Positions 1 through 64,000 of a stretch of DNA of 64,000 nucleotides are shown one piece after another (position 1 is the stretch's first letter; every line of letters begins with the position of its first letter). Source of the DNA: Burkholderia ambifaria AMMD (GTDB taxonomy: Bacteria; Pseudomonadota; Gammaproteobacteria; Burkholderiales; Burkholderiaceae). The stretch covers positions 1,674,001 to 1,738,000 of the forward strand of contig NC_008390.1 of NCBI RefSeq assembly GCF_000203915.1. Direction: 5' to 3'. The notes beneath the pieces were generated by a model. It saw nothing but the letters and a program-made list of their open reading frames with translations. It had not been told where the DNA came from and did not search any database. The position numbers were made by a program, and so were the translations under genes.

Positions 1-333
1 AAGCACATCGCGGTGGCCGAGTACGAGAAGACCGTGCAGACCGCGTTCCGCGAAGTGGCCGACGCATTCGCCGCGCGCGACTGGATCGATCGCCAGCTCG
101 CTGCGCAGCAGGACGTCTACGCGGCCGACGGCGCGCGGCTGAAACTCGCGGAGCGCCGCTATGCGGGCGGCGTCGCGACGTATCTCGAACTGCTCGACGC
201 GCAGCGCAGCACGTACGAATCCGGGCATGAGCTGATCCGGCTCAAGGCGCTGCGGCTCGCGAATGCGATTGCGCTGTATCGCGCGCTCGGCGGCGGCTGG
301 GCGCCGGCCACCGCTGGCGAAGCCGCCGCGTGA
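1..333 (+). CDS. RND efflux outer-membrane factor (NodT/TolC-like), 3' end only
   Basis: The reading frame is open from base 1, so the gene starts outside the window and only about 110 C-terminal residues are present. The fragment is alanine-rich and helical. It contains the family's C-terminal pattern, with a FREVADAFAARDW-like coil and then RRYAGGVATYLELLDAQRS, the conserved stretch leading into the last helix of TolC/NodT outer-membrane channels. It ends in a disordered Ala-rich tail. Proteins of this family form the outer-membrane exit duct of tripartite drug or metabolite efflux pumps. The inner-membrane and adaptor genes are presumably upstream of the window. Family assignment is confident; the substrate cannot be judged. 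Confidence 0.85.
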   Translation, partial: KHIAVAEYEKTVQTAFREVADAFAARDWIDRQLAAQQDVYAADGARLKLAERRYAGGVATYLELLDAQRSTYESGHELIRLKALRLANAIALYRALGGGWAPATAGEAAA

Positions 334-359
334 TGGCTTGACCGCGGCATCGGCCAGGT

Positions 360-389
360 GGCGGCGGCGCATTGTGATGCGTCGCCGCC
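360..389 (+). terminator. GC-rich hairpin after the efflux gene, possible terminator
   Basis: A 13-bp stem with one G:T pair (360-372 with 377-389) and a 4-nt loop lies 27 bases after the efflux stop codon. No T-run follows, so termination is inferred from position and stem strength only. Confidence 0.3.
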
Positions 390-1168
390 GCCGCGGTCGG
401 TGTTGCTGCTGTCGGGTTTCCGGCCGCGATCGACAACACGTGCATGCACGCGTCGTCGACTCCGTTTTTCCTCCACGCAGTCGGGTTGAAGGGCCGCCTT
501 CCACTCGATTCGCATCCCGGTGACCGATCGCGTCGCCGCCGGCCTCCGATCGTGCCGGACTTCCTCTTATTCCGACTCCATCCAGTGCCGCGGATGTCGT
601 TTTGGCGCGTACGGCTTTACACGCCGCTTTAATCCAGGGTTGACGATTCGATTAATTCGCGCATTGCGAACAATAAGAGGCGACAAAGTGTCGCGGTAAA
701 ACGTTTGTGCGAATTTCGCAATCGTTTGCGCGAAAATTTCGCGGCGTTGAATATCGCTCGTTAATTTCCTGTCAGTTGAAATTCATCGAATGCTTTCGTT
801 GCGATAGGACAACGATGGCGGAATCGGACAGAGTTTTGGCATTTCACATCGGGTATCTAGAAAGGCCTTGTCCAGCAAGGAGAGGCGGGGAGTTCTCAAG
901 CCCGAAAAGGAAATGTCTTTAATTTTCAGTTAGTTCCGGAAAATAAAAAAGGACTGCGGACGAAAATATCGGAATTGACGGGCGGCAGGAGAGATTGGGT
1001 TTTGAAACCCATAAAACGAAGATTGTCATTGAGATTTGACAATGATTTACAAAATCCCTTCACGCTTATCTCGATAATGCCGCCTCGTGTCGGACGGAAG
1101 CCAACCACACGCTGCCTTTTGTATCCGCCACGTCGTCTGTTCCCTTTGCAATTCTCACGGAAAACGTC
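390..1168. other. Long AT-rich intergenic region upstream of the fimbrial operon
   Basis: About 780 bases without a credible gene. From about 640 to 1080 the base composition is visibly AT-richer than anything else nearby, with many short A/T runs. It also contains an inverted repeat CCTTG-N5-CAAGG (865-879) and the palindrome listed separately at 1022-1043. Short open frames here have no good ribosome binding sites. The position directly upstream of a pilus operon suggests a long regulatory leader, perhaps bound by an H-NS-like protein. That is inference. Confidence 0.5.
1022..1043. promoter_or_regulatory. 22-bp inverted repeat upstream of fimA (candidate operator/promoter region)
   Basis: ATTGTCA-N8-TGACAAT forms a perfect 7-bp dyad ending 125 bases before the fimA start. 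TTGTCA at 1024-1029 could be a -35 element with TACAAA at 1048-1053 (18-nt spacer). No known operator was recognised. Confidence 0.4.
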
Positions 1169-1681
1169 ATGAAAAAATCCCTCCTGAGCGCGGTCGCACT
1201 CGCAGCCCTGTCCACCTCGGCCTTCGCAGCGGGCACCGGCACGATCAACTTCACGGGCGAGATCGTCGCGGGCGCATGCGGCATCGATTCGAACTCCGTC
1301 AACCAGACCGTGCAGCTCGGCAAGGTGCCGACCAACAAGTTCAAGCAAGCCGGCGACAAGTCGGACGCGGTGTCGTTCGACATCAAGCTGACCGACTGCG
1401 ACACCAGCATCGCGCAGAACGCGTACTTCACGTTCACGGGCACGTCGAGCGCGGGCCAGCCGAAGCTGCTCGCAACGATCGGTTCGGCAACCAACGTCGG
1501 CATCCGCCTGCAGTCCGCATCGGGTGAATACCTCGACAACGGCGCCGAACAGAAGGCGCCGACCCTGCTGCAAAACGGCACCAACATCGCACGCTTCGCG
1601 GCGATGTACGAAGCCACGGCCGCCGGCGTGACGCCGGGTACGGCCGACGGCGTCGCGAACTTCACGGTCCGCTACCAGTAA
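1169..1681 (+). CDS. fimA: Type 1 fimbrial major subunit (pilin)
   Basis: A 170-aa pilin. Residues 1-20 form a Sec signal peptide ending in AFA. The mature part has the paired cysteines of the fimbrial Ig-like fold (Cys37 and Cys77). It ends in the classic donor-strand signature, with glycine at -14 from the end, alternating hydrophobic residues and a penultimate tyrosine (ANFTVRYQ). Mature subunits polymerise by donor-strand exchange to form the rod after delivery by the chaperone and usher encoded next. The ATG at 1169 directly opens the signal peptide. A strong hairpin follows the stop codon, which suggests the pilin mRNA is made or kept in excess over the usher. Confidence 0.93.
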   Translation: MKKSLLSAVALAALSTSAFAAGTGTINFTGEIVAGACGIDSNSVNQTVQLGKVPTNKFKQAGDKSDAVSFDIKLTDCDTSIAQNAYFTFTGTSSAGQPKLLATIGSATNVGIRLQSASGEYLDNGAEQKAPTLLQNGTNIARFAAMYEATAAGVTPGTADGVANFTVRYQ

Positions 1682-1690
1682 GCGCCGTAT

Positions 1691-1720
1691 CGGAGAAGGG
1701 GTGTGCACACCCTTTCTCCG
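1691..1720 (+). repeat. Strong intercistronic hairpin between pilin and usher genes
   Basis: Self-complementary 30-base sequence with 15-nt half-sites and a single G:T pair, centred on GTGCAC. There is no T-run after it. It probably works as a partial terminator or as a 3' stability element for the fimA message, a common arrangement in pilus operons (inference). Confidence 0.6.
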
Positions 1721-1769
1721 TCCTCCTTGCCTTCACGTCTCTACTTCCTCGGATTTCCGGTAGCGCCGC

Positions 1770-4256
1770 GTGCGAATCAGACATTCCTTCCTTTGCGTCT
1801 CCGTGCTGGTCGTCGGCAGCCCGAGCCATGCGACGGAATTCAATTCGTCGTTCCTCGACATCGACGGCACGAGCAATGTCGACCTGTCGCAGTTCTCGCA
1901 GCCCGACTTCACGCTGCCGGGCGAGTACATGCTCGACGTGCAGGTCAACGACCTGTTCTACGGGCTGCAGGCGATCCAGTTCATCGCGCTCGACGCATCC
2001 GGCGCGGGCAAGCCGTGCCTGCCGCCGGAACTCGTCGCGCGGTTCGGGCTGAAACCGTCGCTCGCGAAGGACCTGCCGCGCTTGCAGGGCGGCCGTTGCG
2101 TCGATCTCGGCGCGATCGAGGGCGCGACCGTGCGTTACCTGAAGAGCGACGGACGGCTGAAGATCACGGTTCCGCAGGCCGCGCTCGAATTCACCGATTC
2201 GACCTACCTGCCGCCGTCGAGCTGGTCCGACGGGATTGCGGGCGCGATGCTCGACTATCGCGTGATCGCGAACACGAACCGCAACTTCGGTTCGGGCGGC
2301 GGACAGACGAATTCGATCCAGGCGTACGGAACGATCGGCGCGAACTGGGATGCATGGCGCTTTCGCGGCGACTACCAGGCGCAGTCGAACGTGGGCAACA
2401 CGGCGTATGCGGACCGCACGTTCCGCTTCAGCCGGCTTTACGCGTTTCGCGCGCTGCCGTCGATCCAGTCGACGGTGACGTTCGGCGACGACTACCTGAG
2501 CTCGGACATTTTCGACACGTTCGCGCTGACGGGGGCGTCGATCCGCAGCGACGATCGCATGCTGCCGCCTTCGCTGCGCGGCTATGCGCCGCTGATCTCG
2601 GGCGTCGCGCGCACCAACGCGACCGTGACCGTGTCGCAGGTGGGCCGCGTGCTGTACGTGACGCGCGTGTCGCCGGGCGCGTTCGCGCTGCAGAACATCA
2701 ACACGAGCGTGCAGGGCACGCTCGACGTCACGGTCGATGAGGAAGACGGCAGCGTGCAGCGCTTCCAGGTGACGACGGCCGCCGTGCCGTTCCTCGCGCG
2801 TACCGGACAGCTGCGCTACAAGGCTGCCGTCGGCAAGCCGCGGCAGTTCGGCGGCGCCGGCGTCACGCCGTTCTTCGGGTTCGGCGAAGTCGCGTATGGG
2901 TTGCCGTTCGACGTCACGCTGTACGGCGGCTTCATCGCCGCGTCGGGCTATACGTCGATCGCACTGGGCGTCGGCCGCGATTTCGGCACGTTCGGCGCGG
3001 TATCGGCCGATGTCACGCATGCGCGTGCGCACCTGTGGTGGAACGGCGCGACGCGCAACGGCAACTCGTATCGCATCAATTATTCGAAGCACTTCGACGG
3101 GCTCGACGCGGACGTGCGCTTCTTCGGTTATCGCTTCTCCGAACGCGAGTACACCAACTTCGCGCAGTTCTCGGGCGACCCGACCGCGTACGGCCTCGCG
3201 AACAGCAAGCAACGCTACTCGGCGACGATGTCGAAGCGCTTCGGCGACACGTCGACGTATTTCTCGTACGACCAGACGACCTACTGGGCCCGCGCGTCGG
3301 AGCAGCGCGTCGGCCTCACGCTCACGCGCGCATTCTCGATCGGGGCATTGCGCAACCTGAACGTCAGCGTGTCGGCGTTCCGCACGCAAAGCGCGGGCGC
3401 GAGCGGCAACCAGTTCTCGGTGACCGCGACGCTGCCGATCGGCGGCCGCCACACCGTCACGTCGAACCTGACGACGGGCAGCGGCAGCACGAGCGCGAAC
3501 GCGGGCTACATCTACGACGATCCGGCCGGCCGCACGTACCAGATCAACGCGGGCGCCACCGACGGCCGCGCGTCGGCGAACGCGAGCTTCCGTCAGCGCA
3601 CGTCGACTTACCAGTTGAGCGCGCAGGCGTCGACGCTCGCCAACGCGTATGCGGCCGCGTCGCTCGAAGTCGACGGCTCGCTCGTCGCGACGCAGTACGG
3701 CGTGTCCGCGCATGCGAACGGCAACGCGGGCGATACGCGGCTGCTGGTATCGACCGACGGCGTGCCCGACGTGCCGCTGTCCGGCACGCTCACGCATACC
3801 GACTCGCGCGGCTATGCGGTGCTCGACGGGATCTCGCCGTACAACGTGTTCGACGCGACCGTCAACGTCGAGAAGCTGCCGCTCGAGGTGCAGGTGTCGA
3901 ACCCGATCCAGCGCATGGTGCTGACCGACGGCGCGATCGGCTTCGTGAAGTTCTCCGCCGCGCGCGGCAGCAACCTGTATCTGACGCTGACCGATGCGGC
4001 CGGCAAGCCGCTGCCGTTCGGCGCATCCGTGCAGGACGCGGCGAACGGCAAGGAGCTCGGCATCGTCGGCGAAGCCGGCGCCGCGTTCCTGACCCAGGTG
4101 CAGCCGAAATCCGCGCTGGTGGTGCGGGCAGGCGAACGCACGCTGTGCGCGGTGAACGCACTGCCGAACCAGCTTCAACTCGAAGGCACGCCGATTCCGG
4201 TGACGTGCCAGCCGCCCGGCGAGCCGCATGCAGCGGCCGCTCGGGTCGACCGATGA
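1770..4256 (+). CDS. fimD: Fimbrial outer-membrane usher
   Basis: An 828-aa usher of the FimD/PapC family. It starts at GTG 1770, since an in-frame TAG lies at 1761-1763. A signal peptide (about residues 1-21) precedes a periplasmic N-terminal domain that binds chaperone-subunit complexes (about 24-150). A 24-strand barrel rich in Tyr/Phe/Asn strands follows, interrupted by a plug, and then the C-terminal domains, which have a conserved cysteine pair near the end. It assembles and translocates pilin subunits across the outer membrane. It lies between the pilin and chaperone genes. Length and composition match the family. The ribosome binding site is weak, consistent with low usher expression. 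Confidence 0.95.
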   Translation: MRIRHSFLCVSVLVVGSPSHATEFNSSFLDIDGTSNVDLSQFSQPDFTLPGEYMLDVQVNDLFYGLQAIQFIALDASGAGKPCLPPELVARFGLKPSLAKDLPRLQGGRCVDLGAIEGATVRYLKSDGRLKITVPQAALEFTDSTYLPPSSWSDGIAGAMLDYRVIANTNRNFGSGGGQTNSIQAYGTIGANWDAWRFRGDYQAQSNVGNTAYADRTFRFSRLYAFRALPSIQSTVTFGDDYLSSDIFDTFALTGASIRSDDRMLPPSLRGYAPLISGVARTNATVTVSQVGRVLYVTRVSPGAFALQNINTSVQGTLDVTVDEEDGSVQRFQVTTAAVPFLARTGQLRYKAAVGKPRQFGGAGVTPFFGFGEVAYGLPFDVTLYGGFIAASGYTSIALGVGRDFGTFGAVSADVTHARAHLWWNGATRNGNSYRINYSKHFDGLDADVRFFGYRFSEREYTNFAQFSGDPTAYGLANSKQRYSATMSKRFGDTSTYFSYDQTTYWARASEQRVGLTLTRAFSIGALRNLNVSVSAFRTQSAGASGNQFSVTATLPIGGRHTVTSNLTTGSGSTSANAGYIYDDPAGRTYQINAGATDGRASANASFRQRTSTYQLSAQASTLANAYAAASLEVDGSLVATQYGVSAHANGNAGDTRLLVSTDGVPDVPLSGTLTHTDSRGYAVLDGISPYNVFDATVNVEKLPLEVQVSNPIQRMVLTDGAIGFVKFSAARGSNLYLTLTDAAGKPLPFGASVQDAANGKELGIVGEAGAAFLTQVQPKSALVVRAGERTLCAVNALPNQLQLEGTPIPVTCQPPGEPHAAAARVDR

Positions 4257-4271
4257 TTTCACGGATCCCGC

Positions 4272-5018
4272 ATGAACCCTGTTTTCTCTCTTTCCTTCCC
4301 GCGCCGCGCGGCGTGCATGCTGACCGCGGCCAGCGCGCTGCTCGCAGGCGTCGCGCACGCGGCGATCGTGCCGGACCGCACGCGCGTGATCTTCAACGAA
4401 GGCGAACCGGCCGCGATCGTCACGATCACCAACAAGAGCACGACGTATCCGTATCTCGTGCAGTCGTGGCTCGAGGACACGCGCGGCAACAAGATCACGT
4501 CGCCGCTGATGGTCGTGCCGCCGCTGCAGCGCGTCGAGGCGAACGAGCGCAACGTGCTGCGCATCGCGAAGCTGCCCGGGGCCGCGCTGCCGGCCGATCG
4601 CGAATCGGTGTTCTATCTGAACATCCGCGAAGTGCCGCCGAAGACCGATACGCCGAATACGCTGCAGATCGCGCTGCATACGCAGATGAAGCTGTTCTAT
4701 CGGCCGAAGGGCGTGCAGCCGGCGCGCGACGAGGACTGGACGCTGCCGATGACGCTGCGCGTCGACGCGGCCGCGCACCGGCTCGTGTTCGACAATCCGA
4801 CGCCGTACCACGTGACGGTGGTCGACGTGACGGCGGGCGCGCAGAAGACGCCGGTGCCGATCGAGCCCGTGATGGTGGACCCGATGAGCACGGCCGACGT
4901 GCCGTTCAAGGCCGCGACGCCGTCGACGCTGTTCATCACGCATATCGACGATTACGGCGGCCAGGTGGCCGTCGAATATACGTGTGACGCGGGTGCTTGC
5001 AAGAGCGTGAAGCGATGA
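4272..5018 (+). CDS. fimC: Periplasmic fimbrial chaperone
   Basis: A 248-aa PapD-like chaperone. The signal peptide (about 1-28) contains Arg-rich and Leu-rich parts and is cleaved near AHA. The mature protein starts with the G1-type pattern (RTRVIFNEGEPAAIVTITN) and carries the family hallmark PPLQRVEANERNVLRI, which includes the subunit-binding Arg and the alternating hydrophobic F1-G1 region. It caps pilin subunits in the periplasm and hands them to the usher. It starts 15 bases after the usher stop, and its own stop overlaps the start of the tip protein gene (ATGA), so translation is coupled. Confidence 0.94.
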   Translation: MNPVFSLSFPRRAACMLTAASALLAGVAHAAIVPDRTRVIFNEGEPAAIVTITNKSTTYPYLVQSWLEDTRGNKITSPLMVVPPLQRVEANERNVLRIAKLPGAALPADRESVFYLNIREVPPKTDTPNTLQIALHTQMKLFYRPKGVQPARDEDWTLPMTLRVDAAAHRLVFDNPTPYHVTVVDVTAGAQKTPVPIEPVMVDPMSTADVPFKAATPSTLFITHIDDYGGQVAVEYTCDAGACKSVKR

Positions 5019-6037
5019 GCGGCGCAGCGCGTGAACGGCACATGCCGGCGGCATGGTTGCGCTGGATCGTGCTCGCGTTGTTCGTTGTGGCGGCGCAGCC
5101 CGCGTGGGCGTTGCGGTGCCTGACCAACAGCGGCGCGACCTCGCTGACCGAGCCGATCGGCGGCGTGGCGTCGTATCCGACCGACGCGCCGGACGGGTAC
5201 GTGATCTGGGTCTCGCCGGTGCGGACGACGACGGGGTATTGCTACAAGGATCTCGGTGACGCGGGCAGCCTGAAAGTCGTCGACAACATCTATTTCTACG
5301 CGAACCCGAATCGCACGGACCCGGCCGCGTGGGGGCTCGAGATCGGCATCCGCTACCGGGGCATCGACTATTTCGACAAGACGAGCAATCGCGGCGGCGG
5401 CGTGTTTACCGGCTATTCGGTGCCGCCGTGCAGCCGGTACGATTTCGACCGCGGGCGGTGCCAGCAGACCCGAATCAGCATCGACTATCAGGTCGTCGTG
5501 CGCAAGAAGGGCAACTGGGTCCAGCCACCGAGCGATATCTACACGGTGTTCCAGTTCGACGGCGAGTTCGGGCTGAATGCGTACAGCCCGAGCTTCCAGT
5601 ACCGGCTGAGCGGCCTGCGCAACCTCAAGCCGACGCCGTGTTTCGTCGATGTGCTCGTCACGCCCGAACCGGGCGTCGTCAACTTCGGGCAGGTGCAGGC
5701 GGCCGGTAACGGCTTCATGCCGGCGGTGCCGCGCAAGCGGTTCTCGCTGTCGTTGACCAAGAAATGCAACGTCGCGGTGCGGGTCGACGGGTATTTCGAA
5801 ACGAGCTTTCCGGTGCAGAACGGCTTGCTGGTGCCGGCGAAGGACAGCAATTTCGGTATCGGCATCGAGGACAGCCAGGGCAAGGCCATTCCGTTCAATC
5901 AGCAGTTCACGCTGGCGCAGTTCGCGTCCAACGTGATGAATCAAAGCGTGTTGATGGATGCGGTGCTGAAATCGTTCGGCCCGCCGAAGATCGGGCGATT
6001 CGATGCGACCGCAACGATCCGGTTGTTCATCTACTGA
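5015..6037 (+). CDS. Fimbrial tip adhesin / minor pilin
   Basis: A 340-aa two-domain fimbrial protein. A hydrophobic signal peptide (about 8-32, ending AWA) precedes a cysteine-containing N-terminal domain with no recognisable motif. This N-terminal part would be the receptor-binding lectin domain if the protein is a tip adhesin. From about residue 205 a pilin domain begins (CFVDVLVTPEPGVVNFGQV) and runs to the end, finishing with alternating hydrophobics and a terminal tyrosine. The ATG overlaps the chaperone stop codon. It is the last gene of the operon and is followed by a strong terminator. The tip role is inferred from size, order and two-domain layout; the ligand is unknown. Confidence 0.85.
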   Translation: MSGAARERHMPAAWLRWIVLALFVVAAQPAWALRCLTNSGATSLTEPIGGVASYPTDAPDGYVIWVSPVRTTTGYCYKDLGDAGSLKVVDNIYFYANPNRTDPAAWGLEIGIRYRGIDYFDKTSNRGGGVFTGYSVPPCSRYDFDRGRCQQTRISIDYQVVVRKKGNWVQPPSDIYTVFQFDGEFGLNAYSPSFQYRLSGLRNLKPTPCFVDVLVTPEPGVVNFGQVQAAGNGFMPAVPRKRFSLSLTKKCNVAVRVDGYFETSFPVQNGLLVPAKDSNFGIGIEDSQGKAIPFNQQFTLAQFASNVMNQSVLMDAVLKSFGPPKIGRFDATATIRLFIY

Positions 6038-6063
6038 CGTGACGTGCGATATGCACGCGATGA

Positions 6064-6091
6064 AAAAAGCGCCGGCATGCCGGCGCTTTTT
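6064..6091. terminator. Bidirectional intrinsic terminator
   Basis: A perfect 28-base palindrome: an A5 run, a GCGCCGGC stem and a T5 run, read the same on both strands. It sits between the fimbrial operon (+) and the small exported-protein genes (-), so it can end transcription from both sides. Confidence 0.9.
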
Positions 6092-6113
6092 GCTCAATCG
6101 CGCGGCGCGATGC

Positions 6114-6251
6114 TCAACGCACCCAGCGGCACACCTTGTGATGGTGATGCTCGAAGTGGCACACGCGGTACGGATGCGCTTCGGCGATGGCCGGCACGAG
6201 CACGGTGGCGGCAACGGCCGCGGCGGTCAGGGTTTTCAGTAGTGTCTTCAT
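6114..6251 (-). CDS. 45-aa exported histidine-rich peptide
   Basis: The ATG at 6251 opens a 45-residue protein with a clear signal peptide (MKTLLKTLTAAAVAATVLVPAIAEA). The mature part is only about 20 residues and contains five His and two Cys in a HPYRVCHFEHHHHKVC pattern. AGGACC upstream could serve as ribosome binding site. The cluster of His and Cys suggests metal binding, but no function is known. It lies downstream of a small lipoprotein gene on the same strand and is followed by the terminator at 6064-6091. Small exported proteins of this type are common in Burkholderia; this one cannot be named. Confidence 0.6.
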   Translation of the reverse strand: MKTLLKTLTAAAVAATVLVPAIAEAHPYRVCHFEHHHHKVCRWVR

Positions 6252-6301
6252 GTCGAGGTCCTGTCGTTCGGTATCGGGGCACGGGAGGGGAAGGGAAGGC
6301 A

Positions 6302-6553
6302 TTACCACCGCGGGCGCTCGTCGTCACGGCGTTCGTCACGGCGCTCGTCGCGACGGTCGTCCCGGCGATCGTCATAACCACGCGGATGCCGCGCTTCCCA
6401 GTCGTGGCGCTCCCAGTAGCGTTGTCCGTCCCAGTAGCGATCGCCATGCCAGCCGATCGTCACTTCAGCCGGGCCAGGGTAGGCGACGCAACCGGTCAGC
6501 ATCACGCTCGACAGCGCGCCAACCATGACAGCGGATAACACGATGGATTTCAT
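6302..6553 (-). CDS. Small lipoprotein with Arg/Asp repeat tail
   Basis: An 83-aa protein starting at ATG 6553 behind a good ribosome binding site (AAGGGAG). The signal sequence ends in the lipobox LTGC, so Cys21 should be lipidated. The mature part carries a Trp/Tyr-rich stretch (GDRYWDGQRYWERHDWEARH) and then a charged tail of RRDD/RRDE repeats. Proteins with this Trp/Tyr and charged-tail composition are annotated as hypothetical lipoproteins in beta-proteobacteria. The function is unknown. It probably shares a transcript with the 45-aa peptide gene 50 bases downstream. Confidence 0.7.
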   Translation of the reverse strand: MKSIVLSAVMVGALSSVMLTGCVAYPGPAEVTIGWHGDRYWDGQRYWERHDWEARHPRGYDDRRDDRRDERRDERRDDERPRW

Positions 6554-6898
6554 GTCGTTCTCCCTTGGAAACAGCAATTCGATCGTACGAGCCCCCAAAA
6601 TTTCGCGTGGTAATAAGTTGCTACGGCAAATAACGGCCGTAGGCTTTTAGTCAAACTGATGAAAGCTTGCGCCATCGCCATCCAAGCGGCGTGCGTCGCG
6701 CGATCGCGCCGTGCGCGCGGCACGGTGGCGTGCACGGCATGGATGCGGGGCCGTTTCCGGCATCGGGCATCTTCCTTTCATCGAGAAAGCTAGCTGAATG
6801 CAGCGGCATCCGTGGCTCCCGGTCCGTCCGCCAAAACGCCGATCCCATCGATTGATCAGACAAATCCGGATAACCGAAAGGGGTATTCGGTAATCGGA

Positions 6899-6926
6899 TT
6901 GAGAATGATTTGCGTTTACGTTAAAT
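6899..6926 (+). promoter_or_regulatory. orbS promoter overlapped by a Fur box
   Basis: TTGAGA (6899-6904), a 16-nt spacer and TTAAAT (6921-6926) make a sigma-70-like promoter. The 19 bases 6901-6919 match the Fur consensus GATAATGATAATCATTATC at 12 positions and cover the -35 and spacer, so Fe-loaded Fur would block RNA polymerase. This agrees with the known Fur-controlled expression of orbS. Apart from this promoter I see nothing in 6554-6958, the gap to the lipoprotein gene. Confidence 0.7.
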
Positions 6927-6958
6927 TGCCTTATCTCGGAATTCGACGGAGCAGATCG

Positions 6959-7627
6959 ATGGCAATGGCGGAAGTGCTCGAACGCCCGGCAGCGGCAATG
7001 GCGAACCCGTTCCTCGGCAGTTATCCGGACCTGCCGTCGCGCCCCGCGCCGCGTGCGCGTCGTGCCAAGGAACCGCGTGCGCAGGGCGCGCTGCTCGACG
7101 TGCTGATTGCCCATCGCGCGATGCTCGTCAACGTAGCGCGCGGCTTCGTCGGCTGCGCGAGCCGCGCCGAGGACGTCGTCCACGACGTGTTCGTGAAGCT
7201 CGTCGAATTCCCGAACCAGGACGCGGTGCGCCAGCCGGTCGCGTACGTGACGCGGATGGTGCGCAACGCATCGATCGACGCGTGCCGCCGGCAAAGCCTC
7301 GAGAACGTCTATCACACGGAAGAGGACGACGGCTTCGACGTGCCGTCGCCGGAACCGACGCCCGAGGCCGCGCTGATGACGCGCGACACGCTGCGCCGCG
7401 TATGGGCCGCGCTCGACGATCTGCCGGCGCGCAGCCGCGCGGCGTTCGAGATGGTGCGGCTGCGCGAGGAGACGCTGCAGACCGCGGCGCGCGCATTGAA
7501 CGTGTCGCAGACGCTGGTGCATTTCATGGTGCGCGACGCGGAGCGGCACTGCGCGGAGTGTCTCGACGCGTGCCATCGCGGCGTCGCGTGTCCGGTGTTT
7601 CTCGGCGGTCGCGCACGGCGCCGGTAA
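6959..7627 (+). CDS. orbS: ECF sigma factor controlling ornibactin genes
   Basis: A 222-aa extracytoplasmic-function sigma factor of the iron-starvation (PvdS) group. I chose ATG 6959 because GGAG sits 7 bases upstream; the next ATG (6965) is spaced too far. Residues 1-45 are a non-conserved N-terminal extension, which OrbS is known to have relative to PvdS. Region 2 follows ([15 protein letters not shown], then [18 protein letters not shown]), and region 4 with its helix-turn-helix runs from about 135 to 190 ([18 protein letters not shown] to [15 protein letters not shown]). No anti-sigma gene is adjacent, as expected for this Fur-controlled regulator. It directs RNA polymerase to the promoters ahead of orbH, orbE and orbI. 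Confidence 0.95.
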
Positions 7628-7649
7628 AAAATCGCGCCGGCCAATCGTC
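7625..7649 (+). promoter_or_regulatory. OrbS-type promoter for orbH operon
   Basis: TAAA (7625-7628), a 17-nt spacer and CGTC (7646-7649) match the published OrbS-dependent promoter pattern. The -35 element overlaps the stop codon of orbS itself. Confidence 0.8.
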
Positions 7650-7722
7650 TTCAAGACAGGAGCGGCCGATTCGACAGTTCGCCGCTTCGCTTCCTTCAAC
7701 CGTCTCCCGCTTTTTTCCGATC

Positions 7723-7965
7723 ATGACGCAAGCCACGACGCCTTCCGCCGACACCGACGACCTGGTCTACACGGTCGTCATCAACGACGAAGAACAGTAT
7801 TCGATCTGGCCGACGTTCCGGCCCGTGCCGGCCGGCTGGCGCGAGGCCGGCGTGCGCGGCCCGAAGGCCGACTGCCTCGCGCACATCGAGACGGTCTGGA
7901 CCGACATGCGCCCCGCGAGCCTGCGCCGCGCGATGGACGGCGAGCGCGCGACGCGCGCGTCGTGA
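7723..7965 (+). CDS. orbH: MbtH-like NRPS helper protein
   Basis: An 80-aa MbtH-family protein that binds adenylation domains and supports their folding and activity, here presumably those of OrbI and OrbJ. The family signature is clear: [19 protein letters not shown], then the second conserved block with Cys and the [12 protein letters not shown] end (NxExQxSxW...PxGW...WTDxRPxSLR). The start codon has no visible Shine-Dalgarno sequence, which is odd. No alternative start with a better site keeps the family length. It is the first gene of the OrbS-dependent operon orbH-G-C-D-F-B. Confidence 0.93.
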
Positions 7966-8011
7966 CCCGTTGCGCCGCGCTTGGCGGCGCGCCACCTGAA
8001 GAGGACGTTGC

Positions 8012-9031
8012 ATGACCCTGCTTTCGTTGCCGACGCTCGACGACCTGCGTATCGAGCCGGGGCTGCCCACCGTCGTGTCGCCGCGCGGCGCCGACGGCAT
8101 GTCGATCGACGAAGTCGCGCCGCTGGCGCGCGCCATCGCGGCCGACACGCTCGAACGGGCGGGCGGTGTGCTGTTCACGGGCTTTCACGTGCCGTCGATC
8201 GATGCGTTCCAGCAGTTCGCGGCATCGTTCGGCGATCCGCTGATTGGCTATGAATACGCGTCGACGCCGCGCAGCCAGGTCGAAGGCGCCGTCTATACGT
8301 CGACCGAATACCCGCCGCACCGCGCGATTCCGCTGCACAACGAGCAGTCGTACACGCGCGAGTGGCCGCTGCGGATCTGGTTCCATTGCGCGCTCGCGGC
8401 GCCGAAGGGCGGGGCGACGCCGATCGCGGACAGCCGCGCCGTCTATCGCGCGCTCGATCCGGCGCTCGTCGCGCGCTTCGAGCAGCGCGAGCTGCTGTAC
8501 GTGCGCAATTTCGGCCAGGGGCTCGACCTGCCGTGGCAGCAGTCGTTCGGCACCGACGAGCCGGCCGAGGTCGAGCGGATGTGCGCGGCGCGCGGGATCG
8601 AATGCACGTGGCGCACCGACGACGACGGCGAACTGCTGCTGCGCACGCGCGAACGCTGCCAGGCCGTCGCGCGCCATCCACGCACCGGCGACCGCGTGTG
8701 GTTCAACCAGGCGAACCTGTTTCACCTGTCCGCGCTCGACGACGACATGCAGGAAGCGCTCGTCGATGCGGTCGGGGTCGAGAACGTGCCGCGCAACGTG
8801 TACTACGGCGACGGCGCGCCGCTCGAGGCCGACGCGCTCGCGGAGATCCGCGGGGTGCTCGAGCGCCAGCGCATCGTGTTCCCGTGGCGCACGGGCGACG
8901 TGCTGATGCTCGACAACATGCTGACCGCGCATGCGCGCGACCCGTTCGAAGGGCCGCGCAAGGTGGTCGTGGCGATGGCGCAGAGCTACACGGTCCCGCG
9001 CGCGACCGAACGGAGGACCGATGACGCGTAG
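8012..9031 (+). CDS. orbG: TauD/SyrP-like Fe(II)/2-oxoglutarate dioxygenase
   Basis: A 339-aa non-haem iron dioxygenase. The iron-binding facial triad is readable: His109 and Glu111 in PLHNEQSY, and the distal His307 in LDNMLTAHARDPF, followed by the 2-oxoglutarate-binding Arg. The HNEQSY variant is typical of SyrP-like enzymes that hydroxylate the beta carbon of carrier-bound amino acids. In this locus it is the obvious candidate to make the beta-hydroxyaspartate of ornibactin from Asp on module 2 of OrbI; that assignment rests on context. The stop codon overlaps the first codons of orbC. Confidence 0.92.
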   Translation: MTLLSLPTLDDLRIEPGLPTVVSPRGADGMSIDEVAPLARAIAADTLERAGGVLFTGFHVPSIDAFQQFAASFGDPLIGYEYASTPRSQVEGAVYTSTEYPPHRAIPLHNEQSYTREWPLRIWFHCALAAPKGGATPIADSRAVYRALDPALVARFEQRELLYVRNFGQGLDLPWQQSFGTDEPAEVERMCAARGIECTWRTDDDGELLLRTRERCQAVARHPRTGDRVWFNQANLFHLSALDDDMQEALVDAVGVENVPRNVYYGDGAPLEADALAEIRGVLERQRIVFPWRTGDVLMLDNMLTAHARDPFEGPRKVVVAMAQSYTVPRATERRTDDA

Positions 9032-9872
9032 TACCGCCGCGCTTGCCGCGCGCGGATTGACGGTGGGTTATCGCGACCATGTCGTGATCGACGGGCTGGA
9101 CCTGTCGATCGCGGCCGGCCGCGTGACGGCGCTGTGCGGCCCGAACGGCTGCGGCAAGAGCACGCTGCTGCGTACGCTCGCGGGCCTGCAGCCCGCGCGT
9201 GCGGGCCACGTCGACGTGAACGGCAAGCCGCTCGCGTCGTTTCGCCGTCGCGCGCTTGCGCGCGAGCTCACGATGCTCGCGCAGTTCAACCAGATTCCTT
9301 CGGGGCTGACCGTGCGCGAGCTCGTCGCGTACGGCCGCTACGCGTATGGCGGCTTCCTGCGCGGGCTGTCGCGTGCCGACCATGCGGCGATCGACGAGGC
9401 GCTCGACACGAGCGGCCTCGCAGGCGACGCCGAGCGTGACGTCGGCGCGCTGTCGGGCGGCGAGCGCCAGCGTGCGTGGATCGCGATGGCGCTCGCGCAG
9501 CAGGCGCCGATCGTGCTGCTCGACGAGCCGACGACCTATCTCGACATCCATCACCAGCTCGACATCCTCGACGCGCTGCGCGCGCTGAACCGCGCGCGCG
9601 GGCTGACCATCGTATGGGTCCTGCACGACCTGAACCAGGCGGCCGCGTACAGCGACGAGATCGTGCTGATGCGGGCCGGCCGCCTCGTCGCGCAGGGTTC
9701 GCCCGACGCGATGCTGGAGCCGGCGCAGCTGCGCGCCGCGTTTGGCGTCGACATGCTGAAGCTCGCGCATCCGCAGACGGGCGCGCCGATGTGCGTGCCG
9801 GCCTACGGGCCGCCGGCATCCGGCACGCCGCACGCGTTCGAGCACGCGGTCGACCGGGATATCGCCGTATGA
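9021..9872 (+). CDS. orbC: Ferric-ornibactin ABC importer, ATPase
   Basis: A 283-aa FecE/FhuC-type ATPase. It shows Walker A (GPNGCGKST), the Q-loop region (LAQFNQIP), the ABC signature LSGGERQ, Walker B with its glutamate (IVLLDEPT) and the switch His (VLHDLNQA). It energises uptake of the ferric siderophore with the fused permease OrbD and binding protein OrbB. ATG 9021 has GGAGG just upstream and overlaps the end of orbG; the 3' end overlaps orbD by ATGA. Tight overlaps through orbG-C-D-F-B indicate coupled translation. Confidence 0.95.
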   Translation: MTRSTAALAARGLTVGYRDHVVIDGLDLSIAAGRVTALCGPNGCGKSTLLRTLAGLQPARAGHVDVNGKPLASFRRRALARELTMLAQFNQIPSGLTVRELVAYGRYAYGGFLRGLSRADHAAIDEALDTSGLAGDAERDVGALSGGERQRAWIAMALAQQAPIVLLDEPTTYLDIHHQLDILDALRALNRARGLTIVWVLHDLNQAAAYSDEIVLMRAGRLVAQGSPDAMLEPAQLRAAFGVDMLKLAHPQTGAPMCVPAYGPPASGTPHAFEHAVDRDIAV

Positions 9873-11962
9873 CGACGGTCGCGGGGCGCCAGCGGCTCGC
9901 GGCGAGCGGGCAGCGCACGGTATCCGGCCGCCGCGCCGGTGCGATCGCGCTCGGCCTCGTCGTGCTGATCGCCGTGCTGGCGGTGCTGCGCGTCGCGCCG
10001 GACCTGCGCGTGTGGTGGAGCGCCGTGCCGGGCAGCGACGCCGCCGCGCTCGCGGGCGTGTTCCTGTTCGATCTCAACCTGCCGCGCGTCGCGGCCGCGC
10101 TCGTCGCGGGCGGCTGTCTCGGCATCGCGGGCGCGCTGTTCCAGTCGCTCACGCGCAATCCGCTCGCGTCGCCCGATCTGCTCGGCGTGACGGGCGGCGC
10201 GCAGCTCGGCCTGCTCGCGGCGATGCTGGTGCCGGCGCTCGCTGGTGTCGCATCGGTGCCGCTGCTGTTCGTCTGCGGGCTGATCGCGGCCGCGTGCGCG
10301 ATCGTCGCGGCCGGCGGCTGGCGCGCGACGCCGTTGCGGCTCGTGCTCGCGGGCAGCGTGTGCATGCTGCTGTTCGCGGCGCTGTCGACGCTCGTGCTCG
10401 CGTTCTTCGAGCAGAACATCGCGGGCGCCGCGCTGTGGACCAACGGCAGTCTCTATCAACCGGGCGCGACCGGGCTCGCGCTCGCCGCGCGCTGGCTCGT
10501 CGTGCCGCTGCTTGCGCTGCCGTTCGTGATCCGGCCGCTGAATCCGCTCGCGCTCGGCGACGAGGCGGCGGCCACGGCCGGCGTGCGTGTCGATGCGACG
10601 CGACTCGCCGCGACGATCGTCGCGGTCGCGTTCACGAGCGTCGCGGTCAGCATCGCGGGCCCGCTGTCGTATGTCGGGCTCGTCGCGCCGAACCTGCTGC
10701 GCCAGGTGCGCGGGGCCCGCGCGGCGCGGCTCGGCGTGCTGGTGCCGCTGTCGGCGCTCGCGGGCGGTGCGCTCGTGCTGGTGACCGACAGCGCGGTGCT
10801 CGGGTCGGGCCTCGACGCGACGCTGTCGACGGGTGTCGCGATCGCACTCGTCGGCACGCCGCTGATGCTCGCGATGATCCGGCGCGGCGCCGCGTGGTCG
10901 GGCGTGCTGCATGCGCAAGCCGAACGCGCGGCCGGCAGCGGCTCGACGCGCGTGGTCGGCTGGCTCGAAGGGCTCGGCTGGCCGTTGCGCACCGTGCTGT
11001 TCGTCGCGGCCGGCGTGCTCGCGGTGTTCGTCGGCGTATCGGCCGGCCCCGAATGGTTGTCGCCCGCGCGCTGGTTGGCCGCGCTGTCGGGCCACGATGC
11101 GCTCGCGCGGATGCTGATCGACCTGCGCATGCCGCGGCTGCTGTGCGCGCTCCTCGCGGGCGCGCTGCTGGCCGTGAGCGGCGTCGCGATGCAGAGCGTC
11201 GTGCGCAACCCGCTCGCCGGCCCCGAAGTGCTCGGCGTCACGCAGGGCGCGGGGCTCGTCACGCTGTTCGCATTGTCGACGTGGCCGCTGATGGGCCACG
11301 TGACGCTTGCCGCGGCCGCGTTGACCGGCGGTGCGCTGTCGCTCGCGATCACGCTCGCGCTGAATCATCGGCATCGTTACGCACCGCTCGCGGTCGCGCT
11401 GACCGGCATCGCGATCGGCGCGCTATGGACCACGCTCGCGCAATGGCTGATCACGCAGGAAAGCGTGCAGCCCGCGCGCTTCGTCGTCTGGCTCGTCGGC
11501 GGCACGTACGGCCGCAGCTGGGGCGAGGTGACGATGCTGCTGCCGTGGTGCGTGCTCGCGGTCCCCGTATTCGCGTGGCTCGCGCGGCCGCTCGACATGC
11601 TCGCGCTCGGCGACGACCAGGCCGCCGCGCTCGGGCTGCCGGTCGCCGCGTTGCGGCCGCTCGCGCTGACGATCGCGACGCTCGCGGCCTGCGCGGCCGT
11701 CGCGGCCGTCGGGCCGGTCGGCTTCATCGGGCTGATGGCGCCGCACGTCGCGTCGATGCTCGGCGCACGCCGGCATCGCACACGGCTGTGGCTCGCGGCC
11801 GCGTGCGGCGCGCTGATCCTCGGCCTCGCCGATCTGGCGGCACGCACGGTCGTCGCGCCGCGCGAAGTGCCGGCCGGCGTGCTGACCGCGCTGATCGGCG
11901 CGCCGTATCTGCTCGGGCTGCTGATCGTCGAGGGGCGCCGCGCCCGGCGCACGGGGCGATGA
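9869..11962 (+). CDS. orbD: Ferric-ornibactin ABC importer, fused FecCD-type permease
   Basis: A 697-aa inner-membrane permease with two tandem FecCD domains in one chain, like FhuB. The halves (about 20-345 and 360-695) repeat the same landmarks. Each has an LPRVAAALVAGGCLGIAGA-type entry motif (second copy LRMPRLLCALLAGALLAVSG), a RNPLASPDLLGVTGG-type loop (second copy RNPLAGPEVLGVTQG) and a GPLSYVGLVAPN-type coupling region (second copy GPVGFIGLMAPH). It forms the membrane channel for the siderophore complex with the OrbC ATPase. It overlaps orbC at the start and orbF at the end. Confidence 0.94.
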   Translation: MTTVAGRQRLAASGQRTVSGRRAGAIALGLVVLIAVLAVLRVAPDLRVWWSAVPGSDAAALAGVFLFDLNLPRVAAALVAGGCLGIAGALFQSLTRNPLASPDLLGVTGGAQLGLLAAMLVPALAGVASVPLLFVCGLIAAACAIVAAGGWRATPLRLVLAGSVCMLLFAALSTLVLAFFEQNIAGAALWTNGSLYQPGATGLALAARWLVVPLLALPFVIRPLNPLALGDEAAATAGVRVDATRLAATIVAVAFTSVAVSIAGPLSYVGLVAPNLLRQVRGARAARLGVLVPLSALAGGALVLVTDSAVLGSGLDATLSTGVAIALVGTPLMLAMIRRGAAWSGVLHAQAERAAGSGSTRVVGWLEGLGWPLRTVLFVAAGVLAVFVGVSAGPEWLSPARWLAALSGHDALARMLIDLRMPRLLCALLAGALLAVSGVAMQSVVRNPLAGPEVLGVTQGAGLVTLFALSTWPLMGHVTLAAAALTGGALSLAITLALNHRHRYAPLAVALTGIAIGALWTTLAQWLITQESVQPARFVVWLVGGTYGRSWGEVTMLLPWCVLAVPVFAWLARPLDMLALGDDQAAALGLPVAALRPLALTIATLAACAAVAAVGPVGFIGLMAPHVASMLGARRHRTRLWLAAACGALILGLADLAARTVVAPREVPAGVLTALIGAPYLLGLLIVEGRRARRTGR

Positions 11963-12759
11963 CGCCCGCGCTCGACGGTGCATGCGCCACGCGCTTTTCC
12001 GCGTTCGCGCCGGAACCGTTCGCCGAGCATCTCGATGTCGTATGGCTCGGGATGCCCGACGACACGCACGCGCCGGGCCGGATCGTCGTGCCCGTGAGCG
12101 CGCTGCCCGAGCATCGCGACGCGGTGCTCGACGCGATGGTGCGCCATTACGGCGGCGATCCGGCGCAGCATGCGCGCGCGCTGATGTCGCAATGGAGCAA
12201 GTACTACTTCGGCCGCGCGGCGCCCGCCGGCGTGGTGGCCGCGCTGACACTCGGCCGGCCGCTCGACATGGCGCCGGAACGCACGTTCGTCGCGCTCGAC
12301 GACGGGATGCCGGCCGCGCTGTATTTCGCGCCGGACGCGCTCGGCGCGCCGTGCAGCGAGCCCGCGTCGCGCTATGCGGGGCTCGTCGCGCATCTCGGCG
12401 CGGTGATCGACCTGCTCGCGGCAATGGGCCGCGTCACGCCGCGCGTGCTGTGGAGCAACGCGGGCAACCTGCTCGACTATCTGCTCGACACGTACCGGTC
12501 GCTGCCGTGCGCGGCCGATCCCGTTCGCGATGCGGACTGGCTGTTCGGCGCGTCCTGCGTGCGCGGCGAGCCGAATCCGCTGCGCCTGCCGGTACGCGAT
12601 GCAGTACCGCGCTCGGCACTGCTGCCGACGCCATTTCGCGCGCGCCGCGTGTGCTGCCTGCGCTATGAAATTCCTGGAGAAACGCAACTGTGTGGAAGCT
12701 GCCCCCTGCTATTGACGATGGACGATGCGGCGCTGGCCGGGCAGGACGCGATCCGGTGA
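11959..12759 (+). CDS. orbF: FhuF-like ferric siderophore reductase
   Basis: A 266-aa protein of the FhuF family, cytoplasmic 2Fe-2S proteins that reduce ferric siderophores so iron is released. The C-terminus carries the typical cysteine cluster ([17 protein letters not shown]), with two adjacent Cys and a CxxC pair. The N-terminal two-thirds matches the IucA/FhuF-type fold with [15 protein letters not shown] as its best conserved stretch. It overlaps orbD (ATGA) and the GTG of the next gene. Some Burkholderia annotations swap the letters orbF and orbB; I use F for the reductase. Confidence 0.88.
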
Positions 12760-13793
12760 CGCGGGCCGGCCGCCGCCATGCGTTGGGCGCACTGGCCGCG
12801 CTCGGCGCCGCGTGCTGCGGCGCGCTGGTTGCACCGGCCGTCGTATTCGCTGACGACGCGCACTGCGGGCCGGGCAGCACGGCGTCGCCAGCGGGCCGCT
12901 CGCTCGCCGGCAACCCCGTCGTATCGCAGGCGAGCGCGACGATGCCCGTGCGGCCGCAACGCGTGGTCGCGCTCGACTTCATGTTCGCGGAAAGCGTGAT
13001 CGCGCTCGACCTCGTGCCGGTCGGCATGGCCGATACGGCGTTCTATCCGGGCTGGCTCGGCTACGGGAGCGACCGGCTCGCGCACGTGACCGACATCGGC
13101 TCGCGCCAGGAGCCGGGGCTCGAGGCGATCGCCGCGGTGAAGCCCGATCTCATCATCGGCGTCGGCTTCCGGCATGCGCCGATCTTCGCCGCGCTCGACC
13201 GGATCGCGCCGACGATCCTGTTCCAGTTCAGCCCGAACGTATCCGAAGACGGCGTGCCCGTCACGCAGCTCGACTGGATGCGGGAGATCTTCCGCACGAT
13301 CGGTGCCGTCACCGGGCGCGACGCGCGCGCGAAAGCGGTGGAAGCGCAACTCGACGCGGGAATCGCCCGCAATGCGGCGCGGCTCAAGGCGGCGGGGCGC
13401 AGTGGTGAGCGCATCGCATTGCTGCAGGATCTCGGTCTGCCCGACCGCTACTGGGCCTATACGGGCAACAGCACGTCGGCGGGGCTGGCGCGCGCGCTCG
13501 GGCTCGAGCCGTGGCCGAAGAAGCCGACGCGGGAAGGCACGCTCTACGTGACGTCCGCCGATTTGCTTCGGCAGCGCGATCTCGCCGTGCTGTTCGTCAC
13601 CGCAACGGGGACGGACGTGCCGCTGTCGTCGAAACTCGATTCGCCGGTGTGGCGTTTCGTGCCCGCGCTGCGCGACCATCGGATCGCGCTCATCGAGCGC
13701 AATATCTGGGGCTTCGGCGGGCCGATGTCGGCGCTCAAGCTGGCCGACGTGATGACCGATACGATGCTGAAGCTGCCGGCCGTCGTGCGTTGA
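12756..13793 (+). CDS. orbB: Periplasmic siderophore-binding protein
   Basis: A 345-aa FecB/FhuD-type substrate-binding protein. GTG 12756 overlaps the orbF stop. The signal region has a twin arginine ([13 protein letters not shown]) and a long hydrophobic core ending near VFA; Tat export is possible but not proven. Two alpha/beta lobes follow, recognisable by [42 protein letters not shown] and the linking helix around [16 protein letters not shown]. It delivers the ferric complex to OrbD. It is the last gene of the orbH operon and converges on orbE; the 222-base gap to orbE shows no clear terminator. Confidence 0.93.
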
Positions 13794-14015
13794 ACGGCAG
13801 CAACGCGTCGTGAGCGGGCGGGGTGGGGTGGTCGGGAACTGCGTTGCCATCCGCATGTTGCCCGAACGGGCTGCAACATCTCCGTGGCGTCACGCGCACG
13901 CACGCAGCACCACATGTTCTTCCGGCTGTTCCGAATCTTCGCGATCCTTCCAACCCGACACCGCCGCCCGCGCGCCGCAATCGCTGCGCGCAGGCGGCCG
14001 GTGTTCACGACCTGC

Positions 14016-15761
14016 TTACGCGCTCAGCGCATCGACTCCCGCTTGTGCACGTGAACGCGCGGGCGCCGTGTCGCTCACGATCTGACCGTTATCGAGCTTC
14101 AGCAGCCGATCGGCGAGATCGAAATAGCGGTCGTCGTGCGTGATCACGATCACGGCCTTGCCGCGTGCGCGCAGCTCGGGCAACAGCTGCTCGTAGAACA
14201 CGGCCTTGAACGACGGATCCTGGTCGGCCGCCCATTCGTCGAACAGGTAGAACGGGCGGTCTTCCAGATACGCGACAACGAGCGCGAGCCGCTTGCGCTG
14301 CCCGGTCGACAGCGCACGGTTCGAGAACGCGCCATCGACGACCTTCACCTTGTGATCGAGCGCGAGCTTCGCGACCAGCGCGTTCGCGCGCGCATCGGCC
14401 TGCGTGCGCGCCGGATCGTCCGGATCGACGATGCCGAGCAGCGCATCGAACAGGTGGAAGTCGTTGAACACCGCGCTGAAGCGCTGCCGGTACGCGGCGC
14501 GCTCGCGCCAGCCGATCGTGCGGCCCTCGACCTCGATCGTGCCTTCCTCCGGCTCGTAGAGCCCGGTCAGCACCTTGGCGAGCGTCGTCTTGCCGCTGCC
14601 GTTGCCGCCGACGATGAACACGAGCTCGCCCGGCCGGATCGTCAGATCGATCGGCCCGATGCGGAACATCCGCTCGTCGCGCTCGTGGAAGTACGCATGC
14701 GTGACGCCGCGCAGCGTGACGGCGCCGGCCGGCGGCACGTCGGGCGCGTCGCTCGCGGGCGGCACCGTGCGCAGCGCGCCGAACTCGGCCATCACGCCTT
14801 CGATGCGCCCGAGCGACACGCGTGCCGCGTTGACGGTCGGCAGGTTGTTCAGCAGCCCGTCGAGCGGCACCAGCATGAACAGGAACACGACGACGTAGCC
14901 GGCCGCCGTACCGGCATCGGCATGCACGCCCAGCTGCGGCCAGAACGCGGCCGCGCCGAGGAACACGTAGAACAGGAAGATGATCCAGCCGACGCCGACC
15001 GCATACGCGCTGAACGCGCGGCGGCGGTGGTCGCGCACCTCGCCGATCGCGGCGCCGAGCTGGCCGTCGACGAACTGGCGTGCGCGCGCGTCGTGCAGCT
15101 TCAGCTCCTTCGCGCCGGAGAACAGCGAGCCGAGATAGCCGAACAGGCGGTCCTGCGCCTGGCCGGCCGCTTCGAGCGATGCGATCGCGCGGCGATCGCC
15201 GGTGTGATAGCCGAGCGAGCCCGCGATGATCGCGGTCAGCGCGAGCACGCACACGGGCCACGACAGCCACGCGAGATAGCCGAGGCAGCCGAACACGATC
15301 GAGCCGTGCATCACCAGGTTCGGCAGCGCGAAGAACAGCATCGACACGTTGGTCGCGTCGTCGGTCAGCACCGACTGCACGGGCGCCGCGCCGATCCGCT
15401 CGATGTCGCGCAGCTCGGCCGCGCCGACGCGCCGCGCGAGATGCACGCGCAGCCGCGCCATCGTGTCCTGCGACAGCCGGGCGAACAGCGTGCCCGACAC
15501 GATCCGCGTGACGAGCGCGATCACCGCGCACAGCGCGAAGCGCCACGCAAGCGACGCATCGGCCGCGCCGGGCTGCGCGAGCGCGCCGTTCAGCGTCGCG
15601 ACGAGCAGCACGCTCGCGACGCCGTTGAGCACGCAGGCGACGAGCGCCAGCGCGAGCGACGCGCGGCTTTCGCGCAGCAGCGCGAGGATCAGGCGGGCCG
15701 CGGGGCGGCCGGGGGAGGCGTCGAGGGACGGCGGGGAAGAAGGCTCGTGGGCAGCTGTCAT
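14016..15761 (-). CDS. orbE: ABC exporter for the siderophore (cyclic-peptide export type)
   Basis: A 581-aa half-size ABC transporter with an N-terminal six-helix membrane domain (about 25-330) fused to an ATPase. The nucleotide-binding part has Walker A (VGGNGSGKTT), the variant signature LSTGQRKR seen in PvdE/SyrD-type exporters, and Walker B (YLFDEWAADQDP). It probably moves ornibactin or its precursor across the inner membrane. I took ATG 15761, the first in-frame ATG; an upstream TTG at 15809 would add 16 residues without homology. It is transcribed alone on the minus strand from its own OrbS promoter. Confidence 0.93.
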   Translation of the reverse strand: MTAAHEPSSPPSLDASPGRPAARLILALLRESRASLALALVACVLNGVASVLLVATLNGALAQPGAADASLAWRFALCAVIALVTRIVSGTLFARLSQDTMARLRVHLARRVGAAELRDIERIGAAPVQSVLTDDATNVSMLFFALPNLVMHGSIVFGCLGYLAWLSWPVCVLALTAIIAGSLGYHTGDRRAIASLEAAGQAQDRLFGYLGSLFSGAKELKLHDARARQFVDGQLGAAIGEVRDHRRRAFSAYAVGVGWIIFLFYVFLGAAAFWPQLGVHADAGTAAGYVVVFLFMLVPLDGLLNNLPTVNAARVSLGRIEGVMAEFGALRTVPPASDAPDVPPAGAVTLRGVTHAYFHERDERMFRIGPIDLTIRPGELVFIVGGNGSGKTTLAKVLTGLYEPEEGTIEVEGRTIGWRERAAYRQRFSAVFNDFHLFDALLGIVDPDDPARTQADARANALVAKLALDHKVKVVDGAFSNRALSTGQRKRLALVVAYLEDRPFYLFDEWAADQDPSFKAVFYEQLLPELRARGKAVIVITHDDRYFDLADRLLKLDNGQIVSDTAPARSRAQAGVDALSA

Positions 15762-15865
15762 CGGCAACGTCGGTAAATGAAGGGCAAGCAAACCATGCGG
15801 AAACGGCAAGACTGACGTGAAAGCAGCGCGCGGGCCGGGCCCGGTTGCGGCTTTCCTTCCTGATA

Positions 15866-15890
15866 GACGAACGGGCCGCGCAAATATTTA
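15866..15890 (-). promoter_or_regulatory. OrbS-type promoter for orbE
   Basis: On the minus strand TAAA (15890-15887), a 17-nt spacer and CGTC (15869-15866). It implies a leader of roughly 95 bases before orbE. Confidence 0.8.
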
Positions 15891-15938
15891 GCCGCATCGC
15901 AAAAAAGTGCATTCGTTCGGACTTTGGACGCAAAACGG

Positions 15939-15963
15939 TAAAAAACCGGCCGCGCCGTTCGTC
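15939..15963 (+). promoter_or_regulatory. OrbS-type promoter for orbI operon
   Basis: TAAA (15939-15942), a 17-nt spacer and CGTC (15960-15963). The sequence just before CGTC (CCGTT) is shared with the orbE promoter. It lies back to back with the orbE promoter in a 272-base divergent region that holds nothing else I recognise. Confidence 0.82.
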
Positions 15964-16033
15964 ACACCAGTGAAGCCGCCCCTTGCGGCCCCGAGACTTG
16001 GCCGTAGCGGCCGGACCGAAGGACTTCACGCAC

Positions 16034-19000
16034 ATGACGAGTTTCCCGACTGCGTTGCACCACCGAATTCGCGAACTGGCGCGCCGTGCGCCGGACGCAC
16101 CCGCGCTCGCCGCGCCTTTCCAGAACGACCTGCGCCTGTCGCGCGGCGCGCTCGACGCGCGTGCGTCGCACCTGGCCCGTCAACTGCGCGCGGCCGGCGT
16201 CGGCGCGGAAGTGCGGGTCGGCGTCTGCGTCGAACGCTCGTGCGAGCTGTTCGTCGCGCTGCTGGCCGTGCTGAAGGCGGGCGGCGTGTTCGTGCCGCTC
16301 GATCCGCGTCATCCGGCCGCGCGCCTCGACTGGATCGTCCGCGATGCGCAGCTGCGTCACGGGATCGTCGATGCGGCGGGCCGCGCGGCGCTCGGCGCGC
16401 CGTTCGAACATGCGTTCGATGCGATGTCGGCCACCGGTGACGGCGTGGATACCGCCGCGTTCGCCGACGACGAAGACGTGCCGGTGCATCCGCGCGCAGC
16501 CGCCTACATGATCTATACGTCGGGCTCGACCGGCACGCCGAAGGCGGTAGTCGTCGAGCACGGGCCGCTCGCCGCGCATTGCGACGCGCTCGCGGCCGCG
16601 CTGCCGATCGAAGGCGGCGACCGCCTGCTGCATTTCGCGTCGGTCAATTTCGACGCCGCGCACGAATGCTGGCTCGCGCCGCTCGCGGTCGGCGCGAGCG
16701 TGACGATTGCGCCGCCGCAGCCGTTCGCGCCGGACGCCGCCCATGCGCTGATGGTGCGCGAATCGGTGAGCGTCGCCGCGTTTCCGCCGGCCTACCTGCG
16801 CGAATTCGCGGCGCTCGCCGCGCGCGACGGCGTGCCGCCGGCGCTGCGCGTGCTCGCGTTCGGCGGCGAAGCGCTGCCGCAGCAGGCATTCGAATTCGTG
16901 CGCCGCACCTTCCCGTCGGTGCGCCTGATCAACGGTTACGGGCCGACCGAGGCCGTGATCTCGCCGATGCTGTGGCCCGTCGAGCCGGGCGACACACCCG
17001 AGCTGGCCGCTGACGATGCGTATTCGTCGCTGCCGATCGGCCGCGTGATCGGTCCGCGTGTCGCGCGTATCGATGGCGACGAGGCCGGCGAGTCGGGTGA
17101 GGGCGGCGAGCTGCTCCTCGGCGGCGTGTGCATCGCGCGCGGCTATCACGGCCGCCCGGCGCTGACGGCCGAACGCTTCATTCCCGATGCGCACGGCGAG
17201 CCCGGTGCGCGCGTGTACCGCACCGGCGACCTCGCGCGCCTGCGCGCCGACGGCGCATTCGATTATCTCGGCCGTCTCGACGACCAGGTCCAGGTGCGCG
17301 GCGTGCGCGTGGAGCCCGCGGAAATCGCCGCGTGCCTGCGCACGCATCCGGCGGTGGCCGACGCGGCCGTGATCGCCGAGACCGGCAACGGGCCGACGCG
17401 GCTGATCGCGTGCGTCGCGTTGCGCGCGGCTGCCGACGATGCGGCGCTGAAGGCGCACGTGGGCGCGCAGTTGCCTGCCGCGTGGCAGCCGCACCGGTTC
17501 GTGCGCTGCGATGCGCTGCCGTATACGTTGAACGGCAAGCTCGACCGTGCCGCGCTGCGCGAGCGCATTGCCGCCGCGCGCGATACCGAACAACAGGCGG
17601 GCGACGCTCCGCGCACGCCGACCGAAGCGCAGATCGCCGGCTTCTGGCAGACGCTGCTCGGCCTCGACACGACGCCGTCGCGCGACGACCGCTTCTTCGC
17701 ACTGGGCGCCGATTCGCTCGCCGCGATGCAACTGCAGGCCGCGATTCGCGCCGCGTTGCGCGTGAACCTGCGGCTCGACGCGCTGTTCGCCGATCCGTCG
17801 CTGGCCGAGCTCGCCGCGAACGTCGATCGCGCGGAACGCGAAACGGGCGAACCGCTGGCCGCGATCGCCGCGCGCCGTGCGCCGGCCGATAGCGATGTGC
17901 CGTATGTCGATCGCGCGGCATCGCTCGCGCAACAACGCTTCTGGGTACTCGCGCAGACGCGCGACGCAAGCGCTGCCTATCACATCGCCGCGCACTGGAC
18001 GATCGACGGTGCGCTCGACCGCGCTGCGCTGCAGCGCGCGCTCGATCACGTGATCGGTCGGCACGACGCGTGGCGCACGACGCTCGTCGACAACGACGAC
18101 GGCATCGTGATGCAGCGTATCCATGCACATCTGCCGGTGGCGATCACGACGCTCGACCTGCGCGAGCAACCGCCGGCGGCACGCGACGCGGAAGCCGCCC
18201 GCATTGCCGAGCGCGACGCGGGCGCGCCGTTCGATCTGTCGCGCGGGCCGCTGCTGCGCGCGACGCTCGTCGTGCTCGCCGACGATCGCCACCGGCTGCT
18301 GCTGACCGCGCACCACGCGATCACCGACGGCTGGAGCTCGCGCTGCGCATTCGACGAGCTGTCAGCCGCGTACCGCGCGTACGCGCAAGGCCGCGAGCCG
18401 TCGTTGCCCGCGCTGCCGATCCAGTACGCCGACTACGCGGACTGGCAGCGCGACATGCTCGCCGGCGGCGAAGGCGAGCGTCAGCTCGACTACTGGCGCG
18501 GCGCATTGCGCGACGTGCCGGGCCCGCTCGCGCTGCCGGTCGACCACCAGCCGGGCGCGACGCGCACGCTGCAGGGCGCACGCGTGTCGGTCCGCCTGCC
18601 CGACGCGGTGGCGGCCGACGTGCGGCGTCTTGCGCGCGACGCGCAGGCCACGGTCTTCACGGTGCTGCTGGCCGCGCTCGACGCATGGCTGTCGCGCCTG
18701 ACCGGCGAGACGGACGTGGTCGTCGCGGTGCCGGTCGCGCATCGTCAGCGCCCGGAAACGCGCGCGCTGCTCGGCCTGTTCCTGAATACGGTCGCGCTGC
18801 GCGTGCGCGTGGCGCCGACGCTGCCGTTCCGCGCGCTGGTCGACGCGGCACGCACGGCGGCGCTCGACGCGGTCGCGCACCAGGACGTGCCGTTCGAGCG
18901 CGTCGTCGATGCGGTGAAGCCGCCCGTCAAGCGCGGCGACGAATGGCTGCGCGTGAAATTCGCGCAGCAGTTCGATGCGCGGCACGACAGCGTGCTGCCG

Positions 19001-22000
19001 GGCGCGACCGCGGTGGCGACGCCGGGCCCCGATCTCGCCGCGCGCTTCGACTTCGCGCTGGACTTCACCGACGACGCGAACGGGATCGAACTCGTCGCCG
19101 CCTACGCGACCGACTGCATCGACGCCGATACCGCGCGCGCATGGCTCGACAGCTACGCGGCGCTGCTCGCGTGCGCCGCCCATGAACCGCAATGCGCGAC
19201 GGCCGCGCTGCCGTGCGATGCGTCGCCGGCGACGCGCCAGCCGCGCGACGGCCGCGCGCTGAGCATCGAACACGCCGACATCGTCGCTGCATTCGCGCGG
19301 CAGGCGGCCGCCTATCCGCATCGCGTCGCGCTGGCCGATGCGTCGGCGTCGCTGACGTTCGCCGAACTCGACGACGCGTCGAACCGCATCGCGCATGCAC
19401 TGAAACTGCACGGCGTGACGGCCGAAGCGCCCGTCATCGTCTGCATCGAGCGTTCGGCCCGCTTCGTCGTCGGCCTGCTCGGCGCGCTGAAGGCCGGCGC
19501 GCTGGCCGTGCTGCTCGACCCGGCGCAGCCGGCCGCGCGCCTGGCGGCCGCGGCCGCCGATTGCGGCGCACGCCGCGCGCTCGTCGCGGATCTGGCCGCG
19601 TGGCCGGCCGGCACCGACGTCCAGCCGCTCGACGTCGACACGCTCGCGCAGGACGCGACGCTCGCCCATGCGGCCGGCGTGCGCGTCGCACCGCACCCGG
19701 AACAGGGCGCCTATCTGATCTATACGTCGGGCTCGACCGGCACGCCGAAGGGCGTCGTCGTGTCGCACGGCGCACTGGCCGATTACGTGCAGGGGATGCT
19801 CGACGAACTCGCGTTCGCGCCGGACGCGTCGTTCGCGATGGTGTCGACCGTCGCCGCGGACCTCGGCCACACGACGCTGTTCGGCGCGCTGTGCGCGGGC
19901 CGCACGCTGCATCTGCTGCCGGCCGCGTGCGCGTTCGATCCGGACCTGTTCGCGCAGGAAATGCGCGGCCGCGACGTCGGCGTGCTGAAGATCGTGCCGA
20001 GCCATCTGCAGGCGCTGCTCGACGCGCGCGTGCCGGCCGACGTGCTGCCGCGCCACGCGCTCGTGACCGGCGGCGAAACGCTGACGTGGGCGCTCGTTGC
20101 GCGCGTGGCCGCGCTCGCGCCGGCCTGCCGCGTGATCAACCATTACGGGCCGACCGAAGCGACCGTCGGCGCGATTGCCTGCGACACCGCGTCGATCGCG
20201 GCCGATGCGCGCGATCCGGCGAGCGGCGTGCCGCTCGGCGTGCCGCTGCCGAATGCGCGCGCCCTGGTGCTGGACGCGTTCGGCGCGTGCGTGCCGGCCG
20301 GGGCGACGGGCGAGCTGTATCTGGGCGGGCCGGGCGTGGCGCGCGGCTACCTGAACCGGCCGGCGCAGACCGCCGAGCGCTTCGTGCCCGATCCGTTCAC
20401 GCCCGGTGCGCGCCTGTATCGCACCGGCGACCGCGTGCGTCTGCGCACGGACGGCCGTCTCGCGTTCCTCGGCCGCATCGACGATCAAGTGAAGATTCGC
20501 GGCTATCGCGTCGAGCCGGGTGAGGTGAGCGCGGCGGTGCGCGCGGCCGGCCCGATCGCGCAGGCCGAGACGCTCGCGATCGAGCACGACGGCCGCCTGC
20601 GGCTCGCGACATTCGTCGTGATGCGCGACGGCGCGGCATTCGACGAGGCCGCCGTGCGCGCGGCGCTCGGCGCGACGCTGCCCGACTATATGGTGCCCGC
20701 GCAGTTCGTCGCGCTCGCCGGCCTGCCGGTGACCGCGAACGGCAAGATCGATCGCGCGGCGTTGCGCGAACGGGCGGCCGCGCCGGTGGCGACGGCTTCC
20801 GGCGACGCGCCGCGGGGCCCGGTCGAGACGGCGCTCGCCGAAGTCTGGCAAGCGGTGCTGAAGGCGCCGCACGTCGGTCGCGACGACAATTTCTTCGAAC
20901 TCGGCGGCGATTCGATCCTCGTGCTGCAGGTGATCGCGCGCGCCCGCAAGCGCGGCGTGCGCTTCACGCCGAAGCAGCTGTTCGACGGCCCGACTGTTGC
21001 CGAACTCGCTCGCGTCGCGAAGAGCGGGGAAGCCGCTGCTGCAATGACGACAACGCCGACGCCTGCGCCGGCGCAGTCCGCACCGGCTGCCGAGGCGATC
21101 CTGACGCCCGCGCAGCAGCGCTTCTTCGCACTCGACGTGCCGCATCCGGGCCACTGGAACCAGTCGGTCGCGTTCGACGTGCGCGGCCCGTTCGACGCCG
21201 ACGCCTTCGCGCGTGCGTTCGATGCGTTGCTGACCCATCACGACGCATTCCGTCAGCGCTTCGCGCGCGGCGCGGACGGCAAGTGGCACGCGAGCGATGC
21301 GGCGAAGCCGTACGACGCGCTGCCGTTCGTCGAAGTCGCCGCCCGCGACGAAGCCGACGCACTGGCGCGCTTCGACGCCTTGCAGTGCCGCCTCGACCTT
21401 AGCCGCGGGCCGCTCGCCTGCGCCTGTGCGGCGCGGCTGCCGGACGGTTCGACGCAGCTGTATCTGGCGATCCACCATGCGATCGTCGACGGCGTGTCGT
21501 GGCGCATCCTGCTCGACGACCTGGACGCCGCGTATCGCGCCGCATGCGAGGGCGTGCCCGCGCGCCTGTCGCAGCCGGGCCTGCGCGCCGATGCTTGGGC
21601 CGCCCGCCTGGCGCGTGCCGCGACGCAGCCCGCATCGCCGTTCGCTGCTGAAACCGCATACTGGGCCGGCATGGCCCACGGCGACGACCTCGTGCCCGAT
21701 CATCCCGACGCACCGGCGACGAACGCCGATGCGGCCGTCGTCGTGCAGACGATCGACGCGGCATTGACCCGCGCCGCGCTGACTGACGCCCACGCCGCGT
21801 ATCGCACGCAGACGATCGAACTGCTGGGCGCGGCGCTCGCGCTGGCGCTGACCGGTGCCGGCGGCGCCGCGTCGTGCCGCGTCGAACTCGAAGGCCATGG
21901 CCGCGAGGCGCTGTTCGACGACGCGGACGCGAGCCGCACGATCGGCTGGCTGACGAGCCACTATCCAGTGACGCTGCCGGTCGAAGCCACCGCGCGCGAC

Positions 22001-25000
22001 ACGCTGTGCGCGGTCAAGGATGCATTGCGCGCGGTGCCGCACAAGGGGCTCGGCTTCGGCGTGCTCGCGCACTACGGCGATGCGGCGACGCGTGCGGCGC
22101 TGGCCGCCGTGCCGCGTCCGCGCGTCACGTTCAACTATCTCGGCCAGTTCGACGCGCCGCGCGACGCGACGCTCGTGCCGCGCTTCGGCGGCACCGGCAT
22201 CGAGCGCGACCGCCAAGGCCCGCTCGGCAACACGCTCGCGATCCATGCGTACCTCGATACCGACCGTGACGGCGCACGCACGCTGAAGGTTCACTGGGTC
22301 TACGGCGCGCCGCAGTTCGAGCGCGCGACGATCGACGCATTCGCGGCGCGCTTTGCCGCCGCACTGCGCGAACTCGCCGATGCTTGCGCGTCGCGGGTCG
22401 CGCATCGCGGCGGCGGCGCGACGCCGGGCGATTTCCCGCTCGCGCAGGCTGCCGGCCTCACGCAGGCCGCGATCGAACGCGCGCCGCTCGACTGGCGCAC
22501 GATCGACGACGTGTATCCGCTGTCGCCGATGCAGCAGGGGATCCTGTTCCATGCGCTGTTCGCGCCCGGTCATGCCAGCTACGTGAACCAGCTCGTCGCG
22601 ACCGCGACGGCGCTCGACGCCGACCGGCTCGCGGCCGCGTTCGGCGCGTCCGTCGCGCGCCACGACATCCTGCGCACCAGCGTGATGCCTGACGAGGCCG
22701 CGCCGCTGCAATGCGTGCATCGCCATGCGCAGATGCCGGTCGAGCAGCTCGACTGGCGCACGCGCGGCAACAGGCTCGACGCCGATTTCGACGCGTGGCT
22801 CGCGGCCGACCGCGCACGTGGCTTCGACTGGCGCGAGCCGCCGCTGATGCGGCTCACGCTGATCCGCGTGACGGATGACGCGTGGCGCGTCGTCTGGACG
22901 CGTCACCACGTGCTGCTCGACGGCTGGAGCACCGCGCGGCTGCTCGCGGACGTGCTGCGCGACTATCGCGACCCCGATGCGGGGTCGCCGTTCGCGAGCC
23001 GCCCGGCGCTGCGCTATCGTGACTTCATCGCGTGGCTCGGCACCCGCGATCGTGCCGCGGACGAACGCTTCTGGACCGATCGGCTCGCGCGGCTCGACGC
23101 ACCGACGCTGATCGCCGAACGCGTGGCCGATCGCGCCGACGCCGAGATGGTCACGTGGCGCGCGACGATCGACGCGGATGGGATGACGCGCATCACACAA
23201 ACGGCGCGTGCGCTGAAGCTGACCGTCAACACGCTGGTGCAGGGCGCGTGGGCGCTCGCGCTGCAGCGCATGACGCACCAGCCGGCCGTCGCGTTCGGCG
23301 CGACCGTCGCGGGCCGTCCCGATGCGCTCGCGGACGTCGACACGGTGCTCGGCCTCTTCATCAACACGCTGCCGGTGATCACGGCGCCGGCGCCGCAGCA
23401 GCGCGCGGCCGACTGGCTGCAGGCGCTGCAACGCGAGAACGCGGCCGCCGCCGAGCATGCGCACACGCCGCTCGCCGATATCCAGCGCTGGGCACGCGGC
23501 GCCGGCGGCGCCCTGTTCGACACGCTGGTCGTGTTCGAGAACTATCCGGTCGACGAGACCGTGCGCGACGCCGATCCGCGCGCGCTCGCGCTGAGCGACG
23601 TGCGCAGCATCGAAGCGACCGATTTCGCGCTGACGCTCGTGATCGAGAGCGGCACCGAACTGACGATCGACTACGGCTACGACACCGCACGCGTCGATGC
23701 GCACCAGGTCGAGACCTGGCACCGCGCTTTCGCATGCGCGCTCGACGCGCTGGCCCGCACGCCGGATGCGCTGCTCGGCACGCTGTCGATCGCCGACGAC
23801 GCGGCGCGCGCCGCACTGGCGCGCGCGCAGGACACCGCGCGGACGTGGCCGCCCGCGCAGCGGCAGCCGCTGCATCTGCAATTCGCGGCCGCCGCACAGG
23901 CGACGCCCGACGCGATCGCGCTCGAATACGCGGATGCCGACGGCGCCGTGCAACGCGCGACCTATCGCGAACTCGACCTGAACACGACGCGCGTTGCCGC
24001 CGCATTGCGCCGGCGCGGCGTGCGGCCCGATACGCCCGTGGCGTTGTGCGTCGAGCGCTCGTTCGACATGGTGACGGCGCTCGTCGGCGTGCTGAAGGCC
24101 GGCGCGGCATACCTGCCGGTCGATCCCGACTATCCGGCCGAGCGCATCGCATACCTGCTGCGCGACGCGCGGCCGGCGGTCGCGATCACGCAGGCCCATC
24201 TGCGCGAGCAGGTCGAGGCAGCGCTCGGCGACGACGCGACGACACAGCTGCTGACGGTGGCCGATCTGCTCGCCGACGAAGCGGCCGAAGCGGATGGAGC
24301 GAACGAAGCCACGGCCGACACCGACATCGACGACGCCCGGCTCGCGTACCTGATCTATACGTCCGGCTCGACCGGCAAGCCGAAGGGCGCCGGCAACTCG
24401 CACGGCGCGCTCGCGAACCGGATCGCGTGGATGCAGCACGCGTATCGGCTCACGCGCGACGACGTCGTGCTGCACAAGACGCCGTTCGGCTTCGACGTGT
24501 CGGTATGGGAATTCGTGTGGCCGCTCGCGATCGGCGCGAAGCTCGCGATCGCCGCGCCCGGCGACCACCGCGATCCGGCCCGCCTCGCGGCCGCGATCCA
24601 TGCGCACGGCGTGACGGTGCTGCACTTCGTGCCGTCGATGCTGGCCGCGTTCGCCGCGTATCTCGACGATTTCTCGGCCGCCGCGCAATGCGACAGCGTG
24701 CGCCTGATCGTCGCGAGCGGCGAAGCGCTCGCGCCCGAACTCGTCGCGAAGGTCGCACGGCTCATGCCGAACGCGATGCTCGTGAACCTGTACGGGCCGA
24801 CGGAAGCCGCGATCGACGTGTCGCACTGGACCTGCGGCCCCGACGACGCGAACGCCGTCGCGGTGCCGATCGGCCATCCGATCGCGAACCTGCAGCTGCA
24901 CGTGCTCGACGCGGCATGGCAGCCGGTGCCGGCCGGCGCGACCGGCGAACTGTATCTGGCGGGCGCGGGCCTCGCGCGCGGCTATCTCGGCCGCCCGGGG

Positions 25001-25717
25001 CTGACCGCCGAGCGCTTCGTGCCCGATCCGTTCGTGCCGGGCGCGCGCATGTATCGCACCGGCGACCTCGCACGGCGCCGCGCCGATGGCGCACTCGACT
25101 ACCTCGGCCGCGTCGACACGCAGGTGAAGCTGCGCGGCCAGCGGATCGAGCCCGGTGAAATCGAGGCGTTGCTGCGCATGGCGCCGGGCGTGCACGACGC
25201 GGTCGTGATCGTGCGCGACGAGCAACTGATCGGCTATGTCGCACGCGGCGACGCGGCGTCGCTCGACCGGGCGGCACTGCTGGATTCGCTGCGCGCGCAG
25301 TTGCCGGCGTACATGGTGCCATCGCAGCTGATCGAGCTCGACGCGCTTCCCGTTACGCCGAACGGCAAGTGCGACCGCCATGCGTTGCCTGCGCCGGTGC
25401 GCGAGGCGGCCGCGGCCGTCGAACTCGCGACCGACACGGAGCGCGCGCTCGCGGCGATCTGGCAGCGCGTGCTGCATGTGGACGCGATCGGCCGCGACGA
25501 CGACTTCTTCCTGCTCGGCGGCCACTCGCTGCTCGCGACGCAGGCCCATGCGCAGGCGAACCTGCACTGGGGTCTCGCGCTGCCGCTGCGCACGCTGTTC
25601 GACACCCGCACGCTCGCACGCTGCGCGGAGGCGATCGACGCGGCCTGCGCGGCACAGGGCGAGACCGACGCGGCGAGCGCGATCGACGCGTTGCTCGGCG
25701 AACTGGAAACCCAATAA
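16034..25717 (+). CDS. orbI: Ornibactin NRPS, three modules (A-T-C-A-T-E-C-A-T)
   Basis: A 3227-aa non-ribosomal peptide synthetase starting at ATG 16034 (GAAGGA 10 bases upstream). Landmarks by residue: A1 core YTSGSTGTPK near 160, T1 LGADS (Ser561), C HHAITDGWS at 760, A2 core at 1227, T2 LGGDS (Ser1627), epimerase HHAIVDGVSW at 1814 with a later FNYLGQFD, C HHVLLDGWS at 2291, A3 core at 2772, T3 LGGHS (Ser3165). Binding-pocket residues read by eye give DLTKVGHVG for A2 (Asp) and DVWHVSLID for A3 (Ser). A1 has a FDAAHECW pocket as in OrbJ and should load modified N5-hydroxyornithine. This matches Orn-D-OHAsp-Ser. Loading starts directly with A; there is no initiating C domain. Confidence 0.97.
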   Translation: MTSFPTALHHRIRELARRAPDAPALAAPFQNDLRLSRGALDARASHLARQLRAAGVGAEVRVGVCVERSCELFVALLAVLKAGGVFVPLDPRHPAARLDWIVRDAQLRHGIVDAAGRAALGAPFEHAFDAMSATGDGVDTAAFADDEDVPVHPRAAAYMIYTSGSTGTPKAVVVEHGPLAAHCDALAAALPIEGGDRLLHFASVNFDAAHECWLAPLAVGASVTIAPPQPFAPDAAHALMVRESVSVAAFPPAYLREFAALAARDGVPPALRVLAFGGEALPQQAFEFVRRTFPSVRLINGYGPTEAVISPMLWPVEPGDTPELAADDAYSSLPIGRVIGPRVARIDGDEAGESGEGGELLLGGVCIARGYHGRPALTAERFIPDAHGEPGARVYRTGDLARLRADGAFDYLGRLDDQVQVRGVRVEPAEIAACLRTHPAVADAAVIAETGNGPTRLIACVALRAAADDAALKAHVGAQLPAAWQPHRFVRCDALPYTLNGKLDRAALRERIAAARDTEQQAGDAPRTPTEAQIAGFWQTLLGLDTTPSRDDRFFALGADSLAAMQLQAAIRAALRVNLRLDALFADPSLAELAANVDRAERETGEPLAAIAARRAPADSDVPYVDRAASLAQQRFWVLAQTRDASAAYHIAAHWTIDGALDRAALQRALDHVIGRHDAWRTTLVDNDDGIVMQRIHAHLPVAITTLDLREQPPAARDAEAARIAERDAGAPFDLSRGPLLRATLVVLADDRHRLLLTAHHAITDGWSSRCAFDELSAAYRAYAQGREPSLPALPIQYADYADWQRDMLAGGEGERQLDYWRGALRDVPGPLALPVDHQPGATRTLQGARVSVRLPDAVAADVRRLARDAQATVFTVLLAALDAWLSRLTGETDVVVAVPVAHRQRPETRALLGLFLNTVALRVRVAPTLPFRALVDAARTAALDAVAHQDVPFERVVDAVKPPVKRGDEWLRVKFAQQFDARHDSVLPGATAVATPGPDLAARFDFALDFTDDANGIELVAAYATDCIDADTARAWLDSYAALLACAAHEPQCATAALPCDASPATRQPRDGRALSIEHADIVAAFARQAAAYPHRVALADASASLTFAELDDASNRIAHALKLHGVTAEAPVIVCIERSARFVVGLLGALKAGALAVLLDPAQPAARLAAAAADCGARRALVADLAAWPAGTDVQPLDVDTLAQDATLAHAAGVRVAPHPEQGAYLIYTSGSTGTPKGVVVSHGALADYVQGMLDELAFAPDASFAMVSTVAADLGHTTLFGALCAGRTLHLLPAACAFDPDLFAQEMRGRDVGVLKIVPSHLQALLDARVPADVLPRHALVTGGETLTWALVARVAALAPACRVINHYGPTEATVGAIACDTASIAADARDPASGVPLGVPLPNARALVLDAFGACVPAGATGELYLGGPGVARGYLNRPAQTAERFVPDPFTPGARLYRTGDRVRLRTDGRLAFLGRIDDQVKIRGYRVEPGEVSAAVRAAGPIAQAETLAIEHDGRLRLATFVVMRDGAAFDEAAVRAALGATLPDYMVPAQFVALAGLPVTANGKIDRAALRERAAAPVATASGDAPRGPVETALAEVWQAVLKAPHVGRDDNFFELGGDSILVLQVIARARKRGVRFTPKQLFDGPTVAELARVAKSGEAAAAMTTTPTPAPAQSAPAAEAILTPAQQRFFALDVPHPGHWNQSVAFDVRGPFDADAFARAFDALLTHHDAFRQRFARGADGKWHASDAAKPYDALPFVEVAARDEADALARFDALQCRLDLSRGPLACACAARLPDGSTQLYLAIHHAIVDGVSWRILLDDLDAAYRAACEGVPARLSQPGLRADAWAARLARAATQPASPFAAETAYWAGMAHGDDLVPDHPDAPATNADAAVVVQTIDAALTRAALTDAHAAYRTQTIELLGAALALALTGAGGAASCRVELEGHGREALFDDADASRTIGWLTSHYPVTLPVEATARDTLCAVKDALRAVPHKGLGFGVLAHYGDAATRAALAAVPRPRVTFNYLGQFDAPRDATLVPRFGGTGIERDRQGPLGNTLAIHAYLDTDRDGARTLKVHWVYGAPQFERATIDAFAARFAAALRELADACASRVAHRGGGATPGDFPLAQAAGLTQAAIERAPLDWRTIDDVYPLSPMQQGILFHALFAPGHASYVNQLVATATALDADRLAAAFGASVARHDILRTSVMPDEAAPLQCVHRHAQMPVEQLDWRTRGNRLDADFDAWLAADRARGFDWREPPLMRLTLIRVTDDAWRVVWTRHHVLLDGWSTARLLADVLRDYRDPDAGSPFASRPALRYRDFIAWLGTRDRAADERFWTDRLARLDAPTLIAERVADRADAEMVTWRATIDADGMTRITQTARALKLTVNTLVQGAWALALQRMTHQPAVAFGATVAGRPDALADVDTVLGLFINTLPVITAPAPQQRAADWLQALQRENAAAAEHAHTPLADIQRWARGAGGALFDTLVVFENYPVDETVRDADPRALALSDVRSIEATDFALTLVIESGTELTIDYGYDTARVDAHQVETWHRAFACALDALARTPDALLGTLSIADDAARAALARAQDTARTWPPAQRQPLHLQFAAAAQATPDAIALEYADADGAVQRATYRELDLNTTRVAAALRRRGVRPDTPVALCVERSFDMVTALVGVLKAGAAYLPVDPDYPAERIAYLLRDARPAVAITQAHLREQVEAALGDDATTQLLTVADLLADEAAEADGANEATADTDIDDARLAYLIYTSGSTGKPKGAGNSHGALANRIAWMQHAYRLTRDDVVLHKTPFGFDVSVWEFVWPLAIGAKLAIAAPGDHRDPARLAAAIHAHGVTVLHFVPSMLAAFAAYLDDFSAAAQCDSVRLIVASGEALAPELVAKVARLMPNAMLVNLYGPTEAAIDVSHWTCGPDDANAVAVPIGHPIANLQLHVLDAAWQPVPAGATGELYLAGAGLARGYLGRPGLTAERFVPDPFVPGARMYRTGDLARRRADGALDYLGRVDTQVKLRGQRIEPGEIEALLRMAPGVHDAVVIVRDEQLIGYVARGDAASLDRAALLDSLRAQLPAYMVPSQLIELDALPVTPNGKCDRHALPAPVREAAAAVELATDTERALAAIWQRVLHVDAIGRDDDFFLLGGHSLLATQAHAQANLHWGLALPLRTLFDTRTLARCAEAIDAACAAQGETDAASAIDALLGELETQ

Positions 25718-25726
25718 GGACGACGG

Positions 25727-28700
25727 ATGACGAAGGTTCAACCCGACTGGCTCGCGCTCGCGACGCGTTTCGCGCAACTGCCCGACGCGCAGCGCGCGGT
25801 GTTCATCGACAAGCTCGGCGCGGCCGGCATCGATTTTCGCGTGCTGCCGATCCCGCCGCGCACGCCGCGCAGCGATCGCGTGCCGGCGTCGTTCGCGCAG
25901 ACGCGGCTGTGGCTGCACGCCCGGCTGATCGACGCGCCGGACGCATATCACATCACCGAGCGGCTCGCGCTGACGGGCCCGCTCGACGCGCACGCGCTGC
26001 GGCTTGCGTGCGATGCGCTGATCGCGCGCCATGAAGCGCTGCGTACGACCTTCGACGAAGCGGACGACGGCGTCGCGCAGACGATTCATCCGCCGTTGCG
26101 CTGCCCGTGGCGCGAGACCGATCTCGACGCAGTGCCCGATGCGCAGCGCGTCGCGCGCGCCGAAAGCGTCGCCGCGGCCGACGAAGCCGCTGCATTCGAT
26201 CTCGGCGCGGCGCCGCTCGTGCGTGCACACCTGATCTGCTTCGACGCGACGCATCACTGGCTCGCGCTGACCGTGCACCATATCGTGTCGGACGGGTGGT
26301 CGTCGGGCGTGATGCTGGACGAGCTCGCGGCGTTCTATCGCGCGTATGCGTCGGGCAAGCCGGTGCCGCTCGCGCCGCTGCCGATCCAGTACGCGGACTA
26401 TGCGTTGTGGCAGCGCCGCTGGCTCGATGCCGGCGAACGCGATCGCCAGCTGGCGTTCTGGCGCGAACGGCTCGATCCGCAGCGCGGCGTGCTCACGCTG
26501 CCGGGTGCGGCCGCGCGGCCCGCACGCCGCAGCGCGCGCGGCGCACGCCACGTGTTCTCGCTCGACGCCCATATCGGTGCACGGCTGCGCGCGTTCGCGG
26601 CCGCATCGGGCGCGACGCCGTTCGCGGTGCTGCTCGCGGCGCTCGACGCGCTGCTCGCGCGTGCGACGGGCGACACGCGGATCTGCGTCGGCGTGCCGGC
26701 CGCGAACCGCGAGCGCGCGGAAACGGCCGGCCTGATCGGCTTCTTCGTCAACACGCTCGCGATCGACGTCGACGTGCCGGCGCACGGTGATTTTGCGTCG
26801 CTGGTCGCGCGCACGCAGCGCGCGCTCGTCGATGCGCAGATGCACCAGGACGTGCCGTTCGAGCAGGTCGTCGACGCGCTCGGCGTGCCGCGCAGCGCCA
26901 GCCACCATCCGCTGTTCCAGGTGATGGCCGCGTACGGCGAGCGGCGCGCGCTGCCGGCGCTCGGCGCGGCGTCGGCCGCATTGCTGCCATCCGGCACGCC
27001 GTCCGCGAAATTCGACCTGACGCTTGCCGTCGAAGCGACGCCCGACGGCACGTTCGACGCTGCGTTCATCTACGCGCTCGACCTGTTCGATGCGGACGCG
27101 ATCGCGCGGCTCGCCGCACGCTTCGTCACGCTGCTCGACGACGCGCTCGCTCGCCCCGAGTTGCCGATCGGTGATCTCGACTGGCTGCCGGCCAATGAAC
27201 TCGCGCAACTCTTCGCGTGGAACGCACCGGCAGGCGCGGCCGAAGCCGAGCCGTTCGTGCCGGTGCACGTGCGCATCGCCGCGCATGCGCAGGCGCGGCC
27301 CGACGCACGCGGCGTTGCCGACATCGATCGCGCGCTGACGCGCGGCGAGGTCGACGCGCGCGCGGCCCGCATCGCACGCAATCTCGTCGCGGCCGGCGTG
27401 CGGCCCGAGATGCGCGTCGGCGTCGCGCTGCAGCGTTCGGTCGACCTGCTGGTCGCGCTAATCGCGGTGCTGAAGTCGGGCGCCGCGTTCGTGCCGCTCG
27501 ATCCGGCTCATCCGCGCGAACGGCTCGCGCAGATCGTCGGCGATGCGGGCATCGCGCACGTGCTGACCGACGGCGCGAGCGCCGCCTCGCTGCCCGAGCT
27601 GCCGGCACTGCGCATCTGGCGCGCGGACGAAGTCGACGCGCTCGACGCGGCGGCCGACGTCGCGCTGCCGGACGTGCTGCCCGGCCATGCGGCGTATGCG
27701 ATCTACACGTCGGGCTCGACCGGCAAGCCGAAGGGCGTGATCGTCGATCACGTGGCCTTCGCACGGCATTGCGTGGCGATTGCCGAGCGCTACGGCGCGG
27801 GCGAGAACGACGTGTTTCTGCTGTTCCAGTCGGTCAACTTCGACGGCGCGCACGAAGGCTGGTTTTCTCAATACCTGTCGGGTGCCGCCGTGTCGGTGAC
27901 GGCCGACGTGCTGTGGCCGCCCGCGCAGACCTGCGCGATGATGGTCCGCGACGGCGTGACGATGACCTACGTGCCGCCCGGCTGCGCGGCTCAGCTCGCC
28001 GAATGGGCGCTCGCGCACGGGGCGCCGCCGACGCTGCGCTCGCTGACCGTCGGCGGCGAAGCGACGTCGCGCGAAGCGTTCGCGATGCTGCGCCGCGCGA
28101 TGCCGAACGTGCGCGTGGTCAACGGCTACGGCCCGACCGAAACCGTGATCACGCCGACGCTGTGGATGTTCCGTCCCGGCGACGATCTCGCGAAGCTGGG
28201 TGACGCCGCCTATCTGCCGATCGGCACGCTGGTCGGCGCGCGTACCGCGCATGTGCTCGACGAGCGGCTGCATCCGCTGCCGGTCGGCGTGATCGGCGAA
28301 CTGTACCTGGGCGGCGAGGGGATCGGCGTCGCGCGCGGCTACCTCGATCGTCCCGCGCTGACGGCCGAGCGCTTCGTGCCGGATCCGTACGGCGCGCCGG
28401 GTGCGCGCCTGTACCGCACGGGCGACCTCGTGCGACGCCGCGCGGACGGCGTGTTCGACTTCATCGGCCGCGTCGATCACCAGGTGAAGCTGCGCGGGCT
28501 GCGCATCGAACTCGGCGAGATCGAGGCCCAACTGGCCGCGCACGACGCGGTGCGCGAAGCATGCGCGGTCGTGCACGGGCAGGGCGCGCACGCGCAGCTC
28601 GTCGCGTACGTCGAACTGAGCGCCGATGCGCAGGCCGCCGCTCAGCCGGTCGAGGCCGCGACGCTCGACGCGCACTTGCGCCGCACGCTGCCCGATTACA

Positions 28701-30739
28701 TGGTGCCCGCGCAGCTGATCGTGCTCGATGCGCTGCCGCGCAATGCGAACAGCAAGGTCGACCGTGCACGGCTGCCGGCCCCGATGCGCGTCGAACGCGC
28801 GTACGAAGCGCCGCACGACGGCGACGAAGCCGCGCTCGCGGCGATCTGGCGCGACGTGCTGAACGTCGAACGCGTTGGCCGTGGCGATCACTTCTTCGAA
28901 CTCGGCGGGCATTCGCTGGCGGCGGTGCGCGTCGCGACGCGTGTCGCCGAGCGGCTCGGCCGCGACGTGCCGGTGCGGGCGCTGTTCGAAGCGCCGGTGC
29001 TCGCGCAATACGCGCGCCAGGTGGCCGACGCGCCGCGCGCCGCGCACGCCGGCGCCGCGGCGCCGGGCGTCGCGGTGGTCAAACCCGATGCGCATGGCGT
29101 GTGGCCGCTGTCGCCCGCGCAACTCGGCCTGTGGTTCCTGTGGCGCGCGCAGCCGGACAGCGCCGCCTACAACATCCCGGTCGCGCTGCGCGTGCGCGGT
29201 CCGCTCGACGTCGATGCGCTGCGCGCGGCGTTTTCGGCGGCGGCGGCCGCGCACCCGGCGCTGCGCGCACGAGTCGTCGCGCGTGACGGCATGCTGCCGG
29301 GACAGCGCATCGACGCCGCGGCAACCGTCGCGCTGCCGCTCGTCGATCTGTCCGCGCAACCCGACGCGCTCGCCCGCGCGGCGGCGCTGACCGACGCCGA
29401 TGCGCTCGCGCCGTTCGATCTCACGGACGATGCGCCATTGTGGCGCGCACGCGTGCTGCGGCTCGGCGGGGACGATCACGTGCTGTCGGTGACGATCCAT
29501 CACATCGTGTCGGATGGCGAATCGATCGAGCTGTGGCTCGACGCGGTGCGTGCGCGCTATGTCGCGCTCGTGCGGGGCGATGCGGCTTCGGCATCTTCGG
29601 CAGCGGCGGCACCGGCAGCGTCAACGACGGAAAACACGTCGCTCGTGCTGCCCGCGCCGTGCCATCCCGCCCGCGTCGCGTACTGGCGCGACGCGCTGGC
29701 CGAGCTGCCGTCGTCCGTGCTGCCCCAGCGCGCCAACGCGCCGGCCGTCCCGCAATGGCGTGCGGCGCGCATCGCGTTCGAGTTCGACGCGGCGCTGATC
29801 CGTGCCGCGCGCGACGCCGCGTCGGCCGCGCACGCGACGTTGCCGATGCTGCTGCACGCGGCGCTCAACACCGCGCTGTTCCGCGTGACCGGCGCGGCCG
29901 ACCAGCCGGTCGGCGTGCTCGCGTCGACGCGTGAGCTGACGGGCGACGCGGCGCGCGATGCGCTCGGCCTGTTCATCAATTCCGTGGTCGTGCGCACGCG
30001 GCTCGATGCGGCGGCCAGCCGCACGGACGTGCTCGCGCAGGTGCGCGATACGGCGCTTGCCGCGTATGCGCATGCCGACGTGCCGTTCGCCGACGTCGTC
30101 GCGGCGCTGCGCGCGCCGCGTGCGGCGCACGCCAATCCGCTGTTCCAGGTGATGTTCAACTACCTGCGCCCGACCGGCGCCGCCGCGCGCGACTGGGCCG
30201 GCCTGTCGCTCGCCGAATTCGACGATGTGCGCCATCGCGTGGTGTTCACGCTGGAGCTGGACGTCGTCGAGCACCCGGACGGTCGCGTCAGCGCCGCGTT
30301 TTCCTATGCGGACGAACTGCTCGACAGCCGCTTCGTCGATGCGCTCGTCGATCTCTATCACGACGAAGTCGCGCGTTTTGCCGGTGCGCCGGAAGCGGCG
30401 CTCGGCGCGCCCGATGCGCTGTTCGCCGCCCACACGGCGGCCGCGCCGGCCGGCGACGCGCCGCGCGTCACGGCATCGAGCGACGCCGCGCCGAACGCGG
30501 CAGCCGCGCTCGCCGCGCTGTGGTCGGACACGTTCGCGACGGCCGCGCCCGCACCCGACGCCGACCTGTTCGAGGCCGGGGCGACGTCGTTCGACGTCGT
30601 GCGCTTCGTCGATGCGGCCAGCCGCGCCGGTCATGCGCTGACGGTGGCCGACGTGTTCGCGTCGCCGACGCTCGCGGCGCTCGCCGCGCGAATCGAGGCT
30701 TCGGCCGAAACGGAGCAGGAGGTGCGCGATGCTGGCTGA
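25727..30739 (+). CDS. orbJ: Ornibactin NRPS, final module plus terminal C-T (C-A-T-C-T)
   Basis: A 1670-aa NRPS. Landmarks: C HHIVSDGWSSG at 184, A core YTSGSTGKPKG at 657, T LGGHS (Ser1063), second C HHIVSDGES at 1258, and a terminal carrier-like domain whose motif is AGATS (Ser1621) instead of LGGxS. The A pocket (FDGAHEGW, NGYGPTETVITP) resembles A1 of OrbI, consistent with N5-formyl-N5-hydroxyornithine. No thioesterase is present. The extra C domain is the likely site where putrescine is joined to the C-terminus, releasing ornibactin. The start has AAGGA overlapping the orbI stop; the end overlaps orbK by 11 bases. Confidence 0.96.
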   Translation: MTKVQPDWLALATRFAQLPDAQRAVFIDKLGAAGIDFRVLPIPPRTPRSDRVPASFAQTRLWLHARLIDAPDAYHITERLALTGPLDAHALRLACDALIARHEALRTTFDEADDGVAQTIHPPLRCPWRETDLDAVPDAQRVARAESVAAADEAAAFDLGAAPLVRAHLICFDATHHWLALTVHHIVSDGWSSGVMLDELAAFYRAYASGKPVPLAPLPIQYADYALWQRRWLDAGERDRQLAFWRERLDPQRGVLTLPGAAARPARRSARGARHVFSLDAHIGARLRAFAAASGATPFAVLLAALDALLARATGDTRICVGVPAANRERAETAGLIGFFVNTLAIDVDVPAHGDFASLVARTQRALVDAQMHQDVPFEQVVDALGVPRSASHHPLFQVMAAYGERRALPALGAASAALLPSGTPSAKFDLTLAVEATPDGTFDAAFIYALDLFDADAIARLAARFVTLLDDALARPELPIGDLDWLPANELAQLFAWNAPAGAAEAEPFVPVHVRIAAHAQARPDARGVADIDRALTRGEVDARAARIARNLVAAGVRPEMRVGVALQRSVDLLVALIAVLKSGAAFVPLDPAHPRERLAQIVGDAGIAHVLTDGASAASLPELPALRIWRADEVDALDAAADVALPDVLPGHAAYAIYTSGSTGKPKGVIVDHVAFARHCVAIAERYGAGENDVFLLFQSVNFDGAHEGWFSQYLSGAAVSVTADVLWPPAQTCAMMVRDGVTMTYVPPGCAAQLAEWALAHGAPPTLRSLTVGGEATSREAFAMLRRAMPNVRVVNGYGPTETVITPTLWMFRPGDDLAKLGDAAYLPIGTLVGARTAHVLDERLHPLPVGVIGELYLGGEGIGVARGYLDRPALTAERFVPDPYGAPGARLYRTGDLVRRRADGVFDFIGRVDHQVKLRGLRIELGEIEAQLAAHDAVREACAVVHGQGAHAQLVAYVELSADAQAAAQPVEAATLDAHLRRTLPDYMVPAQLIVLDALPRNANSKVDRARLPAPMRVERAYEAPHDGDEAALAAIWRDVLNVERVGRGDHFFELGGHSLAAVRVATRVAERLGRDVPVRALFEAPVLAQYARQVADAPRAAHAGAAAPGVAVVKPDAHGVWPLSPAQLGLWFLWRAQPDSAAYNIPVALRVRGPLDVDALRAAFSAAAAAHPALRARVVARDGMLPGQRIDAAATVALPLVDLSAQPDALARAAALTDADALAPFDLTDDAPLWRARVLRLGGDDHVLSVTIHHIVSDGESIELWLDAVRARYVALVRGDAASASSAAAAPAASTTENTSLVLPAPCHPARVAYWRDALAELPSSVLPQRANAPAVPQWRAARIAFEFDAALIRAARDAASAAHATLPMLLHAALNTALFRVTGAADQPVGVLASTRELTGDAARDALGLFINSVVVRTRLDAAASRTDVLAQVRDTALAAYAHADVPFADVVAALRAPRAAHANPLFQVMFNYLRPTGAAARDWAGLSLAEFDDVRHRVVFTLELDVVEHPDGRVSAAFSYADELLDSRFVDALVDLYHDEVARFAGAPEAALGAPDALFAAHTAAAPAGDAPRVTASSDAAPNAAAALAALWSDTFATAAPAPDADLFEAGATSFDVVRFVDAASRAGHALTVADVFASPTLAALAARIEASAETEQEVRDAG

Positions 30740-31754
30740 AGTGCGTCCGGACGGCTTCACGATGCCCGACACCTGCCGTCTCGCGTTCGCGGACGGCCTG
30801 TTCGCCGCGCGCGACGACGCGGAGATCCGCGTCGCGCAGGGCGCCGGCATCGGCGCGCAGCTGCTGCGCGCGCAACTCGCGGACGACGGCACCTTGCGCC
30901 TCGTCGCGTACAACCATCGCGCGGCGCCGGCCGACCAGCGCCGTGCGCTGCTGGCCGCGCTCGCCGCCGCGTTTTCCGACGACGCGCGCCGCGCGGCGAT
31001 CCGGCTCGACCCGGCCGCATGGCCGGCGGTCGCGCTCGATGCACTGCGCGCGAGCGGCGTGCTCGCTGACGGTGGCCTGTGCATGCGCGAGGGCTGGGCG
31101 CAGCAGGCCGATCTGTGGCGCGTCGGCACGCCGCTGCCGTGCGCGACGCTGCCGATGCTGACCGACGGCCGGCGTCATCCGCGCCGGCCGCCCGCGCCGC
31201 GCGGCGACGTGTATGCGCGCGACCTGCCGGCGCTCGGCGTGCGCTTCACGTTGCGCGGCTGGCAACCGGGCGAGGACGCCGCACGCGTCGCGCGCTGGTT
31301 CGACGAGCCACGCGTGCGCGACGGCTGGCCGGGCACGCAGCCCGGCGCCCACGGCACGGCGCCCGATGCCGATCCGCACGTCACGCCGCTCGTCGGCTGC
31401 TTCGACGGCGAACCGTTCGCGTATATCGAGGCGTTCTGGCTGAAGGAAGACCCGCTCGCGCCGCACGTCGGCGCGCGCGACTACGACCGCGGGCTGCGGA
31501 TGCTGGTCGGCGAGTCGCGCTGGCGCGGCCCGCATTGTGTGGCCGGCTGGCTGCCGTCCGTCGTGCATTACCTGTTTCTCGACGACCCGCGCACCGAAGC
31601 GGTCGGCTGCGCGGTCCCGGCCGGCCGCGCGCGGGTCGTCGACACCCTCGCGCGGCATGGCTTCGCGCGGCAGCGCCGTCTGGCGCTCGCCGACGCACAG
31701 CCGCTGTGGATGCGCACGCTGCGCGAGACCTTCTTTTCCGGCCGTCACGTCTGA
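30729..31754 (+). CDS. orbK: Siderophore N-acyltransferase (GNAT, AlcB/IucB-like)
   Basis: A 341-aa acyltransferase. The C-terminal half (about 165-335) has the siderophore acetyltransferase pattern (FDGEPFAYIEAFWLKEDP, DYDRGLRMLVGE, HYLFLDDPRTE). The N-terminal half is a variable domain. Together with OrbL it is a candidate for the 3-hydroxyacyl transfer to N5-hydroxyornithine 1 that gives the C4-C8 ornibactin variants; which enzyme does which step cannot be read from sequence. The ATG lies inside the end of orbJ, so it is translationally coupled to the NRPS. Confidence 0.9.
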   Translation: MLAEVRPDGFTMPDTCRLAFADGLFAARDDAEIRVAQGAGIGAQLLRAQLADDGTLRLVAYNHRAAPADQRRALLAALAAAFSDDARRAAIRLDPAAWPAVALDALRASGVLADGGLCMREGWAQQADLWRVGTPLPCATLPMLTDGRRHPRRPPAPRGDVYARDLPALGVRFTLRGWQPGEDAARVARWFDEPRVRDGWPGTQPGAHGTAPDADPHVTPLVGCFDGEPFAYIEAFWLKEDPLAPHVGARDYDRGLRMLVGESRWRGPHCVAGWLPSVVHYLFLDDPRTEAVGCAVPAGRARVVDTLARHGFARQRRLALADAQPLWMRTLRETFFSGRHV

Positions 31755-31788
31755 CGGGCCGGTTTCACCGACAAGGGAGCTGAGAGAC

Positions 31789-33165
31789 ATGCAGAGAGAA
31801 ACCGTATTCGACCTGATCGGCGTCGGCTTCGGGCCGTCGAATCTGGCGCTGGCCATCCGTCTGGAGGAGCGGCGCGCGGCGCGCCCGCTCGCCCATTGCT
31901 TCATCGAACGGCAGCCCGAATTCGGCTGGCACCGCGGCATGCTGCTCGACGACTGCCGGATGCAGATCTCGTTTCTGAAGGATCTCGTCACGATGCGCGA
32001 TCCGAAGAGCCGCTACACGTTCATCAATTACCTGTTCGAACGCGGCCGGCTGAACGAATTCGTCAATCTGAAGAACTTCTATCCGACCCGCGTCGAATTC
32101 CACGACTACCTGAGCTGGGTCGCCGACGCGTTCGACGCGCACGTCCATTACAGCGAGACCGTCATGGCGATCGAGCCCGTGCGCGGCGACGGCGCGCGGA
32201 TCGACGCGCTGCGCGTGCTGTCGCGCGACGCGACCGGCCGCGAGCGCCAGCGCGTGACGCGTGCGCTGTCGGTCGGCGTCGGCGGCACGCCGGCGGTGCC
32301 GGATGCGTTCGCCGCGCTCGGCCGCGATCGCGTGATCCATTCGTCGTCGTACCTGACCGACATCGACCGGCTGGTCGCGTCGCCGGACGGCGAACGCCGC
32401 CGCGTCGCGGTGATCGGCGCGGGGCAGAGCGCGGCCGAGGTGTTCATCGACCTCGCGCGCCGCTTCCCGCATGTCGACGCGCACCTCGTGATGCGCGCGG
32501 GCGCGTTGAAGCCGGCCGACGACAGTCCGTTCGTCAACGAGATCTTCAGCCCCGAGTTCACCGACGTCGTCTACGCGCAGCCGCACGATGCACGCCGCGC
32601 GCTGCTCGAGCGCTACCGCGACACCAACTACGCGGTGGTCGACCGGCCGCTGATCGAGCAGATCTACGAAATGCTGTACCTGCAGCGCATCGACGGCACG
32701 CCGCGTCATGCGCTGCTCGCGAACAGCGCGATCGAGGGCGCGGTGCGCACCGCCGACGGCCGCATCGAGCTGACGCTGCGCGACCGGATGAACGGTGCGA
32801 CGCGCGTCGAGCGCTTCGACGCGCTCGTGCTCGCGACCGGTTATCGGCGCGACACGCATTCGGCGCTGCTCGAAGGGCTCGCACCGCACCTCGGCGATGC
32901 GCTCACGCGCGGCGACGTCACGCGCGACTACCTGCTCGCGACGCCCGAGCACTTCGCGCCGCGCATCTACCTGCAAGGCTGCTGCGAAGACAGCCACGGC
33001 CTGTCCGACACGCTGCTGTCGGTGCTGGCACGCCGCGCGGACGAGATCTGCGCGTCGCTCGAAGACGGGATCGCGCCCGCCCACGACGATGGCGCGGCCC
33101 GGGCATTGCATGAACAACGACATCAAAACGGGGCGAGCGCGGGCCGCATGGCTTTCGCTCTTTGA
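31789..33165 (+). CDS. pvdA: L-ornithine N5-monooxygenase
   Basis: A 458-aa flavin-dependent hydroxylase that makes N5-hydroxyornithine, the source of both hydroxamates in ornibactin. FAD-binding GVGFGPSNLALA is at residues 12-23 and NADPH-binding VIGAGQSAAEVF near 205. The C-terminal ATGYRRDT and DTLLSVLARRA stretches match the lysine/ornithine N-hydroxylase family. ATG 31789 is preceded by AAGGGAG; the longer open frame upstream lies inside orbK in another frame. It lies 34 bases after orbK in the same operon. Confidence 0.96.
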   Translation: MQRETVFDLIGVGFGPSNLALAIRLEERRAARPLAHCFIERQPEFGWHRGMLLDDCRMQISFLKDLVTMRDPKSRYTFINYLFERGRLNEFVNLKNFYPTRVEFHDYLSWVADAFDAHVHYSETVMAIEPVRGDGARIDALRVLSRDATGRERQRVTRALSVGVGGTPAVPDAFAALGRDRVIHSSSYLTDIDRLVASPDGERRRVAVIGAGQSAAEVFIDLARRFPHVDAHLVMRAGALKPADDSPFVNEIFSPEFTDVVYAQPHDARRALLERYRDTNYAVVDRPLIEQIYEMLYLQRIDGTPRHALLANSAIEGAVRTADGRIELTLRDRMNGATRVERFDALVLATGYRRDTHSALLEGLAPHLGDALTRGDVTRDYLLATPEHFAPRIYLQGCCEDSHGLSDTLLSVLARRADEICASLEDGIAPAHDDGAARALHEQRHQNGASAGRMAFAL

Positions 33166-33211
33166 CAAAGGCGCGGTCGGAGACCGCATCAAAAAAGTGG
33201 AGCAGAGAAAG

Positions 33212-35464
33212 ATGGAGTGGGCAACAGGCACGCGTTTGCGTGCGATCGCGGCCGCGGCGAGCGTGACGTTCGGGATGGCGGCAGGGCACGCATTCGCGCA
33301 GACGGCGCCGGCCGTGAACGCAGGCGCCGCGACGTCGACTGACAGTGCGCGCAACGGTGCGGCGGCGAGTGCGGGGGCCAGTGCGCCGAATGGCCCGGCG
33401 ACCGGCACGCTGCCGGCGATCAACGTCAACGCGGGCTCGGAAGGCGACGGCACGGTCGGTCTCGTCGCGAAGCGCAGCCGGACCGGCACCAAGACCGATA
33501 CGTCGATCAATGAAATTCCGCAGACGATCAACGTCGTCACCGCGCAGCAGATCGAGATGACCGGCGCGACCGACGTGAACGCGGCGCTGCGCTACGTGCC
33601 GGGCTTCTCGTCGTACGGCTCGGACAACCGTTCCGACTGGTACGCGGCGCTGCGCGGCTTCACGCCGACGGCCTACGTGAACGGCCTGCAGGTGCCGAAT
33701 ACACTGAACCTGTCGAGCTGGCGCGTCGATCCGTACATGATCGACAGCATCACCGTGCTGCGCGGGCCGACGTCGGTGCTGTACGGCGCGGGCGACCCCG
33801 GCGCGATCATCGACGTGCAGACCAAGACGGCCGACGGCGAGCGCGTGCGCGAAGCCGGCGTGCAGTTCGGCAACTATGCGCGCAAGCAGTTCATGATCGA
33901 CGTCGGTGACAAGCTCGACGCGGACGGCAAGTATGCGTACCGGTTCGTCGGCGTCGCGCGCGACGGCAACGCGCTGACCGGCCCGAACAACGACCAGCGC
34001 GTCGCGCTCGCACCGACGTTCCGCTGGCGCCCCGACGCCGATACGTCGCTGACGCTGTCGGCCACGTACCTGCAGGACTGGGGCGACATCTCGTCGAACT
34101 TCCTGCCGGCGCAAGGCACGGTGCTGCCGAACCCGAACGGGCAGCTCGACAAGGACGTCTACGGCGGCGACCCGAATTTCAACTACTACCGCAAGAAGCA
34201 GTGGTCGCTCGGCTATCAGTTCGAGCGGAACCTGAACTCGATGTGGACGTTCCGGCAGAACGTGCGCTGGATGCACCTGTCGCTCGACAACGGTTCGGTG
34301 TTCGGCGCGGGCTTCGCGGACGGCAGCCTGACCGACATCAACCGCTGGGCCGGCGTGTTCCAGACGAACTACAGCCGCTTCGACATCGACAACAACCTGC
34401 AGGGCCGCTTCGGCACCGGGCCGCTCGAGCACACGCTGCTGCTCGGCTTCCAGTACAACCGGCAGACCGCGACCGACAGCGAATGGCTGGCCGCCGCGCC
34501 GACGCTGAACATCTACAACCCGGTCTACACGCCGGTCACGCTGTCCGTGTTTTCGCCGCCGAACACCACGTACCGTACCAACACGTACACGACGATGAAC
34601 ACGTTCGGGCTGTACGTGCAGGACCAGATCAAGTGGAACCGCTGGACGCTGACGCTCGGCGGCCGCGAGGACTGGGTCAACCAGCGGCTGGACGACCGCG
34701 CGGGCGGCACGCAGTCGAAGGCCGACATCACGGCGTTCACCGGCCGCGTGGGCCTTACGTACCAGGGCGACTACGGGCTGTCGCCGTACATCAGCTACGC
34801 GACGTCGTTCAACCCGCTGATCGGCGTGAACCTGTACGGCGGCGGCCTGCCGCAGCCCACGCGCGGCAAGCAGATCGAGGCCGGCCTGCGCTGGCAGCCG
34901 CCGGGCAAGAACCTGATGCTGAACGCGGCGATCTACCAGATCAACCAGACCAACGTGCTCACGTCGACGCCGCTGAATCTCGACCCGTCCGGTACGACGT
35001 CGATCCAGACCGGCGAAGTGCGTTCGCGCGGCATCGAGCTGAGCGCGACCGGCAAGCTCACGCGGAACCTGTCGCTGATCGCGTCCTACGTGTACCAGGA
35101 CGTGAAGAACGTGAAGGCCAACGACGCGTCGCTGAACAACTGGCCGGTCGACATTCCGCGGCCGCGCCAGATGGCGTCGCTGTGGGCTGACTGGACGTGG
35201 CACACGGGGCCGCTCACGGGCTTCGGCCTGGGCGGCGGCGTGCGTTACCAGAGCGCGGCGGCCGGTGCGGCGGACAACTCGCTGACGGTATCGAGCTACA
35301 CGCTGTTCGACGCGGGCGTGCACTACGACACGCGTAACTGGCGCTTTGCCGTGAACGGGACGAACCTGTTCAACCGCCACTACATCAGCGGTTGCCAGTC
35401 GACGAGCGTGTGCATTTTCGGTACCGACCGTACGGTGATCGCCACCGCGAAATACAACTGGTGA
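33212..35464 (+). CDS. orbA: TonB-dependent ferric-ornibactin receptor
   Basis: A 750-aa outer-membrane receptor. I chose ATG 33212 because GTGGAG precedes it and it opens directly into a signal peptide (to about 29, ending AFA); an upstream ATG at 33111 would overlap pvdA. The plug domain begins around 80 (SINEIPQTINVVTAQQIE, then SITVLRGPTSVLYGAGDPG). A 22-strand barrel rich in Tyr/Asn follows and ends with Trp as the last residue. There is no N-terminal signalling domain, so unlike FpvA it does not itself signal to a sigma factor, consistent with OrbS lacking an anti-sigma partner. Confidence 0.95.
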   Translation: MEWATGTRLRAIAAAASVTFGMAAGHAFAQTAPAVNAGAATSTDSARNGAAASAGASAPNGPATGTLPAINVNAGSEGDGTVGLVAKRSRTGTKTDTSINEIPQTINVVTAQQIEMTGATDVNAALRYVPGFSSYGSDNRSDWYAALRGFTPTAYVNGLQVPNTLNLSSWRVDPYMIDSITVLRGPTSVLYGAGDPGAIIDVQTKTADGERVREAGVQFGNYARKQFMIDVGDKLDADGKYAYRFVGVARDGNALTGPNNDQRVALAPTFRWRPDADTSLTLSATYLQDWGDISSNFLPAQGTVLPNPNGQLDKDVYGGDPNFNYYRKKQWSLGYQFERNLNSMWTFRQNVRWMHLSLDNGSVFGAGFADGSLTDINRWAGVFQTNYSRFDIDNNLQGRFGTGPLEHTLLLGFQYNRQTATDSEWLAAAPTLNIYNPVYTPVTLSVFSPPNTTYRTNTYTTMNTFGLYVQDQIKWNRWTLTLGGREDWVNQRLDDRAGGTQSKADITAFTGRVGLTYQGDYGLSPYISYATSFNPLIGVNLYGGGLPQPTRGKQIEAGLRWQPPGKNLMLNAAIYQINQTNVLTSTPLNLDPSGTTSIQTGEVRSRGIELSATGKLTRNLSLIASYVYQDVKNVKANDASLNNWPVDIPRPRQMASLWADWTWHTGPLTGFGLGGGVRYQSAAAGAADNSLTVSSYTLFDAGVHYDTRNWRFAVNGTNLFNRHYISGCQSTSVCIFGTDRTVIATAKYNW

Positions 35465-35487
35465 CGCCGCGCGCCGCGGCGCGCCGG

Positions 35488-35503
35488 CCGGCCTTCGGGC
35501 CGG
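35488..35503 (+). repeat. CCGGCC-TTCG-GGCCGG hairpin after orbA
   Basis: A perfect 6-bp GC stem with an extra-stable C(UUCG)G tetraloop, 24 bases after the orbA stop. No T-run follows directly. It could protect the receptor mRNA 3' end or attenuate pvdF-orbL. Confidence 0.5.
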
Positions 35504-35550
35504 TGCGGGCGGGCCGCGGCGCCGTCGTCCGCTTTTTCCACGACGCCTCC

Positions 35551-36390
35551 ATGCCGAAGAAAAATCTCGTCTACATCCAGTCGCTGCGCAACGGCGCGGC
35601 CGATCGCGCCGGCCAGCCGGTTGCTTACCAGGGCGGCACGCGCTACATGAAGGCGCCGCTCGAATTCCTCGTCGAGCGCCTGAACGACTCGCCGCTCGGC
35701 GAGCGCTACACGCTCAAGGGCGTGATCGTCGACGACGACGAAGGCTCGCCCGCCGATCGCGCGAAGGTCGCCGACTACGGCTTCGCGCGCACGCCGGGCC
35801 GCCCGTGGATCCTGCCCGACGGGCTGACCGTGCAGGGGCGGCCGGTCGACGAACTGTTCTGCACGATCGCGTCGACGTACCGCCGGCTGCCGCGCGACGC
35901 GCGCGAGCGCGTGACGGGCAAGCAGGCGTTCGAGCGCCGCCTGCTCGAACGCCTGCTCGAACTCGACGCCGACGTGGTCGTGCTCGACGGGCTGCTCGTG
36001 ATCCTCGACGAGCTCGTGCGCCCCGGCGCGCGCTTTCACCGCCGCATCGCGAACATTCACCCCGGCATCACGGCCGACGATTCGCCGTACCAGCGGCGCG
36101 GCGCGTGGGCGACGCTCGACGCGCTGCACGGCGCGCGCGGCGAACGGGTCGACTGGGCGAGCGGCACGACGTCGCGCGTCGAGCCGGTGACGATGACGGG
36201 CGCATCGTTCCACTACGTCGACAACGGCATCGATTCCGGCGAGGTGATCTGCGACGTGCTCGACACGCCGATCGCGCCGGACGACACGATTCTCGAACTG
36301 CGCTGGAACAACTTCCAGCGCAGCCTGTTTCCGGCGCTCGAGCGGGGGCTGCACATCCTCGCCGACCGCCACGACGCGGGAGCACTGTGA
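35551..36390 (+). CDS. pvdF: N5-hydroxyornithine formyltransferase
   Basis: A 279-aa member of the methionyl-tRNA/GART formyltransferase family. The catalytic Asn/His segment is seen in RIANIHPGITADDSPY and the downstream conserved part in ASFHYVDNGIDSGEVI. It should transfer a formyl group from N10-formyl-tetrahydrofolate to N5-hydroxyornithine, giving the C-terminal ornithine of ornibactin that OrbJ activates. The ATG lies 86 bases after orbA, beyond the UUCG hairpin; its stop overlaps the orbL start (TGATG). Confidence 0.94.
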   Translation: MPKKNLVYIQSLRNGAADRAGQPVAYQGGTRYMKAPLEFLVERLNDSPLGERYTLKGVIVDDDEGSPADRAKVADYGFARTPGRPWILPDGLTVQGRPVDELFCTIASTYRRLPRDARERVTGKQAFERRLLERLLELDADVVVLDGLLVILDELVRPGARFHRRIANIHPGITADDSPYQRRGAWATLDALHGARGERVDWASGTTSRVEPVTMTGASFHYVDNGIDSGEVICDVLDTPIAPDDTILELRWNNFQRSLFPALERGLHILADRHDAGAL

Positions 36391-37406
36391 TGGAAGACAC
36401 CCTCACGAAACCGGCCGGCCCGGCGGACGCCGTCGAAGGCGAGGTGGCCGCGGCGCTCGACGGCGCGGCGCCCGCGCATGCGACGGCCGCCGCCGAGCGC
36501 ACGCTCGACGCGTGGCGGCCTGACGATCCGCCGGCCGCGCTGCTCGCGGAATTCGTCGCGCTGTTCAACACGGACACGCGGCACGACGCGGCGACGGTGT
36601 CGGTGCCGCTCGGCGGCGCCGGGCCGGCGGCCGTCGCGTCGTACGTCGCGCGCGCGGTGCGCGAGGGCGTGATCGACGGCGCACAGGTCGCGGGCGACCG
36701 GCTGCGGCTGAGCGCATCGCGCGCGACGTTCTGGCAGAACCCGCGGCCGTGGCTGAAGGCGCCTGCATCGGGCGGGATGCCGCTGCGCTACGCGATCACG
36801 AACGGCCACCGGCATCCGGTGCGGCCGCCGTCGCCGGCCGGCGAGATCTATGCGCGCTACATGCCGCAGGTCGGGATGACGTTCAGCCTGCGCACCGTCG
36901 ACATCGACGAGCATGCGCAGTTGTTCAGCGACTGGATGAACCTCGATCGCGTCGCGCATTTCTGGGATCAGCGCGGCACGCGCGACGAGCACGCCGCGTA
37001 TCTCGCGGAGCGGCTCGCCGATCCGCACATGCATCCGATGATCGGCTATTTCGACGACACGCCGTTCGGCTATTTCGAGTTCTACTGGGCGAAGGAGGAC
37101 CGCCTCGCGCCGTTCTACGACGCGCACGACTACGATCGCGGGCTGCATCTGCTGATCGGCGACTCGCGCTTCCAGAGCGCGGGCAAGCTGCATGCATGGT
37201 GGAGCGGGGTGCTGCACTACATGTTCGTCGACGAACCGCGCACGCAGCGGCTCGTCGGCGAGCCGCGCGTCGATCACGTGCGGCATATCGCGTACATGCA
37301 TCGGCTCGGGTTCTACACGCTGAAGGAGTTCGACTTCCCGCACAAGCGGGCGGCGCTCACCGTGATGGAGCGCGAAACGTTCTTTGACACTTTCCGGTTG
37401 CCGTGA
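36390..37406 (+). CDS. orbL: Siderophore N-acyltransferase (GNAT, AlcB/IucB-like)
   Basis: A 338-aa acyltransferase paralogous to OrbK over its C-terminal half: FDDTPFGYFEFYWAKEDR, DYDRGLHLLIGDSRF and HYMFVDEPRTQR correspond to OrbK segments. The ending (HIAYMHRLGFYTLKEFDFPHKRA) is closer to the classic IucB/AlcB/PvdY pattern than OrbK is. It acts with PvdA to acylate N5-hydroxyornithine. It is translationally coupled to pvdF and is the last gene of the locus. No terminator is evident in the 277 bases before vapB. Confidence 0.92.
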   Translation: MEDTLTKPAGPADAVEGEVAAALDGAAPAHATAAAERTLDAWRPDDPPAALLAEFVALFNTDTRHDAATVSVPLGGAGPAAVASYVARAVREGVIDGAQVAGDRLRLSASRATFWQNPRPWLKAPASGGMPLRYAITNGHRHPVRPPSPAGEIYARYMPQVGMTFSLRTVDIDEHAQLFSDWMNLDRVAHFWDQRGTRDEHAAYLAERLADPHMHPMIGYFDDTPFGYFEFYWAKEDRLAPFYDAHDYDRGLHLLIGDSRFQSAGKLHAWWSGVLHYMFVDEPRTQRLVGEPRVDHVRHIAYMHRLGFYTLKEFDFPHKRAALTVMERETFFDTFRLP

Positions 37407-37626
37407 TGGAGCGGGGGCGCGAAGCGTCGATGCGCCGATGCGTCAATTCGCAAGCGACGACGTTTCGCGCGGTCGAAGGGCCGCGGACATCGGCTGTTCG
37501 GGATATGGATCGGGCGGGCGGCATGAGGAAGAATGGATTGCATCCTCATCGCAGACAGGTCCAATCGACATGGCAAGCACACCCGCGATAGCATCGGGCG
37601 CGATCCCCGCAGCACGTTCCCCGACA

Positions 37627-37654
37627 TTGACATATGCCGGCATATGCCTAAAAT
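37627..37654 (+). promoter_or_regulatory. vapBC promoter containing a palindromic operator
   Basis: TTGACA (37627-37632), a 16-nt spacer and TAAAAT (37649-37654). The perfect 16-bp palindrome CATATGCCGGCATATG (37631-37646) fills the spacer, the expected place for autorepression by a VapB-VapC complex. The rest of 37407-37626 shows nothing else. Confidence 0.7.
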
Positions 37655-37683
37655 GGGCGCATCGTACTCCTGTGGAGTGGCTT

Positions 37684-37950
37684 ATGCGCACTGTTTCCAT
37701 TTTCAAGAACGCCCGTAACCAGGCAATCCGCATCCCGAAGGACATGGAGTTCGAGGGTGTGACGGAACTCGAGATCCGCCGCGAGGGCGACACGTTGCTG
37801 CTGCGTCCGGTGCGGCCGACGTGGCTGTCGTTCGCGACTGAACCACGGGCCGATGCCGACTTCCTCGTCGAGCGCCCGACGGTCGTCGAAGCCGGTCGTT
37901 TCGAGCTGCCCGGCGCCGATGACGATGCACAGACGGAGTCGGCCCGGTGA
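37684..37950 (+). CDS. vapB: VapB-type antitoxin
   Basis: An 88-aa antitoxin. The N-terminal half is an AbrB/SpoVT-like DNA-binding domain (VSIFKNARNQAIRIPKDMEF, then ELEIRREGDTLLLRP). The C-terminal half is acidic and should bind and inhibit the toxin. ATG 37684 has GGAG 7 bases upstream. The next gene starts with GTG overlapping its stop, the usual coupled antitoxin-toxin order. Autoregulation is supported by the palindrome inside the promoter. Confidence 0.9.
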   Translation: MRTVSIFKNARNQAIRIPKDMEFEGVTELEIRREGDTLLLRPVRPTWLSFATEPRADADFLVERPTVVEAGRFELPGADDDAQTESAR

Positions 37951-38369
37951 CGACGCTCTACATGCTCGATACGAACATCTGTTCGTTCATCATGCGCGAG
38001 CGGCCATCCGCGGTGTTGTCCCGGTTGCAGTCGTGCGTCAATGCGCAGCACCGGATCGTCGTGTCGGCGATCACCTATGCCGAGATGCGATTCGGCGCAG
38101 TCGGCAGAAAGGCTTCGCCGAAGCATGCGGAACTCGTGACGGCCTTTGTTTCGCGGCTGGATGGCGTGCTGTCGTGGGATACCGCGGCGGTCGATGCAAC
38201 GACCGCGATTCGCGTCGACCTTGCCGCACGTGGCACGCCGATCGGCGCGAACGACGCGTCGATCGCCGGTCACGCGATCGCGGCCGGTGCCGTGCTTGTA
38301 ACGAACAACAGTCGCGAATTCAGCCGTGTCGCGGGGTTGTCGCTCGAAGATTGGGCAGCCTCGGCCTAG
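37947..38369 (+). CDS. vapC: VapC-type PIN-domain toxin RNase
   Basis: A 140-aa PIN-domain protein. The acidic metal-binding residues are all present: Asp8 (MLDTN), Glu46 (TYAEMRFG), Asp103 (ANDASIAGHA), with the following VTNNSREF motif. VapC toxins cleave tRNA or rRNA under stress; the target here is unknown. It starts at GTG 37947 within the end of vapB. Its last codons form the beginning of a 57-bp repeat that recurs 1.9 kb downstream. Confidence 0.92.
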   Translation: MTTLYMLDTNICSFIMRERPSAVLSRLQSCVNAQHRIVVSAITYAEMRFGAVGRKASPKHAELVTAFVSRLDGVLSWDTAAVDATTAIRVDLAARGTPIGANDASIAGHAIAAGAVLVTNNSREFSRVAGLSLEDWAASA

Positions 38370-38412
38370 GGCGGCGAATGCACGATGGCGGTGTTGTCGC
38401 GCGGCAGCGCGT
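38356..38412 (+). repeat. 57-bp direct repeat, copy A (covers vapC end)
   Basis: Matches 40267-40323 at 54 of 57 positions in the same orientation. It contains the last codons and stop of vapC. The two copies bracket the MaoC gene, the TnpB element and the 50-aa ORF. Confidence 0.88.
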
Positions 38413-38449
38413 TTGAGTGACCGCGGTGTTGCCCGGGCCGGGCGGGATT

Positions 38450-38890
38450 CTACTCCGCGGTGAGTGATTCCTTCGGCATGCTGAGGCTTCTCGATTTGGC
38501 GAGAACGCAAACGTCCCCGTTCTCGTTGACCAACGAACCTTCGAGCGTAATAACGTCACCTTTGAGCTTGGAGTTGGCTTCGACTGCCACAATGTGCCAC
38601 TCCATCCGGACGGCTTCGCCTACCGCGACCGCCTTGCGGAACTGGAACTCGAACTCCAGGCCGAGACCTGCTCTGCGCTCTGTCAGAAAAGTCGCGACCA
38701 TTCCCATCATCATGGCGGAATAGTGTGTGCCGCTCACGATCAGCCCGCCGAACCTGGTTGTTTTTGCAAACTCTTCGTCGTGGTGGAGGGGGCTCATGTC
38801 TCCGGCCAGCGTTGCAAACTGCCGTACAGAATCGACGTCGAACGTAACAAGTTGCGAGGTGGTTTCGCCTACCTTATAGCTTGAATTCAT
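38450..38890 (-). CDS. MaoC-like hot-dog dehydratase
   Basis: A 146-aa protein of the MaoC/(R)-specific enoyl-CoA hydratase family. The hydratase motif is seen as DMSPLHHDEEFA with Asp31 and His36, followed by FGGLIVSGTHYSAMM. Such enzymes hydrate 2-enoyl-CoA or similar thioesters; the substrate is unknown. Start ATG 38890 is backed by GGAG nine bases upstream. Composition is clearly less GC-rich than the surroundings and no pathway partner is adjacent, so acquisition by transfer is likely. The end hairpin of the TnpB element lies immediately upstream of its ribosome binding site, so its original promoter may have been replaced. Confidence 0.82.
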   Translation of the reverse strand: MNSSYKVGETTSQLVTFDVDSVRQFATLAGDMSPLHHDEEFAKTTRFGGLIVSGTHYSAMMMGMVATFLTERRAGLGLEFEFQFRKAVAVGEAVRMEWHIVAVEANSKLKGDVITLEGSLVNENGDVCVLAKSRSLSMPKESLTAE

Positions 38891-38910
38891 CAGAATTTGC
38901 TCCGAGAAAC

Positions 38911-38928
38911 CCCGCCATTGATGGCGGG
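38911..38928 (+). repeat. Left-end hairpin of the TnpB element
   Basis: CCCGCCAT-TG-ATGGCGGG, perfect 8-bp arms, 55 bases before tnpB. It resembles the hairpin after tnpB (40022-40043), as expected for subterminal hairpins of IS200/IS605-type ends. Confidence 0.6.
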
Positions 38929-38982
38929 AAGGAAAGGAGTGCTGTTGACAGGCAGCTTCTTGCACGGGTTAGGATCACCGGC

Positions 38983-40035
38983 ATGATCCTTGTCTACCGC
39001 TACCGCGTGAAGTCGCTCAACGGACTGCTCAACAAGCAGAGCCGTGCGGTGAACTACGTCTGGAACTTCTGCAATGACACGCAGAAGCACGCGCTCAAGT
39101 GGAGCAAGAAGTGGCCGACGGGATTCGATCTGAACGTGCTGACGACGGGGAGCAGCAAGGCGCTCGGCATCCACTCCGGCACGATCAACGCGACGTGCGA
39201 GCAATATGCGAAGTCGCGCAGTCAGCACCGTCGGCCCTACCTGCGCTATCGCGGCAGGAAATCGCTGGGCTGGGTGCCGCTGAAGGGGCGTGACCTGAAG
39301 CGCGAAGGCGACGCGTTCCGTTTCGCCGGCAACACGTTTCGGGTATTCCACAGCCGACCGCTTCCCGAAGGCAAGATCAAGGACGGGACCAACTTTGCGC
39401 AGGATGCGCGTGGCAACTGGTTTCTCAACATCGTGATCGAGATGCCCGATGTTCAAGTCCGCCCGATCCGTTCCGGTGTCGGCATCGATCTCGGCTTGAA
39501 AGACTTCGCCACACTTTCGACGGGCGAGAAGCTGCCCAATGACCGATTCGGCCGACGCGCGGCGGAGAAACTGGCGAAAGCTCAACGGGCGCGCAAGCAC
39601 AAGCGACATATCGCGAAGCTGCATGCCAAGGTCGCGAATGCCCGTGCCGATTTCCAGCACAAGCTCGCGCTCGATCTGGTGCGACGCTTTGACTACATGG
39701 CGGTCGGTAACGTGTCGGCCGCCAAACTCGCCAGAACCAGGATGGCGAAAAGCGTCTACGACGCATCCTGGTCGTCCTTCCGAGACAAACTCCGTTACAA
39801 GGCGATGGCGCACGGAGCCACGTTCGAGGAAGTCGACGAAAGCGGTTCTACCCAGTCCTGTTCGTCGTGCGGATCGAAAGACAGCACGACGCGGCCGAAA
39901 GGTATCGCGGGACTGCGAATGAGAGAGTGGGCCTGCGATGGCTGTGGTGTCGTGCATGATCGAGATACCAACGCTGCGCTGAACATTCTCCGATGCGGAC
40001 GTGCATCGCCAGGTGTGGGAATCACCTGCCTTTAG
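38983..40035 (+). CDS. tnpB: TnpB-family RNA-guided nuclease-like protein (IS605/IS1341 type)
   Basis: A 350-aa TnpB homologue; I start at ATG 38983 (MILVYRYRVK), where family similarity begins. The RuvC-like residues Asp169 (GIDLGLKDF) and Asp328 (DRDTNAALNI) are present, as is the zinc finger Cys293/296/318/321. The middle catalytic position, normally Glu in VEDL, is Gly242-Asn243 here (VGNV). A Glu just before the zinc finger (Glu283 or Glu286 in EEVDESGSTQSCS) may take its place. No TnpA gene accompanies it, so the element cannot transpose alone. The 3' end plus hairpin should encode the guide RNA scaffold. Confidence 0.88.
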   Translation: MILVYRYRVKSLNGLLNKQSRAVNYVWNFCNDTQKHALKWSKKWPTGFDLNVLTTGSSKALGIHSGTINATCEQYAKSRSQHRRPYLRYRGRKSLGWVPLKGRDLKREGDAFRFAGNTFRVFHSRPLPEGKIKDGTNFAQDARGNWFLNIVIEMPDVQVRPIRSGVGIDLGLKDFATLSTGEKLPNDRFGRRAAEKLAKAQRARKHKRHIAKLHAKVANARADFQHKLALDLVRRFDYMAVGNVSAAKLARTRMAKSVYDASWSSFRDKLRYKAMAHGATFEEVDESGSTQSCSSCGSKDSTTRPKGIAGLRMREWACDGCGVVHDRDTNAALNILRCGRASPGVGITCL

Positions 40036-40043
40036 GCGGGTGA
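40022..40043 (+). ncRNA. Right-end hairpin / omega-RNA scaffold 3' part
   Basis: TCACCTGCC-TTTA-GGCGGGTGA, a 9-bp stem with one wobble pair, overlapping the tnpB stop codon. In TnpB systems this region is the 3' part of the guide RNA, and the bases after about 40052 would be the guide. The RNA boundaries are inferred. Confidence 0.5.
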
Positions 40044-40108
40044 GGACGTCAATTGCATGCAATTTCCCTGAAACGTCGGATTCGAGGTCTCAACTTGCTT
40101 GACCCGGA

Positions 40109-40261
40109 TCAGAGCAGCGATGTGAGGTCGCTTATGGTGTCCTTGCCGCGAGGAAGTCTGTGCAGCAGCGACAGGATCTCACAGGCGTTCTGAATCAGTC
40201 GCGCATCCCCAGTGTGCTTGACGCATTTAATGAATTTTTGATCAATCTCATCTAGGGTCAT
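40109..40261 (-). CDS. 50-aa hypothetical protein in the inserted segment
   Basis: ATG 40261 to TGA 40109 encodes MTLDEIDQKF...SDLTSLL, 50 residues, mildly acidic at the start and helical by composition. GAGG lies 8 bases upstream of the ATG and falls inside copy B of the 57-bp repeat. Base composition is AT-richer than the chromosome. I recognise no family. It could be a real small gene or the remnant of a larger one cut by the TnpB insertion. Confidence 0.45.
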   Translation of the reverse strand: MTLDEIDQKFIKCVKHTGDARLIQNACEILSLLHRLPRGKDTISDLTSLL

Positions 40262-40266
40262 CGGAT

Positions 40267-40323
40267 CAGCCTCGGCCTAGAGCGGCGAATGCACGATGGC
40301 GGTGCTGTCGCGCGGCAGCACGT
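40267..40323 (+). repeat. 57-bp direct repeat, copy B
   Basis: Second copy of 38356-38412 (three mismatches). It ends at the stop codon region of the nucleotidyltransferase gene. Confidence 0.88.
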
Positions 40324-41228
40324 CACGCGTGAGGAACGGGCGGTTCCGAGAGGAAAGCACTGCGGAACGCGTCGAGATACCGGTCAGCGTCATCGTTGAA
40401 TTCACCAGGCAACAGCGCGAATGCGCGGCCCTGCAGGTCCTGCGCGAGGGTCGCGTAAACCGCTTCGTCCGATAACAGCGCGCGGATCGCCTCGTGCGTT
40501 TGCGGCGAAGCAATCCGCTTCGCATCGCGCGCGAGCAACCCGGCCGCCGCCAGCTCCGGCTGGAAGCCGTGCCGTTCGAGCAGATCGGGCGCGACGTCCC
40601 AGATGCGCTCGCGATTGCCCGCGTCGTGAAAATGCGTGAGCAGGAACAGCAGGTCGTACGCGTCGCTGTTCTGGCGCGCGCCCCGATCCTTCCACGCGAG
40701 CAACTTCAGCAGCGCGAGCGCCGGCAGGCTCGCCACCGGCACAGCGATATCGGCGCCGATCGACACGGCCAGCGCCGTATCGACCGCCTCCTGAAATCCC
40801 AGCACGTTCAGCACGAAATCGCCGCGCGGCGGCCATGCGATTTCGCCGGGCGGTGCTTCGAGCGGCCCGAACGGCACGAGATCGAGCTCCGTGCGAAATC
40901 CTTGCGTCCCGCTGTCGAACAGCAGTTTCTGCTGATGCTTCGGCGCACGTGCGAATTGCCCGGTCGCGACGAGCGCATCGACGAGCCGCTCGTGAAACGG
41001 CCAGCTCACTGCGCACACCGCGACGTCGACGTCGCGCGTCGCACGTACCGGCCGGATGCCGTGGACATGCCACATCAGGATGTCGCGCGCAGTTGCGCCG
41101 GCGACGACGAATGCCGTGTCGAGTTGCACGCAGGTCGTGCCGACCGCCTGCAGCAGCGCGGCGGCCGCCGGCTCGAGCGGCCGGCGCGCGTCGACTTCAA
41201 GCGGGCGGGTGGGCGAGGTATCGGTCAT
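40323..41228 (-). CDS. AbiEii-like nucleotidyltransferase (putative type IV toxin)
   Basis: A 301-aa protein with a nucleotidyltransferase signature near residues 40-70 (FVVAGATARDILMWHVHG, then RATRDVDVAVCAV), giving the G-x-RD...R-x-T-x-D-V-D pattern of the AbiEii/AbiGii group. AbiEii toxins transfer nucleotides onto RNA. A second conserved stretch, ALLKLLAWKDRG...DAYDLLFLL, matches the family's C-terminal half. The start ATG 41228 lies inside the upstream antitoxin-like gene (32-bp overlap), so both are coupled. Assignment to a toxin-antitoxin or phage defence role is by family and gene pairing only. Confidence 0.75.
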   Translation of the reverse strand: MTDTSPTRPLEVDARRPLEPAAAALLQAVGTTCVQLDTAFVVAGATARDILMWHVHGIRPVRATRDVDVAVCAVSWPFHERLVDALVATGQFARAPKHQQKLLFDSGTQGFRTELDLVPFGPLEAPPGEIAWPPRGDFVLNVLGFQEAVDTALAVSIGADIAVPVASLPALALLKLLAWKDRGARQNSDAYDLLFLLTHFHDAGNRERIWDVAPDLLERHGFQPELAAAGLLARDAKRIASPQTHEAIRALLSDEAVYATLAQDLQGRAFALLPGEFNDDADRYLDAFRSAFLSEPPVPHA

Positions 41229-42267
41229 GGATGTGTTCGGCGGCGGCAAGATTGCGGCTGTCTCCGGACGAGACGAGATCCGCGTAGATCAGCAGCGGCG
41301 GCACGAGCGGCACGTCCTGCTCGCGCCAGTCGAGCGCCGGCGACGGCGGCCAGAACGCTTCGAGCAGCTCGACGTCGCCGCGCTCGTCCGGGCGCAGGCG
41401 CGCCTGAAGCAGCAGGCGGTTCGGCACGGCGCCATGCGTATAGACGGTGACCGCGGCTGGCTTCAGGTCGTGCGTCAGCAGGTCGGCCGCCGGTTCACCG
41501 CCGAGCCGCGCATCGAATGCCGCGAAATCGAAGCCGCGCCACCAGTCGGGCGTGACGGCGGCAAATCGCCGGGCCGGCAGTTTCGCGCGCAGGCGGCTCG
41601 GATACAGCGCGACCCATTCCTGCACGAAGCGCGGCCAGTCGGGCATCAGGCGCTCGCCATTGCGCCGCTGCGCGACGAGGCCGCGCGCGAGCAGGTCGTC
41701 CATCGCGAGATTGACCGTGCCGAGCGCGACGCCCGACGCGGCGGCGATCGCCCGGTACGGTTGCGCGACGAGGCCCGGCTGCGTCGCGAGCGCGAACATT
41801 ACGGCGAGCCCCTTGGGCGTGGTCGCGCGCGACGCCTGCCGGCGCGGCGTGCGGGAAGGTTTCGGCCGGCCGGAGATCAGCACGGTCGCCTCCGGCAGGA
41901 TCAGGCTCGCGTTGCCGGCGGTATCGAGAAACGGGATGCCTTGGTCGGTCAGGCGGGCGGCCAGCTCGGCCGACACATACGGCGCGACCAGCATTAGTTG
42001 CTGCTCGCCGGGCAGCGGGGCGGCGCCGCGGCGAAGCAGCGCGGCGCGGGCGTCCTGCACCGATTCGACGCCAACGCTCACGGCGGCCGGCATCTCGAAG
42101 GTCTGCCCGCCAATGCCGAAGCGGATCATCGCGTCGGCATGCGCGCGGAATGCGGCCGGCACGCGCACCGGCCGTGCGTTGAAGCGTCCGGTCGCGCGTT
42201 CGAACGCGGCGCAAGCTTCGTCGAGCACGTGCTGTTCCGCTATCGACAGGGTGGCGTTCTCGGGCAT
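41197..42267 (-). CDS. AbiEi-like antitoxin / winged-helix regulator
   Basis: A 356-aa protein with an N-terminal domain of unknown fold (1-130, ending IPFLDTAGNASLILP), a central winged helix (about 155-200: LAVMFALATQPGLVAQPYRAIAAASGVALGTVNLAMDDL, read in segments) and a C-terminal domain ending VPPLLIYADLVSSGD. This layout fits type IV AbiEi-family antitoxins, which repress their own operon. The start is ATG 42267, first gene of the pair. Just upstream is a long imperfect inverted repeat, the expected operator. The TA assignment is inference from family resemblance. Confidence 0.72.
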   Translation of the reverse strand: MPENATLSIAEQHVLDEACAAFERATGRFNARPVRVPAAFRAHADAMIRFGIGGQTFEMPAAVSVGVESVQDARAALLRRGAAPLPGEQQLMLVAPYVSAELAARLTDQGIPFLDTAGNASLILPEATVLISGRPKPSRTPRRQASRATTPKGLAVMFALATQPGLVAQPYRAIAAASGVALGTVNLAMDDLLARGLVAQRRNGERLMPDWPRFVQEWVALYPSRLRAKLPARRFAAVTPDWWRGFDFAAFDARLGGEPAADLLTHDLKPAAVTVYTHGAVPNRLLLQARLRPDERGDVELLEAFWPPSPALDWREQDVPLVPPLLIYADLVSSGDSRNLAAAEHIHDRYLAHPPA

Positions 42268-42279
42268 CGGGAGGGGTCG

Positions 42280-42338
42280 CTTGTTCACTTTTTTGTCAGC
42301 GTACACAAAAAATGTACAGCCGTCAAAAAATGAACAAG
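42280..42338. promoter_or_regulatory. 59-bp imperfect inverted repeat upstream of the AbiE-like pair
   Basis: CTTGTTCA (42280-42287) pairs with TGAACAAG (42331-42338); T6 with A6 and GTAC with GTAC continue inward. It is very AT-rich and begins 12 bases before the antitoxin-like start. It is a likely operator. The remainder of 42339-42621 shows no gene; it carries only the 5' region of the amidohydrolase. Confidence 0.65.
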
Positions 42339-42621
42339 AACGCTCAACTCTTTGATGCGACGGAATTATTCCGGAATGGCGAACGGCAATCAACGCACCC
42401 CCCACCTGAGAAATCGAGACCGAACACGCAGTGTCGCGAATCCCCCTCGTGCGCGGCAGTCGCCCGGATGGCCGGTATCCGCCGGCGGGCGACTTCTCAT
42501 GTGCCGAGATGATCGACCAGCAACCCCAGGTTGCCTCCACGACGACTTTCTGTCTGTCCGGTTGCTGCTCAACGGACTATCCTTGCCCGCACATTCCCCA
42601 CCAAATCCAGGAGACGACACC

Positions 42622-43785
42622 GTGACGCACAGCGTGATCCCCGCAGGCCTCGCCGACGAAATGATCGAGATCCGGCACCGCATTCATGCCCACCCCGAAC
42701 TGGGCTTCGAGGAATTCGCGACGAGCGACCTCGTTGCCGAGCAGTTGCAGGCATGGGGCTACACGGTGCACCGCGGGCTGGGCGGCACGGGCGTGGTCGC
42801 GCAGCTGAAGGTCGGCAACGGCACGCAGCGCCTCGGCCTGCGCGCCGACATGGACGCGCTGCCGATCCACGAGTCGACCGGCCTGCCGTACCAGAGCACG
42901 ATCCCCGGCAAGATGCACGCGTGCGGTCACGATGGCCACACGGCGATGCTGCTCGCGGCCGCGAAGCATCTGGCGCGCGAGCGGCGCTTTTCCGGCACGC
43001 TGAACCTGATTTTCCAGCCGGCCGAGGAAGGGCTCGGCGGCGCGAAAAAGATGCTCGACGACGGGCTGTTCGAGCAGTTCCCGTGCGATGCGATCTTCGC
43101 GATGCACAACATGCCGGGCTTCCCCACGGGCAAGTTCGGCTTCCTGGCGGGGCCGTTCATGGCGTCGTCGGATACCGTGATCGTCGACGTGCAGGGGCGC
43201 GGCGGCCACGGCGCGGTGCCGCACAAGGCGATCGATTCGGTCGTGGTGTGCGCGCAGATCGTCATCGCGCTGCAGACGATCGTGTCGCGCAACGTGTCGC
43301 CGCTCGACATGGCGATCGTCACGGTCGGCGCGATCCACGCGGGCGACGCGCCGAACGTGATTCCCGATCGCGCCCAGATGCGCCTGTCGGTGCGCGCGCT
43401 GAAGCCCGAGGTGCGCGACCTGCTCGAGGCGCGCATCAAGGAAGTCGTTCATGCGCAGGCGGCCGTGTTCGGCGCGACCGCGACGATCGACTACCAGCGC
43501 CGCTATCCGGTGCTCGTCAACGATGCGCGGATGACCACGTTCGCACGCGACGTCGCGCGCGAGTGGGTGGGCGAAGCGAATCTGATCGACGAGATGGTGC
43601 CGCTCACCGGCAGCGAGGATTTCGCGTTCCTGCTCGAGAAGCGGCCGGGCTGCTACCTGATCATCGGCAACGGTGACGGCGAGGGCGGCTGCATGGTGCA
43701 CAACCCCGGCTACGACTTCAACGACGCGGTACTGCCGACCGGCGCGTCGTACTGGGTCAAGCTGGCCGAGACGTTTCTGGTGTGA
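42622..43785 (+). CDS. M20-family amidohydrolase (hippurate hydrolase-like)
   Basis: A 387-aa metal-dependent amidase of the M20D group, which cleaves N-acyl amino acids such as hippurate or indole-acetyl conjugates. Metal-binding residues are visible in HACGHDGHTAML and FQPAEEGLGGAKKM, with the dimerisation-domain GRGGHGAVPHKAID and the late metal ligand region LTGSEDFAFLLE. GTG 42622 is chosen because AGGAG lies 8 bases upstream and the family N-terminus (EIRHRIHAHPELGFEE) follows at once. It stands alone between divergent and convergent neighbours; the substrate is unknown. Confidence 0.9.
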   Translation: MTHSVIPAGLADEMIEIRHRIHAHPELGFEEFATSDLVAEQLQAWGYTVHRGLGGTGVVAQLKVGNGTQRLGLRADMDALPIHESTGLPYQSTIPGKMHACGHDGHTAMLLAAAKHLARERRFSGTLNLIFQPAEEGLGGAKKMLDDGLFEQFPCDAIFAMHNMPGFPTGKFGFLAGPFMASSDTVIVDVQGRGGHGAVPHKAIDSVVVCAQIVIALQTIVSRNVSPLDMAIVTVGAIHAGDAPNVIPDRAQMRLSVRALKPEVRDLLEARIKEVVHAQAAVFGATATIDYQRRYPVLVNDARMTTFARDVAREWVGEANLIDEMVPLTGSEDFAFLLEKRPGCYLIIGNGDGEGGCMVHNPGYDFNDAVLPTGASYWVKLAETFLV

Positions 43786-43827
43786 CGGTGAATGCGGGGA
43801 ATCGGTTCAATCGCGGCATGTTCCGAG

Positions 43828-45135
43828 CTAGAACACAACATCCCCGCTGAACAACGCCACCACTGCATCCGGATTCGACGGCCAGTACATGTGCATGTAC
43901 GTCGCGACGATCGAACCCGTGCGATACACGGCTTCGCCGCTGCCGGGCTCCCCATCGGGCCGGGCGGCGGCGGCCACCGGCGCCAGCGGCGTGTCGAGCC
44001 GCGAATAATGAAACGTATGACCGCGCATCGGCCCGCTGCGCGTATCCAGCTGCTGCATGCCGAGCGCCGCGAACCGGCGCTGCATCGTCGCATGGCCTGA
44101 CAGCAGCCCGAGCATCGATGTCGTCGCGCCTTCGACGTCGGTCAGCGACTCGCACAGATACACCATTCCCCCGCATTCCGCGACGATCGGCCGGCCGGCC
44201 GCCGCGTGCGCGCGAATCGTCCGCGCGGCCACGGCATTCGCCGCGAGCGTCGCCGCATGCAGTTCCGGATAGCCGCCCGGCAGGAACAGCGCGTCGCACG
44301 CGTCGGGCACGGGTTCGTCGGCGAGCGGCGAAAAGAACCGCAGCTGCGCACCGAGCGCCTCGAGCAGCGCGAGATTGGCCGGATAGATGAACGAGAACGC
44401 CGCGTCGCGCGCGATCGCGATGCGCTTGCCGGCGAGCGCGCGCGGCAGCGGGGCGCGGGCCGCCGGTTCCGCGAACGACACGGCCGGCGGCAATTCGGCG
44501 AGCGCCGTCTGCGCGAGCACGTCGGCCGCACGCTCGAGCCGCGCGTCGAGATCGCCGATGTCGGCCGGCTGGTGCAGGCCGAGATGGCGTTCCGGCAGCG
44601 CGATGCCCGCATCGGCCGGCACGTGCCCGAGCCAGCGCAAGTCGTCCGGCAGCGCCTGCCGCAACAGTTCCGCGTGTCGCGGCGACCCGACGCGGTTCGC
44701 GAGCACGCCGTGAAACGGCACCTCCGGCCGGAACCGCGCGAGCCCGAACGCGATCGCCGCGAACGTCTGCGCCATCGCCTTCGCGGAAATCACCGCGACG
44801 ACCGGCACCCCGAACGCGGCCGCGAGATCGGCGCTGCTCGGCGTGCCGTCGAACAGCCCCATCACGCCTTCGATCAGGATCAGGTCCGCGTCGCGCGCGG
44901 CATCGGCGAGCAGCGCGCGGCAGCCGGCTTCACCGACCATCCCGAGGTCGAGCGCGTGCACGGGTGCGCCGCTCGCGCGTTCGAGCAGCATCGGATCGAG
45001 AAAATCCGGCCCGGTCTTGAACACGCGCACGCGCCGGCCGAGCCGGCGGTGCAGCCGCGCGAGGCCGGCCGTCACCGACGTCTTGCCCTGGCCGGACGCG
45101 GGCGCGCTGACGAACAGCGCGGGGCAGGCCGGCAT
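43828..45135 (-). CDS. cobB: Cobyrinate a,c-diamide synthase
   Basis: A 435-aa enzyme that amidates carboxylates a and c of (hydrogeno)byrinate or cobyrinate using glutamine and ATP. The N-terminal P-loop domain shows SAPASGQGKTSVTAGL, then KTGPDFLDP and EGVMGLFDG. The C-terminal class I glutaminase domain has the nucleophile Cys in VAECGGMVYL and the catalytic His in YMHMYWPS. It is the last gene of a leftward cobalamin operon, 3 bases after cobO. Confidence 0.95.
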   Translation of the reverse strand: MPACPALFVSAPASGQGKTSVTAGLARLHRRLGRRVRVFKTGPDFLDPMLLERASGAPVHALDLGMVGEAGCRALLADAARDADLILIEGVMGLFDGTPSSADLAAAFGVPVVAVISAKAMAQTFAAIAFGLARFRPEVPFHGVLANRVGSPRHAELLRQALPDDLRWLGHVPADAGIALPERHLGLHQPADIGDLDARLERAADVLAQTALAELPPAVSFAEPAARAPLPRALAGKRIAIARDAAFSFIYPANLALLEALGAQLRFFSPLADEPVPDACDALFLPGGYPELHAATLAANAVAARTIRAHAAAGRPIVAECGGMVYLCESLTDVEGATTSMLGLLSGHATMQRRFAALGMQQLDTRSGPMRGHTFHYSRLDTPLAPVAAAARPDGEPGSGEAVYRTGSIVATYMHMYWPSNPDAVVALFSGDVVF

Positions 45136-45138
45136 CGC

Positions 45139-45741
45139 TCAGAACTCCACGCCGGGCTGCGCCTTCACGCCTTGCTCCTTGTACGGATGCTTGACGAGCC
45201 GCATTTCCGTGACGAGGTCGGCCGCGTCGATCAGTGCATCGGGCGCATGCCGCCCGGTGACGACGACGTGCACCGAATCCGGCCGCGCGACGAGCGTCGC
45301 GAGCACTTCGTCGAGCGGCAGGTATTCGTACTTCAGCACGGTGTTCAGCTCGTCGAGGATCACCATCCGGTACTCGCCGCTTTCGATCATCCGGCGCGCC
45401 TCGTCCCAGCCCTTGCGCGCGGTGGCGACGTCGGCGTCGCGGTTCTGCGTATTCCACGTATAGCCGTCGCCCATCGTCACGAAGTCGCACTGCGCGACCG
45501 CGCCGAGGAAGTCCCGCTCGGACGTGTGCAACGCGCCCTTGATGAACTGCACGACGCCGAGCCGCATGCCATGGCCGAGCACGCGCACGGCCATGCCGAA
45601 GGCGGCCGTGCTCTTGCCCTTGCCGTTGCCGGTGTTGACGATCAGCAGGCCCTTTTCCTGGGTGGCGGCAGCCTGCTTCTTTTCATGGCCGGCGCGGCGG
45701 CGTTCGGCCATCCGCTGATGGGATTCGGCATCGGTCTTCAT
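45139..45741 (-). CDS. cobO: Cob(I)yrinic acid a,c-diamide adenosyltransferase
   Basis: A 200-aa CobA/BtuR/CobO-type adenosyltransferase that attaches the upper adenosyl ligand to corrinoids. The N-terminus is basic and disordered; the P-loop is NTGNGKGKSTAAFG, followed by QFIKGALHTSE, YTWNTQ and DELNTVLKYEYL, all family hallmarks. It sits between cobE and cobB in the leftward operon under the cobalamin riboswitch. Confidence 0.95.
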   Translation of the reverse strand: MKTDAESHQRMAERRRAGHEKKQAAATQEKGLLIVNTGNGKGKSTAAFGMAVRVLGHGMRLGVVQFIKGALHTSERDFLGAVAQCDFVTMGDGYTWNTQNRDADVATARKGWDEARRMIESGEYRMVILDELNTVLKYEYLPLDEVLATLVARPDSVHVVVTGRHAPDALIDAADLVTEMRLVKHPYKEQGVKAQPGVEF

Positions 45742-45775
45742 CGGGAATCGTCCTGTCGAAAGCGAAACAAAGGGT

Positions 45776-46153
45776 TCAGAGCGGGCCGGCGAGCGCGACC
45801 GTCACGCCGTCCCGACTGGATTTGGGGCCGAGCAGCCGGCCCTGCGGCGCCGCGAGTTGCGCGCACGGCTCGGCCACGCCCGCGACGCCGAAACGCGCGA
45901 GCGCGGCCGCCGACGGGCCGCTCAATGCCGGTTCGGAGCACTGCGCGAGCTGCGCCGCGTCGAACGCGACGAGCGGCCAGCCGCGCCGCGCGCACAGCGT
46001 GCGCAGCGGCCGGGCACGCGCCTTGTCGGCGAGCGTCGCGACGACGGCCGGCTCGGCGTCCGGGTGGCTGGCCAGCGCCGCGCGGATCGCGGCATCGAGT
46101 TGCGCGGCCGTCACTCCCGCGCGGAAACCGACGCCGAGCGCGACGCGCATCAT
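45776..46153 (-). CDS. cobE: Cobalamin biosynthesis protein CobE / CbiG C-terminal domain
   Basis: A 125-aa protein corresponding to the C-terminal domain of CbiG, called CobE in the aerobic pathway. It starts with the typical ALGVGFRAGVTAAQLDAAI and contains LATLADKARARPL-like and SEPALSGPSAAA stretches. Its precise biochemical role is not settled. The start (ATGATG) overlaps the cobA stop codon, so the two are translationally coupled. Confidence 0.88.
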   Translation of the reverse strand: MMRVALGVGFRAGVTAAQLDAAIRAALASHPDAEPAVVATLADKARARPLRTLCARRGWPLVAFDAAQLAQCSEPALSGPSAAALARFGVAGVAEPCAQLAAPQGRLLGPKSSRDGVTVALAGPL

Positions 46154-46899
46154 GCGCGGCCGCCAAGCGCCGCGCGCACCGCGGGATCGTCGGCGAGCGC
46201 CGCGACGCGGCCGATCACGACGATCGCGGGCGAACCGATACCGGTCGCGCGCACGCGTTCGACGATCGTGTCGAGGGTCGCGAGCACGTGCCGCTGCCCG
46301 TCACGCGTCGCGTTCTCGATCGCCGCGCACGGCGTGTCGCCGGCCACGCCGCCGTCACGCAGCGCGGCTGCAATGGTGTCGAGCCGGCGAATGCCCATGT
46401 AGATCACGATCGTCATCCGCGTCGCGGCCAGCGCGCGCCAGTCGGGTTCGTCCGCGCCCGCGCCGTGGCCCGTGACGAAGATCACGCCCTGCGCGTCGCC
46501 GCGATGCGTGACCGGAATGCCGAGCGCGGCCGGGGCGGCGATCCCGGCCGTGATGCCGTTCACGACCTCGACCGGAAACCCGGCCGCGCCGAGCGCGAGC
46601 AATTCCTCGCCGCCGCGGCCGAACACGAACGGATCGCCGCCCTTGAGCCGCGCGACGCTGCGGCCCGCGCGCAGATGCGCGAGCATCGTGGCGACGATCG
46701 TTTCCTGCGGCGTCGACGCATGGCCGCCGCGCTTGCCGACGTGCTCGATCAGGGCGTCGGCGCGCGCGTGGCGCAGCACGTCGGGGTTCACGAGATCGTC
46801 GACGAGCAGCACGTCGGCCGCGGCGATCGCGCGCACGGCCTTCAGCGTCAGCAGATCGGCGTCGCCGGGGCCGGCGCCGACGAGCCATGCGCGGCTCAT
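46150..46899 (-). CDS. cobA: Uroporphyrinogen-III C-methyltransferase
   Basis: A 249-aa SAM-dependent methyltransferase that converts uroporphyrinogen III to precorrin-2, the branch point to cobalamin and sirohaem. Signatures are VGAGPGDADLLTLKA at the N-terminus, RLKGGDPFVFGRGGEE in the middle and GITAGIAAPAALGIPVTHRG. ATG 46899 places the first motif at the usual position. It is the first gene of the leftward operon; a riboswitch about 190 bases upstream should shut it off when adenosylcobalamin is plentiful. Confidence 0.95.
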   Translation of the reverse strand: MSRAWLVGAGPGDADLLTLKAVRAIAAADVLLVDDLVNPDVLRHARADALIEHVGKRGGHASTPQETIVATMLAHLRAGRSVARLKGGDPFVFGRGGEELLALGAAGFPVEVVNGITAGIAAPAALGIPVTHRGDAQGVIFVTGHGAGADEPDWRALAATRMTIVIYMGIRRLDTIAAALRDGGVAGDTPCAAIENATRDGQRHVLATLDTIVERVRATGIGSPAIVVIGRVAALADDPAVRAALGGRA

Positions 46900-47000
46900 C
46901 GGACGCGGCACGGCGCGCACCGTGTCGTGGCAGTGGAAAGGGGACAGCGAGCGGCACATCGGCGGCCGGCGGACAGGCAATGCATGACGGATCGAGCGAA

Positions 47001-47018
47001 GCCCGCGCGAGCGCGGGC
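47001..47018 (-). terminator. Hairpin between cobalamin riboswitch and cobA (possible expression platform)
   Basis: GCCCGCGC-GA-GCGCGGGC, a perfect 8-bp GC stem downstream of the minus-strand riboswitch. No T-run follows, so it could act by Rho or by masking translation. The role is inferred. Confidence 0.35.
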
Positions 47019-47085
47019 GGAAAGCGCACCCCATCCGTCCCCCGCGGATCGGGCGTTCGGCGAGCAGCGGGCTCGCCCCTTGCGT

Positions 47086-47287
47086 CGGCCGGTATCCGGG
47101 CTGGCCGCTTGCCAGGCCGCAGCCTTCCCGCCCGCTGAAGGGCAGTGGCATCGCGGGCGGCCTGGGCGCGTGCGGGGAACCGCGACGCGCGGGCGGCGTA
47201 CCGTTGCGGGGACAGCACAGGCCGGGCGGACGTCCGCCTCCTGTTTCCCGTTTAACTGCGCACGCCGGAGGAGCGCGCGCGAGCACC
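47086..47287 (-). promoter_or_regulatory. Cobalamin riboswitch for cobA-cobE-cobO-cobB
   Basis: Reading the minus strand, the consensus blocks appear in order: GTTAAACGGGAAACAGG near the 5' end, the B12-box core CCTGTGCTGTCCCCGCAACGG, GCCACTG, CGGGAAGG, and the closing CAGCCCGGATACCGGCC. This is the adenosylcobalamin riboswitch architecture. It precedes cobA. Confidence 0.92.
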
Positions 47288-47461
47288 GAACGCGGCGCAT
47301 ACGATAGCACAGCGCCCGGGCCGCGCGAACCCGCCGCGCGGTCGCCCGGGGTGGCCCCGGACGTGGCCCCGGGCGCGCTGCCGCGGCCATGCAGGACATC
47401 CCGCGGCGGCCCGTTTCACCTTGACGCTCCCCGCACCGCCGCCTACACTCGCACGCGTTTT

Positions 47462-47692
47462 GGTGCTCGCGCGCGCTCCTCCGGCGCGCGCAGTTAAACG
47501 GGAAACAGGGAGCCTGCCTGCGCCGCAGTCGAGCCAACCTGTGCTGCCCCCGCAACGGTAAGCGAACGCGTCGCGCCCAGCGCGACGCAGCGCCGCTTCG
47601 CCGCATGCCTGCCGCATGCGGACGACCGCCACTGGATGCCGCGCATTCGGGAAGGCGAAGCGGCGTGTTCGTCAGCCCGGATACCGGCCGAA
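47462..47692 (+). promoter_or_regulatory. Cobalamin riboswitch for cobW-cobN-chlID
   Basis: On the plus strand: GTTAAACGGGAAACAGGG, CTGTGCTGCCCCCGCAACGG, CCACTGG, CGGGAAGG and CAGCCCGGATACCGGCC in the canonical order. The first 47 bases match those of the divergent riboswitch at 46 positions. Between the two lie about 174 bases that must hold both promoters. Confidence 0.93.
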
Positions 47693-47897
47693 ACGTTGGG
47701 GTTCAGCGCCGCGGGGAGGCGGCGCATCGTCCACGGCCGCAGCATGCCCGACACCCGAGCGTTTCCCGCTTCCTCCACCGATCCGTCCGCCGCACGCGCG
47801 CCGCGCCGGGCCGGCGCGACGAACGGCAGGCGGCGCGGGCAGGGCCGGCGGCAGCCGTGCCGGCATTGACCATGCCGACCGTTCACAAGGAAGCGTC

Positions 47898-48014
47898 ATG
47901 TCCGATTCGTCGTTCCGTGCGTCGTGCGGCCGTCCGGCCGGACTGCGCCGCGCCATCCCCGCGATCCGCCCGACGACATGCCGCGCCGCATTCGACGCGA
48001 CGATCCCGGCCTGA
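47898..48014 (+). CDS. 38-aa leader-type ORF between riboswitch and cobW
   Basis: ATG 47898 with AAGGAAG just upstream, ending at TGA 48012-48014, 25 bases before cobW. The product (MSDSSFRASCGRPAGLRR...FDATIPA) is Arg/Ala-rich with no recognised domain. Its position and good ribosome binding site suggest a translated leader whose translation may be the step the riboswitch controls. It could also be chance. Confidence 0.45.
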   Translation: MSDSSFRASCGRPAGLRRAIPAIRPTTCRAAFDATIPA

Positions 48015-48039
48015 TTCCATTTTCGCCACAGGACCTACC

Positions 48040-49128
48040 ATGACCCTACGCAAGCTTCCCGTCACGATCGTCACGGGCTTTCTCGGCAGCGGCAAGACCA
48101 CGCTGATGCGCCACATCCTGCAGCACGCGGAAGGCCGCCGCATCGCGGTGATCGTCAACGAATTCGGCGAGCTCGGCATCGACGGCGAAATCCTCAAGGG
48201 CTGCGGGATCGGCTGCGACGATGCGGAGGGCGCGCAGGGCGAAGCGTCGGGCCAGCTGTACGAACTCGCGAACGGCTGCCTGTGCTGCACCGTGCAGGAA
48301 GAGTTCTATCCGGTGATGGAAGCGCTCGTCGAGCGCCGCGCCGACATCGATCACGTGCTGATCGAGACGTCGGGCCTCGCGCTGCCGAAGCCGCTCGTGC
48401 AGGCCTTCAACTGGCCGACGATCCGCAACAGCTTCACGGTCGACGCGGTCGTGACGGTCGTCGACGGGCCGGCTGCCGCCAGCGGCCAGTTCGCCGAGAA
48501 CCCGCAGGCCGTCGACGCGCAGCGCCGCGCCGATCCGAACCTCGACCACGAATCGCCGCTGCACGAACTGTTCGCCGACCAGCTGTCGTCCGCCGATCTC
48601 GTGATCGTGAACAAGGCCGATCTCGTCGCCGACGCGCAGTTCGCCGAAGTCGAGGCCGCGATCCGCGAAGAGATCCCGCCGCAGGTGAAGATCGTGCGCG
48701 CGACGCGCGGCGAACTGGATCTCGCGATGCTGCTCGGGCTCGAATCGGCGTCGGAGGAAACGATCCACCTGCGGCACGACCATCACGGCTCGGCCGACGA
48801 CGGCGATCACGATCACCATCACGACGATTTCGATTCGGTCGTGGTGTCGGGCGACGCAGGCTCGCGCGAAGCGACGATCGCCGCGCTGCAGCGCGTCGTC
48901 GAGACGCACACGATCTACCGCGCGAAAGGCTTCGCGGCGCTGCCCGATGCGCCGATGCGGCTCGTGATCCAGGGTGTCGGCCGCCGCTTCGACAGCTATT
49001 TCGACCGTCGCTGGCAGGACGGCGAAACGCGCGCGAGCCGCTTCGTGCTGATTGGCGAGGATCTCGACCCGGCCGAACTGCAGCGCGCGTTCGACGCCGC
49101 GTGCGCGGCGCAGACGCAGCAGGCGTAA
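48040..49128 (+). CDS. cobW: CobW G3E-family GTPase (cobalt chaperone)
   Basis: A 362-aa G3E P-loop GTPase. Walker A is GFLGSGKTTL near residue 12, the metal-binding CxCC motif is GCLCC near 85, and NKADL gives base specificity. Residues about 245-265 form a His/Asp-rich linker (HDHHGSADDGDHDHHHDD), a plausible metal-binding insert. CobW proteins are thought to deliver Co(II) to the CobN chelatase, whose gene starts 6 bases after the cobW stop. Confidence 0.95.
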   Translation: MTLRKLPVTIVTGFLGSGKTTLMRHILQHAEGRRIAVIVNEFGELGIDGEILKGCGIGCDDAEGAQGEASGQLYELANGCLCCTVQEEFYPVMEALVERRADIDHVLIETSGLALPKPLVQAFNWPTIRNSFTVDAVVTVVDGPAAASGQFAENPQAVDAQRRADPNLDHESPLHELFADQLSSADLVIVNKADLVADAQFAEVEAAIREEIPPQVKIVRATRGELDLAMLLGLESASEETIHLRHDHHGSADDGDHDHHHDDFDSVVVSGDAGSREATIAALQRVVETHTIYRAKGFAALPDAPMRLVIQGVGRRFDSYFDRRWQDGETRASRFVLIGEDLDPAELQRAFDAACAAQTQQA

Positions 49129-49134
49129 CGCGCG

Positions 49135-52100
49135 ATGCATCTGCTGCGCACCACGCCGGGCGGCTTCGTCGACGATACGCAGGGCGTCGTCCGGATCGAC
49201 CAGCAGCCGGCCGACATCGTGATCCTGAGTTCGGCCGATACGACCTTGTCGCTGCTGGCCAGCGTCGTGCCGAAGCTGCCGGCCGGCTTTCCGAGCGTGC
49301 GGCTCGCGAACGTCACGTTCCTGCGGCAGCCCGCGTCGGTCGATTTCTATGTCGACGACGTGCTGCGTCATGCGAAGACGGTCGTGATCGATCATCTCGG
49401 CGGCGAAGCGTACTGGCCGTACGGGATCGAACAGGCCGTGTCGCTGGCGTCCAAGCGCCGGCAGCAGCTCGCGATGTTCTCGGGCGACCTGCAGGAAGAC
49501 CCGAACCTCGTCGCGAAGAGCACGGTCGCGCCGGCGCTGTGCCGGCTGTGGTGGCGCTACCTGCGCGACGGCGGGATGCACAACGCCGAAGCGCTGCTGC
49601 GCAGCATCGCATTCCATACGCTCGGCTTCGGCGACGAACCCGAGCCGCCGCGCCCGCTGCCGGCCGCCGCGCTGTATCACCCGGCGCGCGACCCGGCGAG
49701 CGTCGACGACTGGCGCGCGCGCTGGACGCCCGGCGCACCCGTGGTCGCGATCCTGTTCTATCGCGCGCACTGGCAGGCCGCGAACACGGCCGTGTTCGAC
49801 GCGCTGGCCGATGCGCTCGTGCGCGAAGGGCTCAATCCGCTGCCGATCGCGGTCACGTCGCTGAAGGACGCGGTGAGCCGCGAGGTCATCACGCAGCTCT
49901 GCGACACGCACGGCGTCGCGCTCGTGCTGAACACCACGGCCTTCGCGGCCGGCGCGATCGATAGCCCCGAGCCCGACATACTCGCCGGCGACGCGCCGGT
50001 GCTGCAGGTGATCCTGTCCGGCGGCAACCGCGACGCGTGGGTGGCCGACAACCAGGGGCTGCACGCGCGCGACATCGCGATGCACATCGCGTTGCCTGAA
50101 GTCGACGGGCGCATCGTCACGCGCGCGGTGAGCTTCAAGGGGCTCGCGTATCGGTGTCCGCACACCGAAGTCGACGTCGTGCGCTACCAGCCGGACGCCG
50201 AACGGATCGCGTTCGTCGCGGCGCTCGCGCGCGGCTGGTGCCGGCTGCGCACGCTCGACAATGCCGACAAGCGCATCGCGCTGATTCTCGCGAACTATCC
50301 GCAAAGCGAAGGGCGGATCGGCAACGGCGTCGGGCTCGACACGCCGGCGTCCGCGCTGCGCGTGCTCGCGGCGCTGCGCGACGCGGGCTATGCGGTAGCC
50401 GACCTGCCGGCCGACGGCGACGCGCTGATCGCGCGGCTCACCGAAGGCGTGACCAACGACCCGGCCGTGCGCGCACTGCGCCCCGCGTTCCAGAGTTTCG
50501 CGCTGGCCGATTACGTCGCGCATTTCGCGCGGCTGCCGGCCGCCGTGCGCGATGCGCTGAACGAGCGCTGGGGGCCGCCCGACGCGGACCCGACGCTGCG
50601 CCAAGGGCGCTTCCCGATCGCCGGCTGGCGCGCGGGCAACGTGTTCGTCGGCATCCAGCCGTCGCGTTCGCGCGGCGAGAACGACTATGCGAGCTACCAC
50701 GACGCGGACCTCGTGCCGCCGCACGCTTACCTCGCGTTCTATTTCTGGCTGCGCGATGCGTTCGGCATCGACGCGGTCATCCACCTCGGCAAGCACGGCA
50801 ACCTCGAATGGCTGCCGGGCAAGAGCGTCGCGCTGTCCGACGCGTGCTGGCCGGACCTGACACTCGGGCCGCTGCCGCATCTGTATCCGTTCATCGTCAA
50901 CGATCCGGGCGAGGGCAGCCAGGCGAAGCGCCGCGCGCAGGCCGTGATCATCGATCACCTGATGCCGCCGCTCACGCGCGCGGAAAACTACGGCCCGCTG
51001 CAGGATCTCGAACGGCAGGTCGACGAATACTACGAAGCGCTGATGGTCGATGCGCGGCGCGCGAGGCTGCTGCGCAAGACGATCCTCGCGACGATCGCCG
51101 AACACCGGCTGCATGACGAGCTGAGCGTGTCGCCGCCGCGCGACGCCGGCGACGAGGACGCGCTGCTCACGCGCGTCGACGCCTGGCTGTGCGAATTGAA
51201 GGAAGCACAGATTCGCGACGGGCTGCACGTGTTCGGCGCGTCGCCGCTCGACCGCCAGCGGCGCGATACGCTGCTCGCGCTCGCACGCTTTCCGGTCGGC
51301 GACGGCAAGGGCGAACGCGCGGGGCTGATCGCCGCGCTCGCGCGCGATCTCGCGCTCGGCGACGATTTCGATCCGCTCGCGGCCGACTGGGCTGCGCCGT
51401 GGACGGGCCCGCGGCCGGCCGTTCTGCAGGCGCTCGACGCGTCGCCGTGGCGCCATGCGGGTGACACGCGCGAGCGGCTCGAGCGGCTCGCGCAGCAGTG
51501 GCTCGATGGACTGTGCCGTGCGAATGTCGGCGGCGATGCCGGCATCGATGCGACGCCGCCGGGTGCATGGCCGCACACGCTCGCCGTGCTCGAACGCGTG
51601 CGCGCGACGCTGCTGCCCGCGCTCGACGCGTGCGGCGGCGAGGAACTGCGCCAGCTGCTGCGCGGGCTCGACGGCCGCTTCGTGCCGCCGGGGCCGAGCG
51701 GCTCGCCGTCGCGCGGCCGTCCCGACGTGCTGCCGACGGGCCGCAACTTCTATTCGGTCGATACGCGCGCGGTGCCGACGCAGGCCGCGTGGTCGCTCGG
51801 GCTGAAATCCGCGCAGCAGCTGATCGAACGCCATCTGCAGGATCACGGCGACTATCCGCGCGCGATCGGGCTGTCGGTCTGGGGCACGGCCACGATGCGC
51901 ACCGGCGGCGACGATATCGCGCAGGCCTTCGCGCTCATCGGCGTGCGGCCGAAATGGGCGCACGGCAGTCATCGCGTGACCGACTTCGAGATCCTGCCGA
52001 TCGAGATCTTCGACCGGCCGCGCATCGACGTGACGCTGCGCGTGTCGGGCTTCTTCCGCGACGCGTTTCCGAACCTGATGCACCTGTTCGACGCGGCCGT

Positions 52101-52947
52101 GCAGGCCGTCGCCGCGCTCGACGAGCCCGAGGCGCTGAACCCGATCCGCGCGCGCATCGAGCGCGAACGCGCGACCTGGATCGAGCGGGGCGTGGCGCCC
52201 GACGAAGCGCGACGCCGCGCCGGCTGGCGCGTGTTCGGCGCGCGGCCGGGCAGCTACGGTGCGGGCCTGCAGGACATGATCGACCAGCGCCGCTGGCAGA
52301 CCGACGCCGATCTCGCCGCCGCGTATCGCCAGTGGGGCGGCCATGCGTACGCGCAGAACAGCGCGGGCGACGCGGCCCCCGACGTGTTCGGCGAGCGGCT
52401 CGCGGCGATCGACGTCGTCGTGCAGAACCAGGACAGCCGCGAACACGACATCCTCGACTCGAACGACTACTACCAGTTCCAGGGCGGGATGACGGCGGCC
52501 GTGCGCCACCTGTCCGGCCAGCAGCCGAGCATCTACCACGGCGACCATGCGAACCCGGTCGCGCCGAAGATGCGCACGCTGCGCGAGGAGATCGCGCGCG
52601 TGATCCGCTCACGCGTCGTCAACCCGAAATGGCTCGACGGCGTGAAGCGTCACGGCTACAAGGGCGCGGCCGAAATGGCCGCGACCGTCGACTACCTGTA
52701 CGGCTATGACGCGACCGCCCGCGTGCTGTCGGACCATCAGTACGCGCTCGTCGCCGACGCGTACCTGTTCGACGACGACACGCGTGCGTTCCTCGAACGA
52801 CACAACCCGAAGGCGCTGCACGGCATCTGCGAACGCTTTGTCGAAGCGATGCAGCGCGGGCTGTGGCAGCAGCCGGGCGACTATCGCGAGCGGATCGAAG
52901 CGGTCTGGCTCGACAGCGAACAACTCCAGGAAGGAGGACGGCGATGA
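49135..52947 (+). CDS. cobN: Cobaltochelatase large subunit CobN
   Basis: A 1270-aa CobN/BchH-family protein that binds hydrogenobyrinate a,c-diamide and inserts cobalt. Family blocks include AVIIDHLMPPLTRAENYG, VIHLGKHGNLEWLPGKS, RNFYSVDTRAVPTQAAW and the C-terminal EHDILDSNDYYQFQGGM. It works with AAA+ and VWA subunits; here these are supplied by the chlI/chlD pair directly downstream rather than by CobS/CobT. The stop overlaps the chlI ATG. Confidence 0.96.
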   Translation: MHLLRTTPGGFVDDTQGVVRIDQQPADIVILSSADTTLSLLASVVPKLPAGFPSVRLANVTFLRQPASVDFYVDDVLRHAKTVVIDHLGGEAYWPYGIEQAVSLASKRRQQLAMFSGDLQEDPNLVAKSTVAPALCRLWWRYLRDGGMHNAEALLRSIAFHTLGFGDEPEPPRPLPAAALYHPARDPASVDDWRARWTPGAPVVAILFYRAHWQAANTAVFDALADALVREGLNPLPIAVTSLKDAVSREVITQLCDTHGVALVLNTTAFAAGAIDSPEPDILAGDAPVLQVILSGGNRDAWVADNQGLHARDIAMHIALPEVDGRIVTRAVSFKGLAYRCPHTEVDVVRYQPDAERIAFVAALARGWCRLRTLDNADKRIALILANYPQSEGRIGNGVGLDTPASALRVLAALRDAGYAVADLPADGDALIARLTEGVTNDPAVRALRPAFQSFALADYVAHFARLPAAVRDALNERWGPPDADPTLRQGRFPIAGWRAGNVFVGIQPSRSRGENDYASYHDADLVPPHAYLAFYFWLRDAFGIDAVIHLGKHGNLEWLPGKSVALSDACWPDLTLGPLPHLYPFIVNDPGEGSQAKRRAQAVIIDHLMPPLTRAENYGPLQDLERQVDEYYEALMVDARRARLLRKTILATIAEHRLHDELSVSPPRDAGDEDALLTRVDAWLCELKEAQIRDGLHVFGASPLDRQRRDTLLALARFPVGDGKGERAGLIAALARDLALGDDFDPLAADWAAPWTGPRPAVLQALDASPWRHAGDTRERLERLAQQWLDGLCRANVGGDAGIDATPPGAWPHTLAVLERVRATLLPALDACGGEELRQLLRGLDGRFVPPGPSGSPSRGRPDVLPTGRNFYSVDTRAVPTQAAWSLGLKSAQQLIERHLQDHGDYPRAIGLSVWGTATMRTGGDDIAQAFALIGVRPKWAHGSHRVTDFEILPIEIFDRPRIDVTLRVSGFFRDAFPNLMHLFDAAVQAVAALDEPEALNPIRARIERERATWIERGVAPDEARRRAGWRVFGARPGSYGAGLQDMIDQRRWQTDADLAAAYRQWGGHAYAQNSAGDAAPDVFGERLAAIDVVVQNQDSREHDILDSNDYYQFQGGMTAAVRHLSGQQPSIYHGDHANPVAPKMRTLREEIARVIRSRVVNPKWLDGVKRHGYKGAAEMAATVDYLYGYDATARVLSDHQYALVADAYLFDDDTRAFLERHNPKALHGICERFVEAMQRGLWQQPGDYRERIEAVWLDSEQLQEGGRR

Positions 52948-54038
52948 CCGATCCGACGACGCCCCGCGCACGCGCGGTGTTCCCGTTCGCGGCACTGGTC
53001 GCGCAGCAACCGTTGCAGCAGGCGCTGCTGCTCGCCGCGATCGACCCGTCGCTCGGCGGCGTGCTCGTCAGCGGGCCGCGCGGCACCGCGAAATCGACCG
53101 CCGCGCGCGCGCTGGCGGAATTGCTGCCCGAAGGCGAATTCGTCACGCTGCCGCTGTCGGCGAGCGACGAGCAGGTCACCGGCACGCTCGATCTCGCCCA
53201 TGCGCTCGCCGCCAACGGCGTGCGCTTCCGGCCGGGCCTGCTCGCCCGCGCGCATCGCGGCGTGCTGTACGTCGATGAGGTGAACCTGCTCGCCGACGGG
53301 CTCGTCGATACGCTGCTCGACGTCGCCGCGAGCGGCGTGAACGTGGTCGAGCGCGATGGCGTGTCGCACGCGCACGATGCGCGCTTCGTGTTGGTCGGCA
53401 CGATGAATCCCGAGGAAGGCGAGCTGCGCCCGCAACTGCTCGACCGCTTCGGGCTGATGGTCGAGCTCGAGAACTGCTTCGACGCCGCGCAGCGCGAACG
53501 GATCGTGAAGGCGCGCCTCGCGTTCGATCTCGATCCGGATGCGTTTCGTGCGCGTCACGCAAGCGCGCAGCGAGAACTTCGCGACGGGATTCATGCGGCG
53601 CGGGCCCGGCTGTCGGCGCTCGATTTCGACGATGCGGTTCACGCCCGCGTGAGCGCGCTGTGCATCGACGCGGCCGTCGACGGCCTGCGCGCCGACCTCG
53701 TGATGCTGCGCGCCGCGCGCGCGCTCGCGGCGCTGGAGCAGGCCGACGCGGTGACGGTGTCGCATGTCGAACGCGTGGCCGACGCGGTGCTGCGGCATCG
53801 GCGTCATGCGGGCGCGCCGCCGTCGTCGGGCGCGCCGCCATCGCGCGGCGACGGCGACCGCGACCGCGACCGCGACGAGCGTTCGCCACCGGACACACGC
53901 CGGCAACCCGACGATCAACCGGGCGCGGCACGCAACGATGCGACGGCATCGCAAGGCGAGTGGGGCTACTTGCCACCCGAACCGGCCGGCTTGCGCGATG
54001 TGAAAAGCGTGGTGCCGCTGCCGCTAAAAAAACGCTGA
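52944..54038 (+). CDS. chlI: AAA+ chelatase subunit (ChlI/BchI-like); zero-frame product
   Basis: A 364-aa AAA+ ATPase of the magnesium/cobalt chelatase class. Walker A is GPRGTAKST at about 33-41, Walker B VLYVDEVNLL near 107, followed by the sensor region VLVGTMNPEEGELRPQLLDRFG and a helical C-terminal lid (to about 295). A charged linker (DGDRDRDRDER) leads to the end at LKKR. An excellent AAGGAGG precedes ATG 52944. The last codons CTA AAA AAA CGC TGA form a -1 slippery site; ribosomes that slip continue into the VWA domain, so this gene probably yields both the small subunit and the ChlD-like subunit. Confidence 0.93.
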   Translation: MTDPTTPRARAVFPFAALVAQQPLQQALLLAAIDPSLGGVLVSGPRGTAKSTAARALAELLPEGEFVTLPLSASDEQVTGTLDLAHALAANGVRFRPGLLARAHRGVLYVDEVNLLADGLVDTLLDVAASGVNVVERDGVSHAHDARFVLVGTMNPEEGELRPQLLDRFGLMVELENCFDAAQRERIVKARLAFDLDPDAFRARHASAQRELRDGIHAARARLSALDFDDAVHARVSALCIDAAVDGLRADLVMLRAARALAALEQADAVTVSHVERVADAVLRHRRHAGAPPSSGAPPSRGDGDRDRDRDERSPPDTRRQPDDQPGAARNDATASQGEWGYLPPEPAGLRDVKSVVPLPLKKR

Positions 54039-54086
54039 GCCATCGAGCGGACGCCGCCGCGAACGCCGTTCGCGGTCCTCGATGGC
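54026..54086 (+). other. Predicted -1 programmed ribosomal frameshift signal (chlI to chlD)
   Basis: The heptamer A AAA AAA (54026-54032) lies in the zero frame as CTA AAA AAA. Six bases later a stem begins: GCCATCGAG (54039-54047) pairs with CTCGATGGC (54078-54086). Nested inside it, CCGCGAAC (54057-54064) pairs with GTTCGCGG (54068-54075). The zero-frame stop TGA (54036-54038) falls in the spacer. This is the textbook layout of slippery site, short spacer and stem-loop. Confidence 0.82.
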
Positions 54087-54715
54087 AGCCAGGCGCCGCC
54101 GCGCGCGTGCCGGGGACGGCACGCGCCGGCACGGCCGTGGCGTGGCCGGCGACGCTCGCCGCGAAGCGCGGCGGCCCGCTGCACGCCGGCCATCTGCGTT
54201 TTCGCAAACAGGCCGGCGCCCCGCGCGCGCTCCATTGCTTCGTGCTCGACTGTTCGGCGTCGATGTTGTCGCACGAACGGCTCGCGCTCGCAAAAGGGTT
54301 GATCGTCGCGTACTTCGACCAGGCCGCACGCGACCGCGTGGAAACCGCGCTGATCTGCTTCGGCGGCAACGGCGCCGCGCGGCGTTTCGGCCCGGCCGTG
54401 CCGCGCTGGTGGAACGCGCGCTGGCTCGAGCCGGTGGACGGCGGCGGCGGCACGCCGCTCGCGGACGGCATCGCGGCCGCCGCGCAACTGCTCGCGCGCG
54501 CGGCACGGCGTACGCCGGACCAGCAGCGCTGGCTGTGGGTGCTGTCCGACGGACGCACGCGCGAAACGGCACCGAAACCGGCGGCCGCCGATCACGTCGT
54601 GTTCGTCGATTTCGATGACGCGGCCGTGCGGATCGGGCAGGGCAGGCGGCTCGCCGACGCATGGGGCGCGCAATGGACGACGGCCGCGTCGCTGTGCCCC
54701 GGGGTGACCGGCTGA
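54032..54715 (+). CDS. chlD: VWA-domain chelatase part (ChlD-like), reached by -1 frameshift
   Basis: In the -1 frame from 54032 the protein continues for 227 residues with an Arg/Ala-rich linker and a von Willebrand A domain. The metal site is visible: DxSxS as LDCSASM, the Thr loop GGGGTPLADG, and the Asp in VLSDGRT. The frame has no ATG before the DxSxS motif and no Shine-Dalgarno sequence ahead of its few GTG codons (54107, 54137), so independent initiation would be poor or would remove the metal site. Frameshifting gives a 590-aa AAA+/linker/VWA fusion, the architecture of ChlD. Partner subunits are CobN and the short AAA+ form. Confidence 0.85.
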   Translation, partial: TLSHRADAAANAVRGPRWQPGAAARVPGTARAGTAVAWPATLAAKRGGPLHAGHLRFRKQAGAPRALHCFVLDCSASMLSHERLALAKGLIVAYFDQAARDRVETALICFGGNGAARRFGPAVPRWWNARWLEPVDGGGGTPLADGIAAAAQLLARAARRTPDQQRWLWVLSDGRTRETAPKPAAADHVVFVDFDDAAVRIGQGRRLADAWGAQWTTAASLCPGVTG

Positions 54716-54773
54716 TCGGCTGATTGGCTGATTGGCTGATTGGCTGATCCGGTTGACCGGTTGACCGGTTGAT
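54710..54773 (+). repeat. Tandem octamer array after chlD
   Basis: Five copies of GGCTGATT/C followed by three of CGGTTGAC/T, all with an 8-bp period. The first unit contains the chlD stop codon. Such arrays can change copy number by slippage. Confidence 0.85.
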
Positions 54774-54847
54774 CGAAACAGCGACCGCGCGGGACGATCG
54801 CCGGCGCTGCGCTATGATCGCGGTTTCTGCTCACCGGAACGTCTGCC

Positions 54848-55300
54848 ATGCAAGTACTCGTCGATGCCGACGCGTGTCCCGCCGTCATCAAGGACATGCT
54901 GTTTCGCGCCGCGCGTCGTGCCGAGATCTGCGTGACGCTGGTCGCGAACCAGTTTCTGCGTACGCCGCCGTCGCCGTTCATCAAGTCGGTGCAGGTGCCG
55001 GCCGGCTTCGACGTCGCCGATGCGCGAATCGTCGAGCTCGCGCAAGCCGGCGATCTCGTGATCACCGCCGATATCCCGCTGGCCGCGGCCGTCCTCGACA
55101 AGGGCGCGCATGCGCTCGACCCGCGCGGCAACTGGTTCAGCCGCGAGAACATCGAAGAGCGCCTGTCGACGCGCGCGATGATGGATCAACTGCGCAGCTC
55201 GGGCGTCGACACGGGCGGCCCGGCCCCGTTCAGCGCACGCGACGGCAAGGCGTTCGCGTCGCAGCTCGACCGGTTCCTGGCACGCCACGGCAAGCCCTAA
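54848..55300 (+). CDS. UPF0178 (YaiI/YqxD family) protein
   Basis: A 150-aa protein of the YaiI family: it begins [20 protein letters not shown] and contains [27 protein letters not shown] and [15 protein letters not shown]. The acidic residues in DADACP and TADIPL resemble PIN-like metal sites, so a nuclease-like activity has been suggested for the family, but none is established. It stands alone after the tandem repeat array. Confidence 0.9.
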
Positions 55301-55433
55301 GGCCCGCGCCCCCGGCGCCGGCCGTGCGCCGTGCGATGCGTCACCGGTTTCGCGTCGAATCGTCGGCTGCGGCAGAATACGGATTCGCCGCGACATGGGT
55401 ATCGCTGCGCCAACGAACCACCGGAGGGCATGG

Positions 55434-56006
55434 ATGTCACCAACCCAACTTCTCGTTCCGACGTTGACCCAGATGCTGCGCGCGCAATCCGCGTGGCTCG
55501 ACAAGGCCGTCGCGCACCGGCAGGCCACCGGCGACGCGCCCGATGCGCTGCTGACGCTGAAGCTCGCGCCCGACATGTATCCGCTCGCCGCACAGGTGCG
55601 GTTCTCGTGCTTCCAGGCGATGGAGCCCGTCTACCGGCTGCGCGGCGAACGGCTGCCGGATGCGCTGCTCGCGCTACGCGAAGCCGGCTGGCACGCCGAT
55701 GCGCAGCCGGGCACGGTGAGCGACGCGCAAGGGATCCTCTCCGGCACGATCGCATTCCTCGGCGAACTCGCGCCCGACGCGCTCGATGGCGGCGCCGCGC
55801 GGCCGATCGCCCTCGAGCTGCCGAACGGCATCGCGTTCGACATGACGGGCGAGCAGTACGTGCGCGACTGGGCGCTGCCGCAGTTCTACTTTCACGCGAT
55901 CGCCGCATACGCGATCCTGCGCCATTACGGCGTCGAGCTCGGCAAGGCCGACTACGTGCCGCACATGCTGGCGTACGTGCGCCCCGACACGATTCCGCAG
56001 GGTTGA
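55434..56006 (+). CDS. DUF1993 family protein
   Basis: A 190-aa protein with the look of the DUF1993 family, helical-bundle proteins related to the DinB fold (MLRAQSAWLDKAVAH, LAPDMYPLAAQVRFSC, and the closing HAIAAYAILRHYGVELGKADYV). ATG 55434 is preceded by GGAGG at 7 bases; an upstream ATG (55395) lacks this. The function is unknown. Confidence 0.85.
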   Translation: MSPTQLLVPTLTQMLRAQSAWLDKAVAHRQATGDAPDALLTLKLAPDMYPLAAQVRFSCFQAMEPVYRLRGERLPDALLALREAGWHADAQPGTVSDAQGILSGTIAFLGELAPDALDGGAARPIALELPNGIAFDMTGEQYVRDWALPQFYFHAIAAYAILRHYGVELGKADYVPHMLAYVRPDTIPQG

Positions 56007-56042
56007 ACGGATGACCGGACGAGCCGGTCGCGGCGCGCCGGC

Positions 56043-56369
56043 ATGACGCGGGCGCTCTTCAACTGCAGCCGCAACCGGCTGCACAGCCCGACCGCCGAAG
56101 CCGTGTTCGCGGCATGGCCGGGTGTCGAAACCGACTCCGCGGGGCTCGCGCCCGACGCCGACACGCAAGTGTGCGTCGAGCAGCTCGAATGGGCCGAGAT
56201 CGTGTTCGTAATGGAGCGCGCGCACAAGGCGAAGCTCACCGCCCGGTTCGGCGCCCGACTGAAGCACAAGAAGATCGTCTGCCTCGACATTCCCGACCGC
56301 TACACGTACATGCAGCCCGAGCTGATCGCGCTGCTCGAACGCAAGGTCGGGCCGTTGCTGCGCGCATGA
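56043..56369 (+). CDS. Low-molecular-weight protein tyrosine phosphatase-like protein with altered P-loop
   Basis: A 108-aa protein of the predicted tyrosine phosphatase family. The N-terminal loop reads NCSRNRLHSPTAE. The family P-loop is C-x5-R-S, but here the Arg position is His. The acidic general-acid region (CLDIPDRYTYM) is present. Loss of the phosphate-binding Arg would be expected to cripple classic phosphatase activity. The ATG directly precedes the P-loop strand. It starts 36 bases after the DUF1993 gene. Confidence 0.82.
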   Translation: MTRALFNCSRNRLHSPTAEAVFAAWPGVETDSAGLAPDADTQVCVEQLEWAEIVFVMERAHKAKLTARFGARLKHKKIVCLDIPDRYTYMQPELIALLERKVGPLLRA

Positions 56370-56396
56370 CCGGGGCGTGACCGGCGCGGGGCCGGT

Positions 56397-56825
56397 TCAG
56401 CGCAGACGAAGCGGGCCGTCAGCAAGCGGGGAAAAGCGGTCGAGGTGCAGCAGCTCGATGATCTTGCGGGTCGGTACGCTCGCGCGCAGCGTCTCGAGGC
56501 GTTCGACGTCGAACCACTTGCAGCGCGCGATCTCGTTGCTCGCGCGCGGGACCAGATGTTTCGGCACGTCGGCCACGAACACGTGATGGAGCTTCGTGAG
56601 ACCGCCGAACTGCACCGCATAGTCGAGCGCGAGCCCTTCGAGCCGCGTTTCCTCCGCCAGCTCCCGCTGCGCGGCCTCCAGCGGTGTCTCGCCGCGCCGG
56701 ATCGTGCCGCCGGGCAGCGTCCAGCGCGCCGCGGTGCGCGCGACCAGCAGCACGCTGCTGCGCTGGCGGCACACGATCGTGGCGCGCTCCTTGATGCTGG
56801 CGACGGTATCCGGCCCGGTATTCAT
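56397..56825 (-). CDS. NUDIX hydrolase
   Basis: A 142-aa Nudix protein. The box is readable as GGTIRRGETPLEAAQRELAEET, matching Gx5Ex7RExxEE except that the usual Gly after EE-x is Arg. Nudix enzymes hydrolyse nucleoside diphosphates linked to another moiety; the substrate is not predictable here. ATG 56825 gives the normal length; longer frames upstream lack homology. It converges with the phosphatase-like gene. Confidence 0.88.
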   Translation of the reverse strand: MNTGPDTVASIKERATIVCRQRSSVLLVARTAARWTLPGGTIRRGETPLEAAQRELAEETRLEGLALDYAVQFGGLTKLHHVFVADVPKHLVPRASNEIARCKWFDVERLETLRASVPTRKIIELLHLDRFSPLADGPLRLR

Positions 56826-56987
56826 GTTCGGCAAAACAGGTACTGAATCGTGGAGTGAAATGCACGTGCACCGGCGTTGCCGGCCAGTCGCCCGATGGGC
56901 TGAGACGACGGCGTGCAAAGCCGCCGCGCCGATCATACCGGCCGTTCGTGACAGTTCCGTGCGTTGCCGCGCGGCACGCGCAACGCG

Positions 56988-57227
56988 TCACGCGTGCGTC
57001 TGGATCACCGGGCGTGCCGGCTTCCCGGACCGCGCATGACGCCGTTTGTGCAGCGCATGCCGGTGACGCGGCGGCGTCACGTGCCGATGGGCGGGCGCGG
57101 GCCGTGCCGTCGGCGCGGCGGCCCGCGGCTGTGATTGTCCCTCGCCAAAATGGAAGGTCTGGGTTTGCGCGCGGGCGACGCCCAACGTCGACGCGAGCAC
57201 GAGGGCCGCGAGCAGCATGCGTATCAT
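56988..57227 (-). CDS. Small exported basic His-rich protein
   Basis: A 79-aa protein with a signal peptide (MIRMLLAALVLASTLGVARA) and a mature tail rich in Pro, Arg and His (HRHVTPPRHRHALHKRRHARS). There is no known domain. Similar short basic exported proteins are annotated as hypothetical in Burkholderia. ATG 57227 opens the signal peptide. Confidence 0.6.
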   Translation of the reverse strand: MIRMLLAALVLASTLGVARAQTQTFHFGEGQSQPRAAAPTARPAPAHRHVTPPRHRHALHKRRHARSGKPARPVIQTHA

Positions 57228-57366
57228 GAAATTTCCGCCTTGGTTCGGATGAGCACCGTCCGCAGCTTAGCGAACCGCGGCCCGGCGCGGCAACCGGCGT
57301 GCGTTCGACGTCGTCCCCACGTGCAGGTTGCCGCGTCCTCCGCGGGGTTGCCCGCGTATGCCCGGC

Positions 57367-57403
57367 TTGACAATAAAATTCTCCGGTGTGAATATAAATT
57401 CAC
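57367..57403 (+). promoter_or_regulatory. Promoter with palindromic operator ahead of the CoA-transferase operon
   Basis: TTGACA (57367-57372) with GAATAT at 57390-57395 (17-nt spacer). GTGAAT-ATAA-ATTCAC (57388-57403) is a perfect dyad lying on the -10 element, a good site for the IclR-type regulator encoded at the end of the operon. Confidence 0.6.
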
Positions 57404-57498
57404 GCACAAGAATTATTATTCGAGCCAGGAAAACCGCGCCGCACAGTCGGCATGGCGGAACCCGGCGGTCCGAACAACCGGAAGCAGGAGCGAGACGC

Positions 57499-58665
57499 AT
57501 GGCGGAGCTGGAGCAGCAGGGCGCGTTGGCGGGGTTGCGCATCATCGATCTGTCGCGGGTGCTGGGCGGCCCGTACGCGACCCAGATTCTCGCCGACCAC
57601 GGCGCGGAGGTGATCAAGGTCGAACCGCCGTCGGGCGACGAGACGCGCACCTGGGGCCCGCCGTTCGACGGCGACACCGCGTCGTATTTCCTCGGCGTGA
57701 ACCGCAACAAGCTCGGCATCGCGCTCGACCTGACGAAGCCGGAAGATCGCGAACGGCTGCTCGGGCTGCTCGAACATGCGGACGCGCTGGTCGAGAACTT
57801 CAAGATCGGCACGATGGAACGCTGGGGCCTCGGCTTCGACGTGCTGCATGCGCGCTTTCCGCGCCTCGTCTATTGCCGCGTGTCGGGCTTCGGCGCGGAC
57901 GGCCCGCTCGGCGGGCTGCCCGGCTACGACGCGGCCGTGCAGGCGCTGGCCGGGCTGATGAGCGTGAATGGCGAAGCGGGGGGCGCGCCGCTGCGCGTGG
58001 GCGTGCCGATCGTCGATCTCGTCACCGGGCTGAACGCGGCGCTCGGCGTGCTGATGGCGCTGCGCGAACGCGATGCGAGCGGGCGCGGCCAGTTCGTCGA
58101 ATCGACGCTGTTCGACTGCGCGCTGTCGATCCTGCATCCGCATACGCCGAATTTCTTCCACTCCGGGAAGGCGCCGGTGCGCACCGGCAACGCGCATCCG
58201 AACATCACGCCGTACGACAGCTTTCCGACCGCGAGCGTCGACATCTTTCTCGCGGTCGGCAACAACGGGCAGTTCGCCGCGCTGTGCGACGTGCTCGGCA
58301 CGCGCGACTGGCCCGACGACCCGCGCTTCACCGACAACCGCGCGCGCAGCGCGAACCGCGCCGCATTGCGCGCGCTGCTCGAAACGGCGCTGGCCGCACA
58401 CGACGGCGCGGCGCTCGCCGAGCAGCTGATGCGCCGCGGCGTGCCGTGCGCGCCCGTGCTCGGGCTCGATGCGGCGCTCGACCATCCGCACGTCGCGCAT
58501 CGGCAGATGAAGGTCGAACTGGGCCGGCACCGCGGCATCGCGTCGCCGATCAAGCTCGGCCGCACGCCGGCCACGTACCGGCGGCCGCCGCCCGCGCTGA
58601 ACGAACACGCGGCGCAGGTGTTTGCCGACGCGCCACGAGACGACAACGGCGAGCACGGCAACTGA
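57499..58665 (+). CDS. CaiB/BaiF family CoA-transferase (class III)
   Basis: A 388-aa family III CoA-transferase. Typical blocks are LAGLRIIDLSRVLGGPYATQILADHGAEVIKVEPP near the N-terminus (read in two parts), SYFLGVNRNKLGIALDLTKPE, and the region with the catalytic Asp, VGVPIVDLVTGLNAALG. It moves CoA between a carboxylic acid and an acyl-CoA donor. AGGAG precedes ATG 57499. The CitMHS transporter and acyl-CoA dehydrogenase that follow suggest that an imported carboxylate is activated here and then oxidised; the acid is unknown. Confidence 0.92.
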   Translation: MAELEQQGALAGLRIIDLSRVLGGPYATQILADHGAEVIKVEPPSGDETRTWGPPFDGDTASYFLGVNRNKLGIALDLTKPEDRERLLGLLEHADALVENFKIGTMERWGLGFDVLHARFPRLVYCRVSGFGADGPLGGLPGYDAAVQALAGLMSVNGEAGGAPLRVGVPIVDLVTGLNAALGVLMALRERDASGRGQFVESTLFDCALSILHPHTPNFFHSGKAPVRTGNAHPNITPYDSFPTASVDIFLAVGNNGQFAALCDVLGTRDWPDDPRFTDNRARSANRAALRALLETALAAHDGAALAEQLMRRGVPCAPVLGLDAALDHPHVAHRQMKVELGRHRGIASPIKLGRTPATYRRPPPALNEHAAQVFADAPRDDNGEHGN

Positions 58666-58783
58666 CACGCAGCGCGGCCGGCGGCAATGCGATGGCGTCG
58701 CCCGCCGCCGCACCGCGTCACGCCGCTTCGAACATCACGCCGCGCCGCGCCCCGATGCGCGCCGGCGCCAGAGGAGACACATC

Positions 58784-60085
58784 ATGCTCGCATGGATCGG
58801 CGCGATCGCGATCGTCGCGCTGTTCGGCCTGATCATCACGAAGCGGCTGTCGCCGCTCGTCGCGTTGATCGTCGTGCCGGTGGCCGCGTCGCTCGCGGCC
58901 GGCTTCGGACTCTCGACCGGCAAGTTCATCGTGCACGGCGTACAGAACATTGGCCCGATCGCCGGCATGTTCGTTTTTGCGATTCTATTTTTCGGAATCC
59001 TCACCGACGCGGGGATGCTCGACCCGATCATCGCGGGCGTATTGCGCGTGATCGGCTGCCATCCGCCGCGCATCGTGATGGGCTCGGCGCTGCTCGCGCT
59101 GCTGATCCATCTGGACGGCTCGGGCGCCGTCACGTTTCTCGTCACGCTGCCCGCGATGATGCCGCTCTATACGCGGCTCGGGATGGACCGGCGAATTCTC
59201 GCGTGCGTCGCGTCGATGGCGGCCGGCGTCAACTTCCTGCCGTGGGTCGGGCCGATGCTGCGCGCGTCCGCGGCGCTGCATATTCCCGGCTCGGCGATCT
59301 TCATGCCGATGATCCCCGTGCAGATCGTCGGGCTCGTGTTCGTGTTCGGCACCGCGTACGTGCTCGGTGCGCGCGAGGCGAAGCGGCTCGGGCTCGATCG
59401 CGCCGGCGCGGCGTCGCTCGCGATCGCGCCGCGCGAGCTGACCGACGCCGAACGCGCGCTGCGCCGGCCCGGGCGTTTCCGGATCAACCTGGCGCTGACG
59501 CTCGTCGTGCTCGGCACGCTGGTGTCGGGCATCGTCGACCCGATGGTGATGTTCATGCTCGGCACGGTCGCCGCGCTCGTCATCAACTATCCGGACGTGC
59601 AGGCGCAGCGCGAGCGGATCGACGCACATGCGAAGGCCGCGCTGATGATGGCGAGCGTGCTGCTCGCGGCCGGCGCGTTCACCGGAATCATGTCCGGCAC
59701 CGGGATGCTGAAGGCGATGGCCGAGGTCGTCGTCGCGCACGTGCCGGTCGAACATGCGCGCCACATGCCGTTCGTGCTCGGCCTGCTGTCGATGCCGCTC
59801 AGCCTGCTGTTCGATCCCGATTCGTTCTACTTCGGCGTGCTGCCGGTGCTCGCGGAAAGCGGGAAGCTGCTCGGCGTACCGCCGATCCAGATGGCGCAGG
59901 CCGCGCTGCTCGGCCAGATGACGACCGGTTTCCCGGTCAGCCCGCTCACGCCGGCGACGTTCCTGATCGTCGGCCTGACCGGCGTCGAGCTGGCCGAGCA
60001 CCAGAAATTCACGATTCCGTTCCTGTTCGCCGCCACCGTGCTGATGGTGTTCGCCGCGGTGATCGTGGGCGTGTTTCCGTTGTGA
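58784..60085 (+). CDS. CitMHS-family citrate/carboxylate transporter
   Basis: A 433-aa membrane protein with about 11-12 hydrophobic segments, beginning MLAWIGAIAIVALFGLIITK. The CitMHS-type blocks GMFVFAILFFGILTDAGMLDP, HLDGSGAVTFLVT and GVNFLPWVGPMLRASAAL are present, as is the late LLFDPDSFYFGVLPVL. Known members carry metal-citrate complexes by proton symport. Here the neighbours suggest the cargo is the substrate of the CoA-transferase. GAGGAG precedes ATG 58784. Confidence 0.92.
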   Translation: MLAWIGAIAIVALFGLIITKRLSPLVALIVVPVAASLAAGFGLSTGKFIVHGVQNIGPIAGMFVFAILFFGILTDAGMLDPIIAGVLRVIGCHPPRIVMGSALLALLIHLDGSGAVTFLVTLPAMMPLYTRLGMDRRILACVASMAAGVNFLPWVGPMLRASAALHIPGSAIFMPMIPVQIVGLVFVFGTAYVLGAREAKRLGLDRAGAASLAIAPRELTDAERALRRPGRFRINLALTLVVLGTLVSGIVDPMVMFMLGTVAALVINYPDVQAQRERIDAHAKAALMMASVLLAAGAFTGIMSGTGMLKAMAEVVVAHVPVEHARHMPFVLGLLSMPLSLLFDPDSFYFGVLPVLAESGKLLGVPPIQMAQAALLGQMTTGFPVSPLTPATFLIVGLTGVELAEHQKFTIPFLFAATVLMVFAAVIVGVFPL

Positions 60086-60226
60086 GCGCGCCGGACGTGC
60101 CGCTTCGCGCCGATGTTCCGGGCGGTCCATCCCGCAAACGGACGCTTTTCGACGCCAAGCGCTGGCTCCATCCGGCGTGTTGCTGAGAGCGGCGCGGCCG
60201 CTCGCCTATTTCCAGGAGTGCAATCC

Positions 60227-61393
60227 ATGCAGTTCGACCTGACCGACGACCAGCGCGCGATCGAAAGCGCGATCGAGAAAATCTGCGAACGCTTCGGCGA
60301 CGACTACTGGCTCGAACGCGATCGCGCGGGCGGGTTTCCGTCCGACTTTCACGCGGCGCTCGCCGAGGCCGGCTGGCTCGGCATCGCGATGGACCCGGCC
60401 CACGGCGGCGCCGGCCTCGGGATGACCGAGGCCGCGCTGATGATGCGCACGATCAGCGCGTCGGGCGCCGGCCTGTCGGGTGCCTCGGCCGTCCACATGA
60501 ACATCTTCGGGCTGAACCCGGTGCAGGTGTTCGGCAACGACGCGCAGAAGGCGCGCTTCCTGCCGCCGCTGATCGCCGGGCGCGACAAGGCCTGCTTCGC
60601 GGTGACCGAGCCCGACGCGGGCCTCGACACGACGCACCTGAGCACGCAGGCACGCCGCGATGGCGACCACTACGTGCTGAGCGGGCGCAAGATCTGGATC
60701 TCGACCGCGCAGGTCGCGAACAAGATGCTGATCATCGCGCGCACGACGCCGCTCGACGCGGTCGCGAAGCCGACCGACGGGCTCAGCCTGTTCTACACCG
60801 ACCTCGACCGGTCGCGCGTCGAGGTGCGCGAGATCGAGAAGATGGGCCGCAAGGCCGTCGATTCGAACATGCTGTTCATCGACAACCTGCGCGTGCCGCG
60901 CGACGACCTGATCGGCAACGAGGGCGACGGCTTCCGTTATCTGCTGCACGGGCTGAATCCCGAGCGGATCCTGATCGCCGCCGAGGCGATCGGCCTCGGG
61001 CAGGCCGCGCTGCGGCGCGCGACGCAGTATGCGTGCGAGCGCGTCGTGTTCGGCCGGCCGATCGGGCAGAACCAGTCGATCCAGCATCCGCTCGCGCAGG
61101 CGTGGATGCAGCTCGAGGCCGCGTGGCTGATGGTGATGAAGGCCGCGACGCGCTACGACGCGGGGCAGTCGTGCGGGGCGGAGGCGAACGCCGCGAAGTA
61201 CCTCGGCGCGGAAGCCGCGTTCGAGGCGTGCCAGACGGCGATCGCGACGCACGGCGGGATGGGCTATGCGAAGGAATACCATGTCGAGCGCTACCTGCGC
61301 GAGTGTATGATTCCGAGGCTCGCGCCCGTGAGCCCGCAACTGATCCTCTGCTACATCGCGGAGAAGGTGCTCGGGCTGCCGAAGTCGTACTGA
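60227..61393 (+). CDS. Acyl-CoA dehydrogenase
   Basis: A 388-aa flavoprotein of the acyl-CoA dehydrogenase family. N-terminal helices (FDLTDDQRAIESAI) are followed by the FAD/substrate block CFAVTEPDAGLDTTHLSTQA and the signature EGFRYLLHGLNPERI-like stretch. The catalytic base is Glu350 in YAKEYHVERYLRE, the MCAD/SCAD position. It should introduce an alpha-beta double bond into the CoA ester made by the upstream transferase. The ribosome binding site CAGGAG lies before ATG 60227. Confidence 0.94.
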   Translation: MQFDLTDDQRAIESAIEKICERFGDDYWLERDRAGGFPSDFHAALAEAGWLGIAMDPAHGGAGLGMTEAALMMRTISASGAGLSGASAVHMNIFGLNPVQVFGNDAQKARFLPPLIAGRDKACFAVTEPDAGLDTTHLSTQARRDGDHYVLSGRKIWISTAQVANKMLIIARTTPLDAVAKPTDGLSLFYTDLDRSRVEVREIEKMGRKAVDSNMLFIDNLRVPRDDLIGNEGDGFRYLLHGLNPERILIAAEAIGLGQAALRRATQYACERVVFGRPIGQNQSIQHPLAQAWMQLEAAWLMVMKAATRYDAGQSCGAEANAAKYLGAEAAFEACQTAIATHGGMGYAKEYHVERYLRECMIPRLAPVSPQLILCYIAEKVLGLPKSY

Positions 61394-61453
61394 CCGTACC
61401 GACCCGGCGGCCCGCCCGGCGCGCGGCTTCCCGTTCCGAATCAAGCGCTCGAC

Positions 61454-62197
61454 ATGGACGTCAAACTCGTTGCCCGCACGCTCGACCTGTTCGAGCTGTT
61501 CGCCGCCGAACGGCGGCCGCTGCCGCTCACCGAGCTCGCGCGCCTGCTCAATGTGCCGGCGTCGAGCTGCCTGGCGATGGCGCGCACGCTCGTGAGCCGC
61601 GGCTATCTGTACGAGGTGCGCAAGCGCGGCGGCTACTACCCGACGCGGCGGCTGCAGACGATCGCCGCGGCGATCGACGCGACCGATCCGGTCGTCGACA
61701 TCGTGCATCCGCATCTCGTCGCGCTGCGCGATGCGAGCCGCGAGACGGCCGTGCTCGGCAAGATCCAGGGCACGTCGGTCACGTATCTCGACGTCGTCGA
61801 ATCCGAGCAGGCGATCCGCTATACGCGCCAGCCGGGCGAGCTGCGCCCGCTGCATGCGAACTCGATCGGCAAGGCGATCTTCGCGGAACTCGCGAGCGAG
61901 GCGCAGCAGGCGCTCGGCGCGCAGCTGTCATTCGAACGCTTCACCGACGCGAGCGTCGCGGACCTGCCGGCGCTCGTCGCGCAAACCGCGTGGTTTCGCG
62001 AACTGGGCTGGGCCGAGAACTTCGGCGAAAGCGCGCCCGAGCTGTCGGCGATCGCGGTCGCGCTGACGCTCGACGGCGACTGGTACGGGCTGTCGGTCGT
62101 CGGCCCGACCGAGCGGATCCGCCAGCATCGCGACACGCATGCGGCGCTGCTGGTCGACGCGAAGGCGCGGTTGCTGGCCGAGCAGGGGCGCGGGTAG
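61454..62197 (+). CDS. IclR-family transcriptional regulator
   Basis: A 247-aa IclR protein. An N-terminal winged helix (about 1-60: VARTLDLFELFAAERRPLPLTELARLLNVPASSCLAMARTL, in segments) is followed by an effector-binding domain (about 75-245: VVDIVHPHLVALRDASRETAVLGKIQG, then LRPLHANSIGKAIFAEL). It is encoded at the end of the CoA-transferase operon, so it likely controls that operon through the dyad at 57388-57403 in response to the substrate or its CoA ester (inference). Confidence 0.93.
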   Translation: MDVKLVARTLDLFELFAAERRPLPLTELARLLNVPASSCLAMARTLVSRGYLYEVRKRGGYYPTRRLQTIAAAIDATDPVVDIVHPHLVALRDASRETAVLGKIQGTSVTYLDVVESEQAIRYTRQPGELRPLHANSIGKAIFAELASEAQQALGAQLSFERFTDASVADLPALVAQTAWFRELGWAENFGESAPELSAIAVALTLDGDWYGLSVVGPTERIRQHRDTHAALLVDAKARLLAEQGRG

Positions 62198-62202
62198 CCA
62201 AG

Positions 62203-62280
62203 GCCGCGAAGCAGCGCGCAGCGCCTGCTTCGGCGGCCGTTCGCTGCCGCGCCGGACAGCGCGCCGGGGAACGGCCGCGG
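62203..62280. terminator. Structured convergent region between iclR-type gene and chitinase
   Basis: Two GC-rich stems: GCCGCGAAGCAG with CTGCTTCGGCGGC (62203-62237, one bulge) and GCGGCCGTTC with GAACGGCCGC (about 62233-62280). They overlap, so they may be alternatives. No T-run. Likely stops transcription from either side. Confidence 0.4.
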
Positions 62281-62306
62281 CCGGCCCGTCACGCGCCGGC
62301 GGGTCA

Positions 62307-62340
62307 AGACTTCACCACTTCACGACGTCACGACTTCACC
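62307..62340. repeat. Short octamer-like repeats at the chitinase 3' end
   Basis: Units of ACTTCACC/ACTTCACG/ACGTCACG/ACTTCACC run through the chitinase stop codon. Slippage could alter the last residues. Confidence 0.4.
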
Positions 62341-63683
62341 CACACGCCGCCGGCGCTCGGGTTGTCGCCTTGCGTCCACCATTTCGCGCAGTATTTCGCG
62401 CCCTGATACATCACGCACGTGCCGCCCTGGTACGCGGTCGTTGCCGACCACGTCGCCGTGCCGCCGCCGATCGCTTTCCACACGCTCGCCTGGCCCGGTA
62501 CGTCGCCCTGCGTCCACCATTGCGCCTGGTACGTCGTGCCCTGATAGGTGACCGTCGCGCCGGCCGTATAGACCTGGCCGGCCGACCAGGGCGCGCCGGG
62601 CTGCGGCGTGCCGCCGTTCGAGCCGCCGCCGTAGTTCGGATCCTGCGTGACGCCCGCGCCCCACTTGCCGTCGAGCTTGCGGAAGATCGACGCGAACGCG
62701 TACGGCTGCTGCGCGATGCCCGAGCAAGTCGGCGACACATACGCGCCGTTGTTCGGGCACGGCTGGTCGCGGCCGACCGACCAGTTGCCGAAGAACCCGT
62801 AACCGTTGTTGAGCGCCGTATTCAGCACGCTCTGCGCATTGGCGAGCGTGAAGGTTTCGCCCTGCACGTCGTTCATCCCGATCATCGGCGTGACCCCGAC
62901 CATCTGCCAGAGTTGCGCGCCGGTCTTCGGCTGGCCGGCCGACTTGAACGCCGTGTCGAGCTGCGCGTAGAGCGCCTGCGCCGCGCTGATCGCCGCCGCG
63001 CCCATGTCGATGTTCGCGGGGCCGTAGTCCATCGTCATCAGGTTCACCGCGTCGAACGCGACCTTGTTCGCGATGGCCGCGGTCACGACGTTCACGCCAT
63101 CCTGCGTGAGCCCGGTCGGCATCGTCGGCAGCGTCAGCGTGACGTGCAGCGGCCGGCCTTTCGCCGCGTAGTCGGACTGCAGCTGCGCAACCGCCTGGAA
63201 GTTGCGGGCGACGGCGGCGCTGTCCTGCTGCGATGCGCCCTCGATGTCGAAGTCGACATGCGTGAGGCCGTAGGTGTCGATCACGGTTTGATAGGCAGTC
63301 TTCAGCGCGGGGACGGTCGAGCACGCCTGCATCAGCGGCGTGCCGTTCGCGCCGCCGAACGAGACCGCGATCTCGCCGCCTTTCGCGCGATAGCTCGCGA
63401 TCGACGTCGACAGCGACGCGAGCAGATCGCCGCTCGCACCGTTGCCGATCGGCTGCACGCCGCCCCAGGACGGCGCACAGCCGTTGCCCGCCGTCACGAA
63501 CGCGAGCGTGAACTGCTGGATGCCTTGCTGGACGCCGATCCGGTCGACGAGCGGCGTCGGGTAGAGCGTCACGTCGACGAACGGCGCATAGACGCCGGCG
63601 CCATGGGACACGCTCGCGGCGGCGAGCAGGCAGCCCGCGACGAGGGCGCGCGGGTTGAATCGCGACAACACGGTGTTGTTCAT
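62328..63683 (-). CDS. Secreted GH18 chitinase with two C-terminal chitin-binding modules
   Basis: A 451-aa exported chitinase. The signal peptide is about 1-28 (ending SHG). The GH18 domain spans about 30-335 with the catalytic DxDxE as VDFDIEG (Asp144, Asp146, Glu148) and the later MTMDYGPANIDMG. Two CBM5/12 modules follow (about 355-400 and 405-450), each with the WSAGQVYTAGATVTYQG and WWTQGD type of aromatic pattern. The second has a CVMYQGAKYC cysteine pair. It hydrolyses chitin outside the cell. Start ATG 63683 has GGAG at the right distance; no neighbour is functionally linked. Confidence 0.94.
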   Translation of the reverse strand: MNNTVLSRFNPRALVAGCLLAAASVSHGAGVYAPFVDVTLYPTPLVDRIGVQQGIQQFTLAFVTAGNGCAPSWGGVQPIGNGASGDLLASLSTSIASYRAKGGEIAVSFGGANGTPLMQACSTVPALKTAYQTVIDTYGLTHVDFDIEGASQQDSAAVARNFQAVAQLQSDYAAKGRPLHVTLTLPTMPTGLTQDGVNVVTAAIANKVAFDAVNLMTMDYGPANIDMGAAAISAAQALYAQLDTAFKSAGQPKTGAQLWQMVGVTPMIGMNDVQGETFTLANAQSVLNTALNNGYGFFGNWSVGRDQPCPNNGAYVSPTCSGIAQQPYAFASIFRKLDGKWGAGVTQDPNYGGGSNGGTPQPGAPWSAGQVYTAGATVTYQGTTYQAQWWTQGDVPGQASVWKAIGGGTATWSATTAYQGGTCVMYQGAKYCAKWWTQGDNPSAGGVWVKS

Positions 63684-63814
63684 TGTTTTCTCCAAGTGGA
63701 AGAGGGATACGCTGGCCCGCGTATCGCCGCCGGTCGGGCGGCTGCACATGCCCGCCCGGCGGCATGCACATCTTGAAGGATTAGCTCTGAACAATGAACG
63801 GTTGTGCGTTTTTT

Positions 63815-63842
63815 TTATTATTGCGCTGTGTGTAAGTAACAA
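63815..63842 (-). promoter_or_regulatory. Candidate chitinase promoter
   Basis: On the minus strand TTGTTA (63842-63837), a 16-nt spacer and TAATAA (63820-63815), in a short AT-rich patch about 130 bases before the start codon. The rest of 63684-64000 shows no gene. Confidence 0.4.
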
Positions 63843-64000
63843 TCTTGCCGATTCGAGCGAATATTGAAACGTAATGCGGGCGATTTGTCCGCTTGGTCGT
63901 GCGATGAAGTGCAAGCGCCGGACGCTCGATACCGTGCGCCACGGTGAGCGGCCGATGCGTGCGTGGGTGAGTCGCTCCGGCACCGGCAACGTCGGCCGGC

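What the first reader, a model, noticed from the sequence alone, without database searches (positions are those of the whole stretch)
52944..54715. One gene, two chelatase subunits: -1 frameshift fusing ChlI-type AAA+ to a VWA domain
The AAA+ frame ends CTA AAA AAA CGC TGA. The heptamer A AAA AAA, a 6-nt spacer that contains the stop codon, and a nested stem-loop (9 bp outside, 8 bp inside, 54039-54086) form a complete -1 frameshift signal. The -1 frame runs straight into the VWA domain with DCSAS. That frame has no ATG before the metal site and no Shine-Dalgarno sequence. Output would be a 364-aa small subunit and a 590-aa ChlD-like subunit in a fixed ratio for CobN. Frameshifting in chlD genes that serve cobalt chelatase has been proposed before; this locus is a strong case with an A7 slip site, and transcript slippage on A7 is an alternative route.
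Basis: partly seen in the sequence, partly recalled or inferred. Interest (0 to 1): 0.85.

Follow-up and report, generated by a model that had tools for sequence, protein, structure and literature searches.

The report
Known frameshift in cobalt chelatase gene
A vitamin B12 gene in a Burkholderia genome carries a conserved ribosome slip signal that should make a short and a long chelatase protein from one message; it is a real and well-conserved case of a mechanism already published for this gene family.

Summary
The AAA+ frame (52944-54038) ends CTA AAA AAA CGC TGA, a nested stem (9 bp outside, 8 bp inside) starts right after the stop, and the VWA domain continues in the -1 frame. Of 200 sampled Burkholderiaceae genomes (this one included) 98 matched the AAA+ part; in 89 of the 98 the VWA part lies in the -1 frame, and all 89 have A_AAA_AAR at the same place. 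The stem shows compensatory changes and folds better than its surroundings. Programmed -1 ribosomal frameshifting is the best reading. It is not new: a 2013 paper names Burkholderia in the same frameshift cluster and reports 10% slippage for an A7 member in E. coli; a 2022 paper assigns the two products to cobalt chelatase. A caution on function: eight family genomes have an in-frame AAA+-VWA fusion beside CobN and no second ChlI-like match, and three of eleven frameshift genomes checked also hold strong CobS/CobT-like matches. That the frameshift is needed to supply a small subunit is inferred, not shown.

The parts
52944..54038 (+). 0-frame AAA+ ORF (ChlI-like small subunit, 364 aa)
   Evidence: Pfam Mg_chelatase, AAA_lid_2; TIGR02442 positions 1-53 and 88-350 of 641
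54026..54032 (+). slippery heptamer A_AAA_AAA
   Evidence: A_AAA_AAR at the same place in 89 of 89 Burkholderiaceae -1 loci, the window's own included
54033..54038 (+). 6-nt spacer CGC TGA holding the 0-frame stop
   Evidence: three bases then TGA in 88 of 89, GCCTAG in 1 of 89
54039..54086 (+). stem-loop, presumed stimulator: outer 9 bp 54039-54047/54078-54086, inner 8 bp
   Evidence: compensatory changes; z-scores; uninterrupted stem of 8 bp or more in 86 of 89 family loci
54032..54715 (+). -1 frame continuing into the VWA (MIDAS) domain, DCSAS at 54248-54262
   Evidence: Pfam VWA_2; TIGR02442 positions 457-586
49135..52947 (+). CobN, large cobaltochelatase subunit, just upstream (overlaps the AAA+ start by 4 nt)
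   Evidence: TIGR02257 1585 bits, cut-off 822; the only CobN match in the genome
47605..49128 (+). CobW ORF (true start probably downstream; the CobW match begins at residue 149)
   Evidence: TIGR02475 482 bits, cut-off 332
47444..47706 (+). cobalamin riboswitch ahead of the cobW-cobN-chlD genes
   Evidence: RF00174 52.4 bits, gathering 31.5

Best explanation
This is an fs-chlD gene. Ribosomes that stay in the AAA+ frame stop at TGA 54036 and make a 364-aa ChlI-like protein. A fraction slip back one base on A_AAA_AAA, helped by the stem-loop that starts right after the stop, and continue into the VWA domain to make a ChlD-like protein of about 590 aa. Both products most likely form the AAA+ motor of the aerobic cobalt chelatase with CobN, encoded directly upstream behind a cobalamin riboswitch. 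Shown here: the sequence signal and its strict conservation. Inferred: that slippage occurs in this organism, its rate, and that both products are needed (I put the two-subunit role at about 0.7).
For: Site: 89 of 89 -1 loci among 98 family matches have A_AAA_AAR exactly 10 nt before the stop. The codon before AAA AAR codes for 8 different amino acids, yet all 89 end in A, against 8.1% third-base A upstream in the same ORFs. Among 105 distinct loci from unnamed and named genomes, Burkholderia to Pseudomonas, 98 are -1: 96 have the heptamer at -10, L070 has it three bases earlier, and L067 was first scanned at a wrong stop and has it at its true end. Stem: at least 9 bp starting within 3 nt of the stop in 77 of 97 loci versus 277 of 4656 control positions; outer helix 93.2% paired with 5 of 9 pairs changed on both sides, whole structure 81.0% paired versus 23.9-48.3% when slid. 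Mean fold z -2.66 versus 0.12. The two pieces match consecutive parts of one model, TIGR02442, and relatives with both parts in one frame exist: 6 distinct loci and 8 family genomes. The genome has one CobN match, no CobS or CobT match and no second ChlI-type match. CobN lies upstream on the same strand in 73 of 80 named loci. Published reporter data for A7, A9 and A11 members of this cluster: 10, 40 and 63% in E. coli.
Against: No expression or peptide data here. The single-sequence fold is modest. In one search two of the five measures were less decisive: number of pairs with change on both sides reached by 56 of 500 shuffles, number of pair types by 18 of 500; the structure was also taken from the window itself, which favours it over slid versions; the loci are related. 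RNAalifold found no consensus pairs on two alignments and a weak partial stem on a third; unequal loop lengths and truncated rows are a likely but untested cause. In 26 of 89 loci an ATG does occur in the -1 frame before the metal site. On function: eight in-frame fused family genomes show no second ChlI-type match; six in-frame fused named loci have no CobN within 5 kb upstream; three of eleven frameshift genomes checked also carry strong CobS/CobT-like matches.
Confidence: 0.94

Rival explanations
1. The VWA protein is made by independent or coupled re-initiation from a GTG/TTG in the -1 frame, around or after termination at TGA 54036.
For: Three GTG/TTG codons lie between the heptamer and DCSAS in the window, and 86 of 89 family loci have some ATG/GTG/TTG there.
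Against: No ATG in 63 of 89; a Shine-Dalgarno-like string of 5 bases or more before a candidate start in 2 of 89, of 4 bases in 12 more. The -1 frame is open back through the heptamer in 97 of the 98 distinct -1 loci, L067 not being judged because it was scanned at a wrong stop; re-initiation does not require this. It does not explain the heptamer.
Confidence: 0.03
2. RNA polymerase slips on the A-run, giving mRNAs that read in frame (it could also act beside ribosomal slippage).
For: A homopolymer run exists; A8 in L027 and L141, A9 in L070.
Against: 34 of 98 distinct loci use A6G. Exact codon phase, the stop three bases on, and the conserved downstream stem fit ribosomal slippage. That runs this short slip little in transcription is recalled, not tested.
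Confidence: 0.03
3. A sequencing error or a pseudogene.
For: Homopolymers are error-prone (recalled).
Against: The same frame relation and site in 89 of 89 Burkholderiaceae -1 loci and in Pseudomonas and other genera.
Confidence: 0.005

Closest known systems
fs-chlD / 'magnesium chelatase' programmed -1 frameshift cluster (Antonov et al. 2013, PMC3711429, passages seen; Atkins et al. 2016, PMC5009743, passages seen; Kuznetsov et al. 2022, PMC9227772, parts 1-3 of 4 read; Antonov 2020, 10.1093/molbev/msaa081, not held, seen only as a reference)
   Same: Same gene, same A_AAA_AAR site, -1 shift, downstream structure, link to cobalt chelatase; Burkholderia named as a member genus in 2013
   Different: Nothing essential; the family-wide count and the stem covariation in Burkholderiaceae were computed here
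dnaX frameshift of E. coli (recalled)
   Same: A-rich heptamer plus downstream stem making two AAA+ subunits of one motor from one gene
   Different: There the 0-frame product is the long one; here it is the short one. No Shine-Dalgarno-like stimulator was found in this window
In-frame TIGR02442-type fused cobaltochelatase subunit
   Same: Same AAA+ then VWA order, beside CobN in the eight Burkholderiaceae cases
   Different: One open frame and no shared slip site in the linker

Membership tests
fs-chlD programmed -1 frameshift genes | ChlI-like AAA+ ORF followed by a VWA part in the -1 frame | tested here: met
fs-chlD programmed -1 frameshift genes | A_AAA_AAR slip site near the end of the first ORF | tested here: met
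fs-chlD programmed -1 frameshift genes | Downstream stimulatory RNA structure | tested here: met
   Structure supported; window alone modest; RNAalifold consensus failed or weak. That it stimulates was not testable
fs-chlD programmed -1 frameshift genes | Homologues in which the two parts are fused in one frame | tested here: met
   6 of 105 distinct loci and 8 of 98 family matches
fs-chlD programmed -1 frameshift genes | Measured frameshift product | not testable with these tools
   Needs a reporter or mass spectrometry
CobN plus ChlI/ChlD-type aerobic cobaltochelatase | CobN present and adjacent, no other small or medium subunit gene | tested here: met
CobN plus ChlI/ChlD-type aerobic cobaltochelatase | Aerobic B12 route present (CobG as the one marker tested) | tested here: met
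   TIGR02435 259.5 bits, cut-off 234.8, about 3.3 kb beyond the window end
CobN plus ChlI/ChlD-type aerobic cobaltochelatase | Both short and long products required for activity | tested here: inconclusive
   Indirect genome evidence points both ways

The most novel reading that the evidence does not exclude
The separate small subunit may be dispensable in this enzyme family. Eight Burkholderiaceae genomes have CobN beside one in-frame AAA+-VWA protein and no second ChlI-like match at E <= 1e-15. The frameshift may then mainly set the amount of the long, metal-site-bearing protein, or tie assembly to translation, rather than provide an essential second subunit.
Probability: 0.2. Interest if true: 0.5.

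Novelty: already known. Interest (0 to 1): 0.22.

Why it matters
It shows, with near-total conservation across a family, that one vitamin B12 gene should yield two motor subunits through ribosome slippage. Annotation that splits it into an AAA+ gene and a separate VWA gene (as the 2013 paper reports for RefSeq) describes it wrongly. The in-frame relatives give a natural comparison for asking whether the short product is needed at all.

Tried and rejected
Mirror-image site: I looked in 14 in-frame fused ORFs (from the start of the match onward) and one ChlI-only ORF for a slip site with a nearby -1 stop that would make the short form. Scattered heptamer-type matches occur, but none is shared in the linker. 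Shine-Dalgarno-like stimulator upstream of the heptamer: absent in the window; a match of 4 bases or more in 20 of 89 family loci and in 10 of 35 of the named set L071-L112, versus about 7-8% of control stretches, so lineage-specific at most. Rfam shows no family at the stem (one sub-threshold hit elsewhere). RNAalifold gave no consensus pairs (ungapped) or a weak partial stem (-4.3 kcal/mol). Rows set aside: L067 from the stem count (its AAA+ scan met an early stop; its true end has the site); L062 has the site and stem, but its -1 frame breaks after about 65 codons and no VWA match was found. Searches used 80 distinct rows of the 89, cut at 61 nt, so longer loops are truncated; one search repeats the stem scan on all 89, with a longer span for the weak ones. 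One search was an alignment with wrongly guessed coordinates and was not used. One line (L070) printed the wrong sequence through a script slip; redone.

Full report
What is there. The AAA+ ORF 52944-54038 (364 aa) ends CTA AAA AAA CGC TGA. The -1 frame is open through this point to 54715 and holds a VWA domain with DCSAS. The first piece matches TIGR02442 positions 1-53 and 88-350, the second 457-586, of 641, so they are consecutive parts of one known protein type. The stem 54039-54047/54078-54086 with its inner 8-bp helix begins directly after the stop. The A7 is the only + strand run of seven or more A's in the window.

Where it is. The genome is 7.5 Mb in 4 contigs. Among the 80 named loci kept the closest are Burkholderia sp. 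Bp9143, B. anthina and B. territorii (91-93% identity in the AAA+ part); the last two belong to the B. cepacia complex. The order is CobW, CobN, fs-chlD on the + strand, with a cobalamin riboswitch at 47444-47706. A second riboswitch on the - strand (47070-47306) overlaps the first part of an ORF for a uroporphyrinogen-III methyltransferase, whose match begins only at residue 138. The genome has one CobN match, no CobS or CobT match, and no second ChlI-type match at E <= 1e-15. Another Mg_chelatase-family gene elsewhere (310 bits) matches TIGR02442 only at 24 bits; I take it for a YifB-type gene, untested. The CobG marker of the aerobic route is present about 3.3 kb beyond the window end.

Conservation. 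Of 200 sampled genomes of the family, the window's own included, 98 matched the AAA+ part at E <= 1e-40. I took all 98 places. In 89 the VWA part lies in the -1 frame, and all 89 have A_AAA_AAR ten bases before the stop: 87 A7 and 2 A6G. The other nine are eight single ORFs of 556-654 codons counted from the start of the match, and one ChlI-type gene. In the tblastn step four of the eight gave no match to the window's VWA piece (those of the L177 row and of one of the eight were weak, E 0.013 and 0.005), but Pfam finds AAA_lid_2, Mg_chelatase and VWA_2 in all eight, and TIGR02442 aligns along each. Three same-genus genomes with less similar genes (G083, G126, G181; L154, L168, L165) also keep the site. 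With the named loci and the 30 there are 105 distinct loci: 98 in the -1 frame, 6 fused in one frame and 1 (L062) without a VWA match. The codon before AAA AAR varies among eight amino acids but always ends in A, against 8.1% third-base A upstream in the same ORFs, so selection acts on the bases and not only on the protein. The loci are related, so these counts are not independent trials.

Structure. A stem of 9 bp or more starts within 3 nt of the stop in 77 of 97 loci, versus 277 of 4656 control positions; on the family set alone 76 of 89, with 86 of 89 at 8 bp or more and none under 6. On 80 distinct rows the outer helix is 93.2% paired with five of nine pairs changed on both sides; the whole structure is 81.0% paired versus 23.9-48.3% when slid. 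Cells paired, cells changed on both sides and the covariation score were reached by 0 of 500 shuffles, but the number of pairs changed on both sides by 56 and the number of pair types by 18. The outer stem appears in the own minimum-energy fold of 81 of 84 distinct family sequences and 32 of 35 from the named set L071-L112. Mean z is -2.66 and -2.87 against 0.12 and -0.20 for control stretches. Against this, the window's own z is only -1.60, and RNAalifold gave nothing or a weak partial stem.

Rivals. Independent starts: no ATG before the metal site in 63 of 89, and a Shine-Dalgarno-like string of at least 5 bases in 2 of 89. Transcript slippage: 34 of 98 loci have only six A's followed by G.

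What is known. PMC3711429 (passages) reports a 23-gene magnesium chelatase -1 frameshift cluster from six genera that include Burkholderia, with 10, 40 and 63% slippage for A7, A9 and A11 cassettes in E. coli; whether the A7 case was the Burkholderia one I could not see. PMC5009743 (passages) describes A_AAA_AAR in this gene as under strong purifying selection and notes strong potential for structure. PMC9227772 (parts 1-3 of 4) describes fs-chlD genes as yielding small and medium cobalt chelatase subunits. Antonov 2020 is not held. The further searches listed no study of this site specific to Burkholderia among the titles shown (20 of 287); the two papers were seen as listings only.

Function, with the results that do not fit neatly. 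Searches compared 20 genomes: the eight in-frame fusions, the one ChlI-type genome and eleven frameshift genomes chosen by me from the 89. Each of the eight fused genomes has one ChlI-type match, next to CobN. Two of the eight (G017, G038) have weak CobS-like (5.3e-36, 2.1e-34) and CobT-like (about 4e-28) matches, as do two frameshift genomes (G020, G015); two of the eight (G053, G038) are only 83% and 70% complete. Three of eleven frameshift genomes (G030, G002, G109) hold strong CobS-like (about 1e-157 or better) and CobT-like (about 1e-72 or better) matches, below the curated cut-offs. The six in-frame fused named loci have no CobN within 5 kb upstream. So need for a separate small subunit is neither shown nor excluded, and I keep the two-subunit role as likely (about 0.7) but inferred.

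Verdict. Real and strongly conserved; an ordinary member of a published class.

Noticed in passing
window 47070-47306 (-) and 47444-47706 (+): Two divergent cobalamin riboswitches (RF00174, 43.6 and 52.4 bits), one in the first part of the uroporphyrinogen-III methyltransferase ORF and one ahead of the cobW-cobN-chlD genes.
   Followed up: partly
L176, L178-L184 (G017, G121, G105, G053, G029, G037, G008, G038): In-frame fused AAA+-VWA cobaltochelatase subunit beside CobN with no second ChlI-type match.
   Followed up: partly
G030, G002, G109: Genomes with the frameshift gene also carry neighbouring CobS-like and CobT-like genes elsewhere, below the curated cut-offs.
   Followed up: partly
L062 around the AAA+ stop: Cupriavidus basilensis OR16: site and stem present but the -1 frame breaks after about 65 codons, with no VWA match; possibly assembly damage or a decayed gene.
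   Followed up: no
L119-L122, L126, L132 and others: A GAGG-type Shine-Dalgarno-like string about 11 nt upstream of the heptamer in one genus (g10), a possible extra stimulator.
   Followed up: partly
window 62331-63989 (-): A chitinase-like ORF with two CBM5/12 stretches and a GH18 match below the curated cut-off.
   Followed up: no
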